The notes beneath the pieces were generated by a model. The model did no database searches, had not been told where the DNA came from, and was given only the letters and a program-made list of their open reading frames with translations. 64,000 nt of DNA. Source: Pseudomonadota bacterium. Its GTDB lineage: Bacteria > Pseudomonadota > Gammaproteobacteria > Acidiferrobacterales > UBA6901. The stretch lies in NCBI GenBank assembly GCA_021819085.1, contig JAKASJ010000010.1, positions 1-64,000 of the forward strand. Reading direction: 5' to 3'. Below, one piece after another: positions 1-64,000 of this stretch (positions are counted from its first letter, which is position 1; each line of letters begins with the position of its first letter). The translations under genes and the position numbers were made by a program.

Positions 1-36
1 CGAGAGCGTGATAGTCCATGGACTTTTTCTTGGCAT
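1..36 (-). CDS. 5' end of a gene that runs off the left edge
   Basis: On the minus strand an ATG at 36 follows a good ribosome binding site (GGAGGT, 5 bases upstream). It opens a frame reading MPRKSPWTITLS to the edge of the window. A TATAAA element lies further upstream near 95-100. The basic start followed by hydrophobic residues could be a membrane anchor or signal, but only 12 codons are visible. It is co-oriented with ctaG and may belong to the same respiratory locus. The function cannot be assigned. Confidence 0.4.
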   Translation of the reverse strand, partial: MPRKSPWTITLS

Positions 37-368
37 ACTTCACCTCCAGTGGAGGGAAATATGCTCCGAATCGCCGGTGATTGCCACATTTTATACGTCA
101 CTATATTTACGGATGTGTGTACTAAGGTTGGCGCGTTATGAGCCCTGACCACGCTTTTTTGGGATTCAGAACCGCAGCATTCTGGAAACGACCACCATCA
201 CACCAACGATGGCGACTAGCGTCAAAAAATGGGACAGCAGATCAAAATCGCTCTCTAGCACCTCCCCGGGGCCTTTACGGCAGCCGGCCAATAGGCCCGT
301 CTCTAGGATCGCACCGGTCGAATGAGTTCCTGGCTTTCCACCCCCGGGTTCACTAATTCATCCGCTCC
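37..368. other. Upstream region of the left-edge gene, no gene seen
   Basis: This stretch carries the probable promoter and ribosome binding site of the left-edge gene in its first 100 bases. The rest shows short open frames on both strands without coding character. I see no repeat or RNA gene in it. Confidence 0.4.
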
Positions 369-605
369 TCAGTTCAGTGCACGCAGCTTTGCAGTATCCA
401 TGCAGCAGACTTCCATGCGCACATTTGCGAAATTTCCGGTAGCGTTGAAGGTCGGTGATCCTGCACTTTCAAAGTATTCTGGCTTTAAGAATCCCGTCGC
501 ACGCGAAGGGTCAGCCTAACCCAGGCGGTGAAGTCCACGCTGTCGCCGTGCAATGCGCGCGTCTCCGCGGCTATCGCTCTGTACGGATCAAATTTCGAAC
601 GGTCC
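369..605 (-). pseudogene. Frameshifted gene remnant of unknown family
   Basis: Two overlapping minus-strand frames look protein-like but are out of register. The upstream one contains HGDSVDFTAWV. The downstream one (515 to 369) contains GFLKPEYFESAGSPTF, then GNFANVRMEVCC, and ends at a proper TGA. A stop codon at 516-518 separates them, and neither has a start codon with a ribosome binding site. A single frameshift near 520 would join them into one product of about 75 residues. The fragment lies 20 bases downstream of ctaG on the same strand, so it may once have been a neighbour in that operon. I do not recognise the family. Confidence 0.35.
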
Positions 606-625
606 CGGCATTGCCGGACGGATAG

Positions 626-1567
626 TCACTCAATCCGGGTCTCGACACGCACCTGCTTCCAGGCGGCCTCACCATCGAGGACGTTGCGCTTCGACGATCG
701 CGTTGATGCATTATCCACCAGCCGGGTCCGCTCGCATGCTTCCGATTGTGACATCGCCCGGCTTAGCGCGATCAATGCGGCGAGTATGGTGAGAAGGCTC
801 CCTGGAATCCAGATGATCATGCCCCCGATCTGCTGGTCGGTGAGCGGCGAGATCGGGAAAAATCGCCCGCAGATTTCGTAAACCGGGTAAAGATCGTGCC
901 GTGACAAGCCGATGATGGCTCCGGCCAAAATCATCGGCACCATCACGAACGTCAGCATGAGCATCCGTGCACCCTGACCCACTCGGGCTTCGGGATACGG
1001 CCGAGGGTCGAGTACCAGCCACCAGAACGGGAGATCGCTGATAACCACACTCCAATTCATCAGGGTGTAGACCCAATTACTCAGCATGGCATCGAATTGG
1101 ACCGGCGGCCACAACCAGAAGCACAAGCTTGCGACGAACATCGCTGTCGCCGTCCAGGGATCGAATATGAGCCGGGATGACGATCGAAGGGCGGCGCTCA
1201 CGCCGCGCAGACGGGCACGGACGGGCGAAGGAACACCTCTTGCGAGTGCAGAGCCCGGCGCGGAGAAGGCAAGCAGGAAGGGCCCCACGTCCTGCAGCAC
1301 GAAGTGCTGCAGGCGGTGTACGAAGAACATGTGCCCCGCGTAGTAGTCCCACTTGGTCTGAAGTGCCGCGTAGATGAGCGCAAGACCCAAGTAGAAGGCA
1401 AAGCGCCGCCTCGCCGGGGCAGGAGACACCGCATCGCGAGCGCCACGCATATATAGCATTGCCGCGACCAAGACCACTCCCAATACAGTCGGCGAGAAGT
1501 TCCAGGGAAGGAAGAAGTCAAACACGAATGTCGAATTCACAACTTTCTGTCCACAGGAAATGTCCAA
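626..1567 (-). CDS. ctaG: CtaG-type (caa3) cytochrome c oxidase assembly membrane protein
   Basis: The product is a 313-residue polytopic membrane protein with about seven hydrophobic segments. It contains FFVHRLQHFVLQDVGPFLLAF, with conserved histidines, in the first half and a DLPFWWLVLDPRPYPEARVG-like loop. These features match the CtaG_caa3 family (PF09678), which helps supply copper or assemble heme-copper oxidases in the inner membrane. The open frame begins with TTG. A GTG nine codons in is an equally possible start, and no strong ribosome binding site decides. The C-terminal 45 residues are hydrophilic and Arg/Ser-rich. No oxidase subunit gene is visible here; one may lie beyond the left edge. 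Confidence 0.75.
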   Translation of the reverse strand: MDISCGQKVVNSTFVFDFFLPWNFSPTVLGVVLVAAMLYMRGARDAVSPAPARRRFAFYLGLALIYAALQTKWDYYAGHMFFVHRLQHFVLQDVGPFLLAFSAPGSALARGVPSPVRARLRGVSAALRSSSRLIFDPWTATAMFVASLCFWLWPPVQFDAMLSNWVYTLMNWSVVISDLPFWWLVLDPRPYPEARVGQGARMLMLTFVMVPMILAGAIIGLSRHDLYPVYEICGRFFPISPLTDQQIGGMIIWIPGSLLTILAALIALSRAMSQSEACERTRLVDNASTRSSKRNVLDGEAAWKQVRVETRIE

Positions 1568-1846
1568 CTCCGCCGCCGGCGCTTCGCATCAGAGCGCGAT
1601 GTCAGGGGCATCTGCTCGCACTCCTCAACACCACACTGTACCCGCCCAAGCCCACATGGTTCCTCGCCATCGCGGACCTTCGTCAGCACTCTGCGGTTTC
1701 CTCTCTTCGGGACTATCCGATGCCTCTCAGGCACCATCGCGCAGGAACAGCCCGGCTCGCACGTACAGATCCGGGACAATCCTTGAATAGGTGCAATCAT
1801 TTCGCCAAATCGCCACGAAGGCCTGGCTTGACGTCCAGTCTTGGAC

Positions 1847-2071
1847 TCAGACTAGGATAATATATTCAGTGCACGGCAACAATGCGCACAACAGGGGCCC
1901 GGTCATGAATGTCGTCACGACCGCCATGATGACAAACATTGTGAACATTTCTGCCAGAATTTAACGAAGACCATAACGGATGTTCGATCCGATCAGTTCT
2001 ATCAGTGCACGCATGCTCACATAAAGAGAGCCCGGAATTGTCGCTTCCACGCCATCTGCAGCCTGTACGGG
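1847..2071 (-). pseudogene. Remnant of a CPA2 cation:proton antiporter (last transmembrane helices)
   Basis: The minus strand encodes SLYVSMRALIELIGSNI, then an in-frame TAA at 1961-1963, then ILAEMFTMFVIMAVVTTFMT followed by GPLL, ending in TGA at 1847-1849. The second block is the hallmark end of the Na+/H+ exchanger domain of CPA2 and Kef-type antiporters (PF00999). The first block corresponds to their conserved RGLMELIVLNIGYDLG-like helix, with several substitutions. The upstream ten helices are absent. The premature stop, the missing N terminus and the diverged residues show a dead gene. Confidence 0.7.
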
Positions 2072-2141
2072 GAGGCAGATCTGGACAGACCGCTTCGTCG
2101 CATCGCCAAAACAATTCCGGAAACCAGACCGAATGACATCG

Positions 2142-2306
2142 ATGCCCATGCTAGAAGCTCCAGAAAATATAAGTGGTGCCGACCATACGTATGCCGCGCT
2201 CCTGCGTTGCGAGGTGGAGATCCTAACCGATCTCCTCAATCGCCTGGATGCCGCCCTTGGACTGGCATTCGCCAACGATATCTACACGGATGAAACCAAC
2301 GGCTGA
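2142..2306 (+). CDS. Possible 54-residue protein, unknown
   Basis: A plus-strand ATG at 2142 opens a 54-codon frame rich in Leu, Glu and Asp: LRCEVEILTDLLNRLDAALG, then LAFANDIYTDETNG. It would form an amphipathic helix. The amino-acid composition looks coding and differs from the random frames around it, but there is no clear ribosome binding site. It lies among gene wreckage and may be a fragment of a larger gene. No family is recognised. Confidence 0.3.
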   Translation: MPMLEAPENISGADHTYAALLRCEVEILTDLLNRLDAALGLAFANDIYTDETNG

Positions 2307-2477
2307 CCTGCGGCCCAGGGGGTTCTGACCGGACGCGTACAAACCAGCGGGAAAATCCGGATTTTTATGTAGTCTCTCCCTAACACTTCCCGGCCCGGGC
2401 ATACCGCCATTCGGCACACCCCATCGCATGCGGCTCACACAGATTACTGAGCAGCCCGACTAATAGCGCACAGCTTA

Positions 2478-2702
2478 TCAGGCAACGTGGCGAACATGCT
2501 GTTCGAGAAACAGGTCTTGGATCACCCGGGGCTGCATCTGGGCCCAATACAAATGGCTGCGCACAAGGGTCATCATCTCGCCTTTGTCGCACAGGCGGCT
2601 CTTGCACAAGCCGCTGGTCTTTGCTTCATGGCTAAGCAGTTCATCCGAATTCGGTTCAGATCAATACCCCGGCAGATGAACCAGTCACAGACGTTGCACA
2701 TT
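2478..2702 (-). CDS. Small cysteine-rich protein translationally linked to the RecJ-like gene
   Basis: This is a 74-residue minus-strand frame starting MCNVCDWFICRGIDLNRIRM and ending LFLEQHVRHVA. The ribosome binding site GAGGA directly follows the TAA of the RecJ-like gene, and the ATG comes 9 bases after that stop, so the two are probably co-translated. Cysteines at 2, 5 and 10 and a second pair at 33 and 38 (GLCKSRLCDKGE) could bind a metal such as zinc. The remainder is basic and helical. I do not know the family. Its position suggests a partner or accessory of the exonuclease. Confidence 0.55.
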
Positions 2703-2711
2703 GGCTTCCTC

Positions 2712-4502
2712 TTATATGTTTTTCTCCATATTGAGCTCGATACCGCGAATCACGAGCTGTAGCCGAGTCGTGCCACGGTACGTCTGCGCATCCAAGGAAA
2801 ACGCCAGGCGGGCGATCTGGCCGATCGTCACGGGTGGTGGTGCATCAGCGAGCTTGGCGTTAAACCACACTCCCTCCGCTAAATGTGAATCCCGCGAGAG
2901 TTTGAGTTTCAGGTGGGTCTGGTCTCCGATGGGGCACAAATCGACGATGCGCCAGGTCCCGACAAACACAGGTGGATCAAACCCCCGGCCGTAAGGTTCC
3001 AGGGCCGCCAGCTCAATGACGTGATGCAGTCCGGGCGCCTCTAGATCTCCGTCGACAAGCATCGTCGGCTCAGGGACAGCTTGGCCGTATCGTTCCCGGA
3101 CACAGACATCCCAGGCGTCGGCAAGCGCCTCAATATCACATCGCCTGACTTTAAGGCCTCCGGCACCTCCATGCCCGCCGGCACTGACGAGCAAGCCCGG
3201 CCAACGTTGCTGAATCAACGTCAGCGTGTCTCGCACATGGACCACCTCCGTCGTGCGAATCGAACCCGTTGCAAGGTCAGCATCGCGTGCCGCGGGCGAC
3301 AGGCAGATGGTCGGGCAACCGAACTTCTCTACGATCCGACTAGCCGTAATGCCGTGTACCCCGGCATGCGCTGATTCACCCAGCCACAGACAAAGCCCAA
3401 TGCGCCCGGCGTCTACTGCAGCGTGTGCGATATCGATCGCCTGCCTGGTAAGCGCTCCCTCGATGGTGCGTCGTTCGCGATTGTTAGCGTCCAGCTCCTG
3501 AACCATCTCGAACGCCGTCTCCTCGTCGTCGGCGCAGAGAAACTCCACCCCGAGCATCGCATCACCCAGGCGACCGCGCGCGTTGATGCGCGTAGCAATC
3601 TGGAAGGCGATGTCCGATGAGCACCACGGGCCCTCCTTGTTCAGAAGCTGACGCATCGCATTCCAGCACGGCCGCGGCCGTTTGTTCATCAGTTGCAGTC
3701 CGCGCTGTACGATCAATCGGTTATTGCGGGACTGGCCCAGCGATGAAGCGTCGGCGATAGTTCCGACAGCACAGAAGTCCAGCAGATCCGAGACCTTGGG
3801 TATCGTGCCGGGCAGCAAGCCTCGCCGGACCAACTGCTCGCGTGTGGCGGCCATCACCAACAAGGCCGTGTGGCACCCCGCAATCGCCTTGTCGGGAAAT
3901 TGACTATCCTGTCGAACGGGATTCACAACCGCGTGGGCGGACGGCGGCGGACCCTCCTCAGGAATGCCGTGGTGATCGGTAACCACTACAAGATGGCCCG
4001 CCGCCCGAAGCCGCGCGATCCTGTTTTCATCGGAACTGCCCTGGTCGGCCGTAATGATGCACGTGCCGGGCCTGAGCTGCGGCAGCACGCGGTCGATGAA
4101 TGCGTCACTAACCCCATAGCCCTCCGTCATCCGGTGTGACAGGTACCCCGACACTTGTTCAGGCGCGACGCCCCACTGCTTCAAGGAAAGCCGAATAATG
4201 GCGTGCGACGTGGCCCCGTCGGCATCATGATCGGTCACGATCGCGATCGGAGCCGCGTTTTCGACGGCATCGGCGAGCAGCCCGGCTGCAATGTCGATAT
4301 CCGGCAGGCTGTCTGGCGCGTCGAGGTCGGCAGCACTCGGTCGGACCAGCGAAGACAGCGGCCGGGAAAGATCAGATATTCGCCCCGCTAAGACCCGCGC
4401 CTGGATTGGTGTATATCCGAGCGCCAACGCAGCGGCCTCGACCGCCGCGTTTCTTGGCCGCACTTTCAGGCGGGGCGAGGGTGCTTTCCCATGGGCAGTC
4501 AT
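2712..4502 (-). CDS. Divergent RecJ-like DHH-family single-strand exonuclease
   Basis: The 596-residue product has the RecJ layout. Motif I DHDADGATS is at residues 91-99, an Asp motif TADQGSS near 151-157, and the DHH signature VVTDHHGIP at 173-181. An ARINARGRLGDA block is near 304-315, the DHHA1 signature GGHGGAGGL at 442-450, and the C-terminal region resembles an OB fold. Such enzymes degrade single-stranded DNA 5' to 3' with manganese or magnesium during repair and recombination. It differs from housekeeping RecJ, which has DFDADG, TVDNGIS and GGHAMAAG at these sites. It resembles instead the RecJ paralogs found on plasmids and integrative elements. Small genes flank it on both sides on the same strand. 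Catalytic residues appear intact. Confidence 0.75.
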   Translation of the reverse strand: MTAHGKAPSPRLKVRPRNAAVEAAALALGYTPIQARVLAGRISDLSRPLSSLVRPSAADLDAPDSLPDIDIAAGLLADAVENAAPIAIVTDHDADGATSHAIIRLSLKQWGVAPEQVSGYLSHRMTEGYGVSDAFIDRVLPQLRPGTCIITADQGSSDENRIARLRAAGHLVVVTDHHGIPEEGPPPSAHAVVNPVRQDSQFPDKAIAGCHTALLVMAATREQLVRRGLLPGTIPKVSDLLDFCAVGTIADASSLGQSRNNRLIVQRGLQLMNKRPRPCWNAMRQLLNKEGPWCSSDIAFQIATRINARGRLGDAMLGVEFLCADDEETAFEMVQELDANNRERRTIEGALTRQAIDIAHAAVDAGRIGLCLWLGESAHAGVHGITASRIVEKFGCPTICLSPAARDADLATGSIRTTEVVHVRDTLTLIQQRWPGLLVSAGGHGGAGGLKVRRCDIEALADAWDVCVRERYGQAVPEPTMLVDGDLEAPGLHHVIELAALEPYGRGFDPPVFVGTWRIVDLCPIGDQTHLKLKLSRDSHLAEGVWFNAKLADAPPPVTIGQIARLAFSLDAQTYRGTTRLQLVIRGIELNMEKNI

Positions 4503-4523
4503 GGCTTCACCACTCCCGCGTGA

Positions 4524-4736
4524 TCATGCGATTGAAACGCCGTGCGGCACTTTCAGACTCGCGGGCCCATGCGTCGCAGGCAGAGCTCCGGCCTTCTTCA
4601 ATGAGATGCGCAGTTGGGCCTTTTCGTGCTCCCATTGGGTCTTGGCCCAGTCCCAGACAAATGTCCCGCCGGTCTCCGGGTTCTTCTTCTGACAATCGAA
4701 AGATCGTCCGTCTATATCCATGTGAAGAGGGGGCAC
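4524..4736 (-). CDS. Small protein upstream of the RecJ-like gene, unknown
   Basis: This frame of 70 codons starts at GTG (4736), or more likely at the ATG at 4721 (MDIDGRSFDCQKKNPETGG). It reads on through FVWDWAKTQWEHEKAQLRIS and ends 21 bases before the RecJ-like start. The amino-acid use looks genuinely coding and charged, with many Trp and Lys residues. No ribosome binding site precedes either start. The frame may therefore be the 3' half of a gene whose 5' half lies in another frame at 4737-4974. No family is recognised. Confidence 0.45.
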   Translation of the reverse strand: MPPLHMDIDGRSFDCQKKNPETGGTFVWDWAKTQWEHEKAQLRISLKKAGALPATHGPASLKVPHGVSIA

Positions 4737-4974
4737 AGTTCAGGCTCTTGTGTTGTTCGAGGACGGAAGCAGGTACTGGCAGCAGTCGCGCCTTTCCCTC
4801 CGGAATGCGATCGCCTGGCAGGAACTGTTTCTGGGTAAAGTCCCGACGGAAGGACTCCTGCCGTTCGATTCGCGTCTGGAGATGTGCTGCCGCATTCCAT
4901 TCGAGATCCTTCACGTCAGTGAACGGCAATGAACTCATAGGCCCGCGGAAATCGCTGGGCGAAAGCGGATACAT
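4737..4974 (-). CDS. 5' half of a probably frameshifted small gene
   Basis: An ATG at 4974 (MYPLSPSDFRGP) opens a frame that looks coding for about 80 residues (TDVKDLEWNAAAHLQTRIER, then RIPEGKARLLPVPASVLEQ). It continues to 4507, but only as a shadow of the frame at 4524-4736. A one-base shift near 4725 would fuse both halves into a product of about 150 residues. Alternatively these are two overlapping genes. It begins 45 bases after the rpfE stop on the same strand. Confidence 0.4.
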
Positions 4975-5019
4975 GGCCTCAATTGGCGGCAGGCAGCGCC
5001 TTCCTTTACGCCTGCCTCC

Positions 5020-6075
5020 TCACCCATAGCAGGAAAGCGGCCGGCGGCGACGCCACCAGCGCCGCAGGTCGGTTCGGACGAGTCGCCTTCCGGTGCCACG
5101 CTCCGAATACAAAGCGAGGCTCGCGATGTCGCCCGCACGCAGGGCACCGAGCAGCGGCGACAGCCACCGCTGCTCGAAGCATTCGACGGACTGCCGCCAT
5201 GCGGTACCATCGCCACGCTGCCCGATCGCTGGCCCGGGTTCGAATGCCAGCAGATGGGCACCAGCCGCATCGGCGGCCTGCAGCCAGTCCTCTGCCCCAG
5301 GCGGCAGGGCATGCAGGCCTGCGCCGGCCAGCTGCCCCAGTCCGCGGGCGAGCGGCCCGTCGCTCCAGACCGCGCTCCACGTTCCCTGCCCGACGCGCGG
5401 GAGCACACCTCCACCCCAGAACCACAGGCTGTTCACCGGAGGCCGCCCGCGCTGCTCACGTTCGGCATTGAGCGGCGAGACATGGAGCAGCAGCTGAACC
5501 TCGGTGAGCAGCGTGTGCCAGAACCGGGCATCCGGCCCGCCGGGCAGGTAGTCGCCGATATCCCTGCCCCAGACCTCGTCGACACTGTGGGTGTGAATGT
5601 GCGCCGGCTCCGTTGACCGCAGGTACCAGCGATGCGGCTGCAACACCTGAAGCCTCCAGCGATCCGGCGTAAAAACCTGCCCGAGCTCTGCGACCAGACG
5701 CAATGATTCTTCCCGCGAAAGATCCAGCAGTTCGCTGCCACCCAGAATCAGCCCCGCTCCGCGGGGGGAAAGATGGACCGGATCAGCACGAATCCACCAT
5801 TCTCCGTCACTGACACCGCTGTCGGCCAGGAGCGTGGTTGCCGCCACCGGCAGATCGTCCACGCCCGTGGCATGGATGCCGAACAGAGCGCACAGCAGCG
5901 CCTCGCCGGTCTGTGCGGACAGCCCGTGCTGACCGGCGCCAGGCGCATCTGGCGCTACCGGATTTGCGCGCGCGAGCAGCTTTTCCAACGCCGGCGCGCG
6001 CGGAGCCGGCACCGTGTCTTCGGGCGGCGGCGCTCTGAAGAGCCCGGGCACAACAAGGGTCAGATGTCTTTCCAC
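5020..6075 (-). CDS. rpfE: RpfE/COG4255 family protein (phosphoglycerate mutase-like)
   Basis: The product is 351 residues, soluble and rich in Trp and Gly, with GEWWIRADPVHLSPRGAGLI, DYLPGGPDARFWHTLLTEVQ and PVNSLWFWGGG. These blocks identify the family often annotated as cofactor-independent phosphoglycerate mutase-like or RpfE, of unknown biochemical role. In Xanthomonas and many gammaproteobacteria the gene is adjacent to recJ. Here the next gene on the strand is instead the divergent RecJ-like cassette. It lies about 200 bases after thrC on the same strand. Confidence 0.75.
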   Translation of the reverse strand: MERHLTLVVPGLFRAPPPEDTVPAPRAPALEKLLARANPVAPDAPGAGQHGLSAQTGEALLCALFGIHATGVDDLPVAATTLLADSGVSDGEWWIRADPVHLSPRGAGLILGGSELLDLSREESLRLVAELGQVFTPDRWRLQVLQPHRWYLRSTEPAHIHTHSVDEVWGRDIGDYLPGGPDARFWHTLLTEVQLLLHVSPLNAEREQRGRPPVNSLWFWGGGVLPRVGQGTWSAVWSDGPLARGLGQLAGAGLHALPPGAEDWLQAADAAGAHLLAFEPGPAIGQRGDGTAWRQSVECFEQRWLSPLLGALRAGDIASLALYSERGTGRRLVRTDLRRWWRRRRPLSCYG

Positions 6076-6277
6076 GCTCCGCTTTCAACCGGCCGGAGTC
6101 CAAACGGACCCGGCCACTGCCTCCGAGGAACTGCCGACATGGTACGCCGGTTACCGCCCGCCGGAACCACCGGAAAGACACTTCGATACGTCTCAGGACC
6201 TTGACCCCGCCGCCAGACCGGACTGGGCTGACGTCCCGGAATGTGCAGCGCCCGCGGCGCAGCCGCCGTGCTGACAG

Positions 6278-7420
6278 CTAGGCGAGATTATCCAGGATCG
6301 CGCGCTTGACGGCAGCCAGCTCGGCCTGCACTTTGATCAGCGGCCTGGTGCTCTGCTTGATTGCGATGTCCGGATCCTTCAGCCCATGTCCTGTCAGCGT
6401 ACATACGACGCTGCTGCCTGCAGGAATCCGGCCGTTGCGCACGTCGCGCAGGGCGCCAGCCAGCGAGGTCGCTGACGCCGGCTCGCAGAACACGCCTTCC
6501 TTTTCGGCCAGCAGCTTCTGCGCTGCCAAAATTTCCTCGTCCCGGCATTCATCGAACCAGCCGCCCGATTCCTCGATGACTTTCCAGGCGCTGTCCCAGG
6601 ACTGCGGGTGCCCGATGCGGATGGCGGTAGCCACCGTCTCCGGATCATCCACCATCCGGCCGCGCAGAAACGGAGCGCTTCCGGCAGCCTGGTAACCGAC
6701 CATATGTGGACGGTTCCCGACCACCGCGCCTCCGGCATAAAGGCATTTGCCCTTGCAGAACACGCAGGCGGCCGTGACGTTTTCGCCCGATGCAGACGAG
6801 ACCTCGCAGTAGCCGATCCAGTGCGCCGTGATATTGCCCGCGTTCCCGACCGGCAGGCAGTGAAAGTCCGGAGCCCGGCCCAGCTCCTCGATGATCTCGA
6901 AGGCAGCGGTCTTTTGCCCCTGCAGCCGGTAGGGATTGATCGAATTGACGATTGTGACCGGTGCCTCCTGGGCGACTTCCTTCACCAGCGCCATGCCGGC
7001 ATCGAAATTTCCCTGGATCTGGATCACCACGGCGCCGTGGATCATGGCCTGGGCAAGCTTGCCCAGTGCGATCTTGCCCTCCGGAATCAGTACGAAACAG
7101 CTGATCCCGGCGCGTGCGGCATAGGCCGCCGCCGCCGCAGAGGTATTTCCGGTCGAAGCGCAGATGATCGCACGGCTTCCCTCCTCCACTGCTTTGGTCA
7201 CGGCCATGGTCATGCCCCGGTCCTTGAACGATCCGGTCGGGTTGAGGCCTTCGTATTTCACGTAGATTTCGACCTTGTCGCCCAGCGACCGGGGAATGTT
7301 GCTCAGACGGATGAGCGGCGTATTGCCCTCACCCAGGCTGATGATGCGCGTGTCGTCATGCACCGGCAGGCGGTCGCGATATCTTTCAATAAGGCCGGTG
7401 TAGCGTTGATGCGATGTCAT
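6278..7420 (-). CDS. thrC: Threonine synthase, short type, with a Cys-rich insertion
   Basis: This PLP enzyme converts O-phosphohomoserine to threonine in the cytoplasm. The PLP lysine lies in [11 protein letters not shown] (Lys66), the phosphate loop is VGNAGNIT at 191-198, and [19 protein letters not shown] follows the family closely. At 380 residues it is about 25 longer than the Bacillus-type enzyme. The excess is one block at about 205-236 ([20 protein letters not shown]) between the GY.E and GYQAAG motifs, where relatives have a loop of about 8. It holds a CxxCxxxC arrangement. The gene starts 3 bases after hom, so the two form an operon with alaC. Confidence 0.9.
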
Positions 7421-7423
7421 GAT

Positions 7424-8746
7424 TCACTTCCAGTCTCGGTTCAGGTGCTCGACGCGGATGCGCATGACCTTGCCATTGATAGAATCGAGCGCCTCGATGC
7501 GTGCAATCGCCTGGTTCATGTTCCTTTCGAGCACACGGTGGGTAAGCAGTATCACGGGCACTTCGTTCGCACCCGCAGACGGCTCCTTCTGGATGATCGC
7601 CTCAATGCTGATGCCGAGATCAGCCAGGATGCGCGTGACGTCAGCCAGCACCCCGAGCTGGTCCTTCGCCTGCATGCGCAGATAACAGGCGGTCTGCACC
7701 TCTTCCATGGGCAGGATCGCGACATCCGACAGCTGGTCCGGCTGGAACGCCAGATGGGGCACCCGGTTGGTCGGATCGGCCGTGAGCGTGCGCACCACAT
7801 CGACGATATCGGCCACCACGGCCGAGGCGGTTGGTTCGGCACCAGCACCGGCGCCGTAATACATCGTTGCGCCCACGGCGTCGCCCTTCACCAGTATGGC
7901 ATTCATGACGCCGTCGACGCTTGCAATCAGCCTGCGTTCGGGGATCAGGGTCGGGTGCACACGCAGCTCTACACCACGGCTGGTCCGACGTGCGATGCCG
8001 AGATGCTTGATCCGGTAACCGAGCTCCTCGGCATAGGACACGTCGCTGCGAGTAATGCGGGTGATGCCCTCCGTGTAGACTTTGTCGAACTGCAGCGGAA
8101 TGCCGAAGGCGATCGCCGACAAAATGGTCAGCTTGTGCGCGGCATCGATGCCCTCCACGTCGAATGTGGGATCGGCCTCGGCGTATCCAAGCCGCTGGGC
8201 CTCGGCCAGGACATCGGAAAACTCGCGGCCATGGTCGCGCATTTCGGTAAGAATGAAATTGCCGGTGCCGTTGATGATCCCCGCCAGCCATTCTATGCGG
8301 TTTCCGGCCAATCCCTCGCGAATGGTCTTGATGATCGGAATGCCGCCGGCGACTGCCGCCTCGAACGCGACCATTACACCTTTCTTGCGGGCGACGGCGA
8401 AGATTTCGTTGCCGTGTGCGGCGATCAGCGCCTTGTTTGCGGTCACGACATGCTTGCCGTTGTCGATCGCTCGCATCACGAGCCTGCGCGCCGGATCGTC
8501 GCCACCGATCAGTTCGACTACGACATCGATCTGCGGGTCGTCGACCACCTCGAACGGATCGGCCGTCAGGCGTATGCCGTCCATCGGGCAGGGTCGCGTC
8601 CGGCCGATATCGCGGGCAGCAGCATGGACCACGCGGATCTCGCGCCCCGCGCGCCGCGCGATCTCGGCGCCATTGCGCGCCAGGACGTTCACCATCCCGG
8701 CGCCCACCGTTCCCAGTCCCAGCAGGCCGATTCTTACGGGTTCCAC
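7424..8746 (-). CDS. hom: Homoserine dehydrogenase
   Basis: The product is a 440-residue NAD(P)-dependent enzyme that reduces aspartate semialdehyde to homoserine, the branch point toward threonine and methionine. The Rossmann motif GLLGLGTVGAGMVNVL is at the N terminus. The catalytic region (GIINGTGNFILTEM, EADPTFDVEGIDAAHKLTIL) is followed by a C-terminal ACT domain (LGVLADVTRILADLGISIEA) that usually senses threonine. Translation begins at a GTG that overlaps the alaC stop by one base (TAGTG), indicating translational coupling. The length is normal for the monofunctional enzyme. Confidence 0.95.
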   Translation of the reverse strand: MEPVRIGLLGLGTVGAGMVNVLARNGAEIARRAGREIRVVHAAARDIGRTRPCPMDGIRLTADPFEVVDDPQIDVVVELIGGDDPARRLVMRAIDNGKHVVTANKALIAAHGNEIFAVARKKGVMVAFEAAVAGGIPIIKTIREGLAGNRIEWLAGIINGTGNFILTEMRDHGREFSDVLAEAQRLGYAEADPTFDVEGIDAAHKLTILSAIAFGIPLQFDKVYTEGITRITRSDVSYAEELGYRIKHLGIARRTSRGVELRVHPTLIPERRLIASVDGVMNAILVKGDAVGATMYYGAGAGAEPTASAVVADIVDVVRTLTADPTNRVPHLAFQPDQLSDVAILPMEEVQTACYLRMQAKDQLGVLADVTRILADLGISIEAIIQKEPSAGANEVPVILLTHRVLERNMNQAIARIEALDSINGKVMRIRVEHLNRDWK

Positions 8747-9960
8747 TAGACCGGGCCAGCCTTCTGCTGTTCGCCGCGGTCGCGGCGCATCATTTCCTTG
8801 ATCGAGCGCACCGCCTGACGGGTGCGATGCTCGTTTTCAATCAGGCCGAAACGCACGTAGTCGTTACCATACTCACCGAATCCTATGCCAGGCGCCACTG
8901 CGACCCGCGCATCGACCAGCAGCTTCTTGGAAAATTCCAGCGACCCCATCTCGCGGTACTGCGGCGGAATATGCGCCCACACGAACATGGTAGCCTTGGG
9001 CACATCGACCATCCATCCGGCGGCGTGCAGCCCCTGACACAGGACATCGCGCCGGCTCTGGTAGCGCAGGCGAATCTCCTCGACACAGTCCTGGGGGCCC
9101 TCAAGGGCGAGAATGGAGGCAACCTGGATCGGCGTGAACATTCCATAGTCGAGATAGGACTTGATACGCGCGAGAGCCGCCACCAGCTTGCGGTTGCCGC
9201 ACATGAAGCCAACACGCCATCCCGGCATGTTGTAGCTCTTCGACAGTGTGAAGAACTCGACCGCGACATCCTTGGCGCCGGGCACCTGAAGAATGGATGG
9301 CGCCTTGTAGCCGTCGAAGACGATATCCGCATAGGCCAGGTCATGGATCACCCAGATTCCGTGGTCGCGGGCGATTGCCACAACTTTCTCGAAGAAATCG
9401 AGCTCGACGCACATGGTCGTCGGATTTCCCGGGAAATTGAGTACGAGCATCTTGGGTTTTGGCCAGGAGTTGCGGATGGCGTTCTCCAGCTCGACAAAAA
9501 AGTCCACGCCGGGTATCAGGGGCACGTGACGGATGTCGGCCCCGGCGATGACAAAACCGTAAGGGTGGATCGGATAGGTCGGATTCGGCACCAGGATCGC
9601 GTCGCCACGATCCACGGTCGCGAGCGCCAGGTGCGCCAGGCCTTCCTTCGAACCTATGGTCACAATCGCCTCGCTGTCCATGTCCAGATCAACATCGAAC
9701 CGGCGTTTGTACCAGGCGCAGATCGCGCGCCGCAGCCGCGGGATGCCCCGCGACACGGAGTAGCGGTGGGTATCGCCACGCTGCGCCGCCTCGCACAGCT
9801 TGTCGACGATGTGCTGCGGCGTAGGCTCATCCGGATTACCCATGCCGAAGTCGATGATGTCCTCTCCGCGCTGCCGCGCCTTGGCCTTCAGCTCATTTAC
9901 AATGTTGAAAACGTACGGAGGCAGCCTCTGAATGCGGGGAAATTGATCAGATGGGTTCAT
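8746..9960 (-). CDS. alaC: Alanine/AlaC-type aminotransferase
   Basis: The product is a 404-residue class I aminotransferase. The PLP lysine lies in [17 protein letters not shown], and NFPGNPTT is the conserved cofactor-binding Asn region. The N terminus ([20 protein letters not shown]) and the [17 protein letters not shown] block are typical of AlaC (YfdZ), which makes alanine from pyruvate. This group often precedes hom and thrC, as here. It is divergently placed to the Mth938-family gene, and the 155 bases between must hold both promoters. Confidence 0.85.
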
Positions 9961-10115
9961 GGTGTCTATACCGAGCGGGCCGGTTACCCGCCGGATGGAA
10001 ATCCTTGTAATATATGGCGTTACAAAAAGTGTGAAACATACTGGCGCAGCGCCACGCTGTCAATGATTCCGGCAGTGTTTCCGACGGACTCACGCATCAG
10101 GATTGGTTTCGAAAT

Positions 10116-10493
10116 ATGAAATTTCACCTGCAAACCGGCGACGGAGACAACATCATCCGTGGCTACGGCCCCGGGCAGATAACGATCAACCAGGACGTCT
10201 ACAGCTCCAGCATCATCGTGCTGCCGCAGCGGGTCGTCCAGGACTGCTTGCCGCAGCAGTACAATGAGCTGACAGCGGCCCACTTCGAAACCATCGCCGG
10301 ATTGGGGCCGGAACTGGTGATTCTAGGCACCGGCCGGCGGCTGCACTTCCCTCCCGCGGAGCTCACGATCTCCCTGATGCGCGTGTCCATCGGTCTCGAA
10401 GTGATGGATACGTCCGCAGCCTGCCGCACCTACAATATCCTGATGGGCGAGGGCCGGCGGGTGGCAGCCGCCCTCCTGATGATTGAAGGCTGA
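10116..10493 (+). CDS. Mth938/DUF498 domain protein (Xcc1710-like)
   Basis: This is a 125-residue single-domain protein with IRGYGPGQITINQDVYSSSI near the start and PELVILGTGRRLHFPP in the middle. It ends in MDTSAACRTYNILMGEGRRVAAALL. This is the Mth938-like fold (PF04430, COG3737), related to the mitochondrial complex I assembly factor NDUFAF3. The bacterial role is unknown, though a link to respiratory complex assembly has been suggested by that homology. It converges on rpoS with 29 bases between the stops. Confidence 0.8.
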   Translation: MKFHLQTGDGDNIIRGYGPGQITINQDVYSSSIIVLPQRVVQDCLPQQYNELTAAHFETIAGLGPELVILGTGRRLHFPPAELTISLMRVSIGLEVMDTSAACRTYNILMGEGRRVAAALLMIEG

Positions 10494-10522
10494 GGGGATC
10501 CTGCACCCGCCCGGATCGCGGC

Positions 10523-11608
10523 TCAGAAGAGCGAATCGATCGAGTAGCCGTTCTTCTCCAGCATCACCCGCAGCCGGCGCAATGCCTCGACCTGGATCTG
10601 GCGCACACGTTCGCGCGTCACTCCGATATCGGCGCCCACTTCCTCGAGCGTGGAAATCTCCCGGCCATTGAGGCCGAAACGGCGTTCCACCACCTCGCGC
10701 TGCTTGTCGTTGAGTTCGTTCAGCCACGCCCTGATCTGCGCATGCAGGTCTTCGTCCTGAAGGATCTTTTCCGGGTCGGGCGTCCGCTCATCGGCGATGG
10801 CATCAAGCAGCGAACGCTCCGGATCGGCATCCAGCGGCGCGTCCATAGACGCGATGCGCTCGTTCAGTCCGAGCATCTCCTTTACATCCTCGATCGGCTT
10901 GTCCAGCAGCGTCGCGACCTCTTCGGGAGTCGGTTCGTGGTCCATCTTCTGCGAGAGGTAGCGGGCGGCGCGCAGATAGATATTGATTTCCTTCAGCACA
11001 TGAACCGGAAGACGGATGGTGCGCGTCTGGTTCATGATGGCACGCTCTATCGTCTGACGTATCCACCAGGTCGCGTAGGTGGAAAAGCGGAATCCCCGTT
11101 CGGGATCGAACTTCTCGACCGCACGAATGAGCCCGAGATTCCCCTCCTCAATGAGGTCGAGCAGAGCCAGTCCACGGTTCATGTAGCGACGGGCAATCTT
11201 GACCACCAGGCGCAGATTGCTCTCGATCATGCGATGGCGCGCGGCTTCGTTCCCCTTGCGCGCCCGCCGGGCGTAATAGACTTCTTCCTCGGCCGTGAGC
11301 AGTGCCGAGAAACCGATCTCCTTGAGATACAGGCGCGTCGCATCGGCCTGCACGGTCACAACGCTGGCCTCGCTTGACTCCGCCGTCTCGGCAGCCTCTG
11401 GACTCACCGCGGGTGGCGCTGCCGTCTCTTCCTCGGCTGCCTCGGCATCTACTTCGGCCTCGGCCTCGGTCTCGGCTTCCGCTTCGGGTCGCGACGGGAT
11501 CTCTCCCTCGTGCTCGATTTCTTCCGGCGGCAGTCCAGCCCCCCCTGCCCCTACGGGCCCAGGGCCGTTTTCTTCGTCCCTCTGATCGGATCTCTTTCGA
11601 CGGCCCAT
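10523..11608 (-). CDS. rpoS: RNA polymerase sigma factor RpoS (sigma-38)
   Basis: The 361-residue sigma-70 family factor is placed as RpoS by its gene neighbourhood (surE-pcm-nlpD-rpoS) and its sequence. Region 1.2 is [20 protein letters not shown]. Region 2 contains [20 protein letters not shown] and [18 protein letters not shown]. Region 4 ends in [20 protein letters not shown]. The core is normal, but the first 85 residues form an unusual acidic, low-complexity extension of Glu-Ala repeats (about residues 40-72), making it some 30 residues longer than the E. coli protein. nlpD ends 2 bases upstream, so an rpoS promoter inside nlpD, as in enterics, is plausible. Confidence 0.93.
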
Positions 11609-11610
11609 AA

Positions 11611-12447
11611 TCAGGGTTTCGGCAAGAATCGCATGGGATCTACGGGAGAACCGTAACGACGGATCTCGAACAGAAGCTCCACCCGGTCAGTGCCGGTGTC
11701 CCCCATTTCCGCAATTTGCTGGCCCGGCCTCACCATCTCGCCCTCTTTGACTAGGATACGCTCGTTGTGCGCGTAGGCACTCAAATACTCATCGTTATGC
11801 TTGATGATGATAAGCTGACCATATCCGCGAAGTCCACTTCCCTCGTAGACCACCCTGCCGGTTGCCGCGGCAAGCACGGGTTCGCCAAGCCGCCCCGCGA
11901 TCGCAACGCCGTTTTCCGTCCCGTCGGGATCGAAGTGCGCCATGACTTTTCCCTGCGCCGGCCAGACCCAGGGGCCGACTTTGCGCTCAATCCGTCGTGC
12001 GCGGGCCGTCCCAGGCGGCATTCGGTGCTGCCCGCCTTGCGACCGGGAAGGTACCGCGGCAGGCGCACGGTAGGTGCGCCGTCGGGAGTTTTCGTTCGCG
12101 TATTCCCGTCGCGCCGGCACCGGCCGCGGCGGGGCACGATAGCGACGCCGCGGCGGGAACAGAAGCAGGCGCTCTCCCGGATGGATTGTGTACGGAGGCG
12201 CGATGTGGTTCCAGTCCGCGAGCTCGCGGTAATCACGTCCGTTTTCCCAGGCGATGCTGTACAGCGTATCCCCGGGCAGCACCGTACAGTAGCGCGATTC
12301 GGGGAAACGCAGGGTGGTCGCACGGTCGCTGATCTCCGGACGGATGCGTGGTCCGCCGCAACCCAGCGGCAACACTGCGGCCAGCATCAGTACACAGAAA
12401 ATGGCCAGACGATCGGCGCGGCGGTGCACGCGGGACTCAGTGCTCAT
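11611..12447 (-). CDS. nlpD: NlpD-type murein hydrolase activator (LysM + degenerate M23)
   Basis: This outer-membrane-type lipoprotein activates amidases for daughter-cell separation. With the ATG at 12447 the signal peptide ends in the lipobox LPLGC (Cys30). A LysM domain follows ([20 protein letters not shown]), then a Pro/Arg-rich linker, then a LytM/M23 domain (residues 180 to the end). That domain lacks the zinc ligands of active M23 peptidases: there is no first His near GVAIAG, and ELLFEIRR replaces HFEIR. It should therefore be an activator, like E. coli NlpD. An upstream start at 12465 is possible. The start overlaps the pcm stop by 11 bases. Confidence 0.88.
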
Positions 12448-13093
12448 CCCGGACCAGCGGAACAAAATTTACCGTCTCCAGCACTGCACGCTGGTAACCG
12501 TCTTCGCTGTGCGTAATCATCTGCAGTTGCTGCTGCCCCGATCCGACCGGGATTACCAGCCGCGCCTGGAGTGCCAGTTGCCCGCACAGTGCCTCCGGCA
12601 GCTCGGCTGCCGCTGCGGTCACCAGAATTCCATCATAGGGACCATGCTCCGGCCAGCCCGAGCCGCCATCGGAGAGTTTGAACCGGAAATTGCGGTAACC
12701 GAGATCCTGCAGGCGGCGGCGGGCGAGCCGCAGCAGCGGCTCGATGCGCTCGACCGAATAGACCTCATCGACCAGTGCCGCCAGGATCGCCGTCTGGTAG
12801 CCGGAACCCGATCCGACTTCAAGCACCCGGCGCAGCGGCCGTCCGGCCAGCAAGGCCTCGGTCATGCGTGCAACGATATAGGGCTGCGAGATTGTCTGGT
12901 TGTGCCCGATCGGAAGCGCCGTGTCTTCGTAGGCCCGGCTTGCGAGCGCCTCATCGACGAAGGTATGACGCGGAACATTCAGCATGGCCGTCAGGACGCG
13001 TTCGTCGCGGATCCCCATGGCGCGCAGGCGCTGGATCAGGCGCTCGCGGGTGCGCTGCGAGGTGAACCCTATGCCTTGCCAGTGTGCATTCAT
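12437..13093 (-). CDS. pcm: Protein-L-isoaspartate O-methyltransferase
   Basis: The enzyme methylates isoaspartyl residues with S-adenosylmethionine to start repair of aged proteins. The SAM-binding motif [18 protein letters not shown] is clear, as are [20 protein letters not shown] and the later [19 protein letters not shown]. The ATG at 13093 ([10 protein letters not shown]) forms a classic ATGA overlap with the surE stop and is preferred over an ATG 4 codons upstream. The length (218) is typical. It is part of the stationary-phase operon surE-pcm-nlpD-rpoS. Confidence 0.93.
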
Positions 13094-13845
13094 TCGGGGA
13101 TCCATCGATCAAGCCAGGACGCGACCTGGTCCAGCGCCGCATAGCGCGTCAGATCGACCTGCAAAGGCGTAATGGAGACGCAATTGCGACGGATCGCATG
13201 AAAGTCCGTTCCGGGCCCGGCATCGGCCTCGGCACCGGGCGCCCCCACCCAGTAGATGGCATTGCCCTGAGGATCGGCAGATCGCACCACCGGCTCGGCC
13301 TTATGCCGACGACCCAGGCGGGTCGCCTCGTAACCGGCGATCATCCCCGGTGGTACGTCGGGCACGTTTACATTGAGGATCGTATCGGCCGGAAGCGGTT
13401 CACGCTGCAGTTGTCGCAGCAGACGGATGACGACGCCCGCCGCAGTGGGAAAATTGTTTCCGGAGCGGCCCGACATCGACACCGCGATCGCCGGCAGTCC
13501 GAGGAAACGGCCCTCCATTGCGGCGGCAACGGTACCCGAATAAATCACATCGTCCCCCAGGTTGCCGCCGTGGTTGATTCCGGAAACCACGATGTCCGGC
13601 TCATACTCGAGCAGGCCCGTGATCGCGAGGTGCACACAGTCCGTGGGTGTCCCATCGACATACAGAAAACCGTTGCCGGCCCGGTGCGCACGCAACGGAC
13701 GGGTGAGGGTGAGTGAGTTGCTGGCGCCGCTGCGATCGCGTTCTGGGGCTACGACATCGACGTGCCCCAGTGGTCGCAGCGCCTCCACCAGACAGGCGAG
13801 CCCGGGTGCGAGATAGCCATCGTCATTGCTCAGCAGAATGCGCAT
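13090..13845 (-). CDS. surE: 5'/3'-nucleotidase SurE
   Basis: This metal-dependent survival-protein phosphatase acts on nucleoside monophosphates. The N-terminal metal site [15 protein letters not shown], the loop [15 protein letters not shown] and the Asn-rich site [20 protein letters not shown] are all intact. The start is placed at MRILLSND (13845), since 13 residues further upstream have no counterpart in the family. It ends overlapping pcm by 4 bases and leads the surE-pcm-nlpD-rpoS operon. Confidence 0.93.
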
Positions 13846-14110
13846 TCCGCGCGCGAAGATACATAAATCCGCGCGCAAAACCAACTAGCCTCGCGCCTTC
13901 GACCCTCCGGCGGACACGCTCCGATGCACCGTGCCACATCCGGCGCCCGGAAATCCAGCACCGGACCTGTTGCAACCAGGCCAAATCCGTGCGGTCCGAT
14001 GCAGCCGCATCGATCCCCTTCACCGTCCCCGCCGGATTCCACGGTCGGCAACCGGAGCCATGATCCCGCTTCCCGTCTTGCCAGTACGCCCCTGATCGGT
14101 ATGACTCTGA

Positions 14111-14266
14111 ACTACGCTGTTGCCGGAGATACTCTTCTTGCAGGCCGCCATGCTCATTGCGGGGCCGAGATACGCAATCGTCGGGGATCCAGACGGCAAC
14201 GCAGTGGAAATAACGAGTCCGGTCGATCCGGCAAGGCGACATATTCCGCCGCCTCCGCCCGGCTGA
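14111..14266 (+). pseudogene. C-terminal remnant of a VOC (glyoxalase/bleomycin-resistance) protein
   Basis: The plus strand reads PRYAIVGDPDGNAVEITSPV, then DPARRHIPPPPPG and TGA. The block FAIV.DPDGN.VE is the usual C-terminal beta-strand and metal-ligand region of the vicinal-oxygen-chelate superfamily. The frame is closed by a TGA at 14108-14110, and no matching N-terminal half is visible upstream, so only the last third of a gene remains. It stands alone between surE and tRNA-Pro. Confidence 0.55.
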
Positions 14267-14686
14267 CCGGGTCTTTCCAGTCCGCGTCACGGGACCCGGG
14301 CAATCCTTCGGTCAGATCACGCACACACCGGCGTCGCGGCGAAGTCCTGCAACGGCGTCCGGCCCGTTCGCGGTTTGATCTGTCGGATTGCGCTGCGTCG
14401 ACTCCGTGCCGAAGCAGATTTATCCGGGCAGGCACCGAAAGCCCACGGTTCATTCTCCGGCTCCGCCGTCACTTCGGCCATGCGGCCGTCGCGACCGCCC
14501 GGGGCAGATCACAGGACCCGCTGATGCATCCGGGCGCTGCCATGAATGGGATTGCTGATCGTGAATCCGATCGCCCTAAGGGGGGGCGATCGCCATCGCC
14601 CAGGAGGATCAGGCATCGCCCCGCCGGCCGGCAATTCGACAACCGGCTGCCAGTACGGCCGGCGTGGGGAGTCAACAACGAATATA
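14267..14686. other. Gene-free stretch before tRNA-Pro
   Basis: About 420 bases without a supported gene. Short frames exist on both strands but lack ribosome binding sites and recognisable motifs. The 3' trailer of tRNA-Pro lies at its right end. Confidence 0.4.
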
Positions 14687-14763
<77 letters not shown>

Positions 14764-14874
14764 TCGATAGTCTGTGCCGAACGGCGCGCCGGCCCGCTTC
14801 CATCCCCGGTTCCCGGAGCGGCCGTCCGGCGCCGCACCATGATACCCGAGAACTGCGTGTGGCGGAACTGCGGT

Positions 14875-15231
14875 TCAACCACGCAAGAGCTGCAGCACCT
14901 CTTCAAGTTCCTGGATGAGCTGGTTGATAAGCGCGGCGCGATGGCTGGGATCGCTCAGATCGTGCTCGACCACCAGCTTGTTGCGCGCGCCGCTGATGGT
15001 GAAGCCATCGACGTACAGCAAACCGCGGATCTGGCGGATCAGCATGACATCGTGGCGCTGATAATAACGGCGGTTACCGCGGCGCTTGACCGGTTTCAGC
15101 TGGGGGAATTCCTGCTCCCAGTATCGCAGCACGTGCGGCTTGACGCCGCACAGGTCGCTCACTTCACCGATGGTGAAGTAGCGCTTGCTCGGTATCGGCG
15201 GAAGCTCAAGATTGTCCGCGGGATCCAGCAT
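14875..15231 (-). CDS. MerR-family transcriptional regulator (ihfA-linked)
   Basis: This 118-residue protein has an N-terminal MerR winged helix-turn-helix ([20 protein letters not shown], then [20 protein letters not shown]). A short coiled-coil helix with no cysteine-rich effector domain follows, ending in [14 protein letters not shown]. It belongs to the small MerR type found immediately behind ihfA in many gammaproteobacteria, whose ligand is unknown. Its start overlaps the ihfA stop by 26 bases, so it is co-transcribed with pheT-ihfA. Confidence 0.85.
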
Positions 15232-15511
15232 TCATGTCCACTCGTTCTTTGAGTTTATGGCTGGCCCGGAAAGTCACGACACGCCGCGCCGAGATGGGAA
15301 TCTCTTCCCCGGTCTTCGGATTGCGGCCCGGGCGTGGGTTCTTCTTCCTCAGCCCGAAGTTGCCGAAACCGGAGAGTTTGACCGCTTCTCCGTTCTCAAG
15401 CGTTTCGCGTATCTTTTCGAAAAAGAGCTCTACGAACTCTTTCGCCTCCCGCTTGTTTAGCCCCAGTTCATTGAACAACGATTCGGCCAAATCAGCTTTT
15501 GTTAACGCCAT
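15206..15511 (-). CDS. ihfA: Integration host factor subunit alpha
   Basis: This 101-residue nucleoid protein bends DNA as a heterodimer with IhfB. The sequence [20 protein letters not shown] and the DNA-contact arm [20 protein letters not shown], with the intercalating Pro, are standard. The position directly after pheT (25 bases) and before the MerR gene is the conserved order. Confidence 0.95.
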
Positions 15512-15536
15512 GGATTGCGTCCTTCTTATGACTTAC

Positions 15537-17921
15537 TTATTGTCTTAGCCTTGCTCCCAGCCGAGACGCCAGGACCTCAACCACCTGGTCCATCAGGGTC
15601 TCAACCTCCCCTTCCTTAAGAGTGCGCGAAGAGTCCTGCAAGGTCAAGCCCATGGCCAAACTTTTTCTTCCGGAATCAATGCCTTCGCCGCGATATTCGT
15701 CAAAAAGCTCAAGGTTTGCAAGCAATTTGCCCGAAACTTGCGCCACGCAATCAAGAACGGACTGGGCCGAAATGTGCTCGTCCACGACCACCGCGATGTC
15801 GCGGCGGATGGAAGGAAAGCGCGAAATCTCGTGGAACACCGGTATCTGGACCTGTTCCAGTACTTCGAGCCACAGCTCGAACAGGAACACGGGCCGCTCC
15901 AGACCGAGCTCTGCCTGGATCGAAGGGTGCAGGCCGCCGAACACGCCGATCTGCCGGCCGTCGGCATCGGTGACTTCCGCCGCCTGCCCCGGATGCAGGG
16001 CGGGGTGCTGGATCGGGCGAAAGTGGAAGCGCTCGCGCGAACCGCTCGCGGACAGCAGCGCCTCGACATCGCCTTTGACATCGAAGAAGTCCCCCGCCCT
16101 CGCCGGCACACCCCACTGCTCGGGCAGGGCATTCCCCACGGCGATCCCGGCGAGGCCCGGACGTTCCTGTACCGCACCATCGGTGCGCGGCAGATACCGG
16201 CGTCCCAGCTCAAACAGCCGCACCCGCTCCTGCTGGCGGTTCAGGTTGTGGATGGCGGCTTTGAGCAGACCCGGCCACAGACTGGTGCGCATGGCTGCCA
16301 TGTCCGATGCAATCGGGTTCGCCAGCATCATCGGCCGGTGGGCCGGGTCGATCAGCGCCTGCAGCGCCGGGTCCACGAAGCTGTAAGTGATCGCCTCCTG
16401 GTAATCACGGTCGACGAGCAGGGTACGGAACCGGTCGGCGGGCACAAGCTTTTCCGTGACCGTCCCGGCCTGCAGCACTGCCAGCGGCCGTCGCGGAGCA
16501 AGCTTTTCATATCCCGTGATCCGCGCCACCTCCTCGATCAGATCGCATTCCAGTGCAATGTCGAAGCGCCATGACGGCGGCGTCACCCTCCAGCCATCCG
16601 CCAGCTTGACCAACTTCATGCCAAGCCGCTTGAGGATGACGGCTATCTGCTGCGGCGGAACCGGGGCACCCAGCAGCCGCGTCACGCGCTGCGCGCGCAG
16701 CCTGACCGGCGCACGTTCCGGAAGATGGCGTGAAGACGTCTTTTCCGTCACCGGACCGGCCCGGCCTCCGGCCAGCGACAGGATCAGTTGCGTGGCGCGT
16801 TCCAGGGCGCGCGCCTGCAGCTGCGGGTCCACGCCGCGCTCGAATCGGTGCGACGAATCCGTGTGCAGGCCCATCTGCCGCGCTCGGCTGGCGATCGTTT
16901 CGGGCCGGAAATAGGCGCTCTCCAGGAAAACGCCGCGTGTCGCCGCGCCGACCGCCGAATCCTGCCCGCCCATGATCCCGGCGAGCGCACACGGACCGTT
17001 GTCGTCGGCAATGAGCAGCGTGCCGGCCGGTACTTCCATGCAATTTCCGTCGAGCAGAGTCAGCGTCTCGTGCTCGCGCGCATGGCGCACCGTGATCGCG
17101 CCGGAAAGTCTGTCCAGATCGAAGGCATGCAGCGGCTGGCCGAACTCGAGCATGACATAGTTCGTGACATCCACCACCGGGTGGATGCTGCGCACACCGC
17201 TGCGTCGCAGGCGCTCACGCATCCACGACGGTGTTGTGGCCGCCGCATCAATGCCCTCGATCACGCGTCCGAGATAGCGTGGACAATCCTGCCTGGCCTG
17301 GATCGTCACCTTGATCTGCCGTCTGCTGTGCGCCTTTGCCGGCTTCACTGGCGGAGCGTGCGGCGTGACACCCGTCAGGGCCGCCAGCTCGCGCGCAAGC
17401 CCTGCCACACTCAGGCAATCGCCGCGGTTGGGGGTCAGGTCCAGCTCAATCTGATGGTCATCCAGGCCCAGGGCTTCGCTCAAGGCCGCACCCGTGCGCG
17501 CTCCGGAATCGAGCACCATCAGGCCTTCAGCGGCTTCCGCGAGCCCCAGCTCCTTGGCCGAACAGAGCATGCCCTGCGATGCGACGCCGCGGATCTCGCT
17601 GCGCTCGATGCGGATACCACCCGGCAACTCCGCGCCCGGCAGCGCTACCGGCACCTTGAGACCGGCCACGGCGTTGCCGGCGCCGCACACGATACTGAGC
17701 GTGCGGCCCTTGCCCACGCGTACCGTGCAGACGCGCAGGCGATCAGCGGCGGGGTGGGGTTCCGCTGAAATGATTTCCCCGACGACGACCTGCTCGAGTT
17801 CCGGAGCGACCGGAAGCAGCGCATCGACGGCAAGACCGGCCATGGTCAGACGCTCGGCGAGCACATCGCTTGGCATCCGGGTCGGAATCCACTCGCGCAG
17901 CCACTGTTCGCTGATTTTCAT
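15537..17921 (-). CDS. pheT: Phenylalanine-tRNA ligase beta subunit
   Basis: The product is the 794-residue beta chain of the alpha2-beta2 synthetase that charges tRNA-Phe. It carries the N-terminal EMAP/tRNA-binding domain (VVGEIISAEPHPAADRLRVC), the B3/B4 editing domain, the B5 domain, the inactive synthetase-like core (GLLKAAIHNLNRQQERVRLF) and a C-terminal anticodon-binding (FDX-ACB) domain (EISRFPSIRRDIAVVVDE). The length is normal. It follows pheS by 115 bases on the same strand. Confidence 0.96.
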   Translation of the reverse strand: MKISEQWLREWIPTRMPSDVLAERLTMAGLAVDALLPVAPELEQVVVGEIISAEPHPAADRLRVCTVRVGKGRTLSIVCGAGNAVAGLKVPVALPGAELPGGIRIERSEIRGVASQGMLCSAKELGLAEAAEGLMVLDSGARTGAALSEALGLDDHQIELDLTPNRGDCLSVAGLARELAALTGVTPHAPPVKPAKAHSRRQIKVTIQARQDCPRYLGRVIEGIDAAATTPSWMRERLRRSGVRSIHPVVDVTNYVMLEFGQPLHAFDLDRLSGAITVRHAREHETLTLLDGNCMEVPAGTLLIADDNGPCALAGIMGGQDSAVGAATRGVFLESAYFRPETIASRARQMGLHTDSSHRFERGVDPQLQARALERATQLILSLAGGRAGPVTEKTSSRHLPERAPVRLRAQRVTRLLGAPVPPQQIAVILKRLGMKLVKLADGWRVTPPSWRFDIALECDLIEEVARITGYEKLAPRRPLAVLQAGTVTEKLVPADRFRTLLVDRDYQEAITYSFVDPALQALIDPAHRPMMLANPIASDMAAMRTSLWPGLLKAAIHNLNRQQERVRLFELGRRYLPRTDGAVQERPGLAGIAVGNALPEQWGVPARAGDFFDVKGDVEALLSASGSRERFHFRPIQHPALHPGQAAEVTDADGRQIGVFGGLHPSIQAELGLERPVFLFELWLEVLEQVQIPVFHEISRFPSIRRDIAVVVDEHISAQSVLDCVAQVSGKLLANLELFDEYRGEGIDSGRKSLAMGLTLQDSSRTLKEGEVETLMDQVVEVLASRLGARLRQ

Positions 17922-18036
17922 GGTTCGGTGCTTGCTTGTCGTTTTTCTTCACACTTCCAGATGCCGGTAACGGCGGCGCAGGCCGGCGTGCCAGCGTTAG
18001 GCTGGCGCGCGCCGCGATCGCGCGCTGTCGCGATGC

Positions 18037-19116
<1,080 letters not shown>

Positions 19117-19129
19117 TCATTATGCAGAC

Positions 19130-19158
19130 CGTGCATGGCAGTGTGACTGCCATGCACG
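19130..19158 (-). repeat. 12-bp perfect hairpin between rplT and pheS
   Basis: CGTGCATGGCAG and CTGCCATGCACG are separated by 5 bases. The hairpin starts 10 bases after the rplT stop and is not followed by a T run. It could protect the 3' end of the infC-rpmI-rplT message or act as the anti-element of the attenuator downstream. Confidence 0.6.
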
Positions 19159-19167
19159 CGCCGGCAA

Positions 19168-19524
19168 CTACGAGAGACTGGCCTTGGCTTTTTCCGCCAG
19201 CACGGAAAAGGCATGCTTGTCGTGGACTGCGATGTCGGCCAGGACCTTGCGATCGACGGCAATCGCCGCGCGCTGCAGGCCGTTGATGAACCGGCTGTAG
19301 CTCAGGCCGCATTCCCGCGCCGCCGCGTTTATGCGCGCAATCCACAGTGCGCGAAAATCACGCTTGCGCACGCGCCGGTCGCGATAAGCGTATTGTCCGG
19401 CCTTGTCGACCGCCTGCTTGGCGACGCGGTACACCTTGCGTCGCGCATTGAAATAGCCCTTGGCCCGGCCCAGCACCTTCTTGTGGCGTGCATGGGCGGT
19501 AACTCCGCGTTTAACTCGTGGCAT
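19168..19524 (-). CDS. rplT: 50S ribosomal protein L20
   Basis: The product is the 118-residue basic 23S rRNA-binding protein needed early in 50S assembly. The sequence [20 protein letters not shown] and the C-terminal globular part ([20 protein letters not shown]) are standard. It lies 11 bases after rpmI in the infC-rpmI-rplT operon, which L20 autoregulates in enterics. Confidence 0.97.
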
Positions 19525-19535
19525 GGTTCACCCCC

Positions 19536-19733
19536 TCAGACGTACGGCAGCATGCGCCGCACGAGCGCGACATCGGATCCGTGCACCTGCATCGTGCCAC
19601 GCAGATGACGCTTACGTTTGGTCGGCTTCTTCGTCAGGATATGACGCACATGCGAGTGTCCGGTCTTGTAATTCCCGCTCGCAGTCTTGCGGAACCGCTT
19701 GGCGGCCCCGCGGTTGGTCTTCAGCTTCGGCAT
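19536..19733 (-). CDS. rpmI: 50S ribosomal protein L35
   Basis: This 65-residue basic protein has [20 protein letters not shown] and [16 protein letters not shown], the conserved L35 blocks. It sits between infC and rplT, 86 bases after infC. That gap is a likely place for translational control by L20. Confidence 0.97.
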
Positions 19734-19819
19734 TTCGTACTCCGCATTCTCACGCTGGAACCCTTCCGTTGAACGGAGGCCTCCGGCGCTACAGGTTGGA
19801 CCGCCCGCTAGGTGCGGTC

Positions 19820-20335
19820 TTATCGTTTGGGGTTGACCACCATGACCATCTGCCGGCCTTCCAGACGCGGATACTGCTCTATCGTTCCGACTTCCTTGAG
19901 GTCCGCTTCGATGCGCTTCAGCAGCTGCATACCCAGCTCCTGGTGAGCCATCTCACGGCCTCGAAAACGCAGAGTGATCTTGGCCTTGTCCCCGTTCTCC
20001 AGGAAACGTACCAGGTTGCGCAGTTTGACCTGATAATCTCCCACGTCCGTCCCGGGACGAAACTTCACTTCCTTGATCTGGATCTGTTTCTGCTTGCGCT
20101 TCGCCGCGTGCTTGCGCTTGCTCTCTTCATACTGAAACTTGCCGTAGTTCATGATACGGCAAACCGGCGGCGAAACGTTGGGCGAAATTTCAACCAGATC
20201 CAAGCCCTCCGCCACTGCCATCTGTTTGGCTTCGGCGGTTGAAACCACGCCTATTTGTTTTCCGTCAGCGCCGATCAATCGCACGTTCGGCGCTTTGATC
20301 TGCTCGTTCAGGCGTGTCTCTTTATCTGCAGCGAT
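19820..20335 (-). CDS. infC: Translation initiation factor IF-3, AUC start codon
   Basis: IF-3 binds the 30S subunit and checks start-codon choice. The body is standard ([60 protein letters not shown]). The nearest ATG/GTG/TTG start (GTG at 20284) would cut off the conserved N-terminal helix. The frame continues upstream through [14 protein letters not shown] to an ATC codon at 20335, preceded by GGAGG with 9 bases between. infC genes commonly begin with AUU, AUC or AUA so that IF-3 represses its own translation. I therefore place the start there, giving 171 residues. thrS ends 17 bases upstream. Confidence 0.93.
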
Positions 20336-20352
20336 AGGTCTAACCCTCCGTT

Positions 20353-22269
20353 CTAACTAAAAAAGCCGTGGCGCGCGATCTCCTGGGTGAGTCGCTCGCT
20401 GAACGCCTGCAGCGTCATCGAGCCCAGATCCTCACCCGTGCGCGTGCGCACGGCCAGAGTCCCGTTCTGCGCCTCCTTTTCCCCGATTACCAGCAGGTAC
20501 GGGACGCGCTGTAAGGTATGTTCCCGGATTTTAAAGCCAATCTTCTCGTTTCTCAAGTCCGTTTCGACCCGAAAGCCCTCTTTAGCCAAATTCCCGGCAA
20601 TACTGCGGGCATAATCGCCCTGTTTGTCGGTGATGGTCAGTACGGCCGCCTGCACCGGGGCCAGCCAGGGCGGAAAGGCCCCGGCATATTCCTCGATCAG
20701 GATACCGATGAAACGCTCGATCGATCCGAAGACCGCCCGGTGCAGCATGACCGGCACCTGCTTGCTGCCGTCGGCCGCAATATAGCTCGCCCCCAGGCGC
20801 CCAGGCATGGAGAAATCCACCTGAATGGTGCCGCACTGCCACAGGCGGCCAATAGAATCCCTGAGGGAAAACTCGATCTTGGGCCCGTAGAACGCCCCCT
20901 CCCCGGGCTGCAGGTCCCAGGGCAGATTCTTGCTGTTCAGCGCCTGCTCTAAAGCATGCTCCGCCCGGTCCCAGGCCTCTTCCGAACCGATGCGGTTGAC
21001 CGGACGGGTGGAAAGCCGGTACTGCAGCTGGCGGAAGCCGAAATCCTCATAGACCCGGTGCAGCAGGTCGATGAACGCCGACACTTCAGGCTGGATCTGG
21101 TCTTCCGTGCAGAAAATGTGGGCATCGTCCTGCGTGAATCCGCGCACCCGCATCAGCCCATGCAGAGCACCGGACTGCTCATTGCGATGGCAGGACCCGA
21201 ACTCGGCCAGCCGCAGGGGCAGGTCGCGGTAGCTCTTCAGGCCCTGGTTGTAGATCTGGATGTGGCACGGGCAGTTCATCGGCTTGACCGCGAAGGTGCG
21301 CTTCTCCGACTCGGTGGTGAACATGTCGTCGTGAAACTTCTCCCAGTGCCCGGACTTCTCCCACAGGCTGCGATCCACGAGCAGCGGTGTGCGCACCTCG
21401 CGATAGCCGTGGTCGCGCCACAGCAGGCTCATGTAACGCTGGATCGTCTGGTAGATGCGCCAGCCGCGCTCGTGCCAGAACACCATGCCCGGCGCCTCCT
21501 CCTGCATGTGAAACAGGTCGAGTGCCTTGCCAATCTTGCGATGATCGCGCTTCTCGGCCTCCTCGAGGCGGTGCACATAGGCATCCAGCGCCTTCTTGTC
21601 GGACCAGGCCGTTCCGTAGATGCGCTGCAGCATTTCATTATGCGAATCGCCACGCCAATACGCACCGGCCACTTTCATGAGTTTGAAGGCCTTGAGCTTT
21701 CCGGTGGAGGGGACGTGCGGTCCACGGCACAGGTCGATGAATTCACCCTGGCGGTAGAGCGAGATCTCCTCTCCCTTGGGAATGCTCTCGATGATTTCGG
21801 CCTTGTACTGCTCACCCATGTCACGAAACAGCTGCACCGCCTGCTCGCGCGCCATCACCTCACGCCGCACCGGAAGATCCTGTTTGGCGAGATCGAGCAT
21901 GCGTCCCTCGATGGCGCGCAGATCCTCATCGCCAAACCCGCGCTTGAAGGCGAAATCGTAGTAGAAGCCGTCGTCGATCACCGGGCCGATGGTTACCTGG
22001 GCATCCGGGTAGAGCGCTTTCACTGCCTGGGCCAGAAGGTGGGCGGTCGAATGCCGTATGACATCCAGGCCCTCGGGATCACGCTCGGTAACGATGGACA
22101 CCGCCACGTCATGGTCGATGATGAAGGAGGTATCGACCAGGCGGCCGTCGACCCTGCCGGCAAGTGCGGCCTTTGCCAGACCCGGTCCGATGGATGCAGC
22201 CACATCGGCAACGGTAACAGACCGGGGATATTCGCGCCGGCTTCCGTCAGGCAAGGTCACTACGGGCAT
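20353..22269 (-). CDS. thrS: Threonine-tRNA ligase
   Basis: The 638-residue class II synthetase charges tRNA-Thr. The N-terminal TGS domain ([20 protein letters not shown]) is followed by the editing domain with its HxxxH ([13 protein letters not shown]). The catalytic core has the zinc Cys and histidines ([30 protein letters not shown]) and motif 3 [20 protein letters not shown]. The anticodon domain is C-terminal. The length equals the family norm. It leads the operon into infC. Confidence 0.97.
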
Positions 22270-22372
22270 CGGGGTTGGACCCTTTCATCAGTGGCGACCG
22301 TTACGAAGGGCCGCGTGGGGGTTCGCCGTTTCCGGCTGAGTCCTCGACTCGGAAATCGGGACCAGGGAAAGC

Positions 22373-22447
22373 TGGTAGGCGCGAGTGGGATCGAACCACC
22401 GACCACTACCATGTCAAGGTAGTGCTCTACCACTGAGCTACGCGCCT
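22373..22447 (-). tRNA. tRNA-Val (anticodon GAC)
   Basis: This is a 75-base cloverleaf on the minus strand: acceptor AGGCGCG/CGCGCCT, D arm with AGCTCAGTGGTAGAGC, anticodon stem CTACC/GGTAG with loop TTGACAT (anticodon GAC), T arm GGTTCGATCCC, and encoded CCA. It lies about 100 bases upstream of thrS on the same strand and may be in the same transcript. Confidence 0.95.
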
Positions 22448-22752
22448 GCGTTATCAGGCGCGCAAAATAGCACAAGTGCTCGGCCCGTCACAAGGCACCG
22501 ATCGCGATCGGGGCGCCTAACCCGGGCCTGCAATGTCGCGCAGTGAACCGGGAAAACCCATGGGAAACCCCTCCGGCGTGCGCTAATATCCTTAAATGTG
22601 ACACGGACCGTAAGACTTCATGTTACCGGCAGCCGTGCACGCGCCAGTCGCCCGCGATCCATTGGCGGCGTTTTCTTGAAAAGGAAGCAATCGGCGGACG
22701 CAGAGCCGGTGCAAACGGACAATCAGCGTCAGCCGGAGACTCAGGAATCGAT
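22448..22752. other. Intergenic region before the PilZ gene
   Basis: About 305 bases between the divergent tRNA-Val and the PilZ gene. A plus-strand frame is open through most of it, but it lacks coding character and a ribosome binding site. The promoters of both units should lie here. Confidence 0.35.
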
Positions 22753-23124
22753 ATGCCGCTATCCGACAACCAGCGACGGTTCACAAGATTTCAGTTCGAC
22801 GCCAGGGTTCAGATCCGGCGCGGCCAGGAGCAATGGGAAGCGCGCCTGCTCGACATCTCGCTTAACGGCGCGCTGCTGACGGTGCCGGACGGCTGGAACG
22901 CATCGGTGGGAGAATCGGTCAGACTGGACATGCATATCGCGGACAGTGCGGTGGTGATCCGGATGGAAGCAGAGGTTGCCCACCAGGGGTCCGAACAGGT
23001 CGGCTTCCGTTGCAAACGCATAGACCTGGACAGCATCGAACACCTGCGCCGCCTGGTCGAGCTCAATCTGGGCGACCCCGCCCGCCTCCACCGCGAGCTG
23101 CACGCGCTCGGCAGCCCGGAATAG
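22753..23124 (+). CDS. PilZ-domain protein (probable cyclic-di-GMP effector)
   Basis: This is a 123-residue stand-alone PilZ domain starting MPLSDNQRRFTRFQFDARVQ. The RRFTR element supplies the RxxxR arginines that grip cyclic di-GMP, and DISLNGALL matches the D/N-x-S-x-x-G motif of the beta-barrel. A longer upstream frame to 22543 is rejected because it lacks PilZ similarity and codon quality. Single-domain PilZ proteins act as adaptors in motility or biofilm control; the partner is unknown. It converges on uvrB. Confidence 0.8.
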   Translation: MPLSDNQRRFTRFQFDARVQIRRGQEQWEARLLDISLNGALLTVPDGWNASVGESVRLDMHIADSAVVIRMEAEVAHQGSEQVGFRCKRIDLDSIEHLRRLVELNLGDPARLHRELHALGSPE

Positions 23125-23141
23125 GCCGGCACCACCCCGCA

Positions 23142-25178
23142 CTAGATTCTGTCGATACCGGAGGCAACCGCCCCGAGACTACGCGCCTTGATGGCCTCGA
23201 TCCTGTCACGGATCGCGGCCGCCTCCTCGAACTCGAGGTTCTTGGCATGCGCAAACATCTGCTTCTCGAGCTTGCTCAATACGCGGCCGAGCGCGTCGGG
23301 TGCGAGTCCGGCATACTCGGCGTTTTCCTCGGCAGCGCGCTGTGCCGCTTCCCTGCCGCCGCGCCCCGTGCGGGCATACGGCACGCCGTCGATGATGTCC
23401 TTCACCGCCTTGACGATGCTGGTTGGGGTAATGCCATGATCCTCGTTGTACTCGAGCTGCTTGCTGCGGCGGCGGTCGGTCTCCTCTATGGCCTGGCGCA
23501 TGGACTGAGTGACCGAGTCCGCGTACATGATGGCCCTGCCGTTGACGTGTCGCGCGGCGCGGCCGATGGTCTGGATGAGCGAGCGCGCTGACCGCAGAAA
23601 ACCTTCCTTGTCCGCATCCAGAATGGCGACCAGCGACACTTCCGGTATATCCAGCCCTTCGCGCAGCAGGTTGATCCCAACCAGCACATCGAACACACCG
23701 GCGCGCAGGTCGCGGATGATCTCCACGCGCTCAACCGTATCTATGTCCGAATGCAAGTAACGCACGCGCACACCGTGCTCCGCCAGATACTCCGTCAGGT
23801 CTTCGGCCATGCGCTTGGTGAGCGTCGTGACCAGAACGCGTTCGTGCACTGCGGTGCGTCGGCCGATCTCGGAAAGCAGGTCATCGACCTGTGTCAGAAC
23901 CGGCCGCACTTCGATAGCCGGGTCGACCAGACCGGTAGGCCGGACCACGAGCTCGATCACGGCACCGGCGCGATGTGCCTCGTACGGCCCGGGCGTGGCA
24001 GACACGAATATCGTCTGCGGCATCAGTGACTCGAACTCTTCGAATTTCAGCGGCCGGTTGTCCAGTGCCGAGGGCAGGCGGAATCCGTATTCCACGAGGG
24101 TTTCCTTGCGTGCACGGTCGCCGCGATACATGCCGCCGATCTGGGGTATGGTCACGTGGCTTTCATCGATGACGAGCAGACAGTCATCCGGCAGGTAATC
24201 GATAAGCGTCGGCGGCGGCTCCCCCGGGCTGCGTCCGGACAGGAAACGCGAGTAGTTCTCGATTCCCGGGCAGTACCCCAGCTCCTGCAGCATCTCGATG
24301 TCGAGACGCGTGCGGCTTTCCAGACGCTGCACCTCGACCAGCTTGTCGGCAGCGCGCAGTTTTTCCAGCCGGGTGCGCAGCTCATCCTTGATCGCATCAA
24401 TCGCCCTGATGACCGTTTCGCGCGGCGTGACGTAGTGCGACGATGGAAAGATCGTCGCGCGTGTAAGCGGGTTCAGCGTTTCACCGGTGAGGGGGTCGAA
24501 TTGGCTGATGGCCTCTATTTCGTCACCGAACAGCGTTACGCGGATCGCCCAGCGCTCCGACTCGGCCGGGAATATGTCGATGACCTCGCCGCGCACCCGG
24601 AAGGTAGCGCGGTGCAGCTCGTAGTCGTTGCGCGTGTACTGCAGTTCCGCAAGTCTGCGCAGGATCGCGCGCTGATCCATGACCGCACCGACACGCAGAT
24701 GCAGGATCATGTCGTGATACGCGGACGGATCACCCAGTCCGTATATTGCCGAAACGGTCGCGACGATGATCGAGTCCGACCGCTCGAGCAGGGCCTTGGT
24801 GGCGGACAGGCGCATCTGCTCGATATGCTCGTTGATCGACGCGTCCTTTTCTATATAGGTATCCGAGGACGGGACATAGGCTTCGGGCTGGTAGTAGTCG
24901 TAGTACGAAACGAAGTATTCCACCGCGTTATGCGGAAAGAAATCCCGCATTTCCGCATACAGTTGCGCAGCCAGGGTCTTGTTTGGCGCCATGATCAGCG
25001 TCGGGCGCTGCACCTGCTGGATCACGTTTGCGATGGTGTAGGTCTTGCCCGAGCCGGTTACTCCCAGCAGCGTCTGAAAGGCTTCGCCGCGGCGCAGGCC
25101 GTCTACCAGGGATGCGATCGCCTGTGGCTGGTCGCCTGCCGGGCGAAAAGGGCTCTCCAGGAGGAACTGCTGGTTCAT
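23142..25178 (-). CDS. uvrB: UvrABC excision nuclease subunit B
   Basis: UvrB is the damage-verifying helicase-like core of nucleotide excision repair. Motif [20 protein letters not shown], the beta-hairpin [13 protein letters not shown], motif [11 protein letters not shown], motif [22 protein letters not shown] and a C-terminal UVR domain ([20 protein letters not shown]) are all present. The start at 25178 ([20 protein letters not shown]) matches E. coli UvrB in spacing to GDQP. Longer starts at 25193 or 25256 would overlap the divergent aminotransferase. Confidence 0.96.
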
Positions 25179-25248
25179 CGGCATTGGTGACATGAGGATT
25201 GTCGGGTATATTACTCCAATTCTGTTAGACACCGTCGGGAACAAAAAT

Positions 25249-26448
25249 TTGTCCAAGATTCGCCTATCCAGCCGCGTTCAGCGCATCCAACCGTCATCCA
25301 CGCTCGCAGTCACAGCCCGAGCCAGGGAACTCAGGGCCCAGGGCCAGGACGTCATCGGGCTCGGTGCCGGTGAACCCGATTTCGACACGCCGGAACATAT
25401 AAAGGAAGCGGCCATCCGCGCCATTCGCGCGGGCTTCACGAAATATACGGCGGTAGACGGCACACCATCCCTGAAACAGGCCGTACGCGACAAGTTTCGG
25501 CGCGAAAACGGCCTGGAATACGGTCTCGATGAGATCCTGGTTTCGGTTGGGGGGAAACAGAGTTTCTTCAATCTCGCGCAGGCGCTGCTCGATCCCGCTG
25601 ATGAGGTGGTTATCCCTGCCCCGTACTGGGTATCCTATCCGGACATAGTGCTTCTGGCCGATGCTACGCCGATCATCATCCGGGCCGGCATCAACCAGGC
25701 ATTCAAGATCACGCCAGAGCAGCTCGATAGCGCCATCGGCTACAAAACCAAGCTTGTGGTCATCAACAGTCCGTCCAATCCGACGGGGGAAGTGTACTCG
25801 CGCGCGGAACTCGAGGCTCTGGGCGCCGTCCTGCGAAGGTATCCGGACGTCCTTATCGCCACCGATGACATGTACGAACACATTCTCTGGACGAAGGAGC
25901 CGTTCTGCAACATCGTCAATGCCTGTCCCGATCTCAAGGATCGCACCATTGTCCTTAACGGGGTGTCCAAGGCATATGCGATGACGGGTTGGCGCATCGG
26001 TTATGCAGCTGGGCCCAAACCGCTGATTGCCGCGATGAGGAAAATCCAGTCACAGAGCACGTCCAACCCCACATCCATCGCACAGGTAGCTGCCGAAGCC
26101 GCGCTGAACGGAGACCAGAGCTGCATTGCTCCCATGCTCAAGGCATTCAAGGAACGACACGACCGGGTTGTTGCCCGGCTTAATGTGCTGAAGGGAGTAC
26201 GTTGCCTGCCGTCCTGGGGCACTTTCTATGTTTTTCCCTCCTTCGAGGGAGCAATCGCGTCGATCAATGACATCCATAACGACGTGGAGATGGCTGAGTA
26301 TCTCCTCAACGAGATTGGTGTGGCACTGGTTCCCGGTTCAGCCTTCGGCGCCGAAGGTCATTTGCGGCTGTCTTATGCCACGAGCATGGAAAACCTCGAT
26401 ACGGCCCTTGACCGTCTCGAGAAACTCCTCGGCCGAACAGAAGGCTAG
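25249..26448 (+). CDS. aspC: Aspartate aminotransferase (class I, subgroup I-beta type)
   Basis: This PLP enzyme interconverts aspartate and 2-oxoglutarate with oxaloacetate and glutamate. The N terminus [20 protein letters not shown] and [20 protein letters not shown], the Asn site [13 protein letters not shown], and the PLP lysine in [19 protein letters not shown] are typical. Relatives begin close to SKIRLSSRV, so I place the start at the TTG at 25249. An ATG at 25192 would add 19 residues and collide with uvrB. It is divergent from uvrB, which implies a shared promoter region of about 70 bases. Confidence 0.88.
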
Positions 26449-26567
26449 TCGTGTTCGATCGCAGCAGACAGCCCGACCTGGAAGGGGCAGCCCGGGCCTC
26501 GGGCGCGCGACCCTCCAATGCAGCTTGACCGGGCCGGTAGCCGACAGTAGCATACCCACCCTTCTGT

Positions 26568-26643
26568 TCCCCGGTAGCTCAGTCGGTAGAGCAGGTGACT
26601 GTTAATCACCGGGTCGGCGGTTCGAGTCCGTCCCGGGGAGCCA
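26568..26643 (+). tRNA. tRNA-Asn (anticodon GTT)
   Basis: This is a 76-base cloverleaf: acceptor TCCCCGG/CCGGGGA, D arm TAGCTCAGTCGGTAGAGC, anticodon stem GGTGA/TCACC with loop CTGTTAA (anticodon GTT), T arm GGTTCGAGTCC, and encoded CCA at 26641-26643. The following 4.5 kb is accessory and decayed, as is common downstream of tRNA genes used as integration sites. Confidence 0.96.
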
Positions 26644-26909
26644 TTTATATCCAAGACCATCCTGCACCGTCCAAAAACCTCTTAATTTCCTGAAGTTACG
26701 CCACTTCCCTTATCTTTTACCGTCCCACCTTATCCATTGACATGCCCCTAGTCTGGGGGCGCATTTGGGGGCACATGTTCTGTAATTTGATCGAGGTGCC
26801 CCCAAATGACCTCTTTCGGATTCAGCAGCACGCCGCTAACGCTTATCCGTCCAACTCTTGGGGGTCAGTTCAGTTTTGAGGAGGCTCCAACCTTTGAGAG
26901 AATGGAGCC
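26644..26909. other. tRNA-flanking junction of a decayed island
   Basis: This stretch of lower GC follows tRNA-Asn and carries GGGGGC(G/A)CAT repeats plus an inverted repeat. These resemble the sequences often seen beside integrase genes at tRNA sites. An ATG at 26806 opens a short frame (MTSFGFSSTPLTLIRPTLG) that may be the start of a lost tyrosine integrase interrupted by the IS element. That reading is weak. No second copy of the tRNA 3' end was seen in the window. Confidence 0.3.
26763..26807. repeat. 12-bp inverted repeat near tRNA-Asn
   Basis: ATTTGGGGGCAC (26763-26774) and GTGCCCCCAAAT (26796-26807) are perfect inverted copies with 21 bases between. A direct partial copy (TGGGGGCGCAT) lies just before the left arm. 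It is possibly a recombinase arm site or a transcription stop of the island. Confidence 0.5.
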
Positions 26910-27233
26910 ATGAACAAGTCAAAGAAGTTTTCCCCTGAAGTCCGTGAGCGTGCCGTGCGCATGGTGCTGGAACACCGGGGCGAGTATCCGTCGCTGTGGG
27001 CGGCGGTGGAATCGATCGCCCCCAAGATCGGTTGCGTGCCGCAGACCCTGCTCGAATGGGTCAGGTGCCAGGAGATCGATGCCGGAGCACGCCCGCGCGT
27101 CACCACCGCCAAGCGGGAGCGCATCAAAAAGCTCGAGCGCGAGAACAAAGAATTGCGCCGGGCCAATGAGATCCTGAAGACGGCCAGTGCTTTTTTCGCC
27201 CAAGCGGAGTTCGACCGCAAACTGAAGTCGTAA
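26910..27233 (+). CDS. IS3-family transposase OrfA
   Basis: This 107-residue protein begins [20 protein letters not shown] and has the HTH region of IS3 OrfA proteins ([20 protein letters not shown], then [10 protein letters not shown]). A leucine-zipper helix follows ([20 protein letters not shown]) and then [14 protein letters not shown]. In intact elements a -1 frameshift fuses OrfA to the DDE protein OrfB. Here OrfB is cut short, so OrfA is an orphan DNA-binding fragment. Confidence 0.9.
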
Positions 27234-27313
27234 ATGCCTACATCGACAAGCACCGAGATAGTTACGGGGTCGAGCCGATCTGCAAGGTACTGCAGACCGC
27301 CCCGTCTGCTTGA
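27228..27313 (+). pseudogene. Truncated start of IS3 transposase OrfB
   Basis: In the -1 frame relative to OrfA the sequence reads [20 protein letters not shown], then VLQTAPSA and a TGA at 27311. That is the usual N terminus of IS3-type OrfB proteins (IDxHRxxxGVEPIC.VLQ.APSTYY). Everything beyond, including the DDE catalytic core, is gone. Confidence 0.8.
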
Positions 27314-27389
27314 CCTCCGCCATGCCCCCGCTGCCAGGATATCTGTCGCCTCTTCTGTTAATCCCTGTGGGGGCCATGCGCCCGCGCGG

Positions 27390-27857
27390 TCACCCGGTTC
27401 CAGCAGATAACGGGACTCCGGTACCATTTGCCGGATCCATCCCGAGCCGATCCTGCGACACAAAGGCTTCAGTCACCTCGTAGCCGTGGTGTAACGCCAC
27501 CACCGTATACCCCGCTTCGTGGTAGGCCGTGACGAGGCAACGAAGCTTCCTGCCGGCAATACGAACCTGAGCCATCGCGCGCATCCTCCTGCCCATTGAA
27601 CCGGATCGTGTTTGGGACGTGGTTCTCGCAGACGACACCCTTGATCTCCGGCACATAGGCTGAGACGGCAGTATAAGCCCGACGCCGCATAGGACACGAC
27701 ATGGTGCGACGTCCGGTAGATTACCCGGTAAGCGTCGCCGACTACGCGCTTCAAAATAGACCCGGATGCCCACTGCCCGGCCGACTACCGAGGCCAGCGA
27801 AACAACAACAAAAGCGCGAACAAACTTCCTCTTCTTGGCCGTGGTCGCTCTGATCAC
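27390..27857 (-). pseudogene. Decayed protein with a ruined HEAGH-type metalloprotease motif
   Basis: The minus-strand frame starts MIRATTAKKRKFVRAFVVVS, a possible signal or membrane segment. Near its end it has RKLRCLVTAYHEAGYTVVAL, then HHGYEVTEAF. The block AYHEAG.AVVA is the zinc-binding helix of M41/FtsH-like peptidases, but the second His is replaced by Tyr. An adjacent frame (around 27600-27700) carries the protein-like VPEIKGVVCENHVPNTIRFN, implying a frameshift in the middle. I judge it a broken gene and cannot name the family firmly. Confidence 0.4.
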
Positions 27858-28119
27858 AGCGGATTCATTGGCTACTGCTTTTTGGTGCTGACGTGGGCAG
27901 TGTCGCTACGATGGAGCAGCTGTACCAGCGCGTGAAGTGCGCTACCCATTGGCGTTCCATTGCGCCACCGATTTTCATGGTCCGCGCCGGACGTTCCGCA
28001 TGTCGATCAGCACCGTGCCAGGGTCATGCTCCCTCTAGACCTTTGCCTCCCCGGAACCAGCATCTCGGATCGTCCATTGTCATGTTCAGCGGCACCACCT
28101 ATGTGCTCGATACGGCATA
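27858..28119. other. Gene-free spacer in the decayed island
   Basis: About 260 bases with no coding signal on either strand. Composition becomes AT-richer toward the right, where the small membrane-protein gene ends. Confidence 0.35.
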
Positions 28120-28416
28120 TTATTCCTCTACATCATTTACTTCGAATTCAAATCCACCAATGTACTTAAAGAGAAAATTGTACACCACGCTGCAAATTCC
28201 AATAAAAAGATAGCCAATGACTAAATAGAGAATTGGAAACAGGATTATTAGAAACTTTGGGAAAGTTATGGGGTTACCGTATTGGTCAACGGCTGGTGCG
28301 GCAAAAAACATCGCCAACGACATGGGCACCACGAACACAAGCGAGGTGACGGCCATGAGAATACCGGCAATTTTTCCATTTTGATGAGGAGACAACCGAC
28401 TTATTTGTTTCTTCAT
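28120..28416 (-). CDS. Small two-helix membrane protein, unknown
   Basis: The 98-residue product starts MKKQISRLSPHQNGKIAGIL. It has two hydrophobic segments (about residues 17-42 and 54-78) joined by a loop, FAAPAVDQYGNPITFPKF, and ends in an acidic tail (GGFEFEVNDVEE). The pattern of a short basic start, two helices and a conserved Gly/Pro loop recurs in small uncharacterised bacterial membrane proteins. The DNA is clearly AT-richer than the surroundings, which suggests transfer. No function is assigned. Confidence 0.7.
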   Translation of the reverse strand: MKKQISRLSPHQNGKIAGILMAVTSLVFVVPMSLAMFFAAPAVDQYGNPITFPKFLIILFPILYLVIGYLFIGICSVVYNFLFKYIGGFEFEVNDVEE

Positions 28417-28839
28417 TTTCTGGCTCCTTCAGCGCCTAAGGTTAATATAGGCGAATTTGCCAGTATAGTTGTGGATTTGTGCCAGAATCTGATCCGGATT
28501 TTTGTGTTTCGGCTGATCCTCCGTTTCACAAAACGCTTTTAAACAGCAGGATATTGAACAAACAAACAGATTTGATCAAAAAATCCCGCACAGAACGTGC
28601 GCTGTGTCCATCAAAACACTCACGCGCTACTTTTTGAATCCCCGCCTACGCTTAGATTGGGTAGCCACTGCAATCGACTGCCTCAGACGAGAAAGCAACA
28701 ATTGCGCGTGTAGCGGTATTCATCATGTTGCCAGCCAGAACGGTCAGCCATAATCGAAAATCGTGCACCGGCTGCACGACGCGATTCCCGGAACACCGAA
28801 ATTCCCTCTCTTCCTGACTCATCTGTCCAGCAGGTGGGT
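28417..28839. other. AT-rich intergenic stretch
   Basis: About 420 bases of low GC behind the small membrane-protein gene's start and the racemase stop. It must hold the promoter of the membrane-protein gene. No further gene, repeat or RNA is recognised. Confidence 0.35.
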
Positions 28840-29538
28840 TTACGCAGGTTCCTGCAGCGCCCGCTCCACGGCACTGCGGGCATGGATGCTTACAGTATCG
28901 AAGACCGGAACCGGCACGTCCCCGGCACCGATGAGCAAGGAAAGCTCGGTGCACCCCAGGATCATGCCTTGGGCGCCGCGGTCAACCAGCTTCTGCATGA
29001 TCCGCCGGTACCCGGCATGCGATGTATCACGCACTTTGCCTAAACACAGCTCATCATAAATGACGCGATGCACGAATTCACGATCTGCCGTGTCTGGAAC
29101 AATGACATTGATCCCGTATCGTTCCCTGAGTCTGCCCATATAGAAGTCCTCTTCCATAGTGAACCGGGTTCCGAGCAGGCCAACGGTTGCCAAACCCCGG
29201 CGCTGGATTGCTTCCGCCGTCGCATCGGCGATGTGCAACAGGGGGATGGTGACAACCCCCTCAATGGCGTCCGCTACCTTATGCATCGTGTTCGTGCAGA
29301 GCACCAGAAACTCCGCACCCGCCGCTTGCAGGGCAACTGCGGCCTGCGCCAGCACGCGGCCCGCCTCGGTCCAGTTCCCGGACCGCTGCAGATGCTCGAT
29401 TTCGTGGAAATCTACGCTATAAAGAACGACCTTGGCTGAATGAAAACCTCCCAGTCGCTCCTTAACGGCTTCATTGATCACACGATAGTACGGAACGGTC
29501 GACTCCCAGCTCATGCCGCCGATCAGGCCTATGGTTCG
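28840..29538 (-). CDS. Aspartate/glutamate racemase family protein
   Basis: The product (232 residues from MRTIGLIGGMSWESTVPYYR) has the two catalytic cysteines of PLP-independent Asp/Glu racemases, in LVLCTNTMHK and MILGCTELSLLI. YgeA-like members racemise various amino acids in the cytoplasm. A 20-residue upstream extension to 29598 is unlikely, because the conserved family N terminus is at the later ATG. It stands alone between decayed genes, so its role (D-amino acids for wall or signalling) is unclear. Confidence 0.85.
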   Translation of the reverse strand, partial: RTIGLIGGMSWESTVPYYRVINEAVKERLGGFHSAKVVLYSVDFHEIEHLQRSGNWTEAGRVLAQAAVALQAAGAEFLVLCTNTMHKVADAIEGVVTIPLLHIADATAEAIQRRGLATVGLLGTRFTMEEDFYMGRLRERYGINVIVPDTADREFVHRVIYDELCLGKVRDTSHAGYRRIMQKLVDRGAQGMILGCTELSLLIGAGDVPVPVFDTVSIHARSAVERALQEPA

Positions 29539-29647
29539 CATCGATGCTCCCTCGCCTCCCATCCTGATGCCTGCCTGATCATCATACCTCGGATCCACGG
29601 CACCGGTTCGTTGAATCTATCAGAACATAGTCACTCACCATAGCCAG

Positions 29648-29932
29648 TTGACTGATGGCACCTGTATGTCTATGTCCCCTTACAGATTTGCGGCACTGAG
29701 CGTTTTTGCACGTAAAATGGGCTTCCTGTCGAATCCGCTATGCGGCAGTGACAACAGCTGTGTGGCGGCGCTGATTCGCCAGCACCGCGTGCTCACTGTC
29801 TCGCGCTATGTTGCATCGCAGGGTCGCTGCCTGCGTCGTGACGGCCATATAGCCGTAGAGTATGGGACCGACGGTACCATTTGGCTGGGCGGCCATGCGG
29901 TAACCTGCGTGGACGGTTCCATATCCGTCTGA
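29648..29932 (+). pseudogene. C-terminal remnant of a PhzF-family isomerase
   Basis: The frame reads FLSNPLCGSDNSCVAALIRQ, then SRYVASQGRCLRRDGHIAVE, and ends WLGGHAVTCVDGSISV. These match the last third of PhzF-family proteins (ED..CGSGNGCVAAY..., YVARQGQ.LGRDGRI.V, VW.GG.AVTC..G). The N-terminal domain with the catalytic Glu is missing, so only about 90 of some 280 residues remain. It may be transcribed but should be inactive. Confidence 0.6.
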
Positions 29933-30091
29933 CTCTGCGCATGACAAAGAACTCCCTGCCTGGCAGCACTGCTGAAGCGGCGCCGCATGGGTCGGAGTGC
30001 TGGCCCGTGCGTGACTGCAGTCTGTGTTTAACCCCGATCCGCTTGCCCTTTCGATCTTTCGGCAAACCGGATGCCAGGGACAACCTCTTTC

Positions 30092-30850
30092 CTACAGCCC
30101 TGAATCGATTCCAATGCGCACTGTCGGAGCGGCAGCCGCGTGATCGCCGATAATCTTCTCCAGCAGGTCGTACCGGACACAAATATGCTGATTCTCATGG
30201 CTGACGATGTTCCGCCTTCTAAGATCGGCGAGGACGCTCGTCACCGTCTGCCGAGTCGTGCCAGCCATGTTCGCAATTTCCTGGTGCGTCAGAGGAATGG
30301 AGATTTCCACGTCATTGCCGGCAGGCACTCCATGGCGATCGGCCAGATGTTTGATGAGCCACAGGATCCGCGCATTAACATCTCCCGATATGAACCTCGT
30401 CAGCAAGTCTCCGAGCATATTCACTCGCCTGGAAAACATTGTCATGATGTATATCGCGAGCTTGCCGTGATTCTCAAGGTATTCCTGGAAGCGTTCATTC
30501 GCCATCACGAACACCTCGCTGTCATCACTTGCCTGCGCGCTGATGACTCTGCGCGTTCCACGCACCGTGTCGATAAGGCCAAACAACTCCCCGGACACGC
30601 AAAACCGCATGATGATCTCCCGCCCCTCCTCGGATAGCCGGTAGAGCTTTATCCGACCGCGTTGCAAAAAATAGACGTTCTGGTCGGGATCGCTGGCACG
30701 AAAAATGAAATCGCCCCTGCGAAATTTCCGGGGCTGCATGCAGGCGAGCAGATGGTCCAGCTCGTCTGCGGTCAGGCAAGCCGATATCCCACGGGTGGCA
30801 GGTAACCCGTCGCTGGCTTCGCGGTCCCCATTTCGTTCACGGTTAGTCAT
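30092..30850 (-). CDS. Crp/Fnr family transcriptional regulator (paralog 1)
   Basis: This 252-residue regulator has a cyclic-nucleotide-binding fold (residues 27-140, KFRRGDFIFRASDPDQNVYF). The dimer helix is followed by a winged HTH (LTHQEIANMAGTTRQTVTSV at 187-206). There is no N-terminal cysteine cluster as in FNR. The recognition helix has R200-Q201-T202-V203, with Gln where CRP and FNR have Glu. The second regulator at 50448 shares this feature at the same residue numbers. An imperfect repeat (GTGGC-N7-GCCAC at 30862-30878) just upstream of its start may be its operator. The signal sensed cannot be inferred. Confidence 0.85.
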   Translation of the reverse strand: MTNRERNGDREASDGLPATRGISACLTADELDHLLACMQPRKFRRGDFIFRASDPDQNVYFLQRGRIKLYRLSEEGREIIMRFCVSGELFGLIDTVRGTRRVISAQASDDSEVFVMANERFQEYLENHGKLAIYIMTMFSRRVNMLGDLLTRFISGDVNARILWLIKHLADRHGVPAGNDVEISIPLTHQEIANMAGTTRQTVTSVLADLRRRNIVSHENQHICVRYDLLEKIIGDHAAAAPTVRIGIDSGL

Positions 30851-31769
30851 GACAGTTCAAAGTGGCCCTCTGTGCCACAAATACATATTCACCAGTCCAA
30901 ACCATTGTGCCCCTCGCACAAACAGCGGATCGGCCCGGTCCGCGATCCTTCCCTGCCAAATCACCTGAAGACCGGCGATCCGCCAGATCGGCTGGCATCG
31001 GCGGCATGAAGTCCCTGGCCAACGACGTCGCAGAGACATCGCCAGCAGACACCTGCGCGGAATATCACGACACCACATTGCATCAAGACAATCCGCTACC
31101 GGAAAATCGGATACTCCATCACGCCCTGGCGGCAGCCGATACGCAGCTTTGAATAAATAATATTATTTAAGATGCGATGGAATTTTCCCCGTTCCGCCGA
31201 TTCGGCCCGAGCCGATCGGGCTACCGAAAGATCTGTCCTGGAAGACGTTTCTGGCAATTGCAGACATCCTACGTAACTGTGACGCATCCAAGGGAGGCAG
31301 GCAACACGTGGTACTTTACGGCGTCGATCCCGTTTGCAGCAAACCGCCGATGCGGCCGCGCGCCCTGGCGTTGCACCTGCAGGGCAGGTGTCGCTGCGGA
31401 CCATCCTTGCGATGGAACCGCGATGGCCCGCCCTCGCACATTGCGCGCATGTCCCCGACTCCTCATGCCCGCCACACCTGCCGTCGATACCGGACTGCCG
31501 CCCCCTCTGCCGCACATTCTGGTTGACTGCGCCCTATTCCCGCATTGTACAAAGTTTAGATCATAGCCCTCCGATTCAGCGGACGACCTTGCTCAGCGTT
31601 CTATAAAGGCCTTATTTGGCCGTATCAATACAATCACTACGACATGTCGGCCAGCCGACCACCATCCCTTAACATTTTTGTTTCAATCCTGTGACGACGT
31701 TTGCAGTGAGCATCGCATCGATGCGCCCGGGTAACGTGCAGGTCGCTGCGCAAGCAACAAGGAGGACTG
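30851..31769. other. Long intergenic region before the ATP synthase operon
   Basis: About 920 bases without a gene I can support. Overlapping short frames on both strands have no motifs. It contains a 16-bp AT palindrome (31154-31169), a TATAAA element (31602-31607) and CGACATGTCG (31640-31649). The promoter of the atp operon must lie in its right half. Confidence 0.4.
31154..31169. promoter_or_regulatory. 16-bp perfect AT palindrome
   Basis: TAAATAATATTATTTA is a perfect palindrome made only of A and T, in a stretch that is otherwise mostly GC. It lies 300 bases upstream of the Crp/Fnr gene start and 600 upstream of atpI. It could be a regulator or nucleoid-protein site. Confidence 0.35.
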
Positions 31770-32881
<1,112 letters not shown>

Positions 32882-32943
32882 CTTCCGCCTAACTCGTTTC
32901 GCAACGTAATGATTCTGTTCTCCACAGGTTCAAGAGAGGAAAA

Positions 32944-33288
32944 ATGATGACCACAGATATGATGACCACCATTTACGCATATACCGCGCTCGGCATCGGA
33001 ATCATGCTGGCCGCCGCAGGACTTGGATCGGCAATCGGATGGGGACTCATCTGCTCGAAGGCGCTTGAAGGCATAGCCCGGCAGCCCGAGCTGCGCCCGC
33101 TGTTGATGACGAACCTCTTCATCTTCGCAGGCCTGATGGAGTCCTTCCCCTTCATCATGATCGCCTTTGCCATGTGGTTCCTGTACGCGAATCCGGTCAT
33201 CGGCAGCCTGCATTCGGCCCTCATGGCAAGCGCGCCGCATGTTCCCGCAGTCGCCGCTTCGCAAACCCATATCGCAGGAGGCCACTAA
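32944..33288 (+). CDS. atpE: ATP synthase subunit c, long C-terminal tail
   Basis: This is the rotor ring subunit, a helical hairpin with the polar loop [11 protein letters not shown] and the ion-binding carboxylate Glu66 in [12 protein letters not shown]. Ser follows the Glu as in sodium rings. The first-helix position that is Gln in sodium-binding rings is Trp here ([12 protein letters not shown]), so proton coupling is more likely. The protein has 114 residues against the usual 70-90, with a Pro/Ala/His tail after the second helix. The ribosome binding site is GAGGAAAA. The stop overlaps the atpF start (TAATG). Confidence 0.93.
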
Positions 33289-33776
33289 TGCATATCGACA
33301 TTACGCTTCTGGTACAGATCGTCGCCTTCATCGCGTTTGTGCTGTTCGTACGCTGGAAGCTCTGGTCACCGGTGACCAACGTACTCTCCCAGCGTCAGAA
33401 GCGTATTGCTGACAGTCTGGCGGTTGCGGAACGCGGACGGCGCGAGTCAGAGCTGGCCAGCAAACGTGCCCGGGAATTGTTGCGCGACGCCCATAAGCAG
33501 GCGGAAGAGATCATCGCCAAAGCCCAGCTGCAGGCAAGCCGCCTCATTGATGAGGCCAAGGCCACCGCCCGTGAAGAGGGTCAGCGTATCGTGGCTTCAT
33601 CTCGCGCCGAGGTCACACAGATGGTCAATCGCGCCAGACTCGAACTGCAGGGCGAAGTCGCCGACCTCGCAATCGCAGGCGCCAGAAAGATACTCCGCCG
33701 CGAGATCGACATGCAACGTCATGATGACGTTCTGGGAGATCTTCTCGACAACTTCTACAGGAAAACCGGGACATGA
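33288..33776 (+). CDS. atpF: ATP synthase subunit b
   Basis: This peripheral stalk subunit has 162 residues, starting [20 protein letters not shown]. It has one N-terminal membrane helix and a long charged helix ([20 protein letters not shown]...) that dimerises and reaches subunit delta. The start is the ATG overlapping the atpE stop. A longer frame upstream lies inside atpE and is excluded. It overlaps atpH by 4 bases. Confidence 0.95.
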
Positions 33777-34309
33777 CTGAACGTCGCACCATCGCCAGAC
33801 CCTACGCCGCCGCCGCGTTTCAGGTGGCCCGTGATAACGGCCACCTTGATTCCTGGTCCGAAGCCCTGGGTTTCATGGCAGCGGTGTCCAGGGATAAGCG
33901 CATGCACGCAGTGCTGCGCGACCGCACACGGCCTAAATCCGAAATCATTCAACTGTTCATCGAGGTCTGCGGCAGCCGCATCGACGAGAAAAACAGAAAC
34001 TTCATCCGCATCGCCGCAGAGAACGGCCGTCTGCCGCTGCTCCCGGAGATTTACGAGATGTATGAAGAGCTGCGCGCCGAACACGAACGTCGCGTCAATG
34101 CCGAGGTCATTTCGGCATTCCCCCTTTCGGCTGCGCATCGCAACCGCATCGCGACTGTCATGAAAGCGCGTTTCGGAAAGGATCTAAAACTTGAGTGGGG
34201 TACGAACCCGGAACTTCTGGGCGGAATCGTAGTGCGTGCTCATGACATGGTAATAGACGCGTCGGTGAACGGCTGGCTTACCGATATGGCAAACAGCCTG
34301 ACTCAATAA
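33773..34309 (+). CDS. atpH: ATP synthase subunit delta
   Basis: This 178-residue peripheral stalk protein links F1 to subunit b. It shows the family pattern [20 protein letters not shown] at the N terminus and [20 protein letters not shown], then [20 protein letters not shown] near the C terminus. It overlaps atpF by 4 bases and precedes atpA by 12 bases. Confidence 0.95.
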
Positions 34310-34321
34310 GGAATAACACAC

Positions 34322-35863
<1,542 letters not shown>

Positions 35864-35897
35864 CGCGCACCCCTGCCCGCGCACCGGGACGCTAGCC

Positions 35898-36758
35898 ATG
35901 GCCGCCGGCAAGGAAATCCGCAACCAGATCAGGAGCGTGCGCAACACGCAGAAGATCACCCGTGCGATGGAGATGGTGGCCGCAAGCAAGATGCGCCGCG
36001 CCCAGGAGCGCATGCGCGCCGCCCGCCCCTATGCCGACAAGATCCGCGGGGTGATCGGCCACCTGCACTACGCCCACCCCGAGTACCGCCACCCCTTCCT
36101 CGAAAGCCGCACGATCCGCCGCGCCGGGGTGATCCTCGTCACCTCCGACCGCGGGCTGTGCGGGGGGCTTAACACCAATGTGCTGCGGGCAACGATCCGC
36201 CAGATGCGCGCCTGGCACGAGCAGGGCATCGAGCCCGATGTGTGCACCATCGGCTCGAAGGGCTTCGGCTTCATGAAGCGCATCGGGGCGAACGTCATCG
36301 CGCACACCCCGAAGCTTGGCGATGCCCCGCGCGTGGAAGATCTCATCGGCGGGGTGAAGATCATGCTCGATGCCTACAGCAGCGGGCGCCTCGATTGTCT
36401 GCACATCGCGTTTAACCGCTTCATCAACACCATGTCGCAGCAGCCGTTCATCGAGCAGCTGCTGCCGCTCGAGGGCAGCGAGGAGCCTGAGCTCAAGCAT
36501 TACTGGGACTATCTCTACGAGCCCGACGCGAAGGAGGTGCTCGATGACCTGCTGCGCCGCTACATCGAAACCCAGGTCTACCGCGGTGTTGTCGAGAACC
36601 TTGCCTGCGAGCAGTCGGCACGCATGGTCGCCATGAAGGCGGCCTCCGACAACGCCGGCAAGCTCATCGATGAGCTCAAGCTTCGCTACAACAAGGCGCG
36701 CCAGGCGGCGATCACCCAGGAGCTGTCGGAGATCGTCGGCGGGGCGGCGGCCGTCTAG
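35898..36758 (+). CDS. atpG: ATP synthase subunit gamma
   Basis: The central rotor shaft has 286 residues from [20 protein letters not shown]. The conserved N- and C-terminal coiled-coil helices ([20 protein letters not shown] and [20 protein letters not shown]) and the middle [12 protein letters not shown] are present. The upstream 32 codons in frame lie inside atpA and are excluded. The gap to atpA is 34 bases. Confidence 0.96.
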
Positions 36759-36796
36759 TGCGCCCGAAACTGAATCCAACGGGGATACACATCTAA

Positions 36797-38173
<1,377 letters not shown>

Positions 38174-38205
38174 AGGCCGTTGTCATTTAAGGAGAAATCA
38201 AGACC

Positions 38206-38631
38206 ATGGCCATGACCCTGCATGTGGACATCGTCAGCGCCGAGCAGGAGATCTACTCCGGGGCCGCCGAGATGCTGCTCGCCCCCCTCGAGACCGGGGA
38301 GATTGGCGTGCTGCCGCGCCACTCCCCGCTGCTCGCGCGCCTGAGGCCCGGGGAGGTGCGGGTGCGCATGGGCGGGCGCGAGGACCTCTACTTCTACGTC
38401 TCGGGCGGGCTCCTTGAGATCCAGCCCCATGTGGTCACCGTGCTGGCCGACACCGCCCTGCGGGCCAAGGACATCGATGAGGCGGCCGTCCTCAAGGCCA
38501 AGGCAGCCGCCGAGGAGGCCATGAAAAGCCGCCAGTCCGGCATCGAATACGCCCGGGCCCAGGCCGATCTCGCCCAGGCGGTGGCGCAGCTGCGCACGGT
38601 GAGGAAGCTGCGCGAAAAACTGCCGCACTGA
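38206..38631 (+). CDS. atpC: ATP synthase subunit epsilon
   Basis: The 141-residue regulatory shaft subunit has an N-terminal beta-sandwich ([40 protein letters not shown]) and a C-terminal helical hairpin that can inhibit hydrolysis. It is the last gene of the operon. A GC-rich hairpin follows at 38635-38661. Confidence 0.96.
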
Positions 38632-38634
38632 ACC

Positions 38635-38661
38635 GCCGGGGGAGAGCGTCGTGTCCCCGGC
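38635..38661 (+). terminator. GC-rich hairpin after atpC
   Basis: GCCGGGG and CCCCGGC are separated by 13 bases, starting 4 bases after the atpC stop. There is no T run, so if it ends the atp message it would be Rho-assisted or only protect the 3' end. Confidence 0.35.
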
Positions 38662-38777
38662 CGGACACGCCCATCCCGCGCGCCTTGAACCCAGGCGGCA
38701 TGAATTGATCCAGCAGTCACCGGGATACTGACTCCCGAAAACGCCCGCGGCGTGCCAACTCGGCTGCGCGGCGGCGT

Positions 38778-39413
38778 TTACACCACGGGCGGAGGAGCAC
38801 TGTCCCGGAATGCCGGCAGCAGCTCCAGGGCTCCCATCACCGCCGCAATTGCCGGGAACCGGGACATGTCCACGGCAAATTGCCGCGATGCCTTGACCTG
38901 CGGATACAGAAATATGTCGGCTGCAGTGACCGAATCTCCGAGCGAATAGCTGCCGGCATGGGATTCGACAATCCGGTTCAGGCCCTCGAAACGACGATCG
39001 ATCCAGTAGCGGCACCAGGCCTGAGTATCTGCGTCCGTAGCCTTGAATTGCTCCTTGAGGCGTTCCCGCAGGGCGTTGTTGTGCATGGGCTGGATGACGG
39101 AGTTGACTACTTCCACAAGGGCCCGGACGCGCGCCCGCTGCAACGCATCGCCAGGAAATAACGGCGGCAGCGGTCGGGTCTCTTCCAGGTACTCGATGAT
39201 GGCAACGGTCTGGAACAGGCGCTGCCCGTCGATCTCGAGGCAGGGCACCTGCCGCGTCGGGGATACCGCAGCGTATGACGTCGAAAGATGCTCGCCGGTA
39301 CGAAGGTCGATCCAGACCGGTTCGTAGGCAACTCTCTTCAACGCCAATGCGATCCGGATGCGCCAGGACGAAGAAGACATCGTCGCCTGATAAAGTCGCG
39401 CAATGTCGCTCAT
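38778..39413 (-). CDS. maiA: Zeta-class glutathione transferase / maleylacetoacetate isomerase
   Basis: This 211-residue GST-fold protein has the zeta-class start LYQATMSSSSWRIRIALALK (the usual motif is SSCSxRVRIAL; the Cys is Ser here). RQVPCLEIDGQRLFQTVAII is the glutathione-binding beta strand, and FLYPQVKASRQFAVDMSRFP marks the C-terminal domain. Maleylacetoacetate isomerase acts in tyrosine breakdown, but no other gene of that pathway is nearby. A general glutathione-dependent isomerase role is equally possible. Confidence 0.75.
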   Translation of the reverse strand: MSDIARLYQATMSSSSWRIRIALALKRVAYEPVWIDLRTGEHLSTSYAAVSPTRQVPCLEIDGQRLFQTVAIIEYLEETRPLPPLFPGDALQRARVRALVEVVNSVIQPMHNNALRERLKEQFKATDADTQAWCRYWIDRRFEGLNRIVESHAGSYSLGDSVTAADIFLYPQVKASRQFAVDMSRFPAIAAVMGALELLPAFRDSAPPPVV

Positions 39414-39638
39414 GGGATTCTATATCCTAAAATGGCTGCGCAGACTTGCGCAAATGTAACCGGCGGGTCCGGACACGAATGCCCTGTCGGCGATTTCATT
39501 TGTCGTGCTGAAGCGTCCGGGCAGATGCAGATTCCGTGCTGTCACGAAGTGCCTATGCCGCCTGCGCCGTTTGCCGGGTCACGCCCAGGCTGTGCATGAC
39601 GTTGGCACGCATGGACTCCCGCCGCCGAGGAGGGCTGC

Positions 39639-40259
39639 TCAGATTTCGATCAGGCCGTCGGGCAGTTCGTCAGTTCCATCAGGTTCCCGGGGATAATGGG
39701 TATGCATCGCCTCGCCGCAGGCAGTGATTGCCGTGACAAATCCTTCCACGACCTCTCCTCTGGCGACACGATCGACAAAGGCCTGGACGATGCCGGCCCA
39801 ATGGGCCTCACCGAGCTTTTCATGGATACCCCGGTCGGCGACGATCTCGACGTAGCGTTCCGCGAGCGACACGAAGAACAGTACGCCTGAGTGTTCCCGG
39901 GTCAGGTGCACGCCCTGAAGATAGAATTGCGCCTTAGCAAGACGGCCGGCGCGTGCATGCTTGACGGATCGGGGGATCAGCCCCAGGTGCAGTGACGGGA
40001 TAAACAGCAGCAACAGACTGAGAACGATAAAAACTCCCAGTTGAATCTGGTACACGTGTCCGTAGGATATCGACACCGACATCAACAGGAACACTCCCGG
40101 CACCAGGAGCGCCAGGAGCGCCACCCACAGCAGCGGCAAGAACAAATAATGGTCGCTCGCCCGCGCCACTACTGCCACGAATTCCCCGCTGGTATTCTTT
40201 TCCGCCGCGTGGATAGCGGCGGTAATGCGCGCCCGGTCTTGATCGCTGAACGTGATCAT
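39639..40259 (-). CDS. TPM-domain membrane protein (COG3762)
   Basis: The 206-residue product begins with ITAAIHAAEKNTSGEFVAVV. It has two adjacent membrane helices (about residues 38-62 and 72-92) and then SGVLFFVSLAERYVEIVADR, the core strand of the TPM fold, followed by a soluble tail ending in DGLIEI. It is the third gene of the LemA-YgcG-TPM set, 9 bases after the YgcG-like gene. Such trios are widespread and are thought to act in membrane-protein quality control. The exact role is unknown. Confidence 0.75.
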   Translation of the reverse strand: MITFSDQDRARITAAIHAAEKNTSGEFVAVVARASDHYLFLPLLWVALLALLVPGVFLLMSVSISYGHVYQIQLGVFIVLSLLLLFIPSLHLGLIPRSVKHARAGRLAKAQFYLQGVHLTREHSGVLFFVSLAERYVEIVADRGIHEKLGEAHWAGIVQAFVDRVARGEVVEGFVTAITACGEAMHTHYPREPDGTDELPDGLIEI

Positions 40260-40268
40260 ATTGCCCTC

Positions 40269-41108
40269 CTACCAGCCGCCCGAGGCGCCGCCACCACCGA
40301 ATGACCCGCCGCCGCCCGAAAAACCGCCGAACCCTCCCCCGAAGCCGCCGCCACCCCCGCCCAGGCCCGAAAGCAGGCCGAGCGCCAACCATCCGAGCAT
40401 GCTTCCGCCGGAACCCCCGCGCGGCCCGGATGGTCCTGCGCCCGGACCACCCGGGCCGGGACCGGGCCTGTTGGAACCGCGAAAGAAAAACAGGGCGATG
40501 AGCGGTGAGAAGATAAACAGGAGAACCACCAGCATCAGGGCCCCGGTGCCAGCCTTCTCACGCGTCTGGGCGCTGCGTGCGGCAGCGGCGTGATCACCGA
40601 TGACGGACAGGATCGCGTCCGAACCCGCCACGATTCCGCCGGAGAAATCACCCCGCTTGAACCGGGGTACGATAATGTTGTGAATGATCTCGAAGCTCGC
40701 CGCATCGGTCAGCGTGCCTTCGAGCCCATAGCCAACCTCGATACGCACCTTCTTCCCGCCCGCGTCCACGATCAGCAGCGCGCCGTTGTTCTTGCCTTTC
40801 TGGCCGATCCCCCAGTGGCGTCCCAGCTGGTAGCCGTACTCGTCGATGGGATAACCGTGCAATGACGGCAGCGTCACCACCACTACCTGGTTGGAGGTGT
40901 GTCGGGCATACTGGAGGAGTTTCTGCGCCAATGCCTGGCGCACCTGCGGTGACAGCAGGTTAGCATCGTCAACCACCGGCCCGGTCAGGGCCGGAAACGC
41001 CGGCCTCCCCGCGTCGAGCACATTGCTACCCGCCGCTCCGACGGGGTACACAACCAGCATCAATACACACAGTATCACCCACCGCAGCAGCATAGCCAGG
41101 CGTTCCAT
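40269..41108 (-). CDS. YgcG-like TPM-domain protein with Gly-rich tail
   Basis: This 279-residue protein has a signal peptide (MERLAMLLRWVILCVLMLVV, cleavage after about residue 25). A periplasmic TPM domain follows (LTGPVVDDANLLSPQVRQAL, then GLEGTLTDAASFEIIHNIIV). One membrane helix lies near 190-212, and a C-terminal run of Gly, Phe and Ser forms a disordered tail. It is encoded 3 bases after the lemA-like gene. TPM proteins of this type accompany LemA. Confidence 0.8.
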   Translation of the reverse strand: MERLAMLLRWVILCVLMLVVYPVGAAGSNVLDAGRPAFPALTGPVVDDANLLSPQVRQALAQKLLQYARHTSNQVVVVTLPSLHGYPIDEYGYQLGRHWGIGQKGKNNGALLIVDAGGKKVRIEVGYGLEGTLTDAASFEIIHNIIVPRFKRGDFSGGIVAGSDAILSVIGDHAAAARSAQTREKAGTGALMLVVLLFIFSPLIALFFFRGSNRPGPGPGGPGAGPSGPRGGSGGSMLGWLALGLLSGLGGGGGGFGGGFGGFSGGGGSFGGGGASGGW

Positions 41109-41111
41109 GAC

Positions 41112-41717
41112 TTAGAACTTGACCTGCGGCGGCTGCATGGATTGCGTGGAAATGGTGAAATTCTGGATCGGCGCGTAGCTGCTGTAAAAGAGCGAGTGAT
41201 ACCAGCGGCCGGGAATAGTGGTGAGTTCGGTATCGTACTGCTGGACTGCAAGAATATAGTCGCGGCGCGCCACCGCGATGCGATTCTCGGTACCCTCCAG
41301 CTGCGCCTGCAGCATGAGGAAATTCTGGTCGGCCTTCAGGTTCGGATAATTCTCGGTGACCGCCATGAGACGCGACAGCGCCCCGCCCAGGGTCGCCTGG
41401 TTGCGTTCGAACTGCCGAAAGGCTGCGGGGTTGGTAAGAATATCGGCAGGAATTCGGGTCTGGGTAACCTTGGCGCGCGCCTCGGTCACCGCCTCCAGGA
41501 CGCTGCTTTCGTGGGCGGCGTAACCCTTGACTGTCGCCACGAGGTTGGGAATGAGGTCGGTACGCCGCTGATACTCGTTGAGCACCTGACTCCAGGCCGC
41601 AGTAACCGCCTGCTTGTAGGTCGGAATGTTATTGATGCCGCAGCCGGTGAGCATCGCCATGAGACCAAACATCACGGCGACAACCGAAAGTTTTCCGATA
41701 TAGCGCAGGCCTCTCAT
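41112..41717 (-). CDS. lemA: LemA family lipoprotein
   Basis: The 201-residue product has an N-terminal lipobox LTGC (Cys26) and then the LemA helices. It shows AWSQVLNEYQRRTDLIPNLV, the conserved ATVKGYAAHESSVLEAVTEA, and LKADQNFLMLQAQLEGTENR. LemA proteins are helical envelope proteins of unclear role, usually paired with TPM-domain proteins as here. It is the first gene of the three-gene minus-strand operon. Confidence 0.88.
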   Translation of the reverse strand: MRGLRYIGKLSVVAVMFGLMAMLTGCGINNIPTYKQAVTAAWSQVLNEYQRRTDLIPNLVATVKGYAAHESSVLEAVTEARAKVTQTRIPADILTNPAAFRQFERNQATLGGALSRLMAVTENYPNLKADQNFLMLQAQLEGTENRIAVARRDYILAVQQYDTELTTIPGRWYHSLFYSSYAPIQNFTISTQSMQPPQVKF

Positions 41718-42163
41718 TGTATCTCCTGGAAAAATGGCAATTCTCGGACGCGCCGGGGACGCTACAGCCGCCAGCCCACACTGTCAAGCTCGGAAAGCTG
41801 TCAGTCCCCCGTTGAAAACCACCAGGCTGCGCCTGCGGGCTCCTGGCGCCCGACCCCAGCCATGCTAAACCCGGAAATGGCAGCGGCAGCCAGCCTCTGT
41901 TCCGCCCCGCGCCATCCGACCGGTCACGCCACAACCGCACCCATGGCACCGCCGCCGCGCACTGCGAAAGAACCGTATTCGATCATGCCGCCAATGCCGG
42001 GGAAATCGGAGCATGACTCCCGAGCATGGCCATGAACGCCGCCCGCACGGGACAATGCCCCCGGAACAAGTCATCCGCGGCCAACCCGCACAGCGCTGAA
42101 GTCCATTTTTCCAGAACAGCGCAGACCAATCGTCGCGTCTGGCCTGCGTCAAGCAAGGGGATT
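41718..42163. other. Gene-free region between lemA and the zinc-ribbon gene
   Basis: About 450 bases holding the divergent promoters of lemA (left) and the small zinc-ribbon gene (right). Frames on both strands show some codon-like patterning. A minus-strand stretch reads CSDFPGIGGMIEYGSFAVRG without a start, and I could not tie it to a family. Confidence 0.35.
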
Positions 42164-42181
42164 CACCGGACCAGTCCGGTG
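42164..42181. promoter_or_regulatory. Operator-like palindrome before the zinc-ribbon gene
   Basis: CACCGGAC-CA-GTCCGGTG has 8-base perfect arms with a 2-base centre. It sits just before an AT-rich TACACTATTATTAG stretch that could be the -10 region, about 55 bases upstream of the ATG at 42236. The position suits a repressor or activator site. Confidence 0.4.
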
Positions 42182-42235
42182 CAGTACACTATTATTAGAT
42201 CCTGTTCACCCCGGCAAGATACCGCCTCTGGAATC

Positions 42236-42460
42236 ATGAGAAAGAGACACTGCACCTGTGGCGCCGACGGCGATGTGCACCGCGAGACGCGCCGCACGGC
42301 GGACGGGCGCGAGGAGATCGTCTACCGCGTGATCTGCCCCGTATGCGGGCAGATCGGCCCGGCGGTTCCGGCGGAGGGCAAGGACGAATCGGTCGTTATC
42401 GCCGAAGCCGTCGAGGCATGGAATGTCATGATTGCCAGCGTCCGCCCTCTGGAAGCCTGA
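42236..42460 (+). CDS. Small Lar-like zinc-ribbon protein
   Basis: The 74-residue product starts MRKRHCTCGADGDVHRETRR, with a second knuckle VICPVCGQIGPAV and the end AVEAWNVMIASV. Two CxC/CxxC pairs and a closing A...WN helix are the layout of the Lar (restriction alleviation) zinc-ribbon family found in phages and plasmids. A longer upstream frame is rejected as non-coding. It stands alone, so a role in restriction is only suggested by the fold. Confidence 0.6.
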   Translation: MRKRHCTCGADGDVHRETRRTADGREEIVYRVICPVCGQIGPAVPAEGKDESVVIAEAVEAWNVMIASVRPLEA

Positions 42461-42622
42461 TCGGACCGGAGGACGCGAAACACGGAAAACCTGCGGGATT
42501 CTTTTCAAACCGCAGGATTCACAAGCCCTGAAACGCGACACACACCAGGCTGGCGCAATTCCCGCAGGCCCTTCGCAAACCAGCCGCATCCGGCATGCAA
42601 CGCGCCATCGCGAACTTCCCGG

Positions 42623-43555
42623 TCACGGCTTCGCTCCTATATAGACATCCACCAGCTCCCCGGGAAACAGATTCATTCCCTTTGGAGGCTTGAAGCGAAA
42701 GATGATGGGCAACACCCTCACGTCCACCTTTTCCGTTCGTTGATCGGACAACTGGATCTTCGGGGTCACGTACGGCTGTATCCGGACAAACTGCAATGGG
42801 ACGCTCACGTTATTGGCACCCCTGATAAACATTTTTGCAGCCATGCGCGTGACCGGTGGCAGTCTGGGCACCAGAATCTCGTCGAGATAGCACTGCACCT
42901 GCAAATAGGGACTTTGCATTCCCATGGTGACAACCGGATTCATGCCCTGGGAATAGGTGCCATAGACTCCCTGCGCCGAGATGTAGCTACCCACCGCGGC
43001 ACCAACGCGCAACACCGGGCCCGGAACCGGGGCACGAAGCACGTATTTGTTCAACAAGGCTTCATCGACAGCATGCGTGCTGATCGCCACCTCCAGATTT
43101 TTCTGCGCCACCAAAACGTTGTCCCGGGTGTTCACCAGCGTCATCCGGCTCACAGTCCTGGGATCGATGGACACTTCCTTTTCTAAGATGGCCAGCTGAT
43201 GGCGCTGATAAACCAGCGCGGCCTGTGCCGCGCCGACCTTGGCCCCGTCCTCGGCCACGACTTCCTTCTGCACGGAATCATCCATTGCCAGCAGCGGTGC
43301 ATCTTTCCCGACGGTCTGTCCGTCACGCACAAATATGCGGGTAACCGTGCCACCCACTTCGGGGTAAATGTTGATGTTCTCTCCATTCTCGAGCGGACTC
43401 TGGACGATGCCTTCGGCATAGATGCCTTCGGTGTACGGATCACGGGTAGGCGCCAGCGGCGCGTGCGCCGGAAGTTCCTGCCGGTACAGATAGGCGCTCA
43501 CCAGTCCGGCGATAATTCCCAGAAAGGCGACGGCAAAAAGTATCTTGTGTTTCAT
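42623..43555 (-). CDS. Membrane fusion protein of a DevBCA-type ABC exporter
   Basis: This 310-residue HlyD-type adaptor has one N-terminal membrane helix (ILFAVAFLGIIAGLVSAYLY) and a first lipoyl half (INIYPEVGGTVTRIFVRDGQ, then TVGKDAPLLAMDD). A short coiled coil (residues 100-165), a second lipoyl half (NKYVLRAPVPGPVLRVGAAV) and beta-barrel domains follow. It bridges the inner-membrane ABC unit to an outer-membrane channel. It overlaps the ATPase gene by 4 bases and is the last gene of the operon. Confidence 0.85.
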   Translation of the reverse strand: MKHKILFAVAFLGIIAGLVSAYLYRQELPAHAPLAPTRDPYTEGIYAEGIVQSPLENGENINIYPEVGGTVTRIFVRDGQTVGKDAPLLAMDDSVQKEVVAEDGAKVGAAQAALVYQRHQLAILEKEVSIDPRTVSRMTLVNTRDNVLVAQKNLEVAISTHAVDEALLNKYVLRAPVPGPVLRVGAAVGSYISAQGVYGTYSQGMNPVVTMGMQSPYLQVQCYLDEILVPRLPPVTRMAAKMFIRGANNVSVPLQFVRIQPYVTPKIQLSDQRTEKVDVRVLPIIFRFKPPKGMNLFPGELVDVYIGAKP

Positions 43556-44238
43556 TGGCCGGCTCCTGTGTGGTCCGTGATGCGTCCGTCTTCCATGTGA
43601 ATGATTCTCGAGGCGTACTCATAGATCCGGTCATCGTGGGTAACGACGACAATGGCTCGCCGTTCATTCAGAATATTATTCTTCACGAAGGCCAGGATCT
43701 TCTTGCCCGTATCGCCATCAAGAGACGCCGTGGGCTCGTCGAAGATCAGCAGATCCGGCTCCGCGACGATGGCCCTGGCGATGGCCACCCGCTGCTGCTC
43801 GCCACCGCTGAGTTTCTGGGGCGGCAGCTCACCCTTGCCCGAGAGACCCACAATCTCCAGAATCTTGCGTGACTTCTGCAGACCCTCCTCCCAGGGCACG
43901 CGCCGCAGGATAAGTGGCACGGCCACGTTCTCCACAGTGGTCAACCGCGGAAAAAGATGGTAATCCTGAAAGACAAAACCCACGCCATGAAGCCGGAAAT
44001 CCGCCAGTGCATCCGTGTCCAGAGTCCAGATATCCTTGCCCTCGACCGTCACGCTGCCCGAATTCGGACGGAGAATTCCGGATATGACGCTGAGCAGCGT
44101 GGTCTTGCCGGAGCCCGACGGCCCGACGATATACAGCATCTCGCCGAAGTCCAGTCCGAAACTTACCTCCCGCAGGGCATAGGTGCGGGCCGGTTCCTCG
44201 CCAAACCATTTGTTTACCTTCTGGACGGTCAGGATCAC
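43552..44238 (-). CDS. ABC exporter ATPase (LolD/MacB/DevA type)
   Basis: The 228-residue ATPase has Walker A GPSGSGKTT, the Q loop FQDYHLFPRLTTVENVAVPL, the signature LSGGEQQRVAIARAI, Walker B LLIFDEPTASLD and the H loop VVVTHD. All residues for ATP hydrolysis are present. Such ATPases drive mechanotransmission exporters with FtsX-like permeases. It lies 2 bases after the permease gene. Confidence 0.92.
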   Translation of the reverse strand: MILTVQKVNKWFGEEPARTYALREVSFGLDFGEMLYIVGPSGSGKTTLLSVISGILRPNSGSVTVEGKDIWTLDTDALADFRLHGVGFVFQDYHLFPRLTTVENVAVPLILRRVPWEEGLQKSRKILEIVGLSGKGELPPQKLSGGEQQRVAIARAIVAEPDLLIFDEPTASLDGDTGKKILAFVKNNILNERRAIVVVTHDDRIYEYASRIIHMEDGRITDHTGAGQ

Positions 44239-44240
44239 GG

Positions 44241-45377
44241 TCAGCCCCTGAATACGTCGAAAGGATCGATGCGGATGACCTTTCTTATGCCGATGTAGGC
44301 CGAAATAACGGAGATGATCAGGACCATGACCAGCGCCATGAAGAGATTCTGGTACGTGATGACGGCCGCGTAGTTGGGGATCCTGAGCTTGCCGAAGGCA
44401 ACGAGCGCCGAGGACAGCAGCACCCCGAACCCGAATCCCAGGAAGCCGACCACCAGGGACTGGAAGAGAATCATCTGGACGAGCTCGCTGCTCTTGGCGC
44501 CTATGGCCTTCAGCGCCCCGAACCGTTCGAGGTTGTCCAGGACGAACATATAGAACGTCTCACCGGCGATGGACAGCCCGACGACAAAGCTGATGAGAGT
44601 CATGATCAGGATATTGGTGCCCAGCGCGGTCTGGAATTCATAAAAGCTGTCGTTGCGGGCTATGAACTCCTTGTCCGTGAGGGCGAGATAGCCGATCTTT
44701 TTTGTCTGCGCTTCGATGACCGGGATGTCCTTGTCGGTTTTCGGTTGCACCAGGATGAACGAGGTCAGATAGCGGGTGGATGGCAGATCCTGCGTCGCGC
44801 GTGTGTAGGTGGTGTACAGGGTTGGCAGGCCGAACAGGCTGCCTACGGAAACGCGGCCGATGCCAGCTATGATCCCGCGGTGGTCGTTGATCTCGAAGGT
44901 CGTTCCGACCTTGGGGCTGCCTAGCTTCGCGTAGCTGGGATCTTTCACGACGATGAAGGCGTCGTTTCGGTAGATATCAAGAATGTTGCCCTCGATAAGA
45001 GTCGGACGGCCAAAGAGCGTCGCATCGTCGAGACCGACAACAGTGGCCGCCTGATATGTGCCATTGTCCAGGTGGACCAGGCCGGCACCGATATACAGTG
45101 GCATCGCGTATTCCACGCCGGGAATGCTGCGTACCGCATCCAGCACATAGTCAGGCATCGGTATGCTGTTTTGCGGCGTCTGCACATCCGGGTCCATCAC
45201 CCACATCTTCGCGCCGACATTGATTATGTTGGCGGCTGAATGCTCAATGATCCCGAAGAACATGGACGTCATCAGCATCATGAGAAACACCGAAAAGGTG
45301 ATTCCGATCACCAGCGTGACAAACTTCCCGCGATCGCTGAGCAGAAGCTTCAGCGCCAGGCGCAGCAATCCGCTCAT
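44241..45377 (-). CDS. FtsX-like ABC permease (DevC/MacB type)
   Basis: The 378-residue permease starts MSGLLRLALKLLLSDRGKFV. It has one N-terminal helix, a large periplasmic domain (residues 45-250), and three C-terminal helices (LIMTLISFVVGLSIAGETFY, LVVGFLGFGFGVLLSSALVA, FMALVMVLIISVISAYIGIR) in the FtsX arrangement. The start is set at 45377 because its ATG overlaps the stop of the outer-membrane gene by 4 bases. A longer frame to 45476 lies inside that gene. Confidence 0.88.
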   Translation of the reverse strand: MSGLLRLALKLLLSDRGKFVTLVIGITFSVFLMMLMTSMFFGIIEHSAANIINVGAKMWVMDPDVQTPQNSIPMPDYVLDAVRSIPGVEYAMPLYIGAGLVHLDNGTYQAATVVGLDDATLFGRPTLIEGNILDIYRNDAFIVVKDPSYAKLGSPKVGTTFEINDHRGIIAGIGRVSVGSLFGLPTLYTTYTRATQDLPSTRYLTSFILVQPKTDKDIPVIEAQTKKIGYLALTDKEFIARNDSFYEFQTALGTNILIMTLISFVVGLSIAGETFYMFVLDNLERFGALKAIGAKSSELVQMILFQSLVVGFLGFGFGVLLSSALVAFGKLRIPNYAAVITYQNLFMALVMVLIISVISAYIGIRKVIRIDPFDVFRG

Positions 45378-46927
45378 GGCATCACCCTCGCAGGACCGGC
45401 CTGCCCGGCCATCGGAACCCCGGGACGTGCCGGATTCGATGAATCGCCCGGCGCCCCGGCGTGATCGCTCCTCCACCAGTCCCCTCCCAGGGCCACGAAC
45501 AGGGCAGCGGTGTCCTGATAGCGCTGGGCCACGGCATGTACCGCAGCGATGCGCGCGTTCTGGTATGCGACCTCGGCATTGAGCAGGGAAAGGTAGTCCG
45601 TGGTGCCGGACCGGTATCCGGCTTGCGCCACTTCCATTTCCTGCTGCACGGTTTGCAGGGAACGGTGCTCGGCCTGAACCGCCGCCCCATCGTGCTCAAG
45701 AGCACGCAAGGCATCGGCAACTTGCTGGAAGGCGCTGAGAACCGTGGCCTTGTAGACGGCCAGGGTGGTGTCGTACGCCGCGTAGGCGCCGCGCTCCTGG
45801 GCTCTGAGCTTTCCCCCCTCGAAGACGGGCTGCGCCAGGGCCGCGGCGATGCTCCATACGCTGCTGGACGAACTGAAGAACGCCCCGGTCGTAGAACTGC
45901 TGGTACCTGCGGACGCAGACAGCGTAACGATCGGAAAGAACTGCGCCTTGGCGACCCCTATCCCGGCCAGGGCATAGCGCATCTGCTGCTCCGCAGCCTC
46001 GATGTCCGGACGGTTCCGGACCAGCGTTGAAGGCAGCGCAACGGGGAGTTCCTTCGGCAGGACGAGATCGTTCAGCGTAAACGGCTTCTCGCGCCATTGA
46101 CTGGGGGACTCACCGCCCAGGATGGCCATCAGGTGCCGGTAGACGGCAAGCTGCTGCTGCAGTGGCGGAAGCATGGCCTCATTAGCCAGCAGTTGCGCCC
46201 GCTGCGCTAGGACATTGACGTAGGGAGACCCGCCGCCTTGGTATTGAGCCTCGGTAAGCGCCAGGAGCTCGCGTTCCCGGGCGGTGATTTCCTCTACGGC
46301 GTCGATCTGGGCCTGGGTGGCCGCCTCGGCGATAGCAGTATTGACTACGTTGCCGCTGAGGGTCAGCCGGGCGGTCGCCAGCTCGTAACGCTGATACTCC
46401 ATCTGGGCCTTGCTGCCCCGGTAGACCAGGCGATTGATGCCGAAGATGTCCGGATAATAGGTGACACCGACACCGCCGGTGAACAGGGAATAGGTGAACC
46501 CGGGAATGCGGCCGCCGAACGTCGCCCCCGAACTCTTTTGCCGCGACGCTCCCAGATCGGCACTGATCTGCGGGTAGAAAATGCCGGCATTGGCCTCCAT
46601 GCTCGCCTGCGCTGCACGCAGCTGGGCCTGGGCCGCAGCGATGCTGGGGCTGTCACGCAGCGCCCGCCGCACGACTTCGTCGAGCCTCCGGGAATGGAAA
46701 AGCCTCCACCATTGCCGGGACAGGGTGCGACCGTACGCGAACCTCTGGGAGCCCTCTCCTCTGCCCACGGCACCGGTGGTTCGGTAGGGAGGCGACCCGG
46801 CCGTATAGCCGGAACTGGACGGTACCCGCGGCACATGCAGCGGAGGCTCGAAGCTGCATGCGGACATTCCCGCCCATGCAGACACCAGGGCCGTGGCAAC
46901 CCAGCGTAGCCGGCTCATCGGAGCCAT
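45374..46927 (-). CDS. Outer-membrane efflux lipoprotein (NodT/TolC family)
   Basis: The 517-residue outer-membrane factor has lipobox MSAC (Cys24), as in OprM/NodT proteins. Two TolC repeats follow: the first half has RALRDSPSIAAAQAQLRAAQ, then GVGVTYYPDIFGINRLVYRG, and the second has VRNRPDIEAAEQQMRYALAG and KAQFFPIVTLSASAG. It leads the operon, followed by permease, ATPase and fusion protein, all overlapping or nearly so. The cargo is not evident. Confidence 0.9.
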   Translation of the reverse strand: MAPMSRLRWVATALVSAWAGMSACSFEPPLHVPRVPSSSGYTAGSPPYRTTGAVGRGEGSQRFAYGRTLSRQWWRLFHSRRLDEVVRRALRDSPSIAAAQAQLRAAQASMEANAGIFYPQISADLGASRQKSSGATFGGRIPGFTYSLFTGGVGVTYYPDIFGINRLVYRGSKAQMEYQRYELATARLTLSGNVVNTAIAEAATQAQIDAVEEITARERELLALTEAQYQGGGSPYVNVLAQRAQLLANEAMLPPLQQQLAVYRHLMAILGGESPSQWREKPFTLNDLVLPKELPVALPSTLVRNRPDIEAAEQQMRYALAGIGVAKAQFFPIVTLSASAGTSSSTTGAFFSSSSSVWSIAAALAQPVFEGGKLRAQERGAYAAYDTTLAVYKATVLSAFQQVADALRALEHDGAAVQAEHRSLQTVQQEMEVAQAGYRSGTTDYLSLLNAEVAYQNARIAAVHAVAQRYQDTAALFVALGGDWWRSDHAGAPGDSSNPARPGVPMAGQAGPARVMP

Positions 46928-47717
46928 CCCGTTTCGGCTGCGGACTGCGTTTTCGGGAACGGATGCCGCCGCAGCTCATGCCCGCCGGCAACCCGCCGGC
47001 CCTGGCAACTGCCTTGAATTCGCGCCACGCACGCACATCTTGCGGCCCGACCGGCCCGACCTGGATTGAAAGGCATCACAGACATGCATCCAACATACGG
47101 CCGCGGCAACCCGCCAGCTTTGATGCAGGTCAACGATCACACCGTCGGATGCATGAATCTTGTAAAAGTCTGTCAGTGCGCAGCCGCGCAACCAGCATGG
47201 CACGTGTGTCGAGTCCGGCTGCCCTGTCTCCGGGTATTACCTGTCGCCCATGACACACCGCGGCATGATCCAGTCCACGCTGGCCCGGTCCGATCGCGAA
47301 AGTCTGCGACCGCCGCCGATACGGTTGTGAATACGAAAAGTCGATGTCGACATGCACCCGGAAAGATCTGCCGCGTCCGCTGTGGCGTCACCCGCAATGG
47401 CCGCTGCGCGTTCGTGACCGACCCGCGCCGGCACGCTGCATGCATGACGGCACGCATGCGCCCAGACCTGCGTCGATAATCTTCTCGGCACATTCGAACG
47501 TCACTCTCTGACTGCGACCGCTTCGCGCGCCGGGAGCCGGGGCGCGACGTCGTCGACACATCGAAGAATGCATGACCGGCCATGCATCGTCGTGCAGGTG
47601 CTGCGCAGCAGGCGCTTCGCATACGGTAGCGATCATGGTGGCCCCGCTCGCACCCTGCCACTACCTCAGGCCGACGGGCATATCGTGCCGCGGAACCTTC
47701 ATTGGATACCGGTCCGG
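46928..47717. other. Gene-free region
   Basis: About 790 bases without a gene I can support. Long overlapping frames on the minus strand are Arg/Cys-rich and look like random GC-rich sequence. The motif TGCATG recurs unusually often. The promoter of the efflux operon should lie at the left end. Confidence 0.4.
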
Positions 47718-48175
47718 TCAGTCTCCGCCACGGCGCTGCCACCGCGCAACCTCGGCCTGCTGGCGCGGCGTCAGCACCCGGTAGGCGCGAATGAATGCAC
47801 GATTGCGGAGCACAATCAACTGCGATGGGTCTGGGCTTGCGCAACAGCCAATTCTTGAACCCTGCGGGGATCGTAGTGGTCAGGCATCGCTGCTGCTGCC
47901 AGCGCCTTCCGATCGGGCCGCAGGACGATCCGCTTTTCGCGAATGGCCGGCTCCTCCGAGTAGAAGATCTTGAATATCGCGTCGCGCTGCTCCTCGGTCA
48001 GCCTCAGATGGCGCATAAATCCCTGCCATCCGCGCTCAGGGAAGCAGGACGATGCGTGCCAACCATGCGGTCCTTCTTCGCAGCCGTGGATAGGACGGGC
48101 GCAGGCGGCCCCGATGGCCGCAGTCGTGATGCCACCCGCAAGAAGGGCGGCATGGATCAGGGTGCGTTTTTTCAT
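47718..48175 (-). pseudogene. Spy/CpxP-family periplasmic protein with a late frameshift
   Basis: The frame from 48175 encodes a signal peptide (MKKRTLIHAALLAGGITTAA) and a helical domain with the LTxxQ-like LRLTEEQRDAIFKIFYSEEP. It meets a TGA at 47816 after AVAQAQTHRS. In the -1 register directly at that point the sequence continues QLIVLRNRAFIRAYRVLTPR, then QQAEVARWQRRGGD and stops at 47718. That is the usual second LTP.Q helix of the family. So the gene was about 150 residues and lost its last helix by a 1-2 base indel near 47821. The shortened 119-residue protein may still fold partly as a chaperone. Confidence 0.65.
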
Positions 48176-48810
48176 GTCGTTCTCCCAGGAATGAAAACAG
48201 GTCTTCGAACCGCGTCTGCCGGGCGCAGATTCTCCCGGTAGCGCTGATTATGCCGACGGGCCGTGCAAGCTTGGGTCTCGGGCGCGCAAAGTCTCGTAAA
48301 GACCTGTAAAACCGGCTGACGATCCCACTCTGGCATGGAAGCGTTTGAAAGCGTCCACTCCCGATCTGTGCTCAGAAGCGTGGACGCTGAACAAAATTGA
48401 AACAGGCGGCTTTGCATTGTCGACTGCACCGTGCGCCGTACACAGGCAATCACACGGCAACTGAAGGAATCGTGGGACAGATCTGCCACAAGATCCCGGA
48501 CCGCGCGGCCGATCCCACGAGAGACGGGGTGGCCGCACCGAAGCAGGCGGACTGCAGGACAGCCTGCCTGTCGGCAACAGCGAGAACCGCATGGCCGGAT
48601 GAAGCCCCTCGGATTGCATTCCCGCACTTTTTGCGGGAAGAAAATGTCGCGGGTGCGGCGGTGTCATCGTACCGGTCGAACTCATGTATTATATCGTGGG
48701 CAGCAGGAAGACCGCCGCACGGTGTGCGCGACAGCCCGCAGTTCGCACTCCAGGAGCAAGCAAGCCACTCCCTCTCAGGAATTGAATACGAAGCAGGAAG
48801 GTCACGCCCT
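48176..48810. other. Intergenic region between divergent genes
   Basis: About 635 bases between the Spy-family gene and the 110-residue gene. A plus-strand frame stays open through much of it without coding character. A half-site ATGTCGC occurs near 48645, resembling one arm of the ATGTC-N8-GACAT palindromes found further right. It is too weak to call. Confidence 0.35.
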
Positions 48811-49143
48811 ATGACGCTCGCTGAGCTGCTGCAGTATCTTGATCAGAACACGCCGTTCGCGGTGCTCGACGGCTTGCCGGACGAAACCCTTGTCAAGGCG
48901 CTCGAAGGCCGGCATTCCGATCCTCTGGCAGGCCGGATCATCAAAGGCATTGTCGAAGGCAACCACTGTGCCGATGAGCACTCGCCCGTATTCCGCGCCG
49001 ACAGCATCACCGCTCTGGGACCGCTGCGCCTTCAGTACATGAAAGACGACGCACCGGTGGAGGGCTTCCGCATGGTGGAGCGCATCATCCAGGCCATCGA
49101 TGGTGCGTTCAACGACGAAGCCCTGCACGATAAGTTCCGCTGA
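48811..49143 (+). CDS. 110-residue soluble protein, unknown
   Basis: The product starts MTLAELLQYLDQNTPFAVLD and continues GLPDETLVKALEGRHSDPLA and IQAIDGAFNDEALHDKFR. It is acidic, mostly helical, without membrane segments or cysteine motifs beyond one Cys. The start is set at the ATG where coding character begins. A frame open to 48397 is not supported. It precedes the ModA-like gene by 310 bases on the same strand. I do not recognise the family. Confidence 0.6.
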   Translation: MTLAELLQYLDQNTPFAVLDGLPDETLVKALEGRHSDPLAGRIIKGIVEGNHCADEHSPVFRADSITALGPLRLQYMKDDAPVEGFRMVERIIQAIDGAFNDEALHDKFR

Positions 49144-49452
49144 TCTGCATCTGCAAGCGCACCCCGTGCCCGGACATACGAAAGTGCACGATACCATTCC
49201 ACAACCGCGTCCTGCCCATCCTTTTCCAGGCGACACTGGCGGGCTCCGCTGTCTGTGCCATCGGGCCGCGGGCCGCACCCGGGCCCGGCAACCGGACACG
49301 AAAGCCCGATCGACGACCGCGGGAAACTGCATGGGGACATACACCCCGGAATGCGCGCTCCGTTTTCACGGCACGCAAACCGCTGCATCCCGGCAAGCGC
49401 CCGGCACAGGCAAGTCCATCGCATCACTACGAACGACGGAAGTCCGACGCCC
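49144..49452. other. Spacer before the ModA-like gene
   Basis: About 310 bases with no supported gene. Frames on both strands are Pro/Arg/Thr-rich and lack starts with ribosome binding sites. Confidence 0.35.
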
Positions 49453-50367
49453 ATGACAGACAATCCTCTCCACTGGCCTCCGGAAAATCCCTGGACCGCG
49501 GCGCCTGACGACGCGCTGTGGTCGCATCCCGGCTCGAACATCGTGCTGGATTTTCACGGAGATCCGGCACGGGCCGCAGTCACCGTCCTATCAGACGGCA
49601 ACCACCACATGGCACTTGAAGAGGCCCTGCGGGACTTTTCCCGGATGCATCCGGAGATGAACGGCGTCTTCTATCTCACCCTGCCGCCCGGACTCTTGCT
49701 GCAGATCTTCAAACGCGGCGCGGTACGGATCGGAAACCTGCGCCTGCAACTGACTCCCCACGTGCTCATCAGTCCGCCCGGACTGTTCGAATCCCTGGCG
49801 CCATCTGGCCGCCTGTCCGGGCACGCGCCATTCATGCGCAGCCGTGGCAACGTTCTGCTGGTGCGCAAGGGAAATCCGAAAGCGATCCACGATATCGGAT
49901 CGCTGTACGGCGATGACCTGCGACTGTTCATTTCCAACCCGCGTACCGAGACGGCAAGCCACAGTGTCTACCGGGAAACGCTGCTACGGCTGTGCGGGGC
50001 CAGAGGCATGGATGTCGCCGCGATGTCAGACATGCTGGACGGAGTCGACGGGCGCGTTTTCTACGGACAGACGATACATCACCGCGAGGCGCCACAGGCG
50101 CTCGCCTCGGAGCGTGCCGATGCAGCAATTCTCTACTACCATCTCGCGCTACGTTATACGCGCGTCTTTCCGGAGCTTTTTGAAATCGCCGCGCTCGACG
50201 GCGGTGATCCGCAGCCCGCGCCCAGCCCCTGGAACGTAACGAGCCGCTTCCATGCCGGTGTGGTCGGCGACGGAGGTCAATGGGGCGGGGAGCTGCTGCG
50301 GCATCTCATGAGCCCACAGGTTACGGATATTTATCACAGCCACGGACTGCTGCGTCCGGACGAATGA
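49453..50367 (+). CDS. Leaderless ModA-like substrate-binding protein
   Basis: The 304-residue product starts MTDNPLHWPPENPWTAAPDD. Its body resembles the type II periplasmic-binding fold of molybdate/sulfate-binding ModA: RGNVLLVRKGNPKAIHDIGS, LRLFISNPRTETASHSVYRE and ADAAILYYHLALRYTRVFPE. There is no signal peptide or lipobox, so it should stay in the cytoplasm as a sensor or carrier rather than an ABC uptake partner. No ABC permease or ATPase for molybdate is nearby. The similarity is judged by motif pattern only. Confidence 0.6.
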   Translation: MTDNPLHWPPENPWTAAPDDALWSHPGSNIVLDFHGDPARAAVTVLSDGNHHMALEEALRDFSRMHPEMNGVFYLTLPPGLLLQIFKRGAVRIGNLRLQLTPHVLISPPGLFESLAPSGRLSGHAPFMRSRGNVLLVRKGNPKAIHDIGSLYGDDLRLFISNPRTETASHSVYRETLLRLCGARGMDVAAMSDMLDGVDGRVFYGQTIHHREAPQALASERADAAILYYHLALRYTRVFPELFEIAALDGGDPQPAPSPWNVTSRFHAGVVGDGGQWGGELLRHLMSPQVTDIYHSHGLLRPDE

Positions 50368-50447
50368 TTGCAACGCGTGAGTCGGCCACGCAGGCAACTG
50401 CAGAATGAATACGGCACGCAGATCGCGGGCCGAAGCTGAGCAGCTGT

Positions 50448-51164
50448 TCAGGAGCTGCGTGAATGCCCGTTCAGCAGTTCCTGGCTGCGGATGCGGATGC
50501 GGTGATTCTCAATACTGAGCAGGCCACGGAGCTTCAGCTCGCTCAGCACCTTGGTGACCGTCTGGCGGGCGGTGCCGACCATGTCGGCAATCTCCTGATG
50601 GGTCATGCGGATATTGAGATGAACTTCATTGCCAACTCGGGTTCCGTGACAAGCACTGAGCCGCAGCATCAGCTTGACGATTCGGCTATTTACGTCGTCG
50701 TCGATCAGGTTCACCAGCATGTCACCCAGCACGCGCATGCGGCACGCAAGTGCCTGCATAATGACGAAGGACGCCGCGCTGTGGGTCTCGAGATAATCCT
50801 TGAACTGTGAGCGCGCGATGCACAGGACCTCGGCCCGCTCACAGGTCTGCGCGTTCACGGCCCGGCCTGCGCCATGAACGACCTCGGTCAGCCCGAAAAT
50901 CTCCCCAGGGAAGCAGAACCACAGAATCACTTCTCTCCCCAGCGTCGAATTCTGATAGATCTTGACTCTTCCGGCGCGCAGGAAATAGACATTCATGCCC
51001 GGATCCCCTGCACGGTAGATGAACTCGCCCTTCTCGTATTTGCGTACCGTGCCGATGGCCAGCAGGTCGGAGAACTCGTTCGGACTGATCTTGGAAAAAA
51101 TATCGGACGGCGCCGTAAATACGGGATCGGTGGTGGCGCATGGCGAATCAAAGCCTTCGAACAT
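50448..51164 (-). CDS. Crp/Fnr family transcriptional regulator (paralog 2)
   Basis: This 238-residue regulator has an effector-binding beta roll at 20-130 (RKYEKGEFIYRAGDPGMNVY) and a winged HTH, MTHQEIADMVGTARQTVTKV, at 187-206. Arg200-Gln201-Thr202-Val203 form the start of the recognition helix. It lacks an FNR cysteine cluster. An 18-bp palindrome (51223-51240) overlaps the probable -35 region of its own promoter, and a matching one lies before the divergent transporter gene. It probably controls both. The effector is unknown; a small diatomic gas or a nucleotide are the usual options in this family. Confidence 0.87.
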   Translation of the reverse strand: MFEGFDSPCATTDPVFTAPSDIFSKISPNEFSDLLAIGTVRKYEKGEFIYRAGDPGMNVYFLRAGRVKIYQNSTLGREVILWFCFPGEIFGLTEVVHGAGRAVNAQTCERAEVLCIARSQFKDYLETHSAASFVIMQALACRMRVLGDMLVNLIDDDVNSRIVKLMLRLSACHGTRVGNEVHLNIRMTHQEIADMVGTARQTVTKVLSELKLRGLLSIENHRIRIRSQELLNGHSRSS

Positions 51165-51210
51165 TGTGGCACCCCTTCCGGTACTGCATCCGGTTCAGTA
51201 TTGACCAGCC

Positions 51211-51216
51211 ATTCTA
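51211..51216 (-). promoter_or_regulatory. Probable -10 element of the Crp/Fnr gene
   Basis: TAGAAT on the minus strand lies about 47 bases upstream of the Crp/Fnr ATG and 6 bases downstream of the palindrome at 51223-51240. With this -10, the palindrome covers the -35 region, which favours autorepression. Confidence 0.4.
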
Positions 51217-51222
51217 CAAAAA

Positions 51223-51240
51223 ATGTCGCCTGCGTGACAT
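51223..51240. promoter_or_regulatory. Crp/Fnr-type operator, copy A
   Basis: ATGTC-GCCTGCGT-GACAT is an 18-bp palindrome with 5-base perfect arms (6 counting the flanking A/T) and an 8-base centre. It is centred about 67 bases upstream of the regulator's ATG. The same arms and spacing occur in copy B before the transporter. Confidence 0.6.
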
Positions 51241-51241
51241 T

Positions 51242-51692
51242 CGGCAGCGGCACCGCTCATCCGATACCATTTAAATATATCCCGCATCGAAAATGTCTCT
51301 AAGTTTCAAGGATCTACGGCCCACATCGCTATCCGGTGCGGCATTGCAGACACCGGCCAGTATCCGCGATCCTCGCCGCACGGCTTGAACTGGCGCGCCA
51401 CGGAATCAAGCGGTTACGATCACGCATGGGTATCTTTCGCGATGTCGCAACACAGCTACCCATCTGCGATACAACATCAATGGCCGCAATAGCAAAATAT
51501 TCCTATTCAAAAAAATTGGCTGGATGGTGCCTCACCCCTTCCGTCTCTGCACCCCGCCCGAAGCGACCTCAGCTACCGGCCGGACCATGCCGACCGGCCT
51601 TGCAGATCGCTCAGCCCGCTTCCACCTGTGATGCGGTGCGGGGCTGCACAAAGGCTCGGGTACCACAGGACTCGATCAACAAAAATGATTTG
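51242..51692. other. Divergent intergenic region between regulator and transporter
   Basis: About 450 bases with no supported gene, lying between the two operator copies. Several AT-rich patches (for example near 51265 and 51500) could hold promoter elements. A short plus-strand frame from 51336 shows no family features. Confidence 0.4.
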
Positions 51693-51710
51693 ATGTCACG
51701 CCTGTGACAT
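51693..51710. promoter_or_regulatory. Crp/Fnr-type operator, copy B
   Basis: ATGTC-ACGCCTGT-GACAT has arms that extend to 7 perfect bases (ATGTCAC/GTGACAT) around GCCT. A TATTCT at 51731-51736 is a plausible -10. With transcription starting about 7 bases after it, the palindrome is centred near -41.5, the usual place for activation by Crp/Fnr proteins. The ATG of the transporter is 107 bases downstream. Confidence 0.6.
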
Positions 51711-51817
51711 ACCACGTTCCAATCTTTATGTATTCTCATTCGAGATCCTGATGTGGGTATAGGATAGGTCGTTCGGCGCAATCCATCGATGTCACACTCT
51801 AGATTCAGGAGCCCAGA

Positions 51818-53278
51818 ATGGAAACTGCAGCAGCCAATATCACGCCACCGGCGGCCGAGGCCGCCGCATCCGGCACCAGGACAAGACAGGTCGCGGGGCT
51901 GGCCATCGCCTTTGCGGTCCTGTTCGGATTGCATCTCGGACCAAGGATACCCGGCTTGAATCCCGAAGGTCAGACGGTGCTGGGCGTGTTTCTGTGGTTC
52001 ATCGTATGCATGGTCAGCGGTGCCCTGCCGAAAGCAGTCGTCGGCCTGGCCTCTCCGCTGCTGCTGGTGGTGTTCGCCCATACCAAGGTCCCGGTCGCTT
52101 TCAAGGCCTTCAACACGGACATTTTTTTTCTCGCCGCCGGCGCGTTCACCATAGCCGCGGTCATGATGGGAACTCCACTCGGCAGAAGGGTCACGTGTAC
52201 GGTGGCGTCCACGATGAGATCGAACCGGGTCACCCGGGTTCTGCTCGGGCTCATGCTCGCCGAAGTGGCCACACAGCCCTTTCTGCCGGTCGTCAACGAA
52301 AGCGCCTTGTTCCTGCCCATGTGCAAGGGCATCTCGTCTTTCACGGAGGGAAAGGAGCACCTGCCCGAGGTAAAGAGGATAAACACCGCAGTGCTGTATC
52401 TGATAGCGGGTCTTGTCCCTCTGTTCATCGGCCCACTGATGCTGACGAGTGCCTTTCCCAATTTGATACTTACCGCATATCTCAAGACCACTCAGCATAT
52501 AAACATTTCGTGGGCTCACTGGTTCTGGCTCAATCTTCCTTTGTGGGGGTTGCTGCCAATCCTGTACATCTATGTGATCCGCTACTTCAAGCTGCAACAC
52601 CTGGACATACCCGGCCTCGAGGCGGGCATGGCAGCCATGAAGAAGGAGCTCGGCACCATCACATGGCCCGAAATGTGGACATTGATATGCCTCGCCATCG
52701 GAATGACCCTGTGGATCACGGGCTGGCTTAAACCCGGCATGACGGCTCTGCTGGCCGCATCGCTGATGTTCGTGCCATGGAGCGGCATCAAATACGACAA
52801 CATCAGCAAGTACATGCTCTGGGATGTGTTAATGCTGCTGGGCGGAGCGATTTCCCTCGGCACGGCGCTTTATGCTGCAGGAACTGTCACCTGGCTGGCA
52901 CACGGAGTGGTCAGCCCTTTCAAAGACACCGGCCTGCCGATCCTGGCGGTGCTGTTCCTGCTGGTATTCAGCTTCCACATACCACGCGCCGGAATCGTCA
53001 GCGCCGTCGCGGCGGGCGCAGCATTCGTACCGCTGGCCGTCGGGCTGGCCAAGGTGCTTCACGTCCATGTACTGCCATTCTCGCTGATCATCATCAATTG
53101 CATGCAATACGCATTCTTCCTGCCGATCTCCATTACAGCATTTCTGATTGCATGGAGTGCATCAGGAACTTCCGGTTGGGAGGCAGTCAAATTCGGCACA
53201 CCGCTGACGATCATCGCCAATGCCTACGTGCTTCTGGTGCAGCCGGTTTGGCTGAAGATGATCGGATTTCCGCTGTAG
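51818..53278 (+). CDS. DASS/SLC13-family sodium- or proton-coupled anion transporter
   Basis: The 486-residue inner-membrane protein has about 12 hydrophobic segments. Family blocks include AVVGLASPLLLVVFAHTKVP and FNTDIFFLAAGAFTIAAVMM. The first substrate motif region is FLPVVNESALFLPMCKGISS and the second ISITAFLIAWSASGTSGWEA, where DASS proteins place their S-N-T clamps. Members carry dicarboxylates, citrate or sulfate. The SNT triplets are modified here (VNES, SASGTS), so the substrate may be unusual. It lies 52 bases before the PHP-type hydrolase gene. Confidence 0.8.
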   Translation: METAAANITPPAAEAAASGTRTRQVAGLAIAFAVLFGLHLGPRIPGLNPEGQTVLGVFLWFIVCMVSGALPKAVVGLASPLLLVVFAHTKVPVAFKAFNTDIFFLAAGAFTIAAVMMGTPLGRRVTCTVASTMRSNRVTRVLLGLMLAEVATQPFLPVVNESALFLPMCKGISSFTEGKEHLPEVKRINTAVLYLIAGLVPLFIGPLMLTSAFPNLILTAYLKTTQHINISWAHWFWLNLPLWGLLPILYIYVIRYFKLQHLDIPGLEAGMAAMKKELGTITWPEMWTLICLAIGMTLWITGWLKPGMTALLAASLMFVPWSGIKYDNISKYMLWDVLMLLGGAISLGTALYAAGTVTWLAHGVVSPFKDTGLPILAVLFLLVFSFHIPRAGIVSAVAAGAAFVPLAVGLAKVLHVHVLPFSLIIINCMQYAFFLPISITAFLIAWSASGTSGWEAVKFGTPLTIIANAYVLLVQPVWLKMIGFPL

Positions 53279-53330
53279 CGTGCGGCCGATACTCAAATAA
53301 TCTCAACAGACTTGCCGCAGGAGATGCCTG

Positions 53331-55718
53331 ATGAAGAAGATGACGGAGAGCGAACTCGGGAAGCGCCTGGGTCACTATGTCGCCCCGCAGGGGCTGTACG
53401 CCAGGACCAAGGACCTTTCGTTCCTGGGAAAAGTGACTTGCAACGTGCGCAAAATCGTTGCGGGTTCATGGCAGGAGATCGTGCTCGACTACGAACTTGG
53501 TGCCTCCGGAATGGCCGATGGGTCGTGGTTCAAGGCAACATTCCGATTCTACTCTGACTGGGAACTGTTCCAGACCTCGGACCCAAAAGGCGCGAATTAC
53601 ATCTCCGCGGAATATCACGCCGGCGCTCTGGTCGCAGGCCAGTCGCCGGCAACAGTCCAGGCGCTGAAGGTGCGCTTCGACCAGAAAGGCCATGAGCGCC
53701 CGTTCCAGAAGGCAGTCATCGTGGACACGGTGGACGGATACCTGAAGGCCGGCGATCACATTGTCATCCGGCTCGGAGACCGGCGCTTCGGAGGTCCGGG
53801 CACACGCGTGCAGACCTTCGTCGAGCAGAACTTCCGCTTCCGCTGCTATGTCGACCCGCTTGGCACCTCACGGGCTGCCACGGTACCCGGAGACATCGTC
53901 ATCCAGATCGTTCCCGGGGTACCGGCACAACTTGTCATGAACGCCTCGCGGCTGGTGCGTGCCGGGGAGGAGCTTCCGCTGCGTGTGTGTGCCGAGGATG
54001 AATGGGGAAATACCTGCTGGCAGCAACCGGAAAAAGTCCTCATTACCGCAACCCTCAATGGAAAATCTGTCTACGAGAAGCACGCGACACTTGCCGCCCA
54101 GGGCTGGGCGGTGCTGCTGCTTGATGATCTGCCGACTGACCAGCCCGGAGAACTCGCCGTCACCGCCCGTCTGGTCGATCATCCGCACGTGCAGCCCAAA
54201 ACCTTCCATGCGACCATCGACAGGGACATGGAGATGCCGCGCATCTACTACTGCGATCTGCACGTGCATTCGGAAGACACTATCGGCACCAACAGCACGA
54301 CCTACAATCTCACTTACGGTCGCGATGTCTCGGGCATCGACGTTCTGGCGTTCGCCCACAACGACTTCAACATCACCAAGGACAGGTGGGATCGCACCGT
54401 GGAGCTTATCCACGAAATCAACAAGGACGGCAGTTTCGTCGCCTTTCCCGGCACTGAATGGTGTGGCAGCTCTTGTGCCGGCGGTGATCACAATGTGGTG
54501 TTCCTGCACGGCGGTACACCCGAGTTTCCCTATCTCAAGAGCGGTGAACATGTACGTTCGTTCGAATGGAACGAGGATATGAGCGCCAAGGTCGACGTCG
54601 AACCTGGTGCCTGGCCGCTGGAAGAGCTCTGGGCTGCCTATGCCAAGGACCCGGAAGGGCATTTGCTGATCCCGCACGTCGGCGGCCGGCGCTGCATCCT
54701 AGACTGGCATTACCCGGCACTCGAGCGGCTGATCGAGATCGGATCTTCCTGGGGACATTTCGGCTGGTTGTACCAGGAAGCGATGGAGCGTGGCTACAAG
54801 ATCGGCGCTTCCATGGCCGGCGACGAACACCGCGGGCGCTGCGGAGGCGGCGTGCCGGGAACGGCGGTATTCGGCACCAAGGGCGGCATCTCCGGCGTGA
54901 TCGCCAACGGACTTACACGCAAGGACATAGCACAGGCCCTGCGTGCGCGGCACACTTTCGCCTCTACCGGCGAACGCAGCTACGGACTAGTGCGCTGCGG
55001 CAAACACATCATGGGCGACGAGTTCACGCATACGGGAAAAGCGAAGCTCGAATACCGCTTCCTGGGGGATGCCGGTTGGGATGAAATCGTGGCCTACGAC
55101 CATAGCGGCGCCATCTGGCGCCGCGACCTGCAGCAGGAGCTCGGTCACTCGGAGCGCAAGATCCGTCTGCGCTGGGGCGGAGCGCGCGTCAAGGACCGCT
55201 ACCGCGTGGCGGCGTGGAAGGGAAAGATCACCATCACCAACGCCGTGATCAACGACTTCAGCGCCCGAGGCTTCGAGCATATCGAGGAAACCTGCTGGCG
55301 CGAAAGTACGACTCAGATCGGCTTTAAGAGCGACACCTATGGCGATGTGGATGCAATCGAAATCGATATCTCCAATCTCTCCGAATCTGTCCTGAGGGTG
55401 GAAGGCAGTATCGACGGCTACGTCAAGGTTGGCGATCCCCTCAAGGGCAATCCGTTCGTGCACTGTCCCACATTCTCCTGGGAGATCACCGGAAAGGAGC
55501 TCATCGGGCAGGCACGGCTGCGCCGGGATCTGCCGGGCATCGAGATGTTTCTCGCTTTCGAGCGCATGAGCGAAACGCCCGCGCCGCGCGAAGTATCGGG
55601 GCATATCGAAATCGATCCGAAAAACGGTCCACATGGCCACCGCCCGGTGTATCTGCTGGCGCGCCAGGTGGACGATGCGAAGGTATGGACCTCGGCTCTG
55701 TTCATCGAGTTCAAGTAG
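53331..55718 (+). CDS. Large PHP/DUF3604-like metal-dependent hydrolase
   Basis: The 795-residue soluble protein has an N-terminal half (1-300) of beta-rich domains. From about 305 comes a PHP-type metal site: CDLHVHSE (His-x-His), FPGTEWCGSSCAGGDHNVVF (Glu and His), LLIPHVGGRRC near 448, and AGDEHRGRCGGG near 497 (Asp-x-His). The last third is again beta-rich. The pattern fits the DUF3604 branch of PHP phosphoesterases. No signal peptide is present. It follows a DASS transporter and is probably co-transcribed, so it may hydrolyse the imported anion or its product. The substrate is unknown. Confidence 0.7.
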   Translation: MKKMTESELGKRLGHYVAPQGLYARTKDLSFLGKVTCNVRKIVAGSWQEIVLDYELGASGMADGSWFKATFRFYSDWELFQTSDPKGANYISAEYHAGALVAGQSPATVQALKVRFDQKGHERPFQKAVIVDTVDGYLKAGDHIVIRLGDRRFGGPGTRVQTFVEQNFRFRCYVDPLGTSRAATVPGDIVIQIVPGVPAQLVMNASRLVRAGEELPLRVCAEDEWGNTCWQQPEKVLITATLNGKSVYEKHATLAAQGWAVLLLDDLPTDQPGELAVTARLVDHPHVQPKTFHATIDRDMEMPRIYYCDLHVHSEDTIGTNSTTYNLTYGRDVSGIDVLAFAHNDFNITKDRWDRTVELIHEINKDGSFVAFPGTEWCGSSCAGGDHNVVFLHGGTPEFPYLKSGEHVRSFEWNEDMSAKVDVEPGAWPLEELWAAYAKDPEGHLLIPHVGGRRCILDWHYPALERLIEIGSSWGHFGWLYQEAMERGYKIGASMAGDEHRGRCGGGVPGTAVFGTKGGISGVIANGLTRKDIAQALRARHTFASTGERSYGLVRCGKHIMGDEFTHTGKAKLEYRFLGDAGWDEIVAYDHSGAIWRRDLQQELGHSERKIRLRWGGARVKDRYRVAAWKGKITITNAVINDFSARGFEHIEETCWRESTTQIGFKSDTYGDVDAIEIDISNLSESVLRVEGSIDGYVKVGDPLKGNPFVHCPTFSWEITGKELIGQARLRRDLPGIEMFLAFERMSETPAPREVSGHIEIDPKNGPHGHRPVYLLARQVDDAKVWTSALFIEFK

Positions 55719-55946
55719 GGATCATTGCGCAGACGTGCAGGCGGCTCCGTTTCGGGCAGCCTGCACATCGGATGCACGCTGCGGAAGCGCTGCGCATCGC
55801 GCCATCCGGAACACCGGGGCGCGGACCCGCCCGGCGTGGCTGGTGCCGAAGTCGCGTGGCGCACTTCGCAGGGCCTGGACCAGGATCTCGGGCGAACGCG
55901 CTCTGCCTGCTCCCTTCGAGCGAGGACGGGTTTGCAGTCAATCCCG
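55719..55946. other. Convergent intergenic spacer
   Basis: These 228 bases lie between the stops of the PHP-type gene and opgG. I see no clear terminator hairpin with a T run and no other feature. Confidence 0.35.
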
Positions 55947-57677
55947 CTAGCGCAGCGGAAAGACATCCGTCCAAGTTTCAGTGAGCTGCTTCTTCCCGTC
56001 GGTAAGTGCGGCCTGCACACGCACGGGACCCGGGCCGGTACGCGCCACGACAAACTGCAGCCGCCAGTGTCCCGCGGCGCCGTTGCGGGTCGCCCAGGCA
56101 CTCGTCACCCGCCCGGCGCCCTGGACCCGAACCTCAGGCCGGACCGTGGACAACGCCAGATCCGCAAGGCGTTTGCCGCGAAAATCCACGATGTAGGTTT
56201 CGCTGTGCCGCTTGGCACTGTAGCTATAGCGGGTGGCAGAGACGTATCCGAATTTCGCACCTTGCGGCGTCCCGCCGGCCCAGACAATCCGGTAGTGAAA
56301 TGCGAGCGGCCGCCCGGGAGACCCCTGGCTGTCCGGTACCCAAAACACGGTGATGTTGTCATTCGTCTGCGAATTCGTCGGCAGTTCGACCAGCAACAGG
56401 TGCCCACTGCCCCACTTCCCCTTGGGCGTGACCCAGACGCTCGGCCGATTCTCGTAATTCATACCGAGAGCACGGTAGTCCTGCGCCCGGCGTGGACGCT
56501 GGATGAGACCGAAGCCGCGCGGATCCTTGAGCTGGAAACGGAAAACGGCGAGCCTGCGCGGATTGCGCAGCGGCCTCCACGTCCGCGGCCCATGACCGGT
56601 ATCGATCAACAGTCCATCGGAGTCATGGGCGCTGCGGATAAGCCGGTCATAGCGATGGTCGCTGAAACGGCCCTGCAGGAACATGCTCGTGATCGGCGCG
56701 ATGCCGAGTCGGCGCACCTTGTGGCGCTGGAACAGGACCGCCTTTACATCCACTACGGTGCTCTTCCCGGGCTGTACGATGAACCGGTATGCGCCGGTCA
56801 GCGAGGGACTGTCGAGCAAGGCGCAGAACCCCAGGTGTCGGGCGTTGCGGCCCGGCGCAACGATCCAGAACGCCCGAAAATAGGGAAACTCCTCGGCACG
56901 GTGCGGAAGCGCCGTGTCCACCGCAATTCCGCGCGCCGACGCCCCCCATGGCTCGCCCAGGCCGACCCCCCGGAAATAGCTGGCACCGAGAAATGACAGG
57001 AACTCGTTGACCAATGGGGTGTTGGCGGCATGGCGGTAGACGCTAAATCCCGCGGTCGGCACCGTTGCGGGAAGCCGTCGTGCCAGCTGCGGATCACCGC
57101 TCACGACTGCCGGCAGCTGCGCGAGTAGGGTCGTGTGGCCGGTGACCACATGAATCTCCACCGGCCACGTAAAAAGATAGCCTGCCGGATAGAGGCTGAC
57201 ATGGAAGGGGCTGCCCTTGGGCCACCCCGGCAACTGCCCGGGAAAAGCGATCTTGCCGTAATCGCCATAGCTCAGCGACTTCAGAACGGGTGGAATCCGG
57301 GCTGGCGCCTGGTAGCGGGCCGCTGCCAGGGCAGCAGCCTGGGTCATCACCCTCCTGAAGACGCTGTCGGCCCGTGCTTTGGTCTGGCCCCAGACCGCCG
57401 GCAGCACTGTCGGGCCACCGGCATGGTGCCTGGCCTGCAGCTCCCGCGTCAGCTCCGCCTCGTGCGCCGCCAGTTGCGCCACTTCGGTCTGCAGTTCCCT
57501 TACGGTGTCCCGCCGGCGGGCGGCCTCTGCACGGGCCGCGACCAGTGCCTGATCACTCTGCCTGAGAGCCTGCTGTGATCGCACGTCGGCATTCCTCGCC
57601 GTCATCGGCAGCGCACAGCCGGTCAGAGCGGCTGCCACCGCCATCGTGGCCACCACGACCCGTCTGGCTGCATTCAT
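55947..57677 (-). CDS. opgG: Glucan biosynthesis protein OpgG/OpgD, lipoprotein form
   Basis: The 576-residue MdoG-family protein shapes osmoregulated periplasmic glucans. Family blocks: FRRVMTQAAALAAARYQAPA, FLSFLGASYFRGVGLGEPWG, ASARGIAVDTA, EEFPYFRAFWI and DFRGKRLADLAL. It differs from E. coli OpgG in its N terminus: a lipobox LTGC (Cys21) followed by a 50-residue coiled coil (about 30-80). It is therefore probably tethered to a membrane. The stop side converges on the PHP-type gene. It overlaps opgH by 4 bases (ATGA type). Confidence 0.9.
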   Translation of the reverse strand: MNAARRVVVATMAVAAALTGCALPMTARNADVRSQQALRQSDQALVAARAEAARRRDTVRELQTEVAQLAAHEAELTRELQARHHAGGPTVLPAVWGQTKARADSVFRRVMTQAAALAAARYQAPARIPPVLKSLSYGDYGKIAFPGQLPGWPKGSPFHVSLYPAGYLFTWPVEIHVVTGHTTLLAQLPAVVSGDPQLARRLPATVPTAGFSVYRHAANTPLVNEFLSFLGASYFRGVGLGEPWGASARGIAVDTALPHRAEEFPYFRAFWIVAPGRNARHLGFCALLDSPSLTGAYRFIVQPGKSTVVDVKAVLFQRHKVRRLGIAPITSMFLQGRFSDHRYDRLIRSAHDSDGLLIDTGHGPRTWRPLRNPRRLAVFRFQLKDPRGFGLIQRPRRAQDYRALGMNYENRPSVWVTPKGKWGSGHLLLVELPTNSQTNDNITVFWVPDSQGSPGRPLAFHYRIVWAGGTPQGAKFGYVSATRYSYSAKRHSETYIVDFRGKRLADLALSTVRPEVRVQGAGRVTSAWATRNGAAGHWRLQFVVARTGPGPVRVQAALTDGKKQLTETWTDVFPLR

Positions 57678-60193
57678 TGGTAACGTCTCTCCATTGGAAG
57701 TCTGCGCGGATCATCGCCTGTCCGGGGCAGCGCACCGGAAGGATGCTTCACGCTGCGCGCGGCTTCCCCATCGGCCCGAGCGCCGTGCAGCCAGCGATGC
57801 ATGCCGGACCCCTGAAGCGCCCAGATCCGCCGATGCAGTGCTGCCAGTGTCCCTCGATCGCTCAGCAGACACAGTCTGTCACGTGCATCAAGGGCAGCCG
57901 GTCCGCTCCTGAGGGCGCGCGCCATGACAAGCCGGCGATGCAGCGCCACGGATTCGCCGGGTGTGCCTGCAAGCCCCAGCAGCGCGCAATGCAGCGCGTT
58001 CATGCCGGGATCAACGACGGCTGCACGAAAGCCCCGCGTCGGCGTGCACTGCCGCGGCGCTGGCCGGGTGCGAACCTGCTCGAAGATGTGCAGCAGCGGC
58101 GGCCGGTGGATCTCCTCCGGAGTCATGAACAGCCCCAGTCTGCAGGCAGTCAGGCCTGGCCCTGTGCGGCTCAGCCATACTGACATCGGAATCGCGACGA
58201 GCCAGGCGGCGATGATGGGCATGAGCCACCAGAAATAGCTCGGGCTCAGCAGGTAGATGACGCTGCCCCAGGCGACAGCCAGAACCGTGCCGGGCGCATG
58301 ATGACGCAAGGCCTCGCGCCACGAAGTGCCCCCGTCGCCACGCACCTGCGGGCCCCAGCCGATTTTGCGACCAGCCAGGATCGTTACGACGAACATGGTA
58401 TGAAACAGCATGCGCACGGGCGCAAGCAGCGCCGATACCAGGCTCTCCAGGGTGACGCTGGCAATCAGCCGCCCCAGACCCCCGAACAGGCGCGTACGCC
58501 GGTGCACGATGACCAGCAGAAGCGCCAGCAGCTTTGGCAGAAACAGAATCGACATAGTGAACCAGAACAGCGCCAGCGCCCAATGCGGGTGCCACACCGG
58601 CCAGACCGGGAACAGCATGTGGGGCCTGGGAAAATAGCGAGGTGCCACGATGCGATGCGATACCACCTCTACGCTCGACAGGACCAGAAGTGCCAGCCAC
58701 AGCAACGATGAAACATAGGACATGATGCCGTTCAAAAAGACAACCCGGTGGGGAAACGCAATACCGCGCGTGAATATCATCCGTGTATGCTGGAGATTCC
58801 CCTGTGCCCAGCGCCGGTCGCGCTTCAGCTCGTCCAGAAGCGTCGGAGGCACCTCTTCGTAACTTCCCTCCAGCCCCGGCTCGAGCCACACAGCCCAGCC
58901 CGCCCGGCGCAGCAGCGCCGCCTCGACGAAGTCGTGGCTCATGATCTCGCCGCCGAGGGCACTGTTCCCGGGCAAACGCGGCAATGCGCAATGGCGCATG
59001 AATGGCTCGATCCGGATGATGGCATTATGTCCCCAGTAATGACCCTCACCCATGTGCCAGAAATGCAGCCCGGCGGCAAAGACCGGTCCGTAGAGGCGGT
59101 TTGCGAACTGCTGTATCCGGCCGAAGAGAGTGCGCTGGTGAACGGCCGCAGGCAGCGTCTGGATCAGGCCGACCCGGGGATTCGCTTCCATGGTCTCGAC
59201 CAGCTGCATGAGCGCAGCACCACTCATCAGGCTGTCGGCATCAAGCACGACCATGTAGCGGTAATGCGCACCGAAGCGGCGGCAGAAATCCGCGATGTTG
59301 CCACTTTTGCGCTTGATGTTGTTGCGCCGACGCCGGTAGAACACCCGCGCCTGCGGACCGAGCCGGTGACGCAGTTCCGCCCATGCCCGTTCCTCTTCCA
59401 CCCAGGCATCGGCATCGTCGCTGTCGCTCAGGATGAAGAAATCGAATTGCGCCAGACGGCCGGTCTCTTCGAGCGATCGGTACACGGCTTCGAGACCGGC
59501 GCATACGCGCGAGGGATCTTCACGGAACACGGGCATCACCACGGCGGTTCCAGGCATTTCGGCGGCTGCAATGTCCTGCTCCTTGCGCAGCCCCGGTCTT
59601 CGCCAGAAGAGCAGCGCAATGGCGCCCGCAAGGGATATCCAAAGACCTATGGAGATCCAGCCGAACAGAAGCCCGAACACGACCGCCAGACTGTCGTTCA
59701 GCCAGGCAAGGCCCGGATGAGGCAGAACCCCAAGCAGGAACTGGCTCGCAATATAGCTCGGGATCAGCACCAGTACGGCCAGCAGCGCGCCGCGCCAGGG
59801 CATGAACGGACCGGTCCGCCCCGCTGACCGCCATCGCTCAGATGCCATGGACCGGCGCACCAGTGGGGGCTTGGCGGTGATGTCGACATGAGCTTTGCTA
59901 TCGGCTCCGGCAAGCCAGGCATGAACCCGGAACCGTGCCGCGTCGGCAGTCCGGTCCGGAGCCTCCGACCCTGCAACCGCCGGCCAGCGCGCCATGAGAC
60001 CTTCAAGACGCACAAACGCCTCGTCGGCATTGCCTGCACACTCGCTCGCCTCGCCGACCCACGAGACAAGCAAGCGCTCTGGAACTCCGAGCGTTTCCAG
60101 GTAGGACCGCAACCGCATCCTGATCACCTGGCGTTCTTCGTCACGAAGCGGCGATTCACCGTCGCGTTCATGCATCATTTCTTTGGATATCAT
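57674..60193 (-). CDS. opgH: Glucans biosynthesis glucosyltransferase OpgH
   Basis: The 839-residue inner-membrane GT2 enzyme makes and exports the beta-glucan backbone. The catalytic domain has VVMPVFREDPSRVCAGLEAV, the aspartate motifs FFILSDSDDADAW and VVLDADSLMSG, and the product-binding RDRRWAQGNLQH. Membrane helices lie at about 130-200 and again at 500-690. The N- and C-terminal regions are soluble. Length is close to E. coli OpgH (847). opgG follows with a 4-base overlap. Confidence 0.94.
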   Translation of the reverse strand: MISKEMMHERDGESPLRDEERQVIRMRLRSYLETLGVPERLLVSWVGEASECAGNADEAFVRLEGLMARWPAVAGSEAPDRTADAARFRVHAWLAGADSKAHVDITAKPPLVRRSMASERWRSAGRTGPFMPWRGALLAVLVLIPSYIASQFLLGVLPHPGLAWLNDSLAVVFGLLFGWISIGLWISLAGAIALLFWRRPGLRKEQDIAAAEMPGTAVVMPVFREDPSRVCAGLEAVYRSLEETGRLAQFDFFILSDSDDADAWVEEERAWAELRHRLGPQARVFYRRRRNNIKRKSGNIADFCRRFGAHYRYMVVLDADSLMSGAALMQLVETMEANPRVGLIQTLPAAVHQRTLFGRIQQFANRLYGPVFAAGLHFWHMGEGHYWGHNAIIRIEPFMRHCALPRLPGNSALGGEIMSHDFVEAALLRRAGWAVWLEPGLEGSYEEVPPTLLDELKRDRRWAQGNLQHTRMIFTRGIAFPHRVVFLNGIMSYVSSLLWLALLVLSSVEVVSHRIVAPRYFPRPHMLFPVWPVWHPHWALALFWFTMSILFLPKLLALLLVIVHRRTRLFGGLGRLIASVTLESLVSALLAPVRMLFHTMFVVTILAGRKIGWGPQVRGDGGTSWREALRHHAPGTVLAVAWGSVIYLLSPSYFWWLMPIIAAWLVAIPMSVWLSRTGPGLTACRLGLFMTPEEIHRPPLLHIFEQVRTRPAPRQCTPTRGFRAAVVDPGMNALHCALLGLAGTPGESVALHRRLVMARALRSGPAALDARDRLCLLSDRGTLAALHRRIWALQGSGMHRWLHGARADGEAARSVKHPSGALPRTGDDPRRLPMERRYQ

Positions 60194-61336
60194 GACCTTC
60201 TCTGACCGGTGAGGGCTGACGCGCGCTCTGCATCGACAAGCGTACCGGTCGTCTTGGGTGTTGTTGATGCTGCCTTGATTTCAACCTCATCCGGAAAACC
60301 GCTGACCGGTCTATGACATTCGGGGAGTGCCCCTGAAGTCCCAGAGACTTGCCTGTCAGGGGGTCGGCAGGCCGATGCACGATAACCACGCGGATTATCC
60401 GATTTTTCATAGCTTAATGCCACACACAGATGACCTGGAATCGCGGCTTGCGTCGGTATTCCCGCACAGACCCTAACCGGGCATCACGTATTGTCCTGCG
60501 ATCACTTCATGGCGCACGCGCGGAAAAGCGTTTACGGTCAGCATCGTTGCGACAGCCCGGCTTCCTGCCGGCCGACACCGCACGTGCAAAATCGAATCGA
60601 TCCCGTTCGCAGTGCCACGGGAAAATTTCCCATGCCGGAGTAGATCGGGCCCGGAGCATTTGGTTTCAAACAGCCGCCGACTGCGACAACACGCTCCTGC
60701 CGCGCACTCGCTGGCTGCTAAAACCCGGGTGACCAAGGGCACATCCCGGGCGACGTCCGGCATGGGCGGGTAACGGCAGCGCGCATCATTTACTTCCGTA
60801 TATGAATCGGCCAGGCCGACAGCCGCGGATGCCTGCCGTAGTTCAGCGCACCGTTTCCTGCAGTCCGCAGTTGTGGCGGGGCCTCTCTTCCCGGGCTGCA
60901 GCGACCTTGTACTTCTATATGACACCCTGACTACATGAGACATCATTCCGGTCTCAGCCGGTCTTTCGATACGAAACCGGATTGGGAATCCGGTTTCTCA
61001 ACAGTCGTGGTTCCGAACCGGGATCAGACAGGTTTGTCTCCCCGCAAAACCATGCAAGAAGCGGCCACCGGTCGCCTACGCTGCCCCGCCGGGTAGCAGG
61101 CCGCGGCCCTTCCAGAAATTCCAGTCCAGAAGAAGTTCCAGTTCAAGCACGGCGTAAGGGCGGCCGTTACCACTGATCAGGCGGCATTCATGGCCCTTGG
61201 CCATCACGTAACAACAAGAAGCTTCCGGATGCGGCACATGCATGCGCGGCGTCTTCGCTCCGCCACCGACAGCTGCCGCACGCTGGCAGCCATCGCGTTG
61301 TTTCCCCAGGTTCCGTACAGTCTCGAAAGAACACCA
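60194..61336. other. Long gene-free region
   Basis: About 1.14 kb between opgH and the glycosyltransferase gene, with no supported gene on either strand. It contains a strong hairpin at 60973-60997 preceded by repeated CCGGTCT units (60950-60965). The opgH promoter lies at the left end. Composition is like the rest of the chromosome. Confidence 0.4.
60973..60997. repeat. 11-bp perfect hairpin
   Basis: GAAACCGGATT and AATCCGGTTTC are separated by GGG. It is symmetric on both strands and lacks a T run, so it is closer to a REP-like or regulatory hairpin than to a classic terminator. Confidence 0.45.
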
Positions 61337-62515
61337 TCATTCTCCCGGTATAAGCCGTCCTTTCCCGGATGAATGACGTTCAATCGTAGAGAATATCTTC
61401 TCAAATATCTTTGTCACATAATCGTTTTCTGAAAATTTGCTTTCGACGTACCGGCGTCCATTCAAGCCCATCTGCTTCCTCTTCTGCGGGTCTTTTGCCA
61501 ACTCGACTATCCTCGCTGCCAATTCGGCCATACTGTCCTTCGTGAAGAGGTATCCCGTTTCATTGTCCCTGACTGCCTCCCTTATCCCGGTGCAATCTGC
61601 GCCGATATTTGGCAGCCCACATGCCGACGCCTCCAACAGAGCTATTCCCAGCCCTTCTTCCACGGAGGCCAGCACATTGATATCGATCACCTGCTGGAAA
61701 TAATCGATGGCGCGCTCCACATATCCGGTAAAGATTATCCGGCCCTCCAGGCCGCGGGCTCGCACCATCTCCTCAATCCGCTTTCTTTCCGGCCCTTCTC
61801 CTACGAGAATCAGCCGAAGATTATCCAGTTCCTGGCACGCCAGGCCAAACGCTGCAACGAGCACATCATGCCGCTTCAGCTTCGTAAATGCGCTGACTTG
61901 TCCAATGACCACATCCGTATCCGAAATGGCATGAAACCTGCGCAACGAATCTTCTCTTCGGATAAGCGGCTGGAAATCAGATGTGTTCACGCCATTAAAT
62001 ACCACTTCGCCAGTGATGCCCGCCTTTCCGTAAGAATAATCGCTCGTAAATTTGCTAGGAAAAATCACGTGATTGGCATACCTGACAAGGTACAGGTAAT
62101 AGTATCTTCTTGCGGAGACATGATGGAGATGACACAGCACTGGAATGTTAAGCAGCTTTGCCACTGGCACAGCCGTCTGGCACGGAAGGCCGCCGTTGCA
62201 ATAGATAAGGTCGATCCTTTCTTCCCTGATTATCTTCCCGAACATCCACAGTGATTTCAGGTAACGCAACAGGGGCAAGGTCGTCCCCGTCCCGTCGATC
62301 ATGATTTCATGCATGTCGAACAGGAATGTTCTGATATTGCACTTTCGAGCCTCATTAACAAGCGCTTCATTCGTGCAAACGAGGATCGGGTCGATCCGCC
62401 TGCCATTGATATTTCTAAGAAGAGCCAGCAGGCACTGCTCCATCCCACGAATCTGGTTGCCACCCTTGTGAATAAACAGGATTTTCGTAGACTCGTGCGT
62501 TCGCTGTTCAGCCAT
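61337..62515 (-). CDS. GT4-family glycosyltransferase
   Basis: This 392-residue soluble transferase starts MAEQRTHESTKILFIHKGGN. The N-terminal Rossmann half has LIYCNGGLPCQTAVPVAKLL and VLCHLHHVSARRYYYLYLVR. The C-terminal half has VIGQVSAFTKLKRHDVLVAA, LRLILVGEGPERKRIEEMVR and the ExxxxxxxE catalytic motif in SVEEGLGIALLEASACGLPN. It uses a nucleotide sugar, probably for surface polysaccharide. A longer start at 62599 is less likely. Codon use is richer in A/T (many AAA, ATT, GAA) than in its neighbours, suggesting transfer. No other polysaccharide gene is adjacent. Confidence 0.85.
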   Translation of the reverse strand: MAEQRTHESTKILFIHKGGNQIRGMEQCLLALLRNINGRRIDPILVCTNEALVNEARKCNIRTFLFDMHEIMIDGTGTTLPLLRYLKSLWMFGKIIREERIDLIYCNGGLPCQTAVPVAKLLNIPVLCHLHHVSARRYYYLYLVRYANHVIFPSKFTSDYSYGKAGITGEVVFNGVNTSDFQPLIRREDSLRRFHAISDTDVVIGQVSAFTKLKRHDVLVAAFGLACQELDNLRLILVGEGPERKRIEEMVRARGLEGRIIFTGYVERAIDYFQQVIDINVLASVEEGLGIALLEASACGLPNIGADCTGIREAVRDNETGYLFTKDSMAELAARIVELAKDPQKRKQMGLNGRRYVESKFSENDYVTKIFEKIFSTIERHSSGKGRLIPGE

Positions 62516-63355
62516 TTTCATCGCACCAACGACCTGTACATCCGGATATTGGACCAGAGTTTTCCCTCGTCGCACGGACCGTATGCCCCGCTGCCGCATA
62601 ATCGTATTACTCCAGCCGTGCCCACGACGCTGTCGCGCCGCTTGTCATGAAGCGATGAGGCCGACACTTGCAGCCGTTAATCCACAGATATCCGAACGAC
62701 TCCTTGGGCGGGACAATGGGCTTTTTGTCTCCGGTTTTTGGACGACAGGACTCCCAACGCATTTTGGCCATCGGTGACGGTGGTTTTCATTGTGCGGAAG
62801 CGGGTTGTGTAAGATTCTTGATGACGGATCACCAATCGCATGCGAGTCGTGCGTAATTGATCCTGAACATCAAAGCGAGCATCTCGTACATAAGCGCGCG
62901 GCATGACAACATGCCAAAGGGAATTGCCACCCACAGCAAGCTGTCGCCATGCCCAGACTTGCAGGAAACCGCTACCCCATGCGCCCAACGCTGAACACGC
63001 CGCTCAATCAGTCGAGCCAATGGACCGAAGGAGATCCCCCTATCAAGCTCATCTGCATAGTTATAAATTCATCGTCAAACATTCCCTGTGCCCTAAACAT
63101 CCCGGATCACCAAGACGATAACGCCGAAAAAAACCAATCTTCTACATATATGTAGTATGGCTTGTGCAAACAGAACGCATGCAATGGATCTCCTCGCTCA
63201 CAGTGCAAAAGTGATCCTCACGCGTTCGAACTGTTGCCAGAACCGCTTTCTGGCTACGAATTCTGCAGAATAACCTGTCCGTCATCAGGGCCAGAAAAAC
63301 GCAGGTCGGCAAGTACTATGCGGCCGCCCTCTTTCATCCCGGATGTGATGCGGAT
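62516..63355. other. Gene-free region before pgpA
   Basis: About 840 bases. Two overlapping minus-strand frames (62677-62988 and 62829-63020) and some plus-strand frames are open, but none has a ribosome binding site, a codon bias or a motif I can name. It is likely decayed polysaccharide-locus or spacer DNA. Confidence 0.35.
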
Positions 63356-63868
63356 TCAGGCCCAAGAAGCTATTTTCAGAATAGCATAGAGGCCCACAAA
63401 GGCCAACGCCGCCGCGACGACATCATCGAGCATGATCCCGAACCCGCCCTTCACATGATGATCCACCCATCCGACCGGACCGTGCTTGACGATGTCGAAC
63501 AAACGGAACATTCCGAACGCAATGGTCTGGGTGAGCCAACCCGTCCGCTGCGGAAAAACTCCGTCCACAGCGCACAGCACGAGCCACATGGCGACGACCT
63601 CATCGAGCGCCAACTGCGGAGGATCCGGCACCTGCAGTTCGCGCGCACCGCTTTCACAGGCCCAGATTCCGGCCGCAAACGCGACACCGATCAGGGCGCC
63701 ACGCAGCGGCAAAGACAGACGTCTTAGCAGCACATCATAGGTCAACCACCCCATCAGGCTGCCTGCAGTGCCCGGTGCAACAGGCGAAAGGCCGGCACCG
63801 AATCCGGTAGCCAGAAACAACACAGGGCTTCGAAGCGCCCGCTTCCAGAGTGGCGATGTTTCCCGCAT
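63356..63868 (-). CDS. pgpA: Phosphatidylglycerophosphatase A
   Basis: The 170-residue inner-membrane phosphatase removes phosphate from phosphatidylglycerophosphate in phospholipid synthesis. It has the family start FLATGFGAGLSPVAPGTAGS, the acidic site PDPPQLALDEVVAMWLVL and the ending FRLFDIVKHGPVGWVDHHVKG with GGFGIMLDDVVAA. Four hydrophobic segments are visible. pgpA usually follows thiL. Here only its own 5' region is visible before the window edge. Confidence 0.93.
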   Translation of the reverse strand: MRETSPLWKRALRSPVLFLATGFGAGLSPVAPGTAGSLMGWLTYDVLLRRLSLPLRGALIGVAFAAGIWACESGARELQVPDPPQLALDEVVAMWLVLCAVDGVFPQRTGWLTQTIAFGMFRLFDIVKHGPVGWVDHHVKGGFGIMLDDVVAAALAFVGLYAILKIASWA

Positions 63869-64000
63869 CGAGACGATATCCGGTTCTGATTGACGAAATG
63901 GCCGGCCGCAGACCCATCAAACCATGCCAGCGTCGGCGACGGAGGCGGACAATAACCGGATCTGGCATCCCGATGATACAAGAAAAACCGACCCGGTGCC

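Follow-up and report, generated by a model that had tools for sequence, protein, structure and literature searches.

In the stretch of DNA analysed here (the window, 64,000 nucleotides), a gene for a RecJ-like protein bearing the motifs DHDADG, TADQGSS and GGHGGAGG follows an rpfE homologue, as a preliminary description had recorded. Its position raises the question of whether a housekeeping recJ has diverged in place or has been replaced and, if it was replaced, from which source and by which route. Comparison with related genomes, phylogenetic analysis and a survey of islands inserted into recJ lead us to a reading that we consider likely: the window RecJ is a substitute, retained from a mobile island whose arrival destroyed the recJ of the chromosome. 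The features on which the argument draws are as follows, with G003 denoting a sister genome.

1-127, no strand: repeat present in several copies (99-100% matches elsewhere in the genome), at which the contig ends and the assembly breaks
626-1567, minus strand: CtaG-like cytochrome oxidase assembly gene (Pfam Caa3_CtaG, 171 bits)
2712-4502, minus strand: island-type RecJ, 596 amino acids (open reading frame; Pfam DHH and RecJ_OB; TIGR00644, 342.7 bits)
4503-5017, minus strand: stretch separating rpfE from RecJ, foreign or remodelled (no G003 match; contains the open reading frame 4507-4974)
5018, no strand: breakpoint at which G003 homology ends, 2 bp past the rpfE stop codon (blastn)
5020-6075, minus strand: rpfE homologue, natively to the left of recJ (adjoins canonical recJ in genomes G001, G003, G005 and G006)

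The RecJ gene and its flanks

The gene is intact, with 596 codons, and its product belongs to the broad RecJ nuclease family by its domains, its Asp and His residues and its fold. Pfam DHH and RecJ_OB score over their cut-offs and DHHA1 slightly under (23.2 versus 25.9 bits), and the protein falls below the curated cut-off of the housekeeping RecJ equivalog TIGR00644 of NCBIfam (342.7 versus 396.9 bits). Residues D91, D93, D95, D153, D176, H177, H178 and D251 are invariant across 26 aligned rows; the Asp and His residues of the RecJ DHH motifs are, we assume, catalytic. The AlphaFold model has a mean pLDDT of 91.2, and its top Foldseek matches are solved RecJs, the first being that of Staphylococcus aureus (query-normalised TM 0.83). 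Fold and conserved residues together predict that the window RecJ is likely to be an active nuclease. Codon usage is not usable as evidence of a foreign origin (rpfE scores 0.07 and RecJ 0.02), because the four high-scoring genes are the training set and rpfE, outside that set, itself scores only 0.07.

The open reading frame at 5020-6075, which we take to be rpfE (a name kept from the preliminary description), has no Pfam match and weak phosphoglycerate-mutase-like matches in NCBIfam. By blastn, the window is 94.3% identical to G003 over 5018-8000, with no match beyond. The intervening 155-residue frame (4507-4974) has no match in Pfam, NCBIfam or PHROG and none among plasmids at E≤0.01, and, since its weak codon signal switches frame part-way, it does not count as an established intact gene. 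On the other side of RecJ, the frames 1961-2275 and 1866-2114, between 1568 and 2711, lack Pfam matches. The small flanking genes of the preliminary description are frames without a family match, of which the 155-residue one may not be an intact gene, and the suggestion that they travel with RecJ was rejected for lack of support.

The next recognisable gene beyond RecJ is the CtaG-like one, in a region without a blastn match to the corresponding G003 stretch (L040); it lies within the replaced stretch and is possibly cargo. Among the tblastx matches listed between this flank and the other loci, all are short and scattered, and we judged them to be noise. A 138-bp stretch (2057-2194) has a second copy, 93% identical, on contig C73 of the same genome (8108-8245). 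The terminal repeat recurs at six other genomic places, five of them contig ends, and the left flank is cut off there since window base 1 is base 1 of its contig, C31.

A broken canonical recJ in the same genome

In G003, rpfE, canonical recJ and cysM lie in this order on one contig. The window genome (G000) retains canonical recJ as an eroded 3′ relic ahead of cysM on another contig, C48, which resumes homology to G003 at recJ codon 282 and continues it through cysM. Over the part that survives, the relic is 87% identical to the G003 gene, and it has deletions of 22 and 41 bp and an in-frame TAA. Contigs C31 and C48 each end in a repeat recurring at six other places, and their adjacency is therefore deduced from synteny with G003. 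A second, canonical recJ, the check proposed at the outset, was thus found in relic form with no intact copy: in an assembly estimated to be 99.98% complete and 0.85% contaminated, the gene at 2712-4502 is the sole intact RecJ found, and there is no further RecJ match besides it and the relic.

The premise that recJ usually adjoins rpfE held in four of the six related genomes searched, in which an rpfE homologue lies directly beside canonical recJ; in the other two, G004 has the gene replaced and in G002 the place was not found. In G002, rpfE and RecJ are unmatched and the cysM matches are weak (23-36% identity), and the recJ locus is probably missing from the assembly. In the congener G004, the whole change lies on a single contig, on which rpfE is followed by foreign DNA with an island-type RecJ and then cysM. 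The order is rpfE, an IS607-type resolvase with TnpB, a 502-residue open reading frame, RecJ and cysM; RecJ runs opposite to rpfE and cysM, and the profiles detect no adjacent recombinase module. Canonical recJ was not found in G004. The IS607-type resolvase and TnpB gene (locus L042, 12105-13943) occupies part of the former recJ locus.

A RecJ from outside the canonical clade

We extracted 136 RecJ sequences from 127 loci (nine loci gave two) and placed 60 of them in a first tree. Its 18 canonical rows form one clade (support 100/100) that leaves the window RecJ outside, and an approximately unbiased (AU) test on a second tree of 57 rows, from which three long rows had been removed, rejects its placement with the canonical group, a group named after the first tree (P = 0.0014). 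The tree placement called for earlier thus separates the window RecJ from the housekeeping RecJs of close relatives. That the gene is a fast-evolving housekeeping recJ, or that the relic stems from a contaminating strain, is hardly credible: adjacency to the rpfE homologue and the native gene's orientation speak for the former, but the canonical recJ of G003 at the same place, the relic's resemblance to it, the tree and the AU test speak against it, and the low estimated contamination against the latter. Unless the assembly is wrong, the relic and the AU test contradict a housekeeping RecJ diverged in place, and we reject it. Replacement of recJ in the window genome by a RecJ of another lineage is well supported, and the earlier proposal that an element-type RecJ had taken the place of recJ agrees both with the relic and with the occurrence of relatives on large plasmids and islands.

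In the same 60-row tree, the window RecJ is sister to a RecJ carried by an island in the metagenome-assembled genome (MAG) Bin_66_1 (100/100), with 62% identity, a dN of 0.35 and a dS that is not estimable. In G004, recJ has given way to a G036-type RecJ, which forms a pair with the island RecJ of genome G036 itself (100/100). The island RecJs of G019 and G039 are sister to a clade of six rows, comprising Acidithiobacillus and one related MAG (100/100).

RecJ matches occur in 57 of 60 relatives, over the cut-off in 43, and near-full-length matches at 330-340 bits occur in four (G004, G019, G036 and G039); a class-wide search matched 325 of 369 genomes, 295 of them over the cut-off. A RecJ from the non-canonical side of the tree is the sole RecJ match in six of six Halomonadaceae genomes tested. 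In Acidithiobacillus montserratensis, such a RecJ lies between rpfE-like and prfB/lysS-like genes (the latter named from sequence starts), without an island. RecJs of this type can therefore serve as the only RecJ, and the preliminary description's 'strongly diverged' should be read with care in view of the same-side RecJs of Halomonadaceae. Acidithiobacillus marinus (G071, locus L081) carries a canonical RecJ (486 bits) plus one of the other type (334 bits); the three congeners tested (G065, G067 and G068) have the non-canonical type only.

A tblastn search with the window RecJ matched 158 plasmid records, 79 at no less than 80% query coverage. The best plasmid RecJs (42-44% identity, 92-97% coverage) reside on large plasmids of Xanthomonas, Rhodanobacter and Dyella and fall on the same side of the tree as the window RecJ. 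In the six such loci viewed, HU-like genes occur in three and MobH/TraD in two, and profiles detect no recombinase module in any. These relatives, and the lack of recombinase genes at the window locus, favour a plasmid origin, in which illegitimate or homology-assisted recombination moved RecJ off a large plasmid into recJ with no recombinase island involved. We regard this as decidedly unlikely, as the nearest relative is island-borne and paired with the window RecJ at full support, and the plasmid RecJs stand on other branches at loci that match no recombinase profile (0 of 6). A phage origin was also considered and rejected: among the 40 of 60 records listed, identity is 23-35% and coverage at most 86%, and a scan of viral contigs gave one relative, at 27%.

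Islands that split recJ and carry a RecJ

In Bin_66_1 (G060), recJ is split by an island of about 28 kb that lies with both gene halves on one contig, in the order rpfE, recJ N-half, recombinase module, RecJ, about 21 kb of cargo and recJ C-half. The module comprises tyrosine-recombinase-like genes of 415, 532 and 704 residues followed by a 172-residue fourth gene, the stop codon of which overlaps the RecJ start; the N-half of the host protein ends GTVAD and the C-half resumes KADLVPLD. The cargo includes a SMODS/AGS_C nucleotidyltransferase, a kind known from anti-phage signalling (L061, 11817-13196 onward; L142/L143), and a type I methyltransferase with an HsdM domain, beside an IS21-like pair and further open reading frames.

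Two further genomes have recJ split inside motif I. In G019, one contig ends with rpfE and the N-half of recJ, and the module, RecJ, cargo, recJ C-half and cysM lie on another, the two overlapping by exactly 127 bases; GATGCCG occurs on both sides of the split. In G036, rpfE, the N-half, module and RecJ share one contig and the C-half and cysM another. G039 has the same right junction as G019 and, with it, a RecJ and the terminal part of recombinase gene three. In all four genomes with a module and a RecJ beside it (G060, G019, G036 and G039), recJ is split or truncated, a count drawn from islands of three unlike kinds in a search that began from RecJ, so that islands in recJ lacking a RecJ would escape it. 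The truncated recJ genes of G031, G035, G043 and G047 lie at contig ends and prove nothing about islands; no second RecJ was seen in G047.

In the window genome, a RecJ of the kind that such islands carry stands in place of the broken recJ, which suggests that recJ islands compensate for the gene they disrupt with one of their own. A rival reading gives RecJ a part in how the island handles its DNA (a circular intermediate, for instance) and not in replacing the host enzyme. That the Bin_66_1 RecJ starts within the stop codon of the fourth gene, as if co-transcribed, accords with such a role, as does the presence of RecJ on plasmids whose hosts are not those of the islands. Yet all four module-borne RecJs lie in a split or truncated recJ, RecJ has outlived the module in the window genome and in G004, a homologous module on a Pseudomonas putida plasmid has no annotated RecJ in the 20 kb viewed, and genomic islands with three integrases (GInts) move with no RecJ mentioned in the part of their published account used here (PMC5385486). 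We therefore think an island-processing role improbable and keep the reading of RecJ as a host substitute, which also fits better than the specialised exonuclease system once suggested for this locus.

Recombinase modules and known elements

The islands of Bin_66_1, G019 and G036 each have, at one end, a tandem of three recombinase-like genes and a small fourth gene (ginA to ginD, or genes A to D). The modules are mutually dissimilar: the best BLASTP E value is 0.08 for genes A, C and D, and the matches for gene B are weak and partial (best E = 8e-5). Pfam Phage_integrase scores over its cut-off in ginA of all three islands and in ginB of G036, and more weakly in Bin_66_1 ginB (22.7 bits) and ginC (18.0 bits); no Pfam match was found for G019 ginB and ginC or for G036 ginC. 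Gene by gene, the Bin_66_1 module is 33, 36, 31 and 24% identical to that of the P. putida plasmid. Profiles built from these four modules were run on the open frames of 96 sequences, a scan that modules of an unlike kind would escape. Those of genes A and C match, besides the P. putida plasmid, only G060, G019, G036 and G039; that of gene B also matches weakly in 53 other loci (29-35 bits), where the genes are probably recombinases of the XerC/D type.

GInts are defined by ginABCD (Bardaji et al. 2017, PMC5385486), and the targets named in the sections consulted are an ABC transporter gene and ssb. The recJ islands resemble them, as described there, in the three recombinase-like genes and small gene at one end, in cargo starting from the fourth-gene stop, in an AT-rich far end (44.5-53% AT over the last 200 bp of the island, versus 31-38% in the recJ C-half) and in short imperfect junction repeats (GATGCCG, clear in G019; look-alikes, less clear, in G036 and Bin_66_1). 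In sequence, the modules were compared with that of the P. putida plasmid, which shares this layout. Unlike the GInts in that account, these islands lie inside recJ and carry RecJ as first cargo. A further system shares, by its description in the part consulted, several recombinases and a small auxiliary gene (PMC10214605).

Similar in principle is Tn552-II, a 9-kb S. aureus element in which, according to the sections of the report seen, a tnpABC trio precedes a gene resembling the insertion target (yolD-like/CDS40) (Wan et al. 2025, PMC12486829). The recJ islands likewise place a homologue of the target gene behind a recombinase trio; as far as that partial account goes, they differ in targeting a repair gene and in reaching about 28 kb. 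A transposon carrying its target's homologue is therefore already known, and recJ as target with an island-borne RecJ is a new variant. No description of this variant was found in the best-ranked, mostly open-access literature: recJ is absent from the main texts of PMC5385486 and PMC10214605, and the parts seen of PMC8321556 and PMC4978471 concern pneumococcal insertions in the vicinity of recJ and a core gene table that lists RecJ, not a recJ island.

Origin of the window locus

The window copy differs from GInts in that the module is absent. Open frames of at least 100 residues in the window and C48 have no match to the module profiles, and the locus has no ginABCD; Bin_66_1-type ginB was not found in G000 in a search that recovered it from G060 as positive control, and Bin_66_1-type ginC was not found there in a search run without such a control. 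As no recombinase genes were found at the locus to show it directly, descent from a GInt-type island is inferred, and we consider it probable.

We propose that islands fronted by GInt-like modules insert into codons of recJ's conserved catalytic motifs, as the insertion sites seen in three cases indicate, and that the RecJ carried immediately after the fourth gene, complete and from another lineage, would offset the loss of recJ at once. In the window genome, the recJ lying between rpfE and cysM would have received such an island; deletions and insertions of repeats would afterwards have removed the recombinase genes, the 5′ half of recJ and much else, leaving the island RecJ as the sole RecJ. 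Judged by its fold and conserved residues, this protein is expected to act in repair as an ordinary 5′-3′ single-strand DNA exonuclease.

Descent from an island is favoured by the place and orientation of the gene, the broken recJ, the repeats at both contig ends and the island-borne closest relative. Against it stand the lack of a recombinase gene in G000, the modest 62% identity to the island sister and the indirect adjacency of C31 and C48; moreover, the relic starts at codon 282 and not at motif I or IV, so an extra deletion is needed. The G004 RecJ, inverted and without a module, the small number of islands (three, all unlike) and the presence of the RecJ type at the rpfE locus of Acidithiobacillus without an island, where transfer may have run in either direction, also weigh against the island reading. 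The broader proposal is that self-compensating islands recur: unlike modules would have converged on recJ motif codons and on a substitute RecJ, those at motif I recoded at the site, with permanent core-gene swaps in the window genome and, independently, in G004. We advance it tentatively, as slightly less than an even prospect.

If so, a core recombination-repair gene would be replaceable in a single step, since the disrupting element itself supplies the substitute, and such swaps could account for patchy RecJ phylogenies. The effect would be addiction-like: once the host recJ has decayed, the island RecJ cannot be lost.

Recoding of motif I in island RecJs

The recJ targets read DADG at motif I, and the six Acidithiobacillus-clade sisters of the G019/G039 RecJ read DFDADG. 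The island RecJs read DFDCDG in G019 and G039 and DHDMDG in G036 (L047, L046), and this recoding (DCDG, DMDG) means that the GATGCCG core is absent from the island's own RecJ gene. Among 133 motif I extracts, which include repeats and canonical rows, the residue at this place is Val in 64, Ala in 49, Cys in 14, Thr in 3, Met in 2 and Ser in 1. Recoding may possibly protect the island from inserting into its own RecJ, a hypothesis that draws on two lineages and on a place at which Val or Cys is common. The proposed replacement by islands predicts more generally that an element which interrupts the coding region of an important gene should bring along a homologue of it, recoded where the element inserts.

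Contig C93 of G047 (L159) ends exactly within recJ motif I, its first bases being GACGGCGCGACC; this is the same place as the cut site of the G019 and G036 islands.

Follow-up and report, generated by a model that had tools for sequence, protein, structure and literature searches.

Two matched 18-bp palindromes, ATGTCGCCTGCGTGACAT at 51223-51240 and ATGTCACGCCTGTGACAT at 51693-51710, lie in the 653-bp intergenic region between a Crp/Fnr-family regulator gene and a divergent DASS transporter gene in the window (the whole 64-kb stretch of DNA that was analysed). This arrangement raises the question of which protein reads the two sites, and with what effect on the two promoters. The features of the locus are as follows.

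49453-50367, plus strand: SBP_bac_11/CysP-like solute-binding protein, convergent with the regulator gene (start codon inferred)
50448-51164, minus strand: Crp/Fnr-family regulator, 238 aa, with a cNMP-binding fold and HTH
51211-51216, minus strand: predicted regulator -10, TAGAAT (consensus match only)
51223-51240, unstranded: predicted operator 1 (ATGTC-N8-GACAT), over the predicted -35 and 59-76 bp before the regulator start codon
51235-51240, minus strand: predicted regulator -35, ATGTCA, inside operator 1 (consensus match only)
51693-51710, unstranded: predicted operator 2 (ATGTC-N8-GACAT); its centre is at about -41.5 relative to the predicted transporter promoter
51731-51736, plus strand: predicted transporter-operon -10, TATTCT (consensus match, kept among species of the genus)
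51818-53278, plus strand: DASS-family anion transporter, 486 aa
53331-55718, plus strand: DUF3604/CehA-McbA-like protein, 795 aa, with a PHP-type DLHVHS motif

The palindromes, reported in a first-pass annotation as having identical arms and spacing, were found at exactly those coordinates, and they are the only two exact copies of ATGTC-N8-GACAT in the window. Shuffled windows held 0.09 exact matches on average, with at least two matches in two of 100 shuffles. Genome-wide pattern searches, with the reversed pattern as control, returned six exact matches versus one for the control in the 3.42-Mb genome, while the looser form TGTC-N8-GACA was in modest excess (38 copies versus 24). At the genome density of the looser form (38 copies), two of them falling within the 653-bp intergenic region has a probability of ~2.6e-5.

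Both sites recur in three genomes of the same genus, whose regulators are 84-96% identical: the regulator-side site stands at -67.5 from the start codon in all four species of the genus (with one arm mismatch in G002), and the transporter-side site 114-123 bp before the transporter start. In the genus alignment of site 2, the TGTC and GACA arms are invariant and the 8-bp core has diverged, and the 20 bp from the right arm to the -10 (TATTCT or TATCCT) is kept. Invariant arms around a changed core are the footprint that would be expected of a dimeric protein.

In GTDB genomes, scanned to look beyond the genus, 80 related regulators were found, and 41 non-redundant loci with a DUF3604 gene nearby (>55% identity) formed the linked set, in which 450 bp upstream of the regulator was searched. 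TGTC-N8-GACA was present in 31 of the 41 and ranked first when 3,328 palindromic designs were compared (every 4-mer with spacers of 2-14; mean 0.35), the second-ranked design being a shifted reading of the same sites. Eight of the ten loci that had no exact match carry a one-mismatch site, most often AGTCAGCCAGCCGACA, and at some loci a site with one or two mismatches is the only one. The site consensus outside the genus is TGTCRGCCAGCYGACA. Several of the compared genomes are draft metagenome bins, and four unlinked regulators with the site (L089, L099, L105 and L111) lie on contigs that end within ~1.3 kb upstream, where linkage is not judgeable. Thus absence of the motif upstream of orthologs, which the first-pass annotation had offered as grounds for dropping the idea, was not observed: the motif occurs at nearly all DUF3604-linked orthologs in beta- and gammaproteobacteria. 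A separate, putatively autoregulatory second site was seen in this genus only; elsewhere a single site serves the divergent region.

Four genomes (G019, G041, G043 and G051) keep the DASS-DUF3604 operon at 70-73% identity (loci L178, L179, L180 and L181) and have no regulator ortholog, the best hits being ~27% or weaker. These operon loci contain no exact TGTC-N8-GACA. Thus the motif tracks the regulator and not the operon. The lack of both the regulator and exact operators suggests that the control circuit has been lost or replaced at these four loci. The earlier claim that the palindromes are the regulator's own operators is largely supported by this conservation and joint loss, as far as sequence comparison can carry it.

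The promoter geometry bears on the direction of regulation; promoter elements are consensus matches throughout. Operator 2 is centred at 51701.5 and TATTCT lies 20 bp beyond the palindrome, which gives a predicted start at ~51743 and a centre at ~-41.5, in agreement with the position proposed earlier. A sigma-70-like scan of the window found no -35 match upstream of this -10. On the regulator side, the nearest match in the scan has its -35, ATGTCA (51240-51235), within the first palindrome and its -10, TAGAAT, at 51216-51211, which bears out the annotation's placing of that palindrome over the regulator's likely -35. A -10-like hexamer was then scored at every offset from the palindrome centre across 33-40 loci. 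On the transporter side it peaked at 29.5-30.5 bp (z ~4.5, 40 sites), a peak matched by none of 20,000 random shifts (P<5e-5; 33 non-redundant loci), while no comparable peak appeared on the regulator side in the same scan. With the hexamer beginning 29.5 bp away from its centre, the palindrome would stand at -41.5, where CRP and FNR bind as class II activators. Therefore, given the conserved -10 spacing, the absence of a transporter -35 and the -35 within palindrome 1, activation of the operon together with repression of the regulator's own gene is the best reading. The proposed activation of the transporter is supported by the conserved spacing. Self-repression is plausible, in that operator 1 over the regulator's own -35 fits it, and stands on weaker ground since a separate regulator-side site is confined to the genus.

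What kind of protein would read such sites is suggested by the recognition helix, RQTVTKV, which does begin with Arg-Gln-Thr-Val as had been noted, at R200 (R200-Q201-T-V). All 42 DUF3604-linked regulators that could be scored share R200-Q201, while Nitrospira-type homologs have RE instead of RQ, show no DUF3604 linkage and almost always miss the motif. In this family, residues 180 and 181 are tied to the bases read, and Gln at 181 goes with altered motifs (PMC1274295). The CooA operator of Desulfovibrio is TGTCGGCnnGCCGACA, with sites TGTCGGCTAGCCGACA and TGTCaGCcAGCCGACA (PMC545781), and that of M. tuberculosis Cmr, established by gel shift, is TGTCAGCGTGCTGACA; Cmr is moreover an autoregulator and activates a divergent gene (PMC5499769). 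TGTC-N8-GACA is thus a known CooA/Cmr-type code and not a new one, and the match to it is predicted from the RQTV helix. The annotation correctly set the motif apart from CRP and FNR sites, but missed the match of motif and RQT helix to CooA. The likeness to CooA extends to the Desulfovibrio operator, which matches the consensus upstream of the Thiobacillus and Sulfuritalea orthologs, and to the R-Q-T start of the helix, with Gln at the position of CRP Glu181. Cmr, compared by operator only, shares the arms and spacing and provides a precedent for autoregulation combined with divergent activation, but it belongs to another organism, has other targets and senses nitrosative and oxidative stress via two cysteines.

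The regulator is placed in the Crp/Fnr superfamily by PF00027, PF13545 and PF00325, all above cut-off, yet falls below every NCBIfam equivalog cut-off: it scores 75 bits against CRP (cut-off 266), 57 against FNR (228) and 84 against NtcA (245). The nearest folds to its predicted structure are MtbCRP (Rv3676) and GlxR, also the nearest solved structures by sequence (27% identity); unlike what is proposed here, both are cAMP-binding regulators, and the MtbCRP helix reads RETV. With E. coli CRP the regulator shares the fold and the class II activation geometry. On the other hand, CRP has an RETV helix and TGTGA sites, and in the linked regulators Arg82 is kept but Ser83 is replaced and the Glu72 position (92) is Leu, Met, Ile or Val wherever scorable, on which ground identity with cAMP-CRP was rejected. 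Unlike FNR, the regulator has no N-terminal [4Fe-4S] cysteine cluster, only a single non-conserved Cys9 near the N-terminus. A W82-F83-C84 motif is invariant in the DUF3604-linked regulators and Cys108 occurs in 38 of 43, so that a thiol/redox or small-ligand signal is possible, which is speculation. As judged from sequence, the regulator falls into an unnamed family whose members share an invariant WFC motif and, in sulfur oxidisers, go together with DUF3604 and a transporter that can be swapped.

Four other explanations were weighed. That the palindromes are chance matches or a non-regulatory repeat is in keeping with the two shuffled windows that also held such a pair, but cross-genus conservation, the first rank in an unbiased palindrome search and loss together with the regulator leave this reading effectively refuted by the conservation data. 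Identity of the regulator with CooA proper, which senses CO by heme, is very improbable despite the shared operator and helix start. Comparison with CooA, itself checked against PDB 1ft9, showed that: i) the two proteins are 18% identical; ii) the regulator has no Cys or His at the Cys75 and His77 positions (Gly91/Leu92/Thr93 region) and no CooA-like Pro2 start; iii) the segment equivalent to CRP residues 72-82 is retained in the regulator and gapped in CooA, whose heme binding requires its absence (PMC12937710). Furthermore, the neighbourhoods examined hold no coo, CO dehydrogenase or hydrogenase genes, the neighbours being DASS, DUF3604 and SBP genes. CooA identity was rejected on the residues, with heme ligand counterparts missing and the segment retained.

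The remaining two concern who binds and to what effect. The sites could be bound mainly by a paralogous Crp/Fnr protein (30092-30850) or another Crp/Fnr of the cell: the RQTV helix is identical in the paralog, which has a CooA-like site of its own nearby, TGTCGGCCAGCCGACC, at 31645. This is improbable, since the paralog was found in only two of 60 genomes (G000 and G004) while the sites are kept in G002, G003 and many others that have no paralog, and since no exact site is left in genomes that lack the adjacent regulator. Repression of both divergent promoters, with operator 2 not being an activator site, would suit Crp/Fnr proteins, which can repress, and the closeness of the sites to both promoters, but we consider it unlikely because the conserved 29.5-30.5 bp to the -10 and the lack of a transporter -35 form a class II activator pattern. 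The reading that we prefer, and that is very probably correct on the sequence evidence, is that both palindromes are operators of the adjacent regulator, which would activate the DASS-DUF3604 operon in class II fashion and repress its own gene.

The surroundings of the paralog were also recorded. Near the paralogous gene, the CooA-like site ATGTCGGCCAGCCGACC (31645-31660) precedes an F-type ATP synthase operon. G004 likewise has both site and paralog. For G001-G003, the search recovered atp operons in which the CooA-like site is missing. The genome has two F-type ATP synthase operons (window 31700-34309 and G000:C52:60914-62363), of which that in the window is diverged, with 67-69% DNA identity to the housekeeping copy of the genus. 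G004 also has a second ATP synthase copy with the paralogous regulator.

The strong versions of the motif (TGTCRNCNNGNYGACA) number 0-3 per genome in nine genomes versus 0 for the control; seven of the nine have one beside the regulator, and most others examined lie in or beside unrelated genes. Random scatter through the genome, a possibility raised in the first-pass annotation, is therefore not the pattern seen. Elsewhere in the genome, inspection covered the other four exact copies of ATGTC-N8-GACAT and a strong TGTCA-N6-TGACA site: two of them are intergenic, and of the other three one falls within the tolB-pal region, one overlaps the point where a pilM-like gene begins and one precedes clpS-clpA. 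They form no coherent set and chance is their simplest reading, on which a wider regulon was rejected. Thus, with strong sites few and the other exact sites incoherent, the regulon appears local. The modest excess of the looser form over its control is compatible with a weak wider regulon as well as with none, and a 3-mismatch genome scan gave as many matches as the control.

The controlled module has a constant and a variable part. DUF3604 is the constant partner of the regulator, its columns being 81% identical on average across 12 diverse members; its predicted structure (pLDDT 59.8) was too low in confidence for a structure search. The transporter slot holds one DASS lineage (71-97% identity), a distant DASS (27-32%) or none, and at some loci TctA/TctC or a TauE-like protein is nearby (varying transporters at L055:2412-3317, L112:4020-7199 and L115:8927-12044), as if different carriers supplied one substrate. 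The SBP_bac_11/CysP-like protein recurs beside the cluster in many genomes; the copy in the window (49453-50367) has no obvious signal peptide. In Thiobacillus-type clusters a conserved protein of ~195 aa with an apparent signal peptide adjoins the DASS gene (L090:7181-7780, L092:7229-7813, L100:7182-7766 and L081:9777-10328). It has no Pfam match, one member also has none in NCBIfam, and it is possibly an extracytoplasmic sensor or binding protein. The hosts include Thiobacillus, Sulfuritalea, Acidiferrobacteraceae and Thiohalocapsa, and a role of the module in sulfur-oxidiser physiology is likely from this distribution; nearly every member of the window's order has dsrA and aprA, so their co-occurrence does not discriminate. 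In the literature searched, no description of DUF3604 function or of the regulator was found.

From the computed sites, together with how they are conserved, how they track the regulator and how they are spaced (-41.5), we infer binding by the regulator, the direction of regulation and the nature of the effector as follows. A dimer of the regulator would use the RQTV recognition helix to read the TGTC/GACA half-sites, in the manner of CooA and Cmr. Placed at operator 2 (-41.5), it would act as class II activator of the DASS-DUF3604 operon, whose promoter has a -10 and no recognisable -35, and at operator 1, over its own -35, it would repress the regulator gene. The regulon would be small and local, a single transport-and-hydrolysis module in sulfur-oxidising beta- and gammaproteobacteria. 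The effector is probably neither cAMP nor heme-bound CO; a small anion, or a thiol/redox signal at the invariant Cys84, is possible instead.

Thus a sequence curiosity has become a testable regulator-operator pair, one that recurs in many sulfur oxidisers, whether cultured or not, Thiobacillus thioparus DSM 505 among them. The regulator would add a further natural example of the residue-181 rule in Crp/Fnr proteins, by which Gln accompanies TGTC arms. The pair also offers a handle on the uncharacterised DUF3604 and transporter module, in that the inducer could reveal the substrate. More tentatively, and with rather less than even expectation, we propose that the regulator represents an undescribed heme-free Crp/Fnr subfamily (WFC, Cys84, RQ helix and CooA-type operator). 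In sulfur-oxidising beta- and gammaproteobacteria it would sense a thiol/redox or sulfur-anion signal and control a dedicated DUF3604 hydrolase along with an anion transporter that is exchangeable. If this is true, the heme-free subfamily would be a new piece of sulfur-lithotroph physiology.
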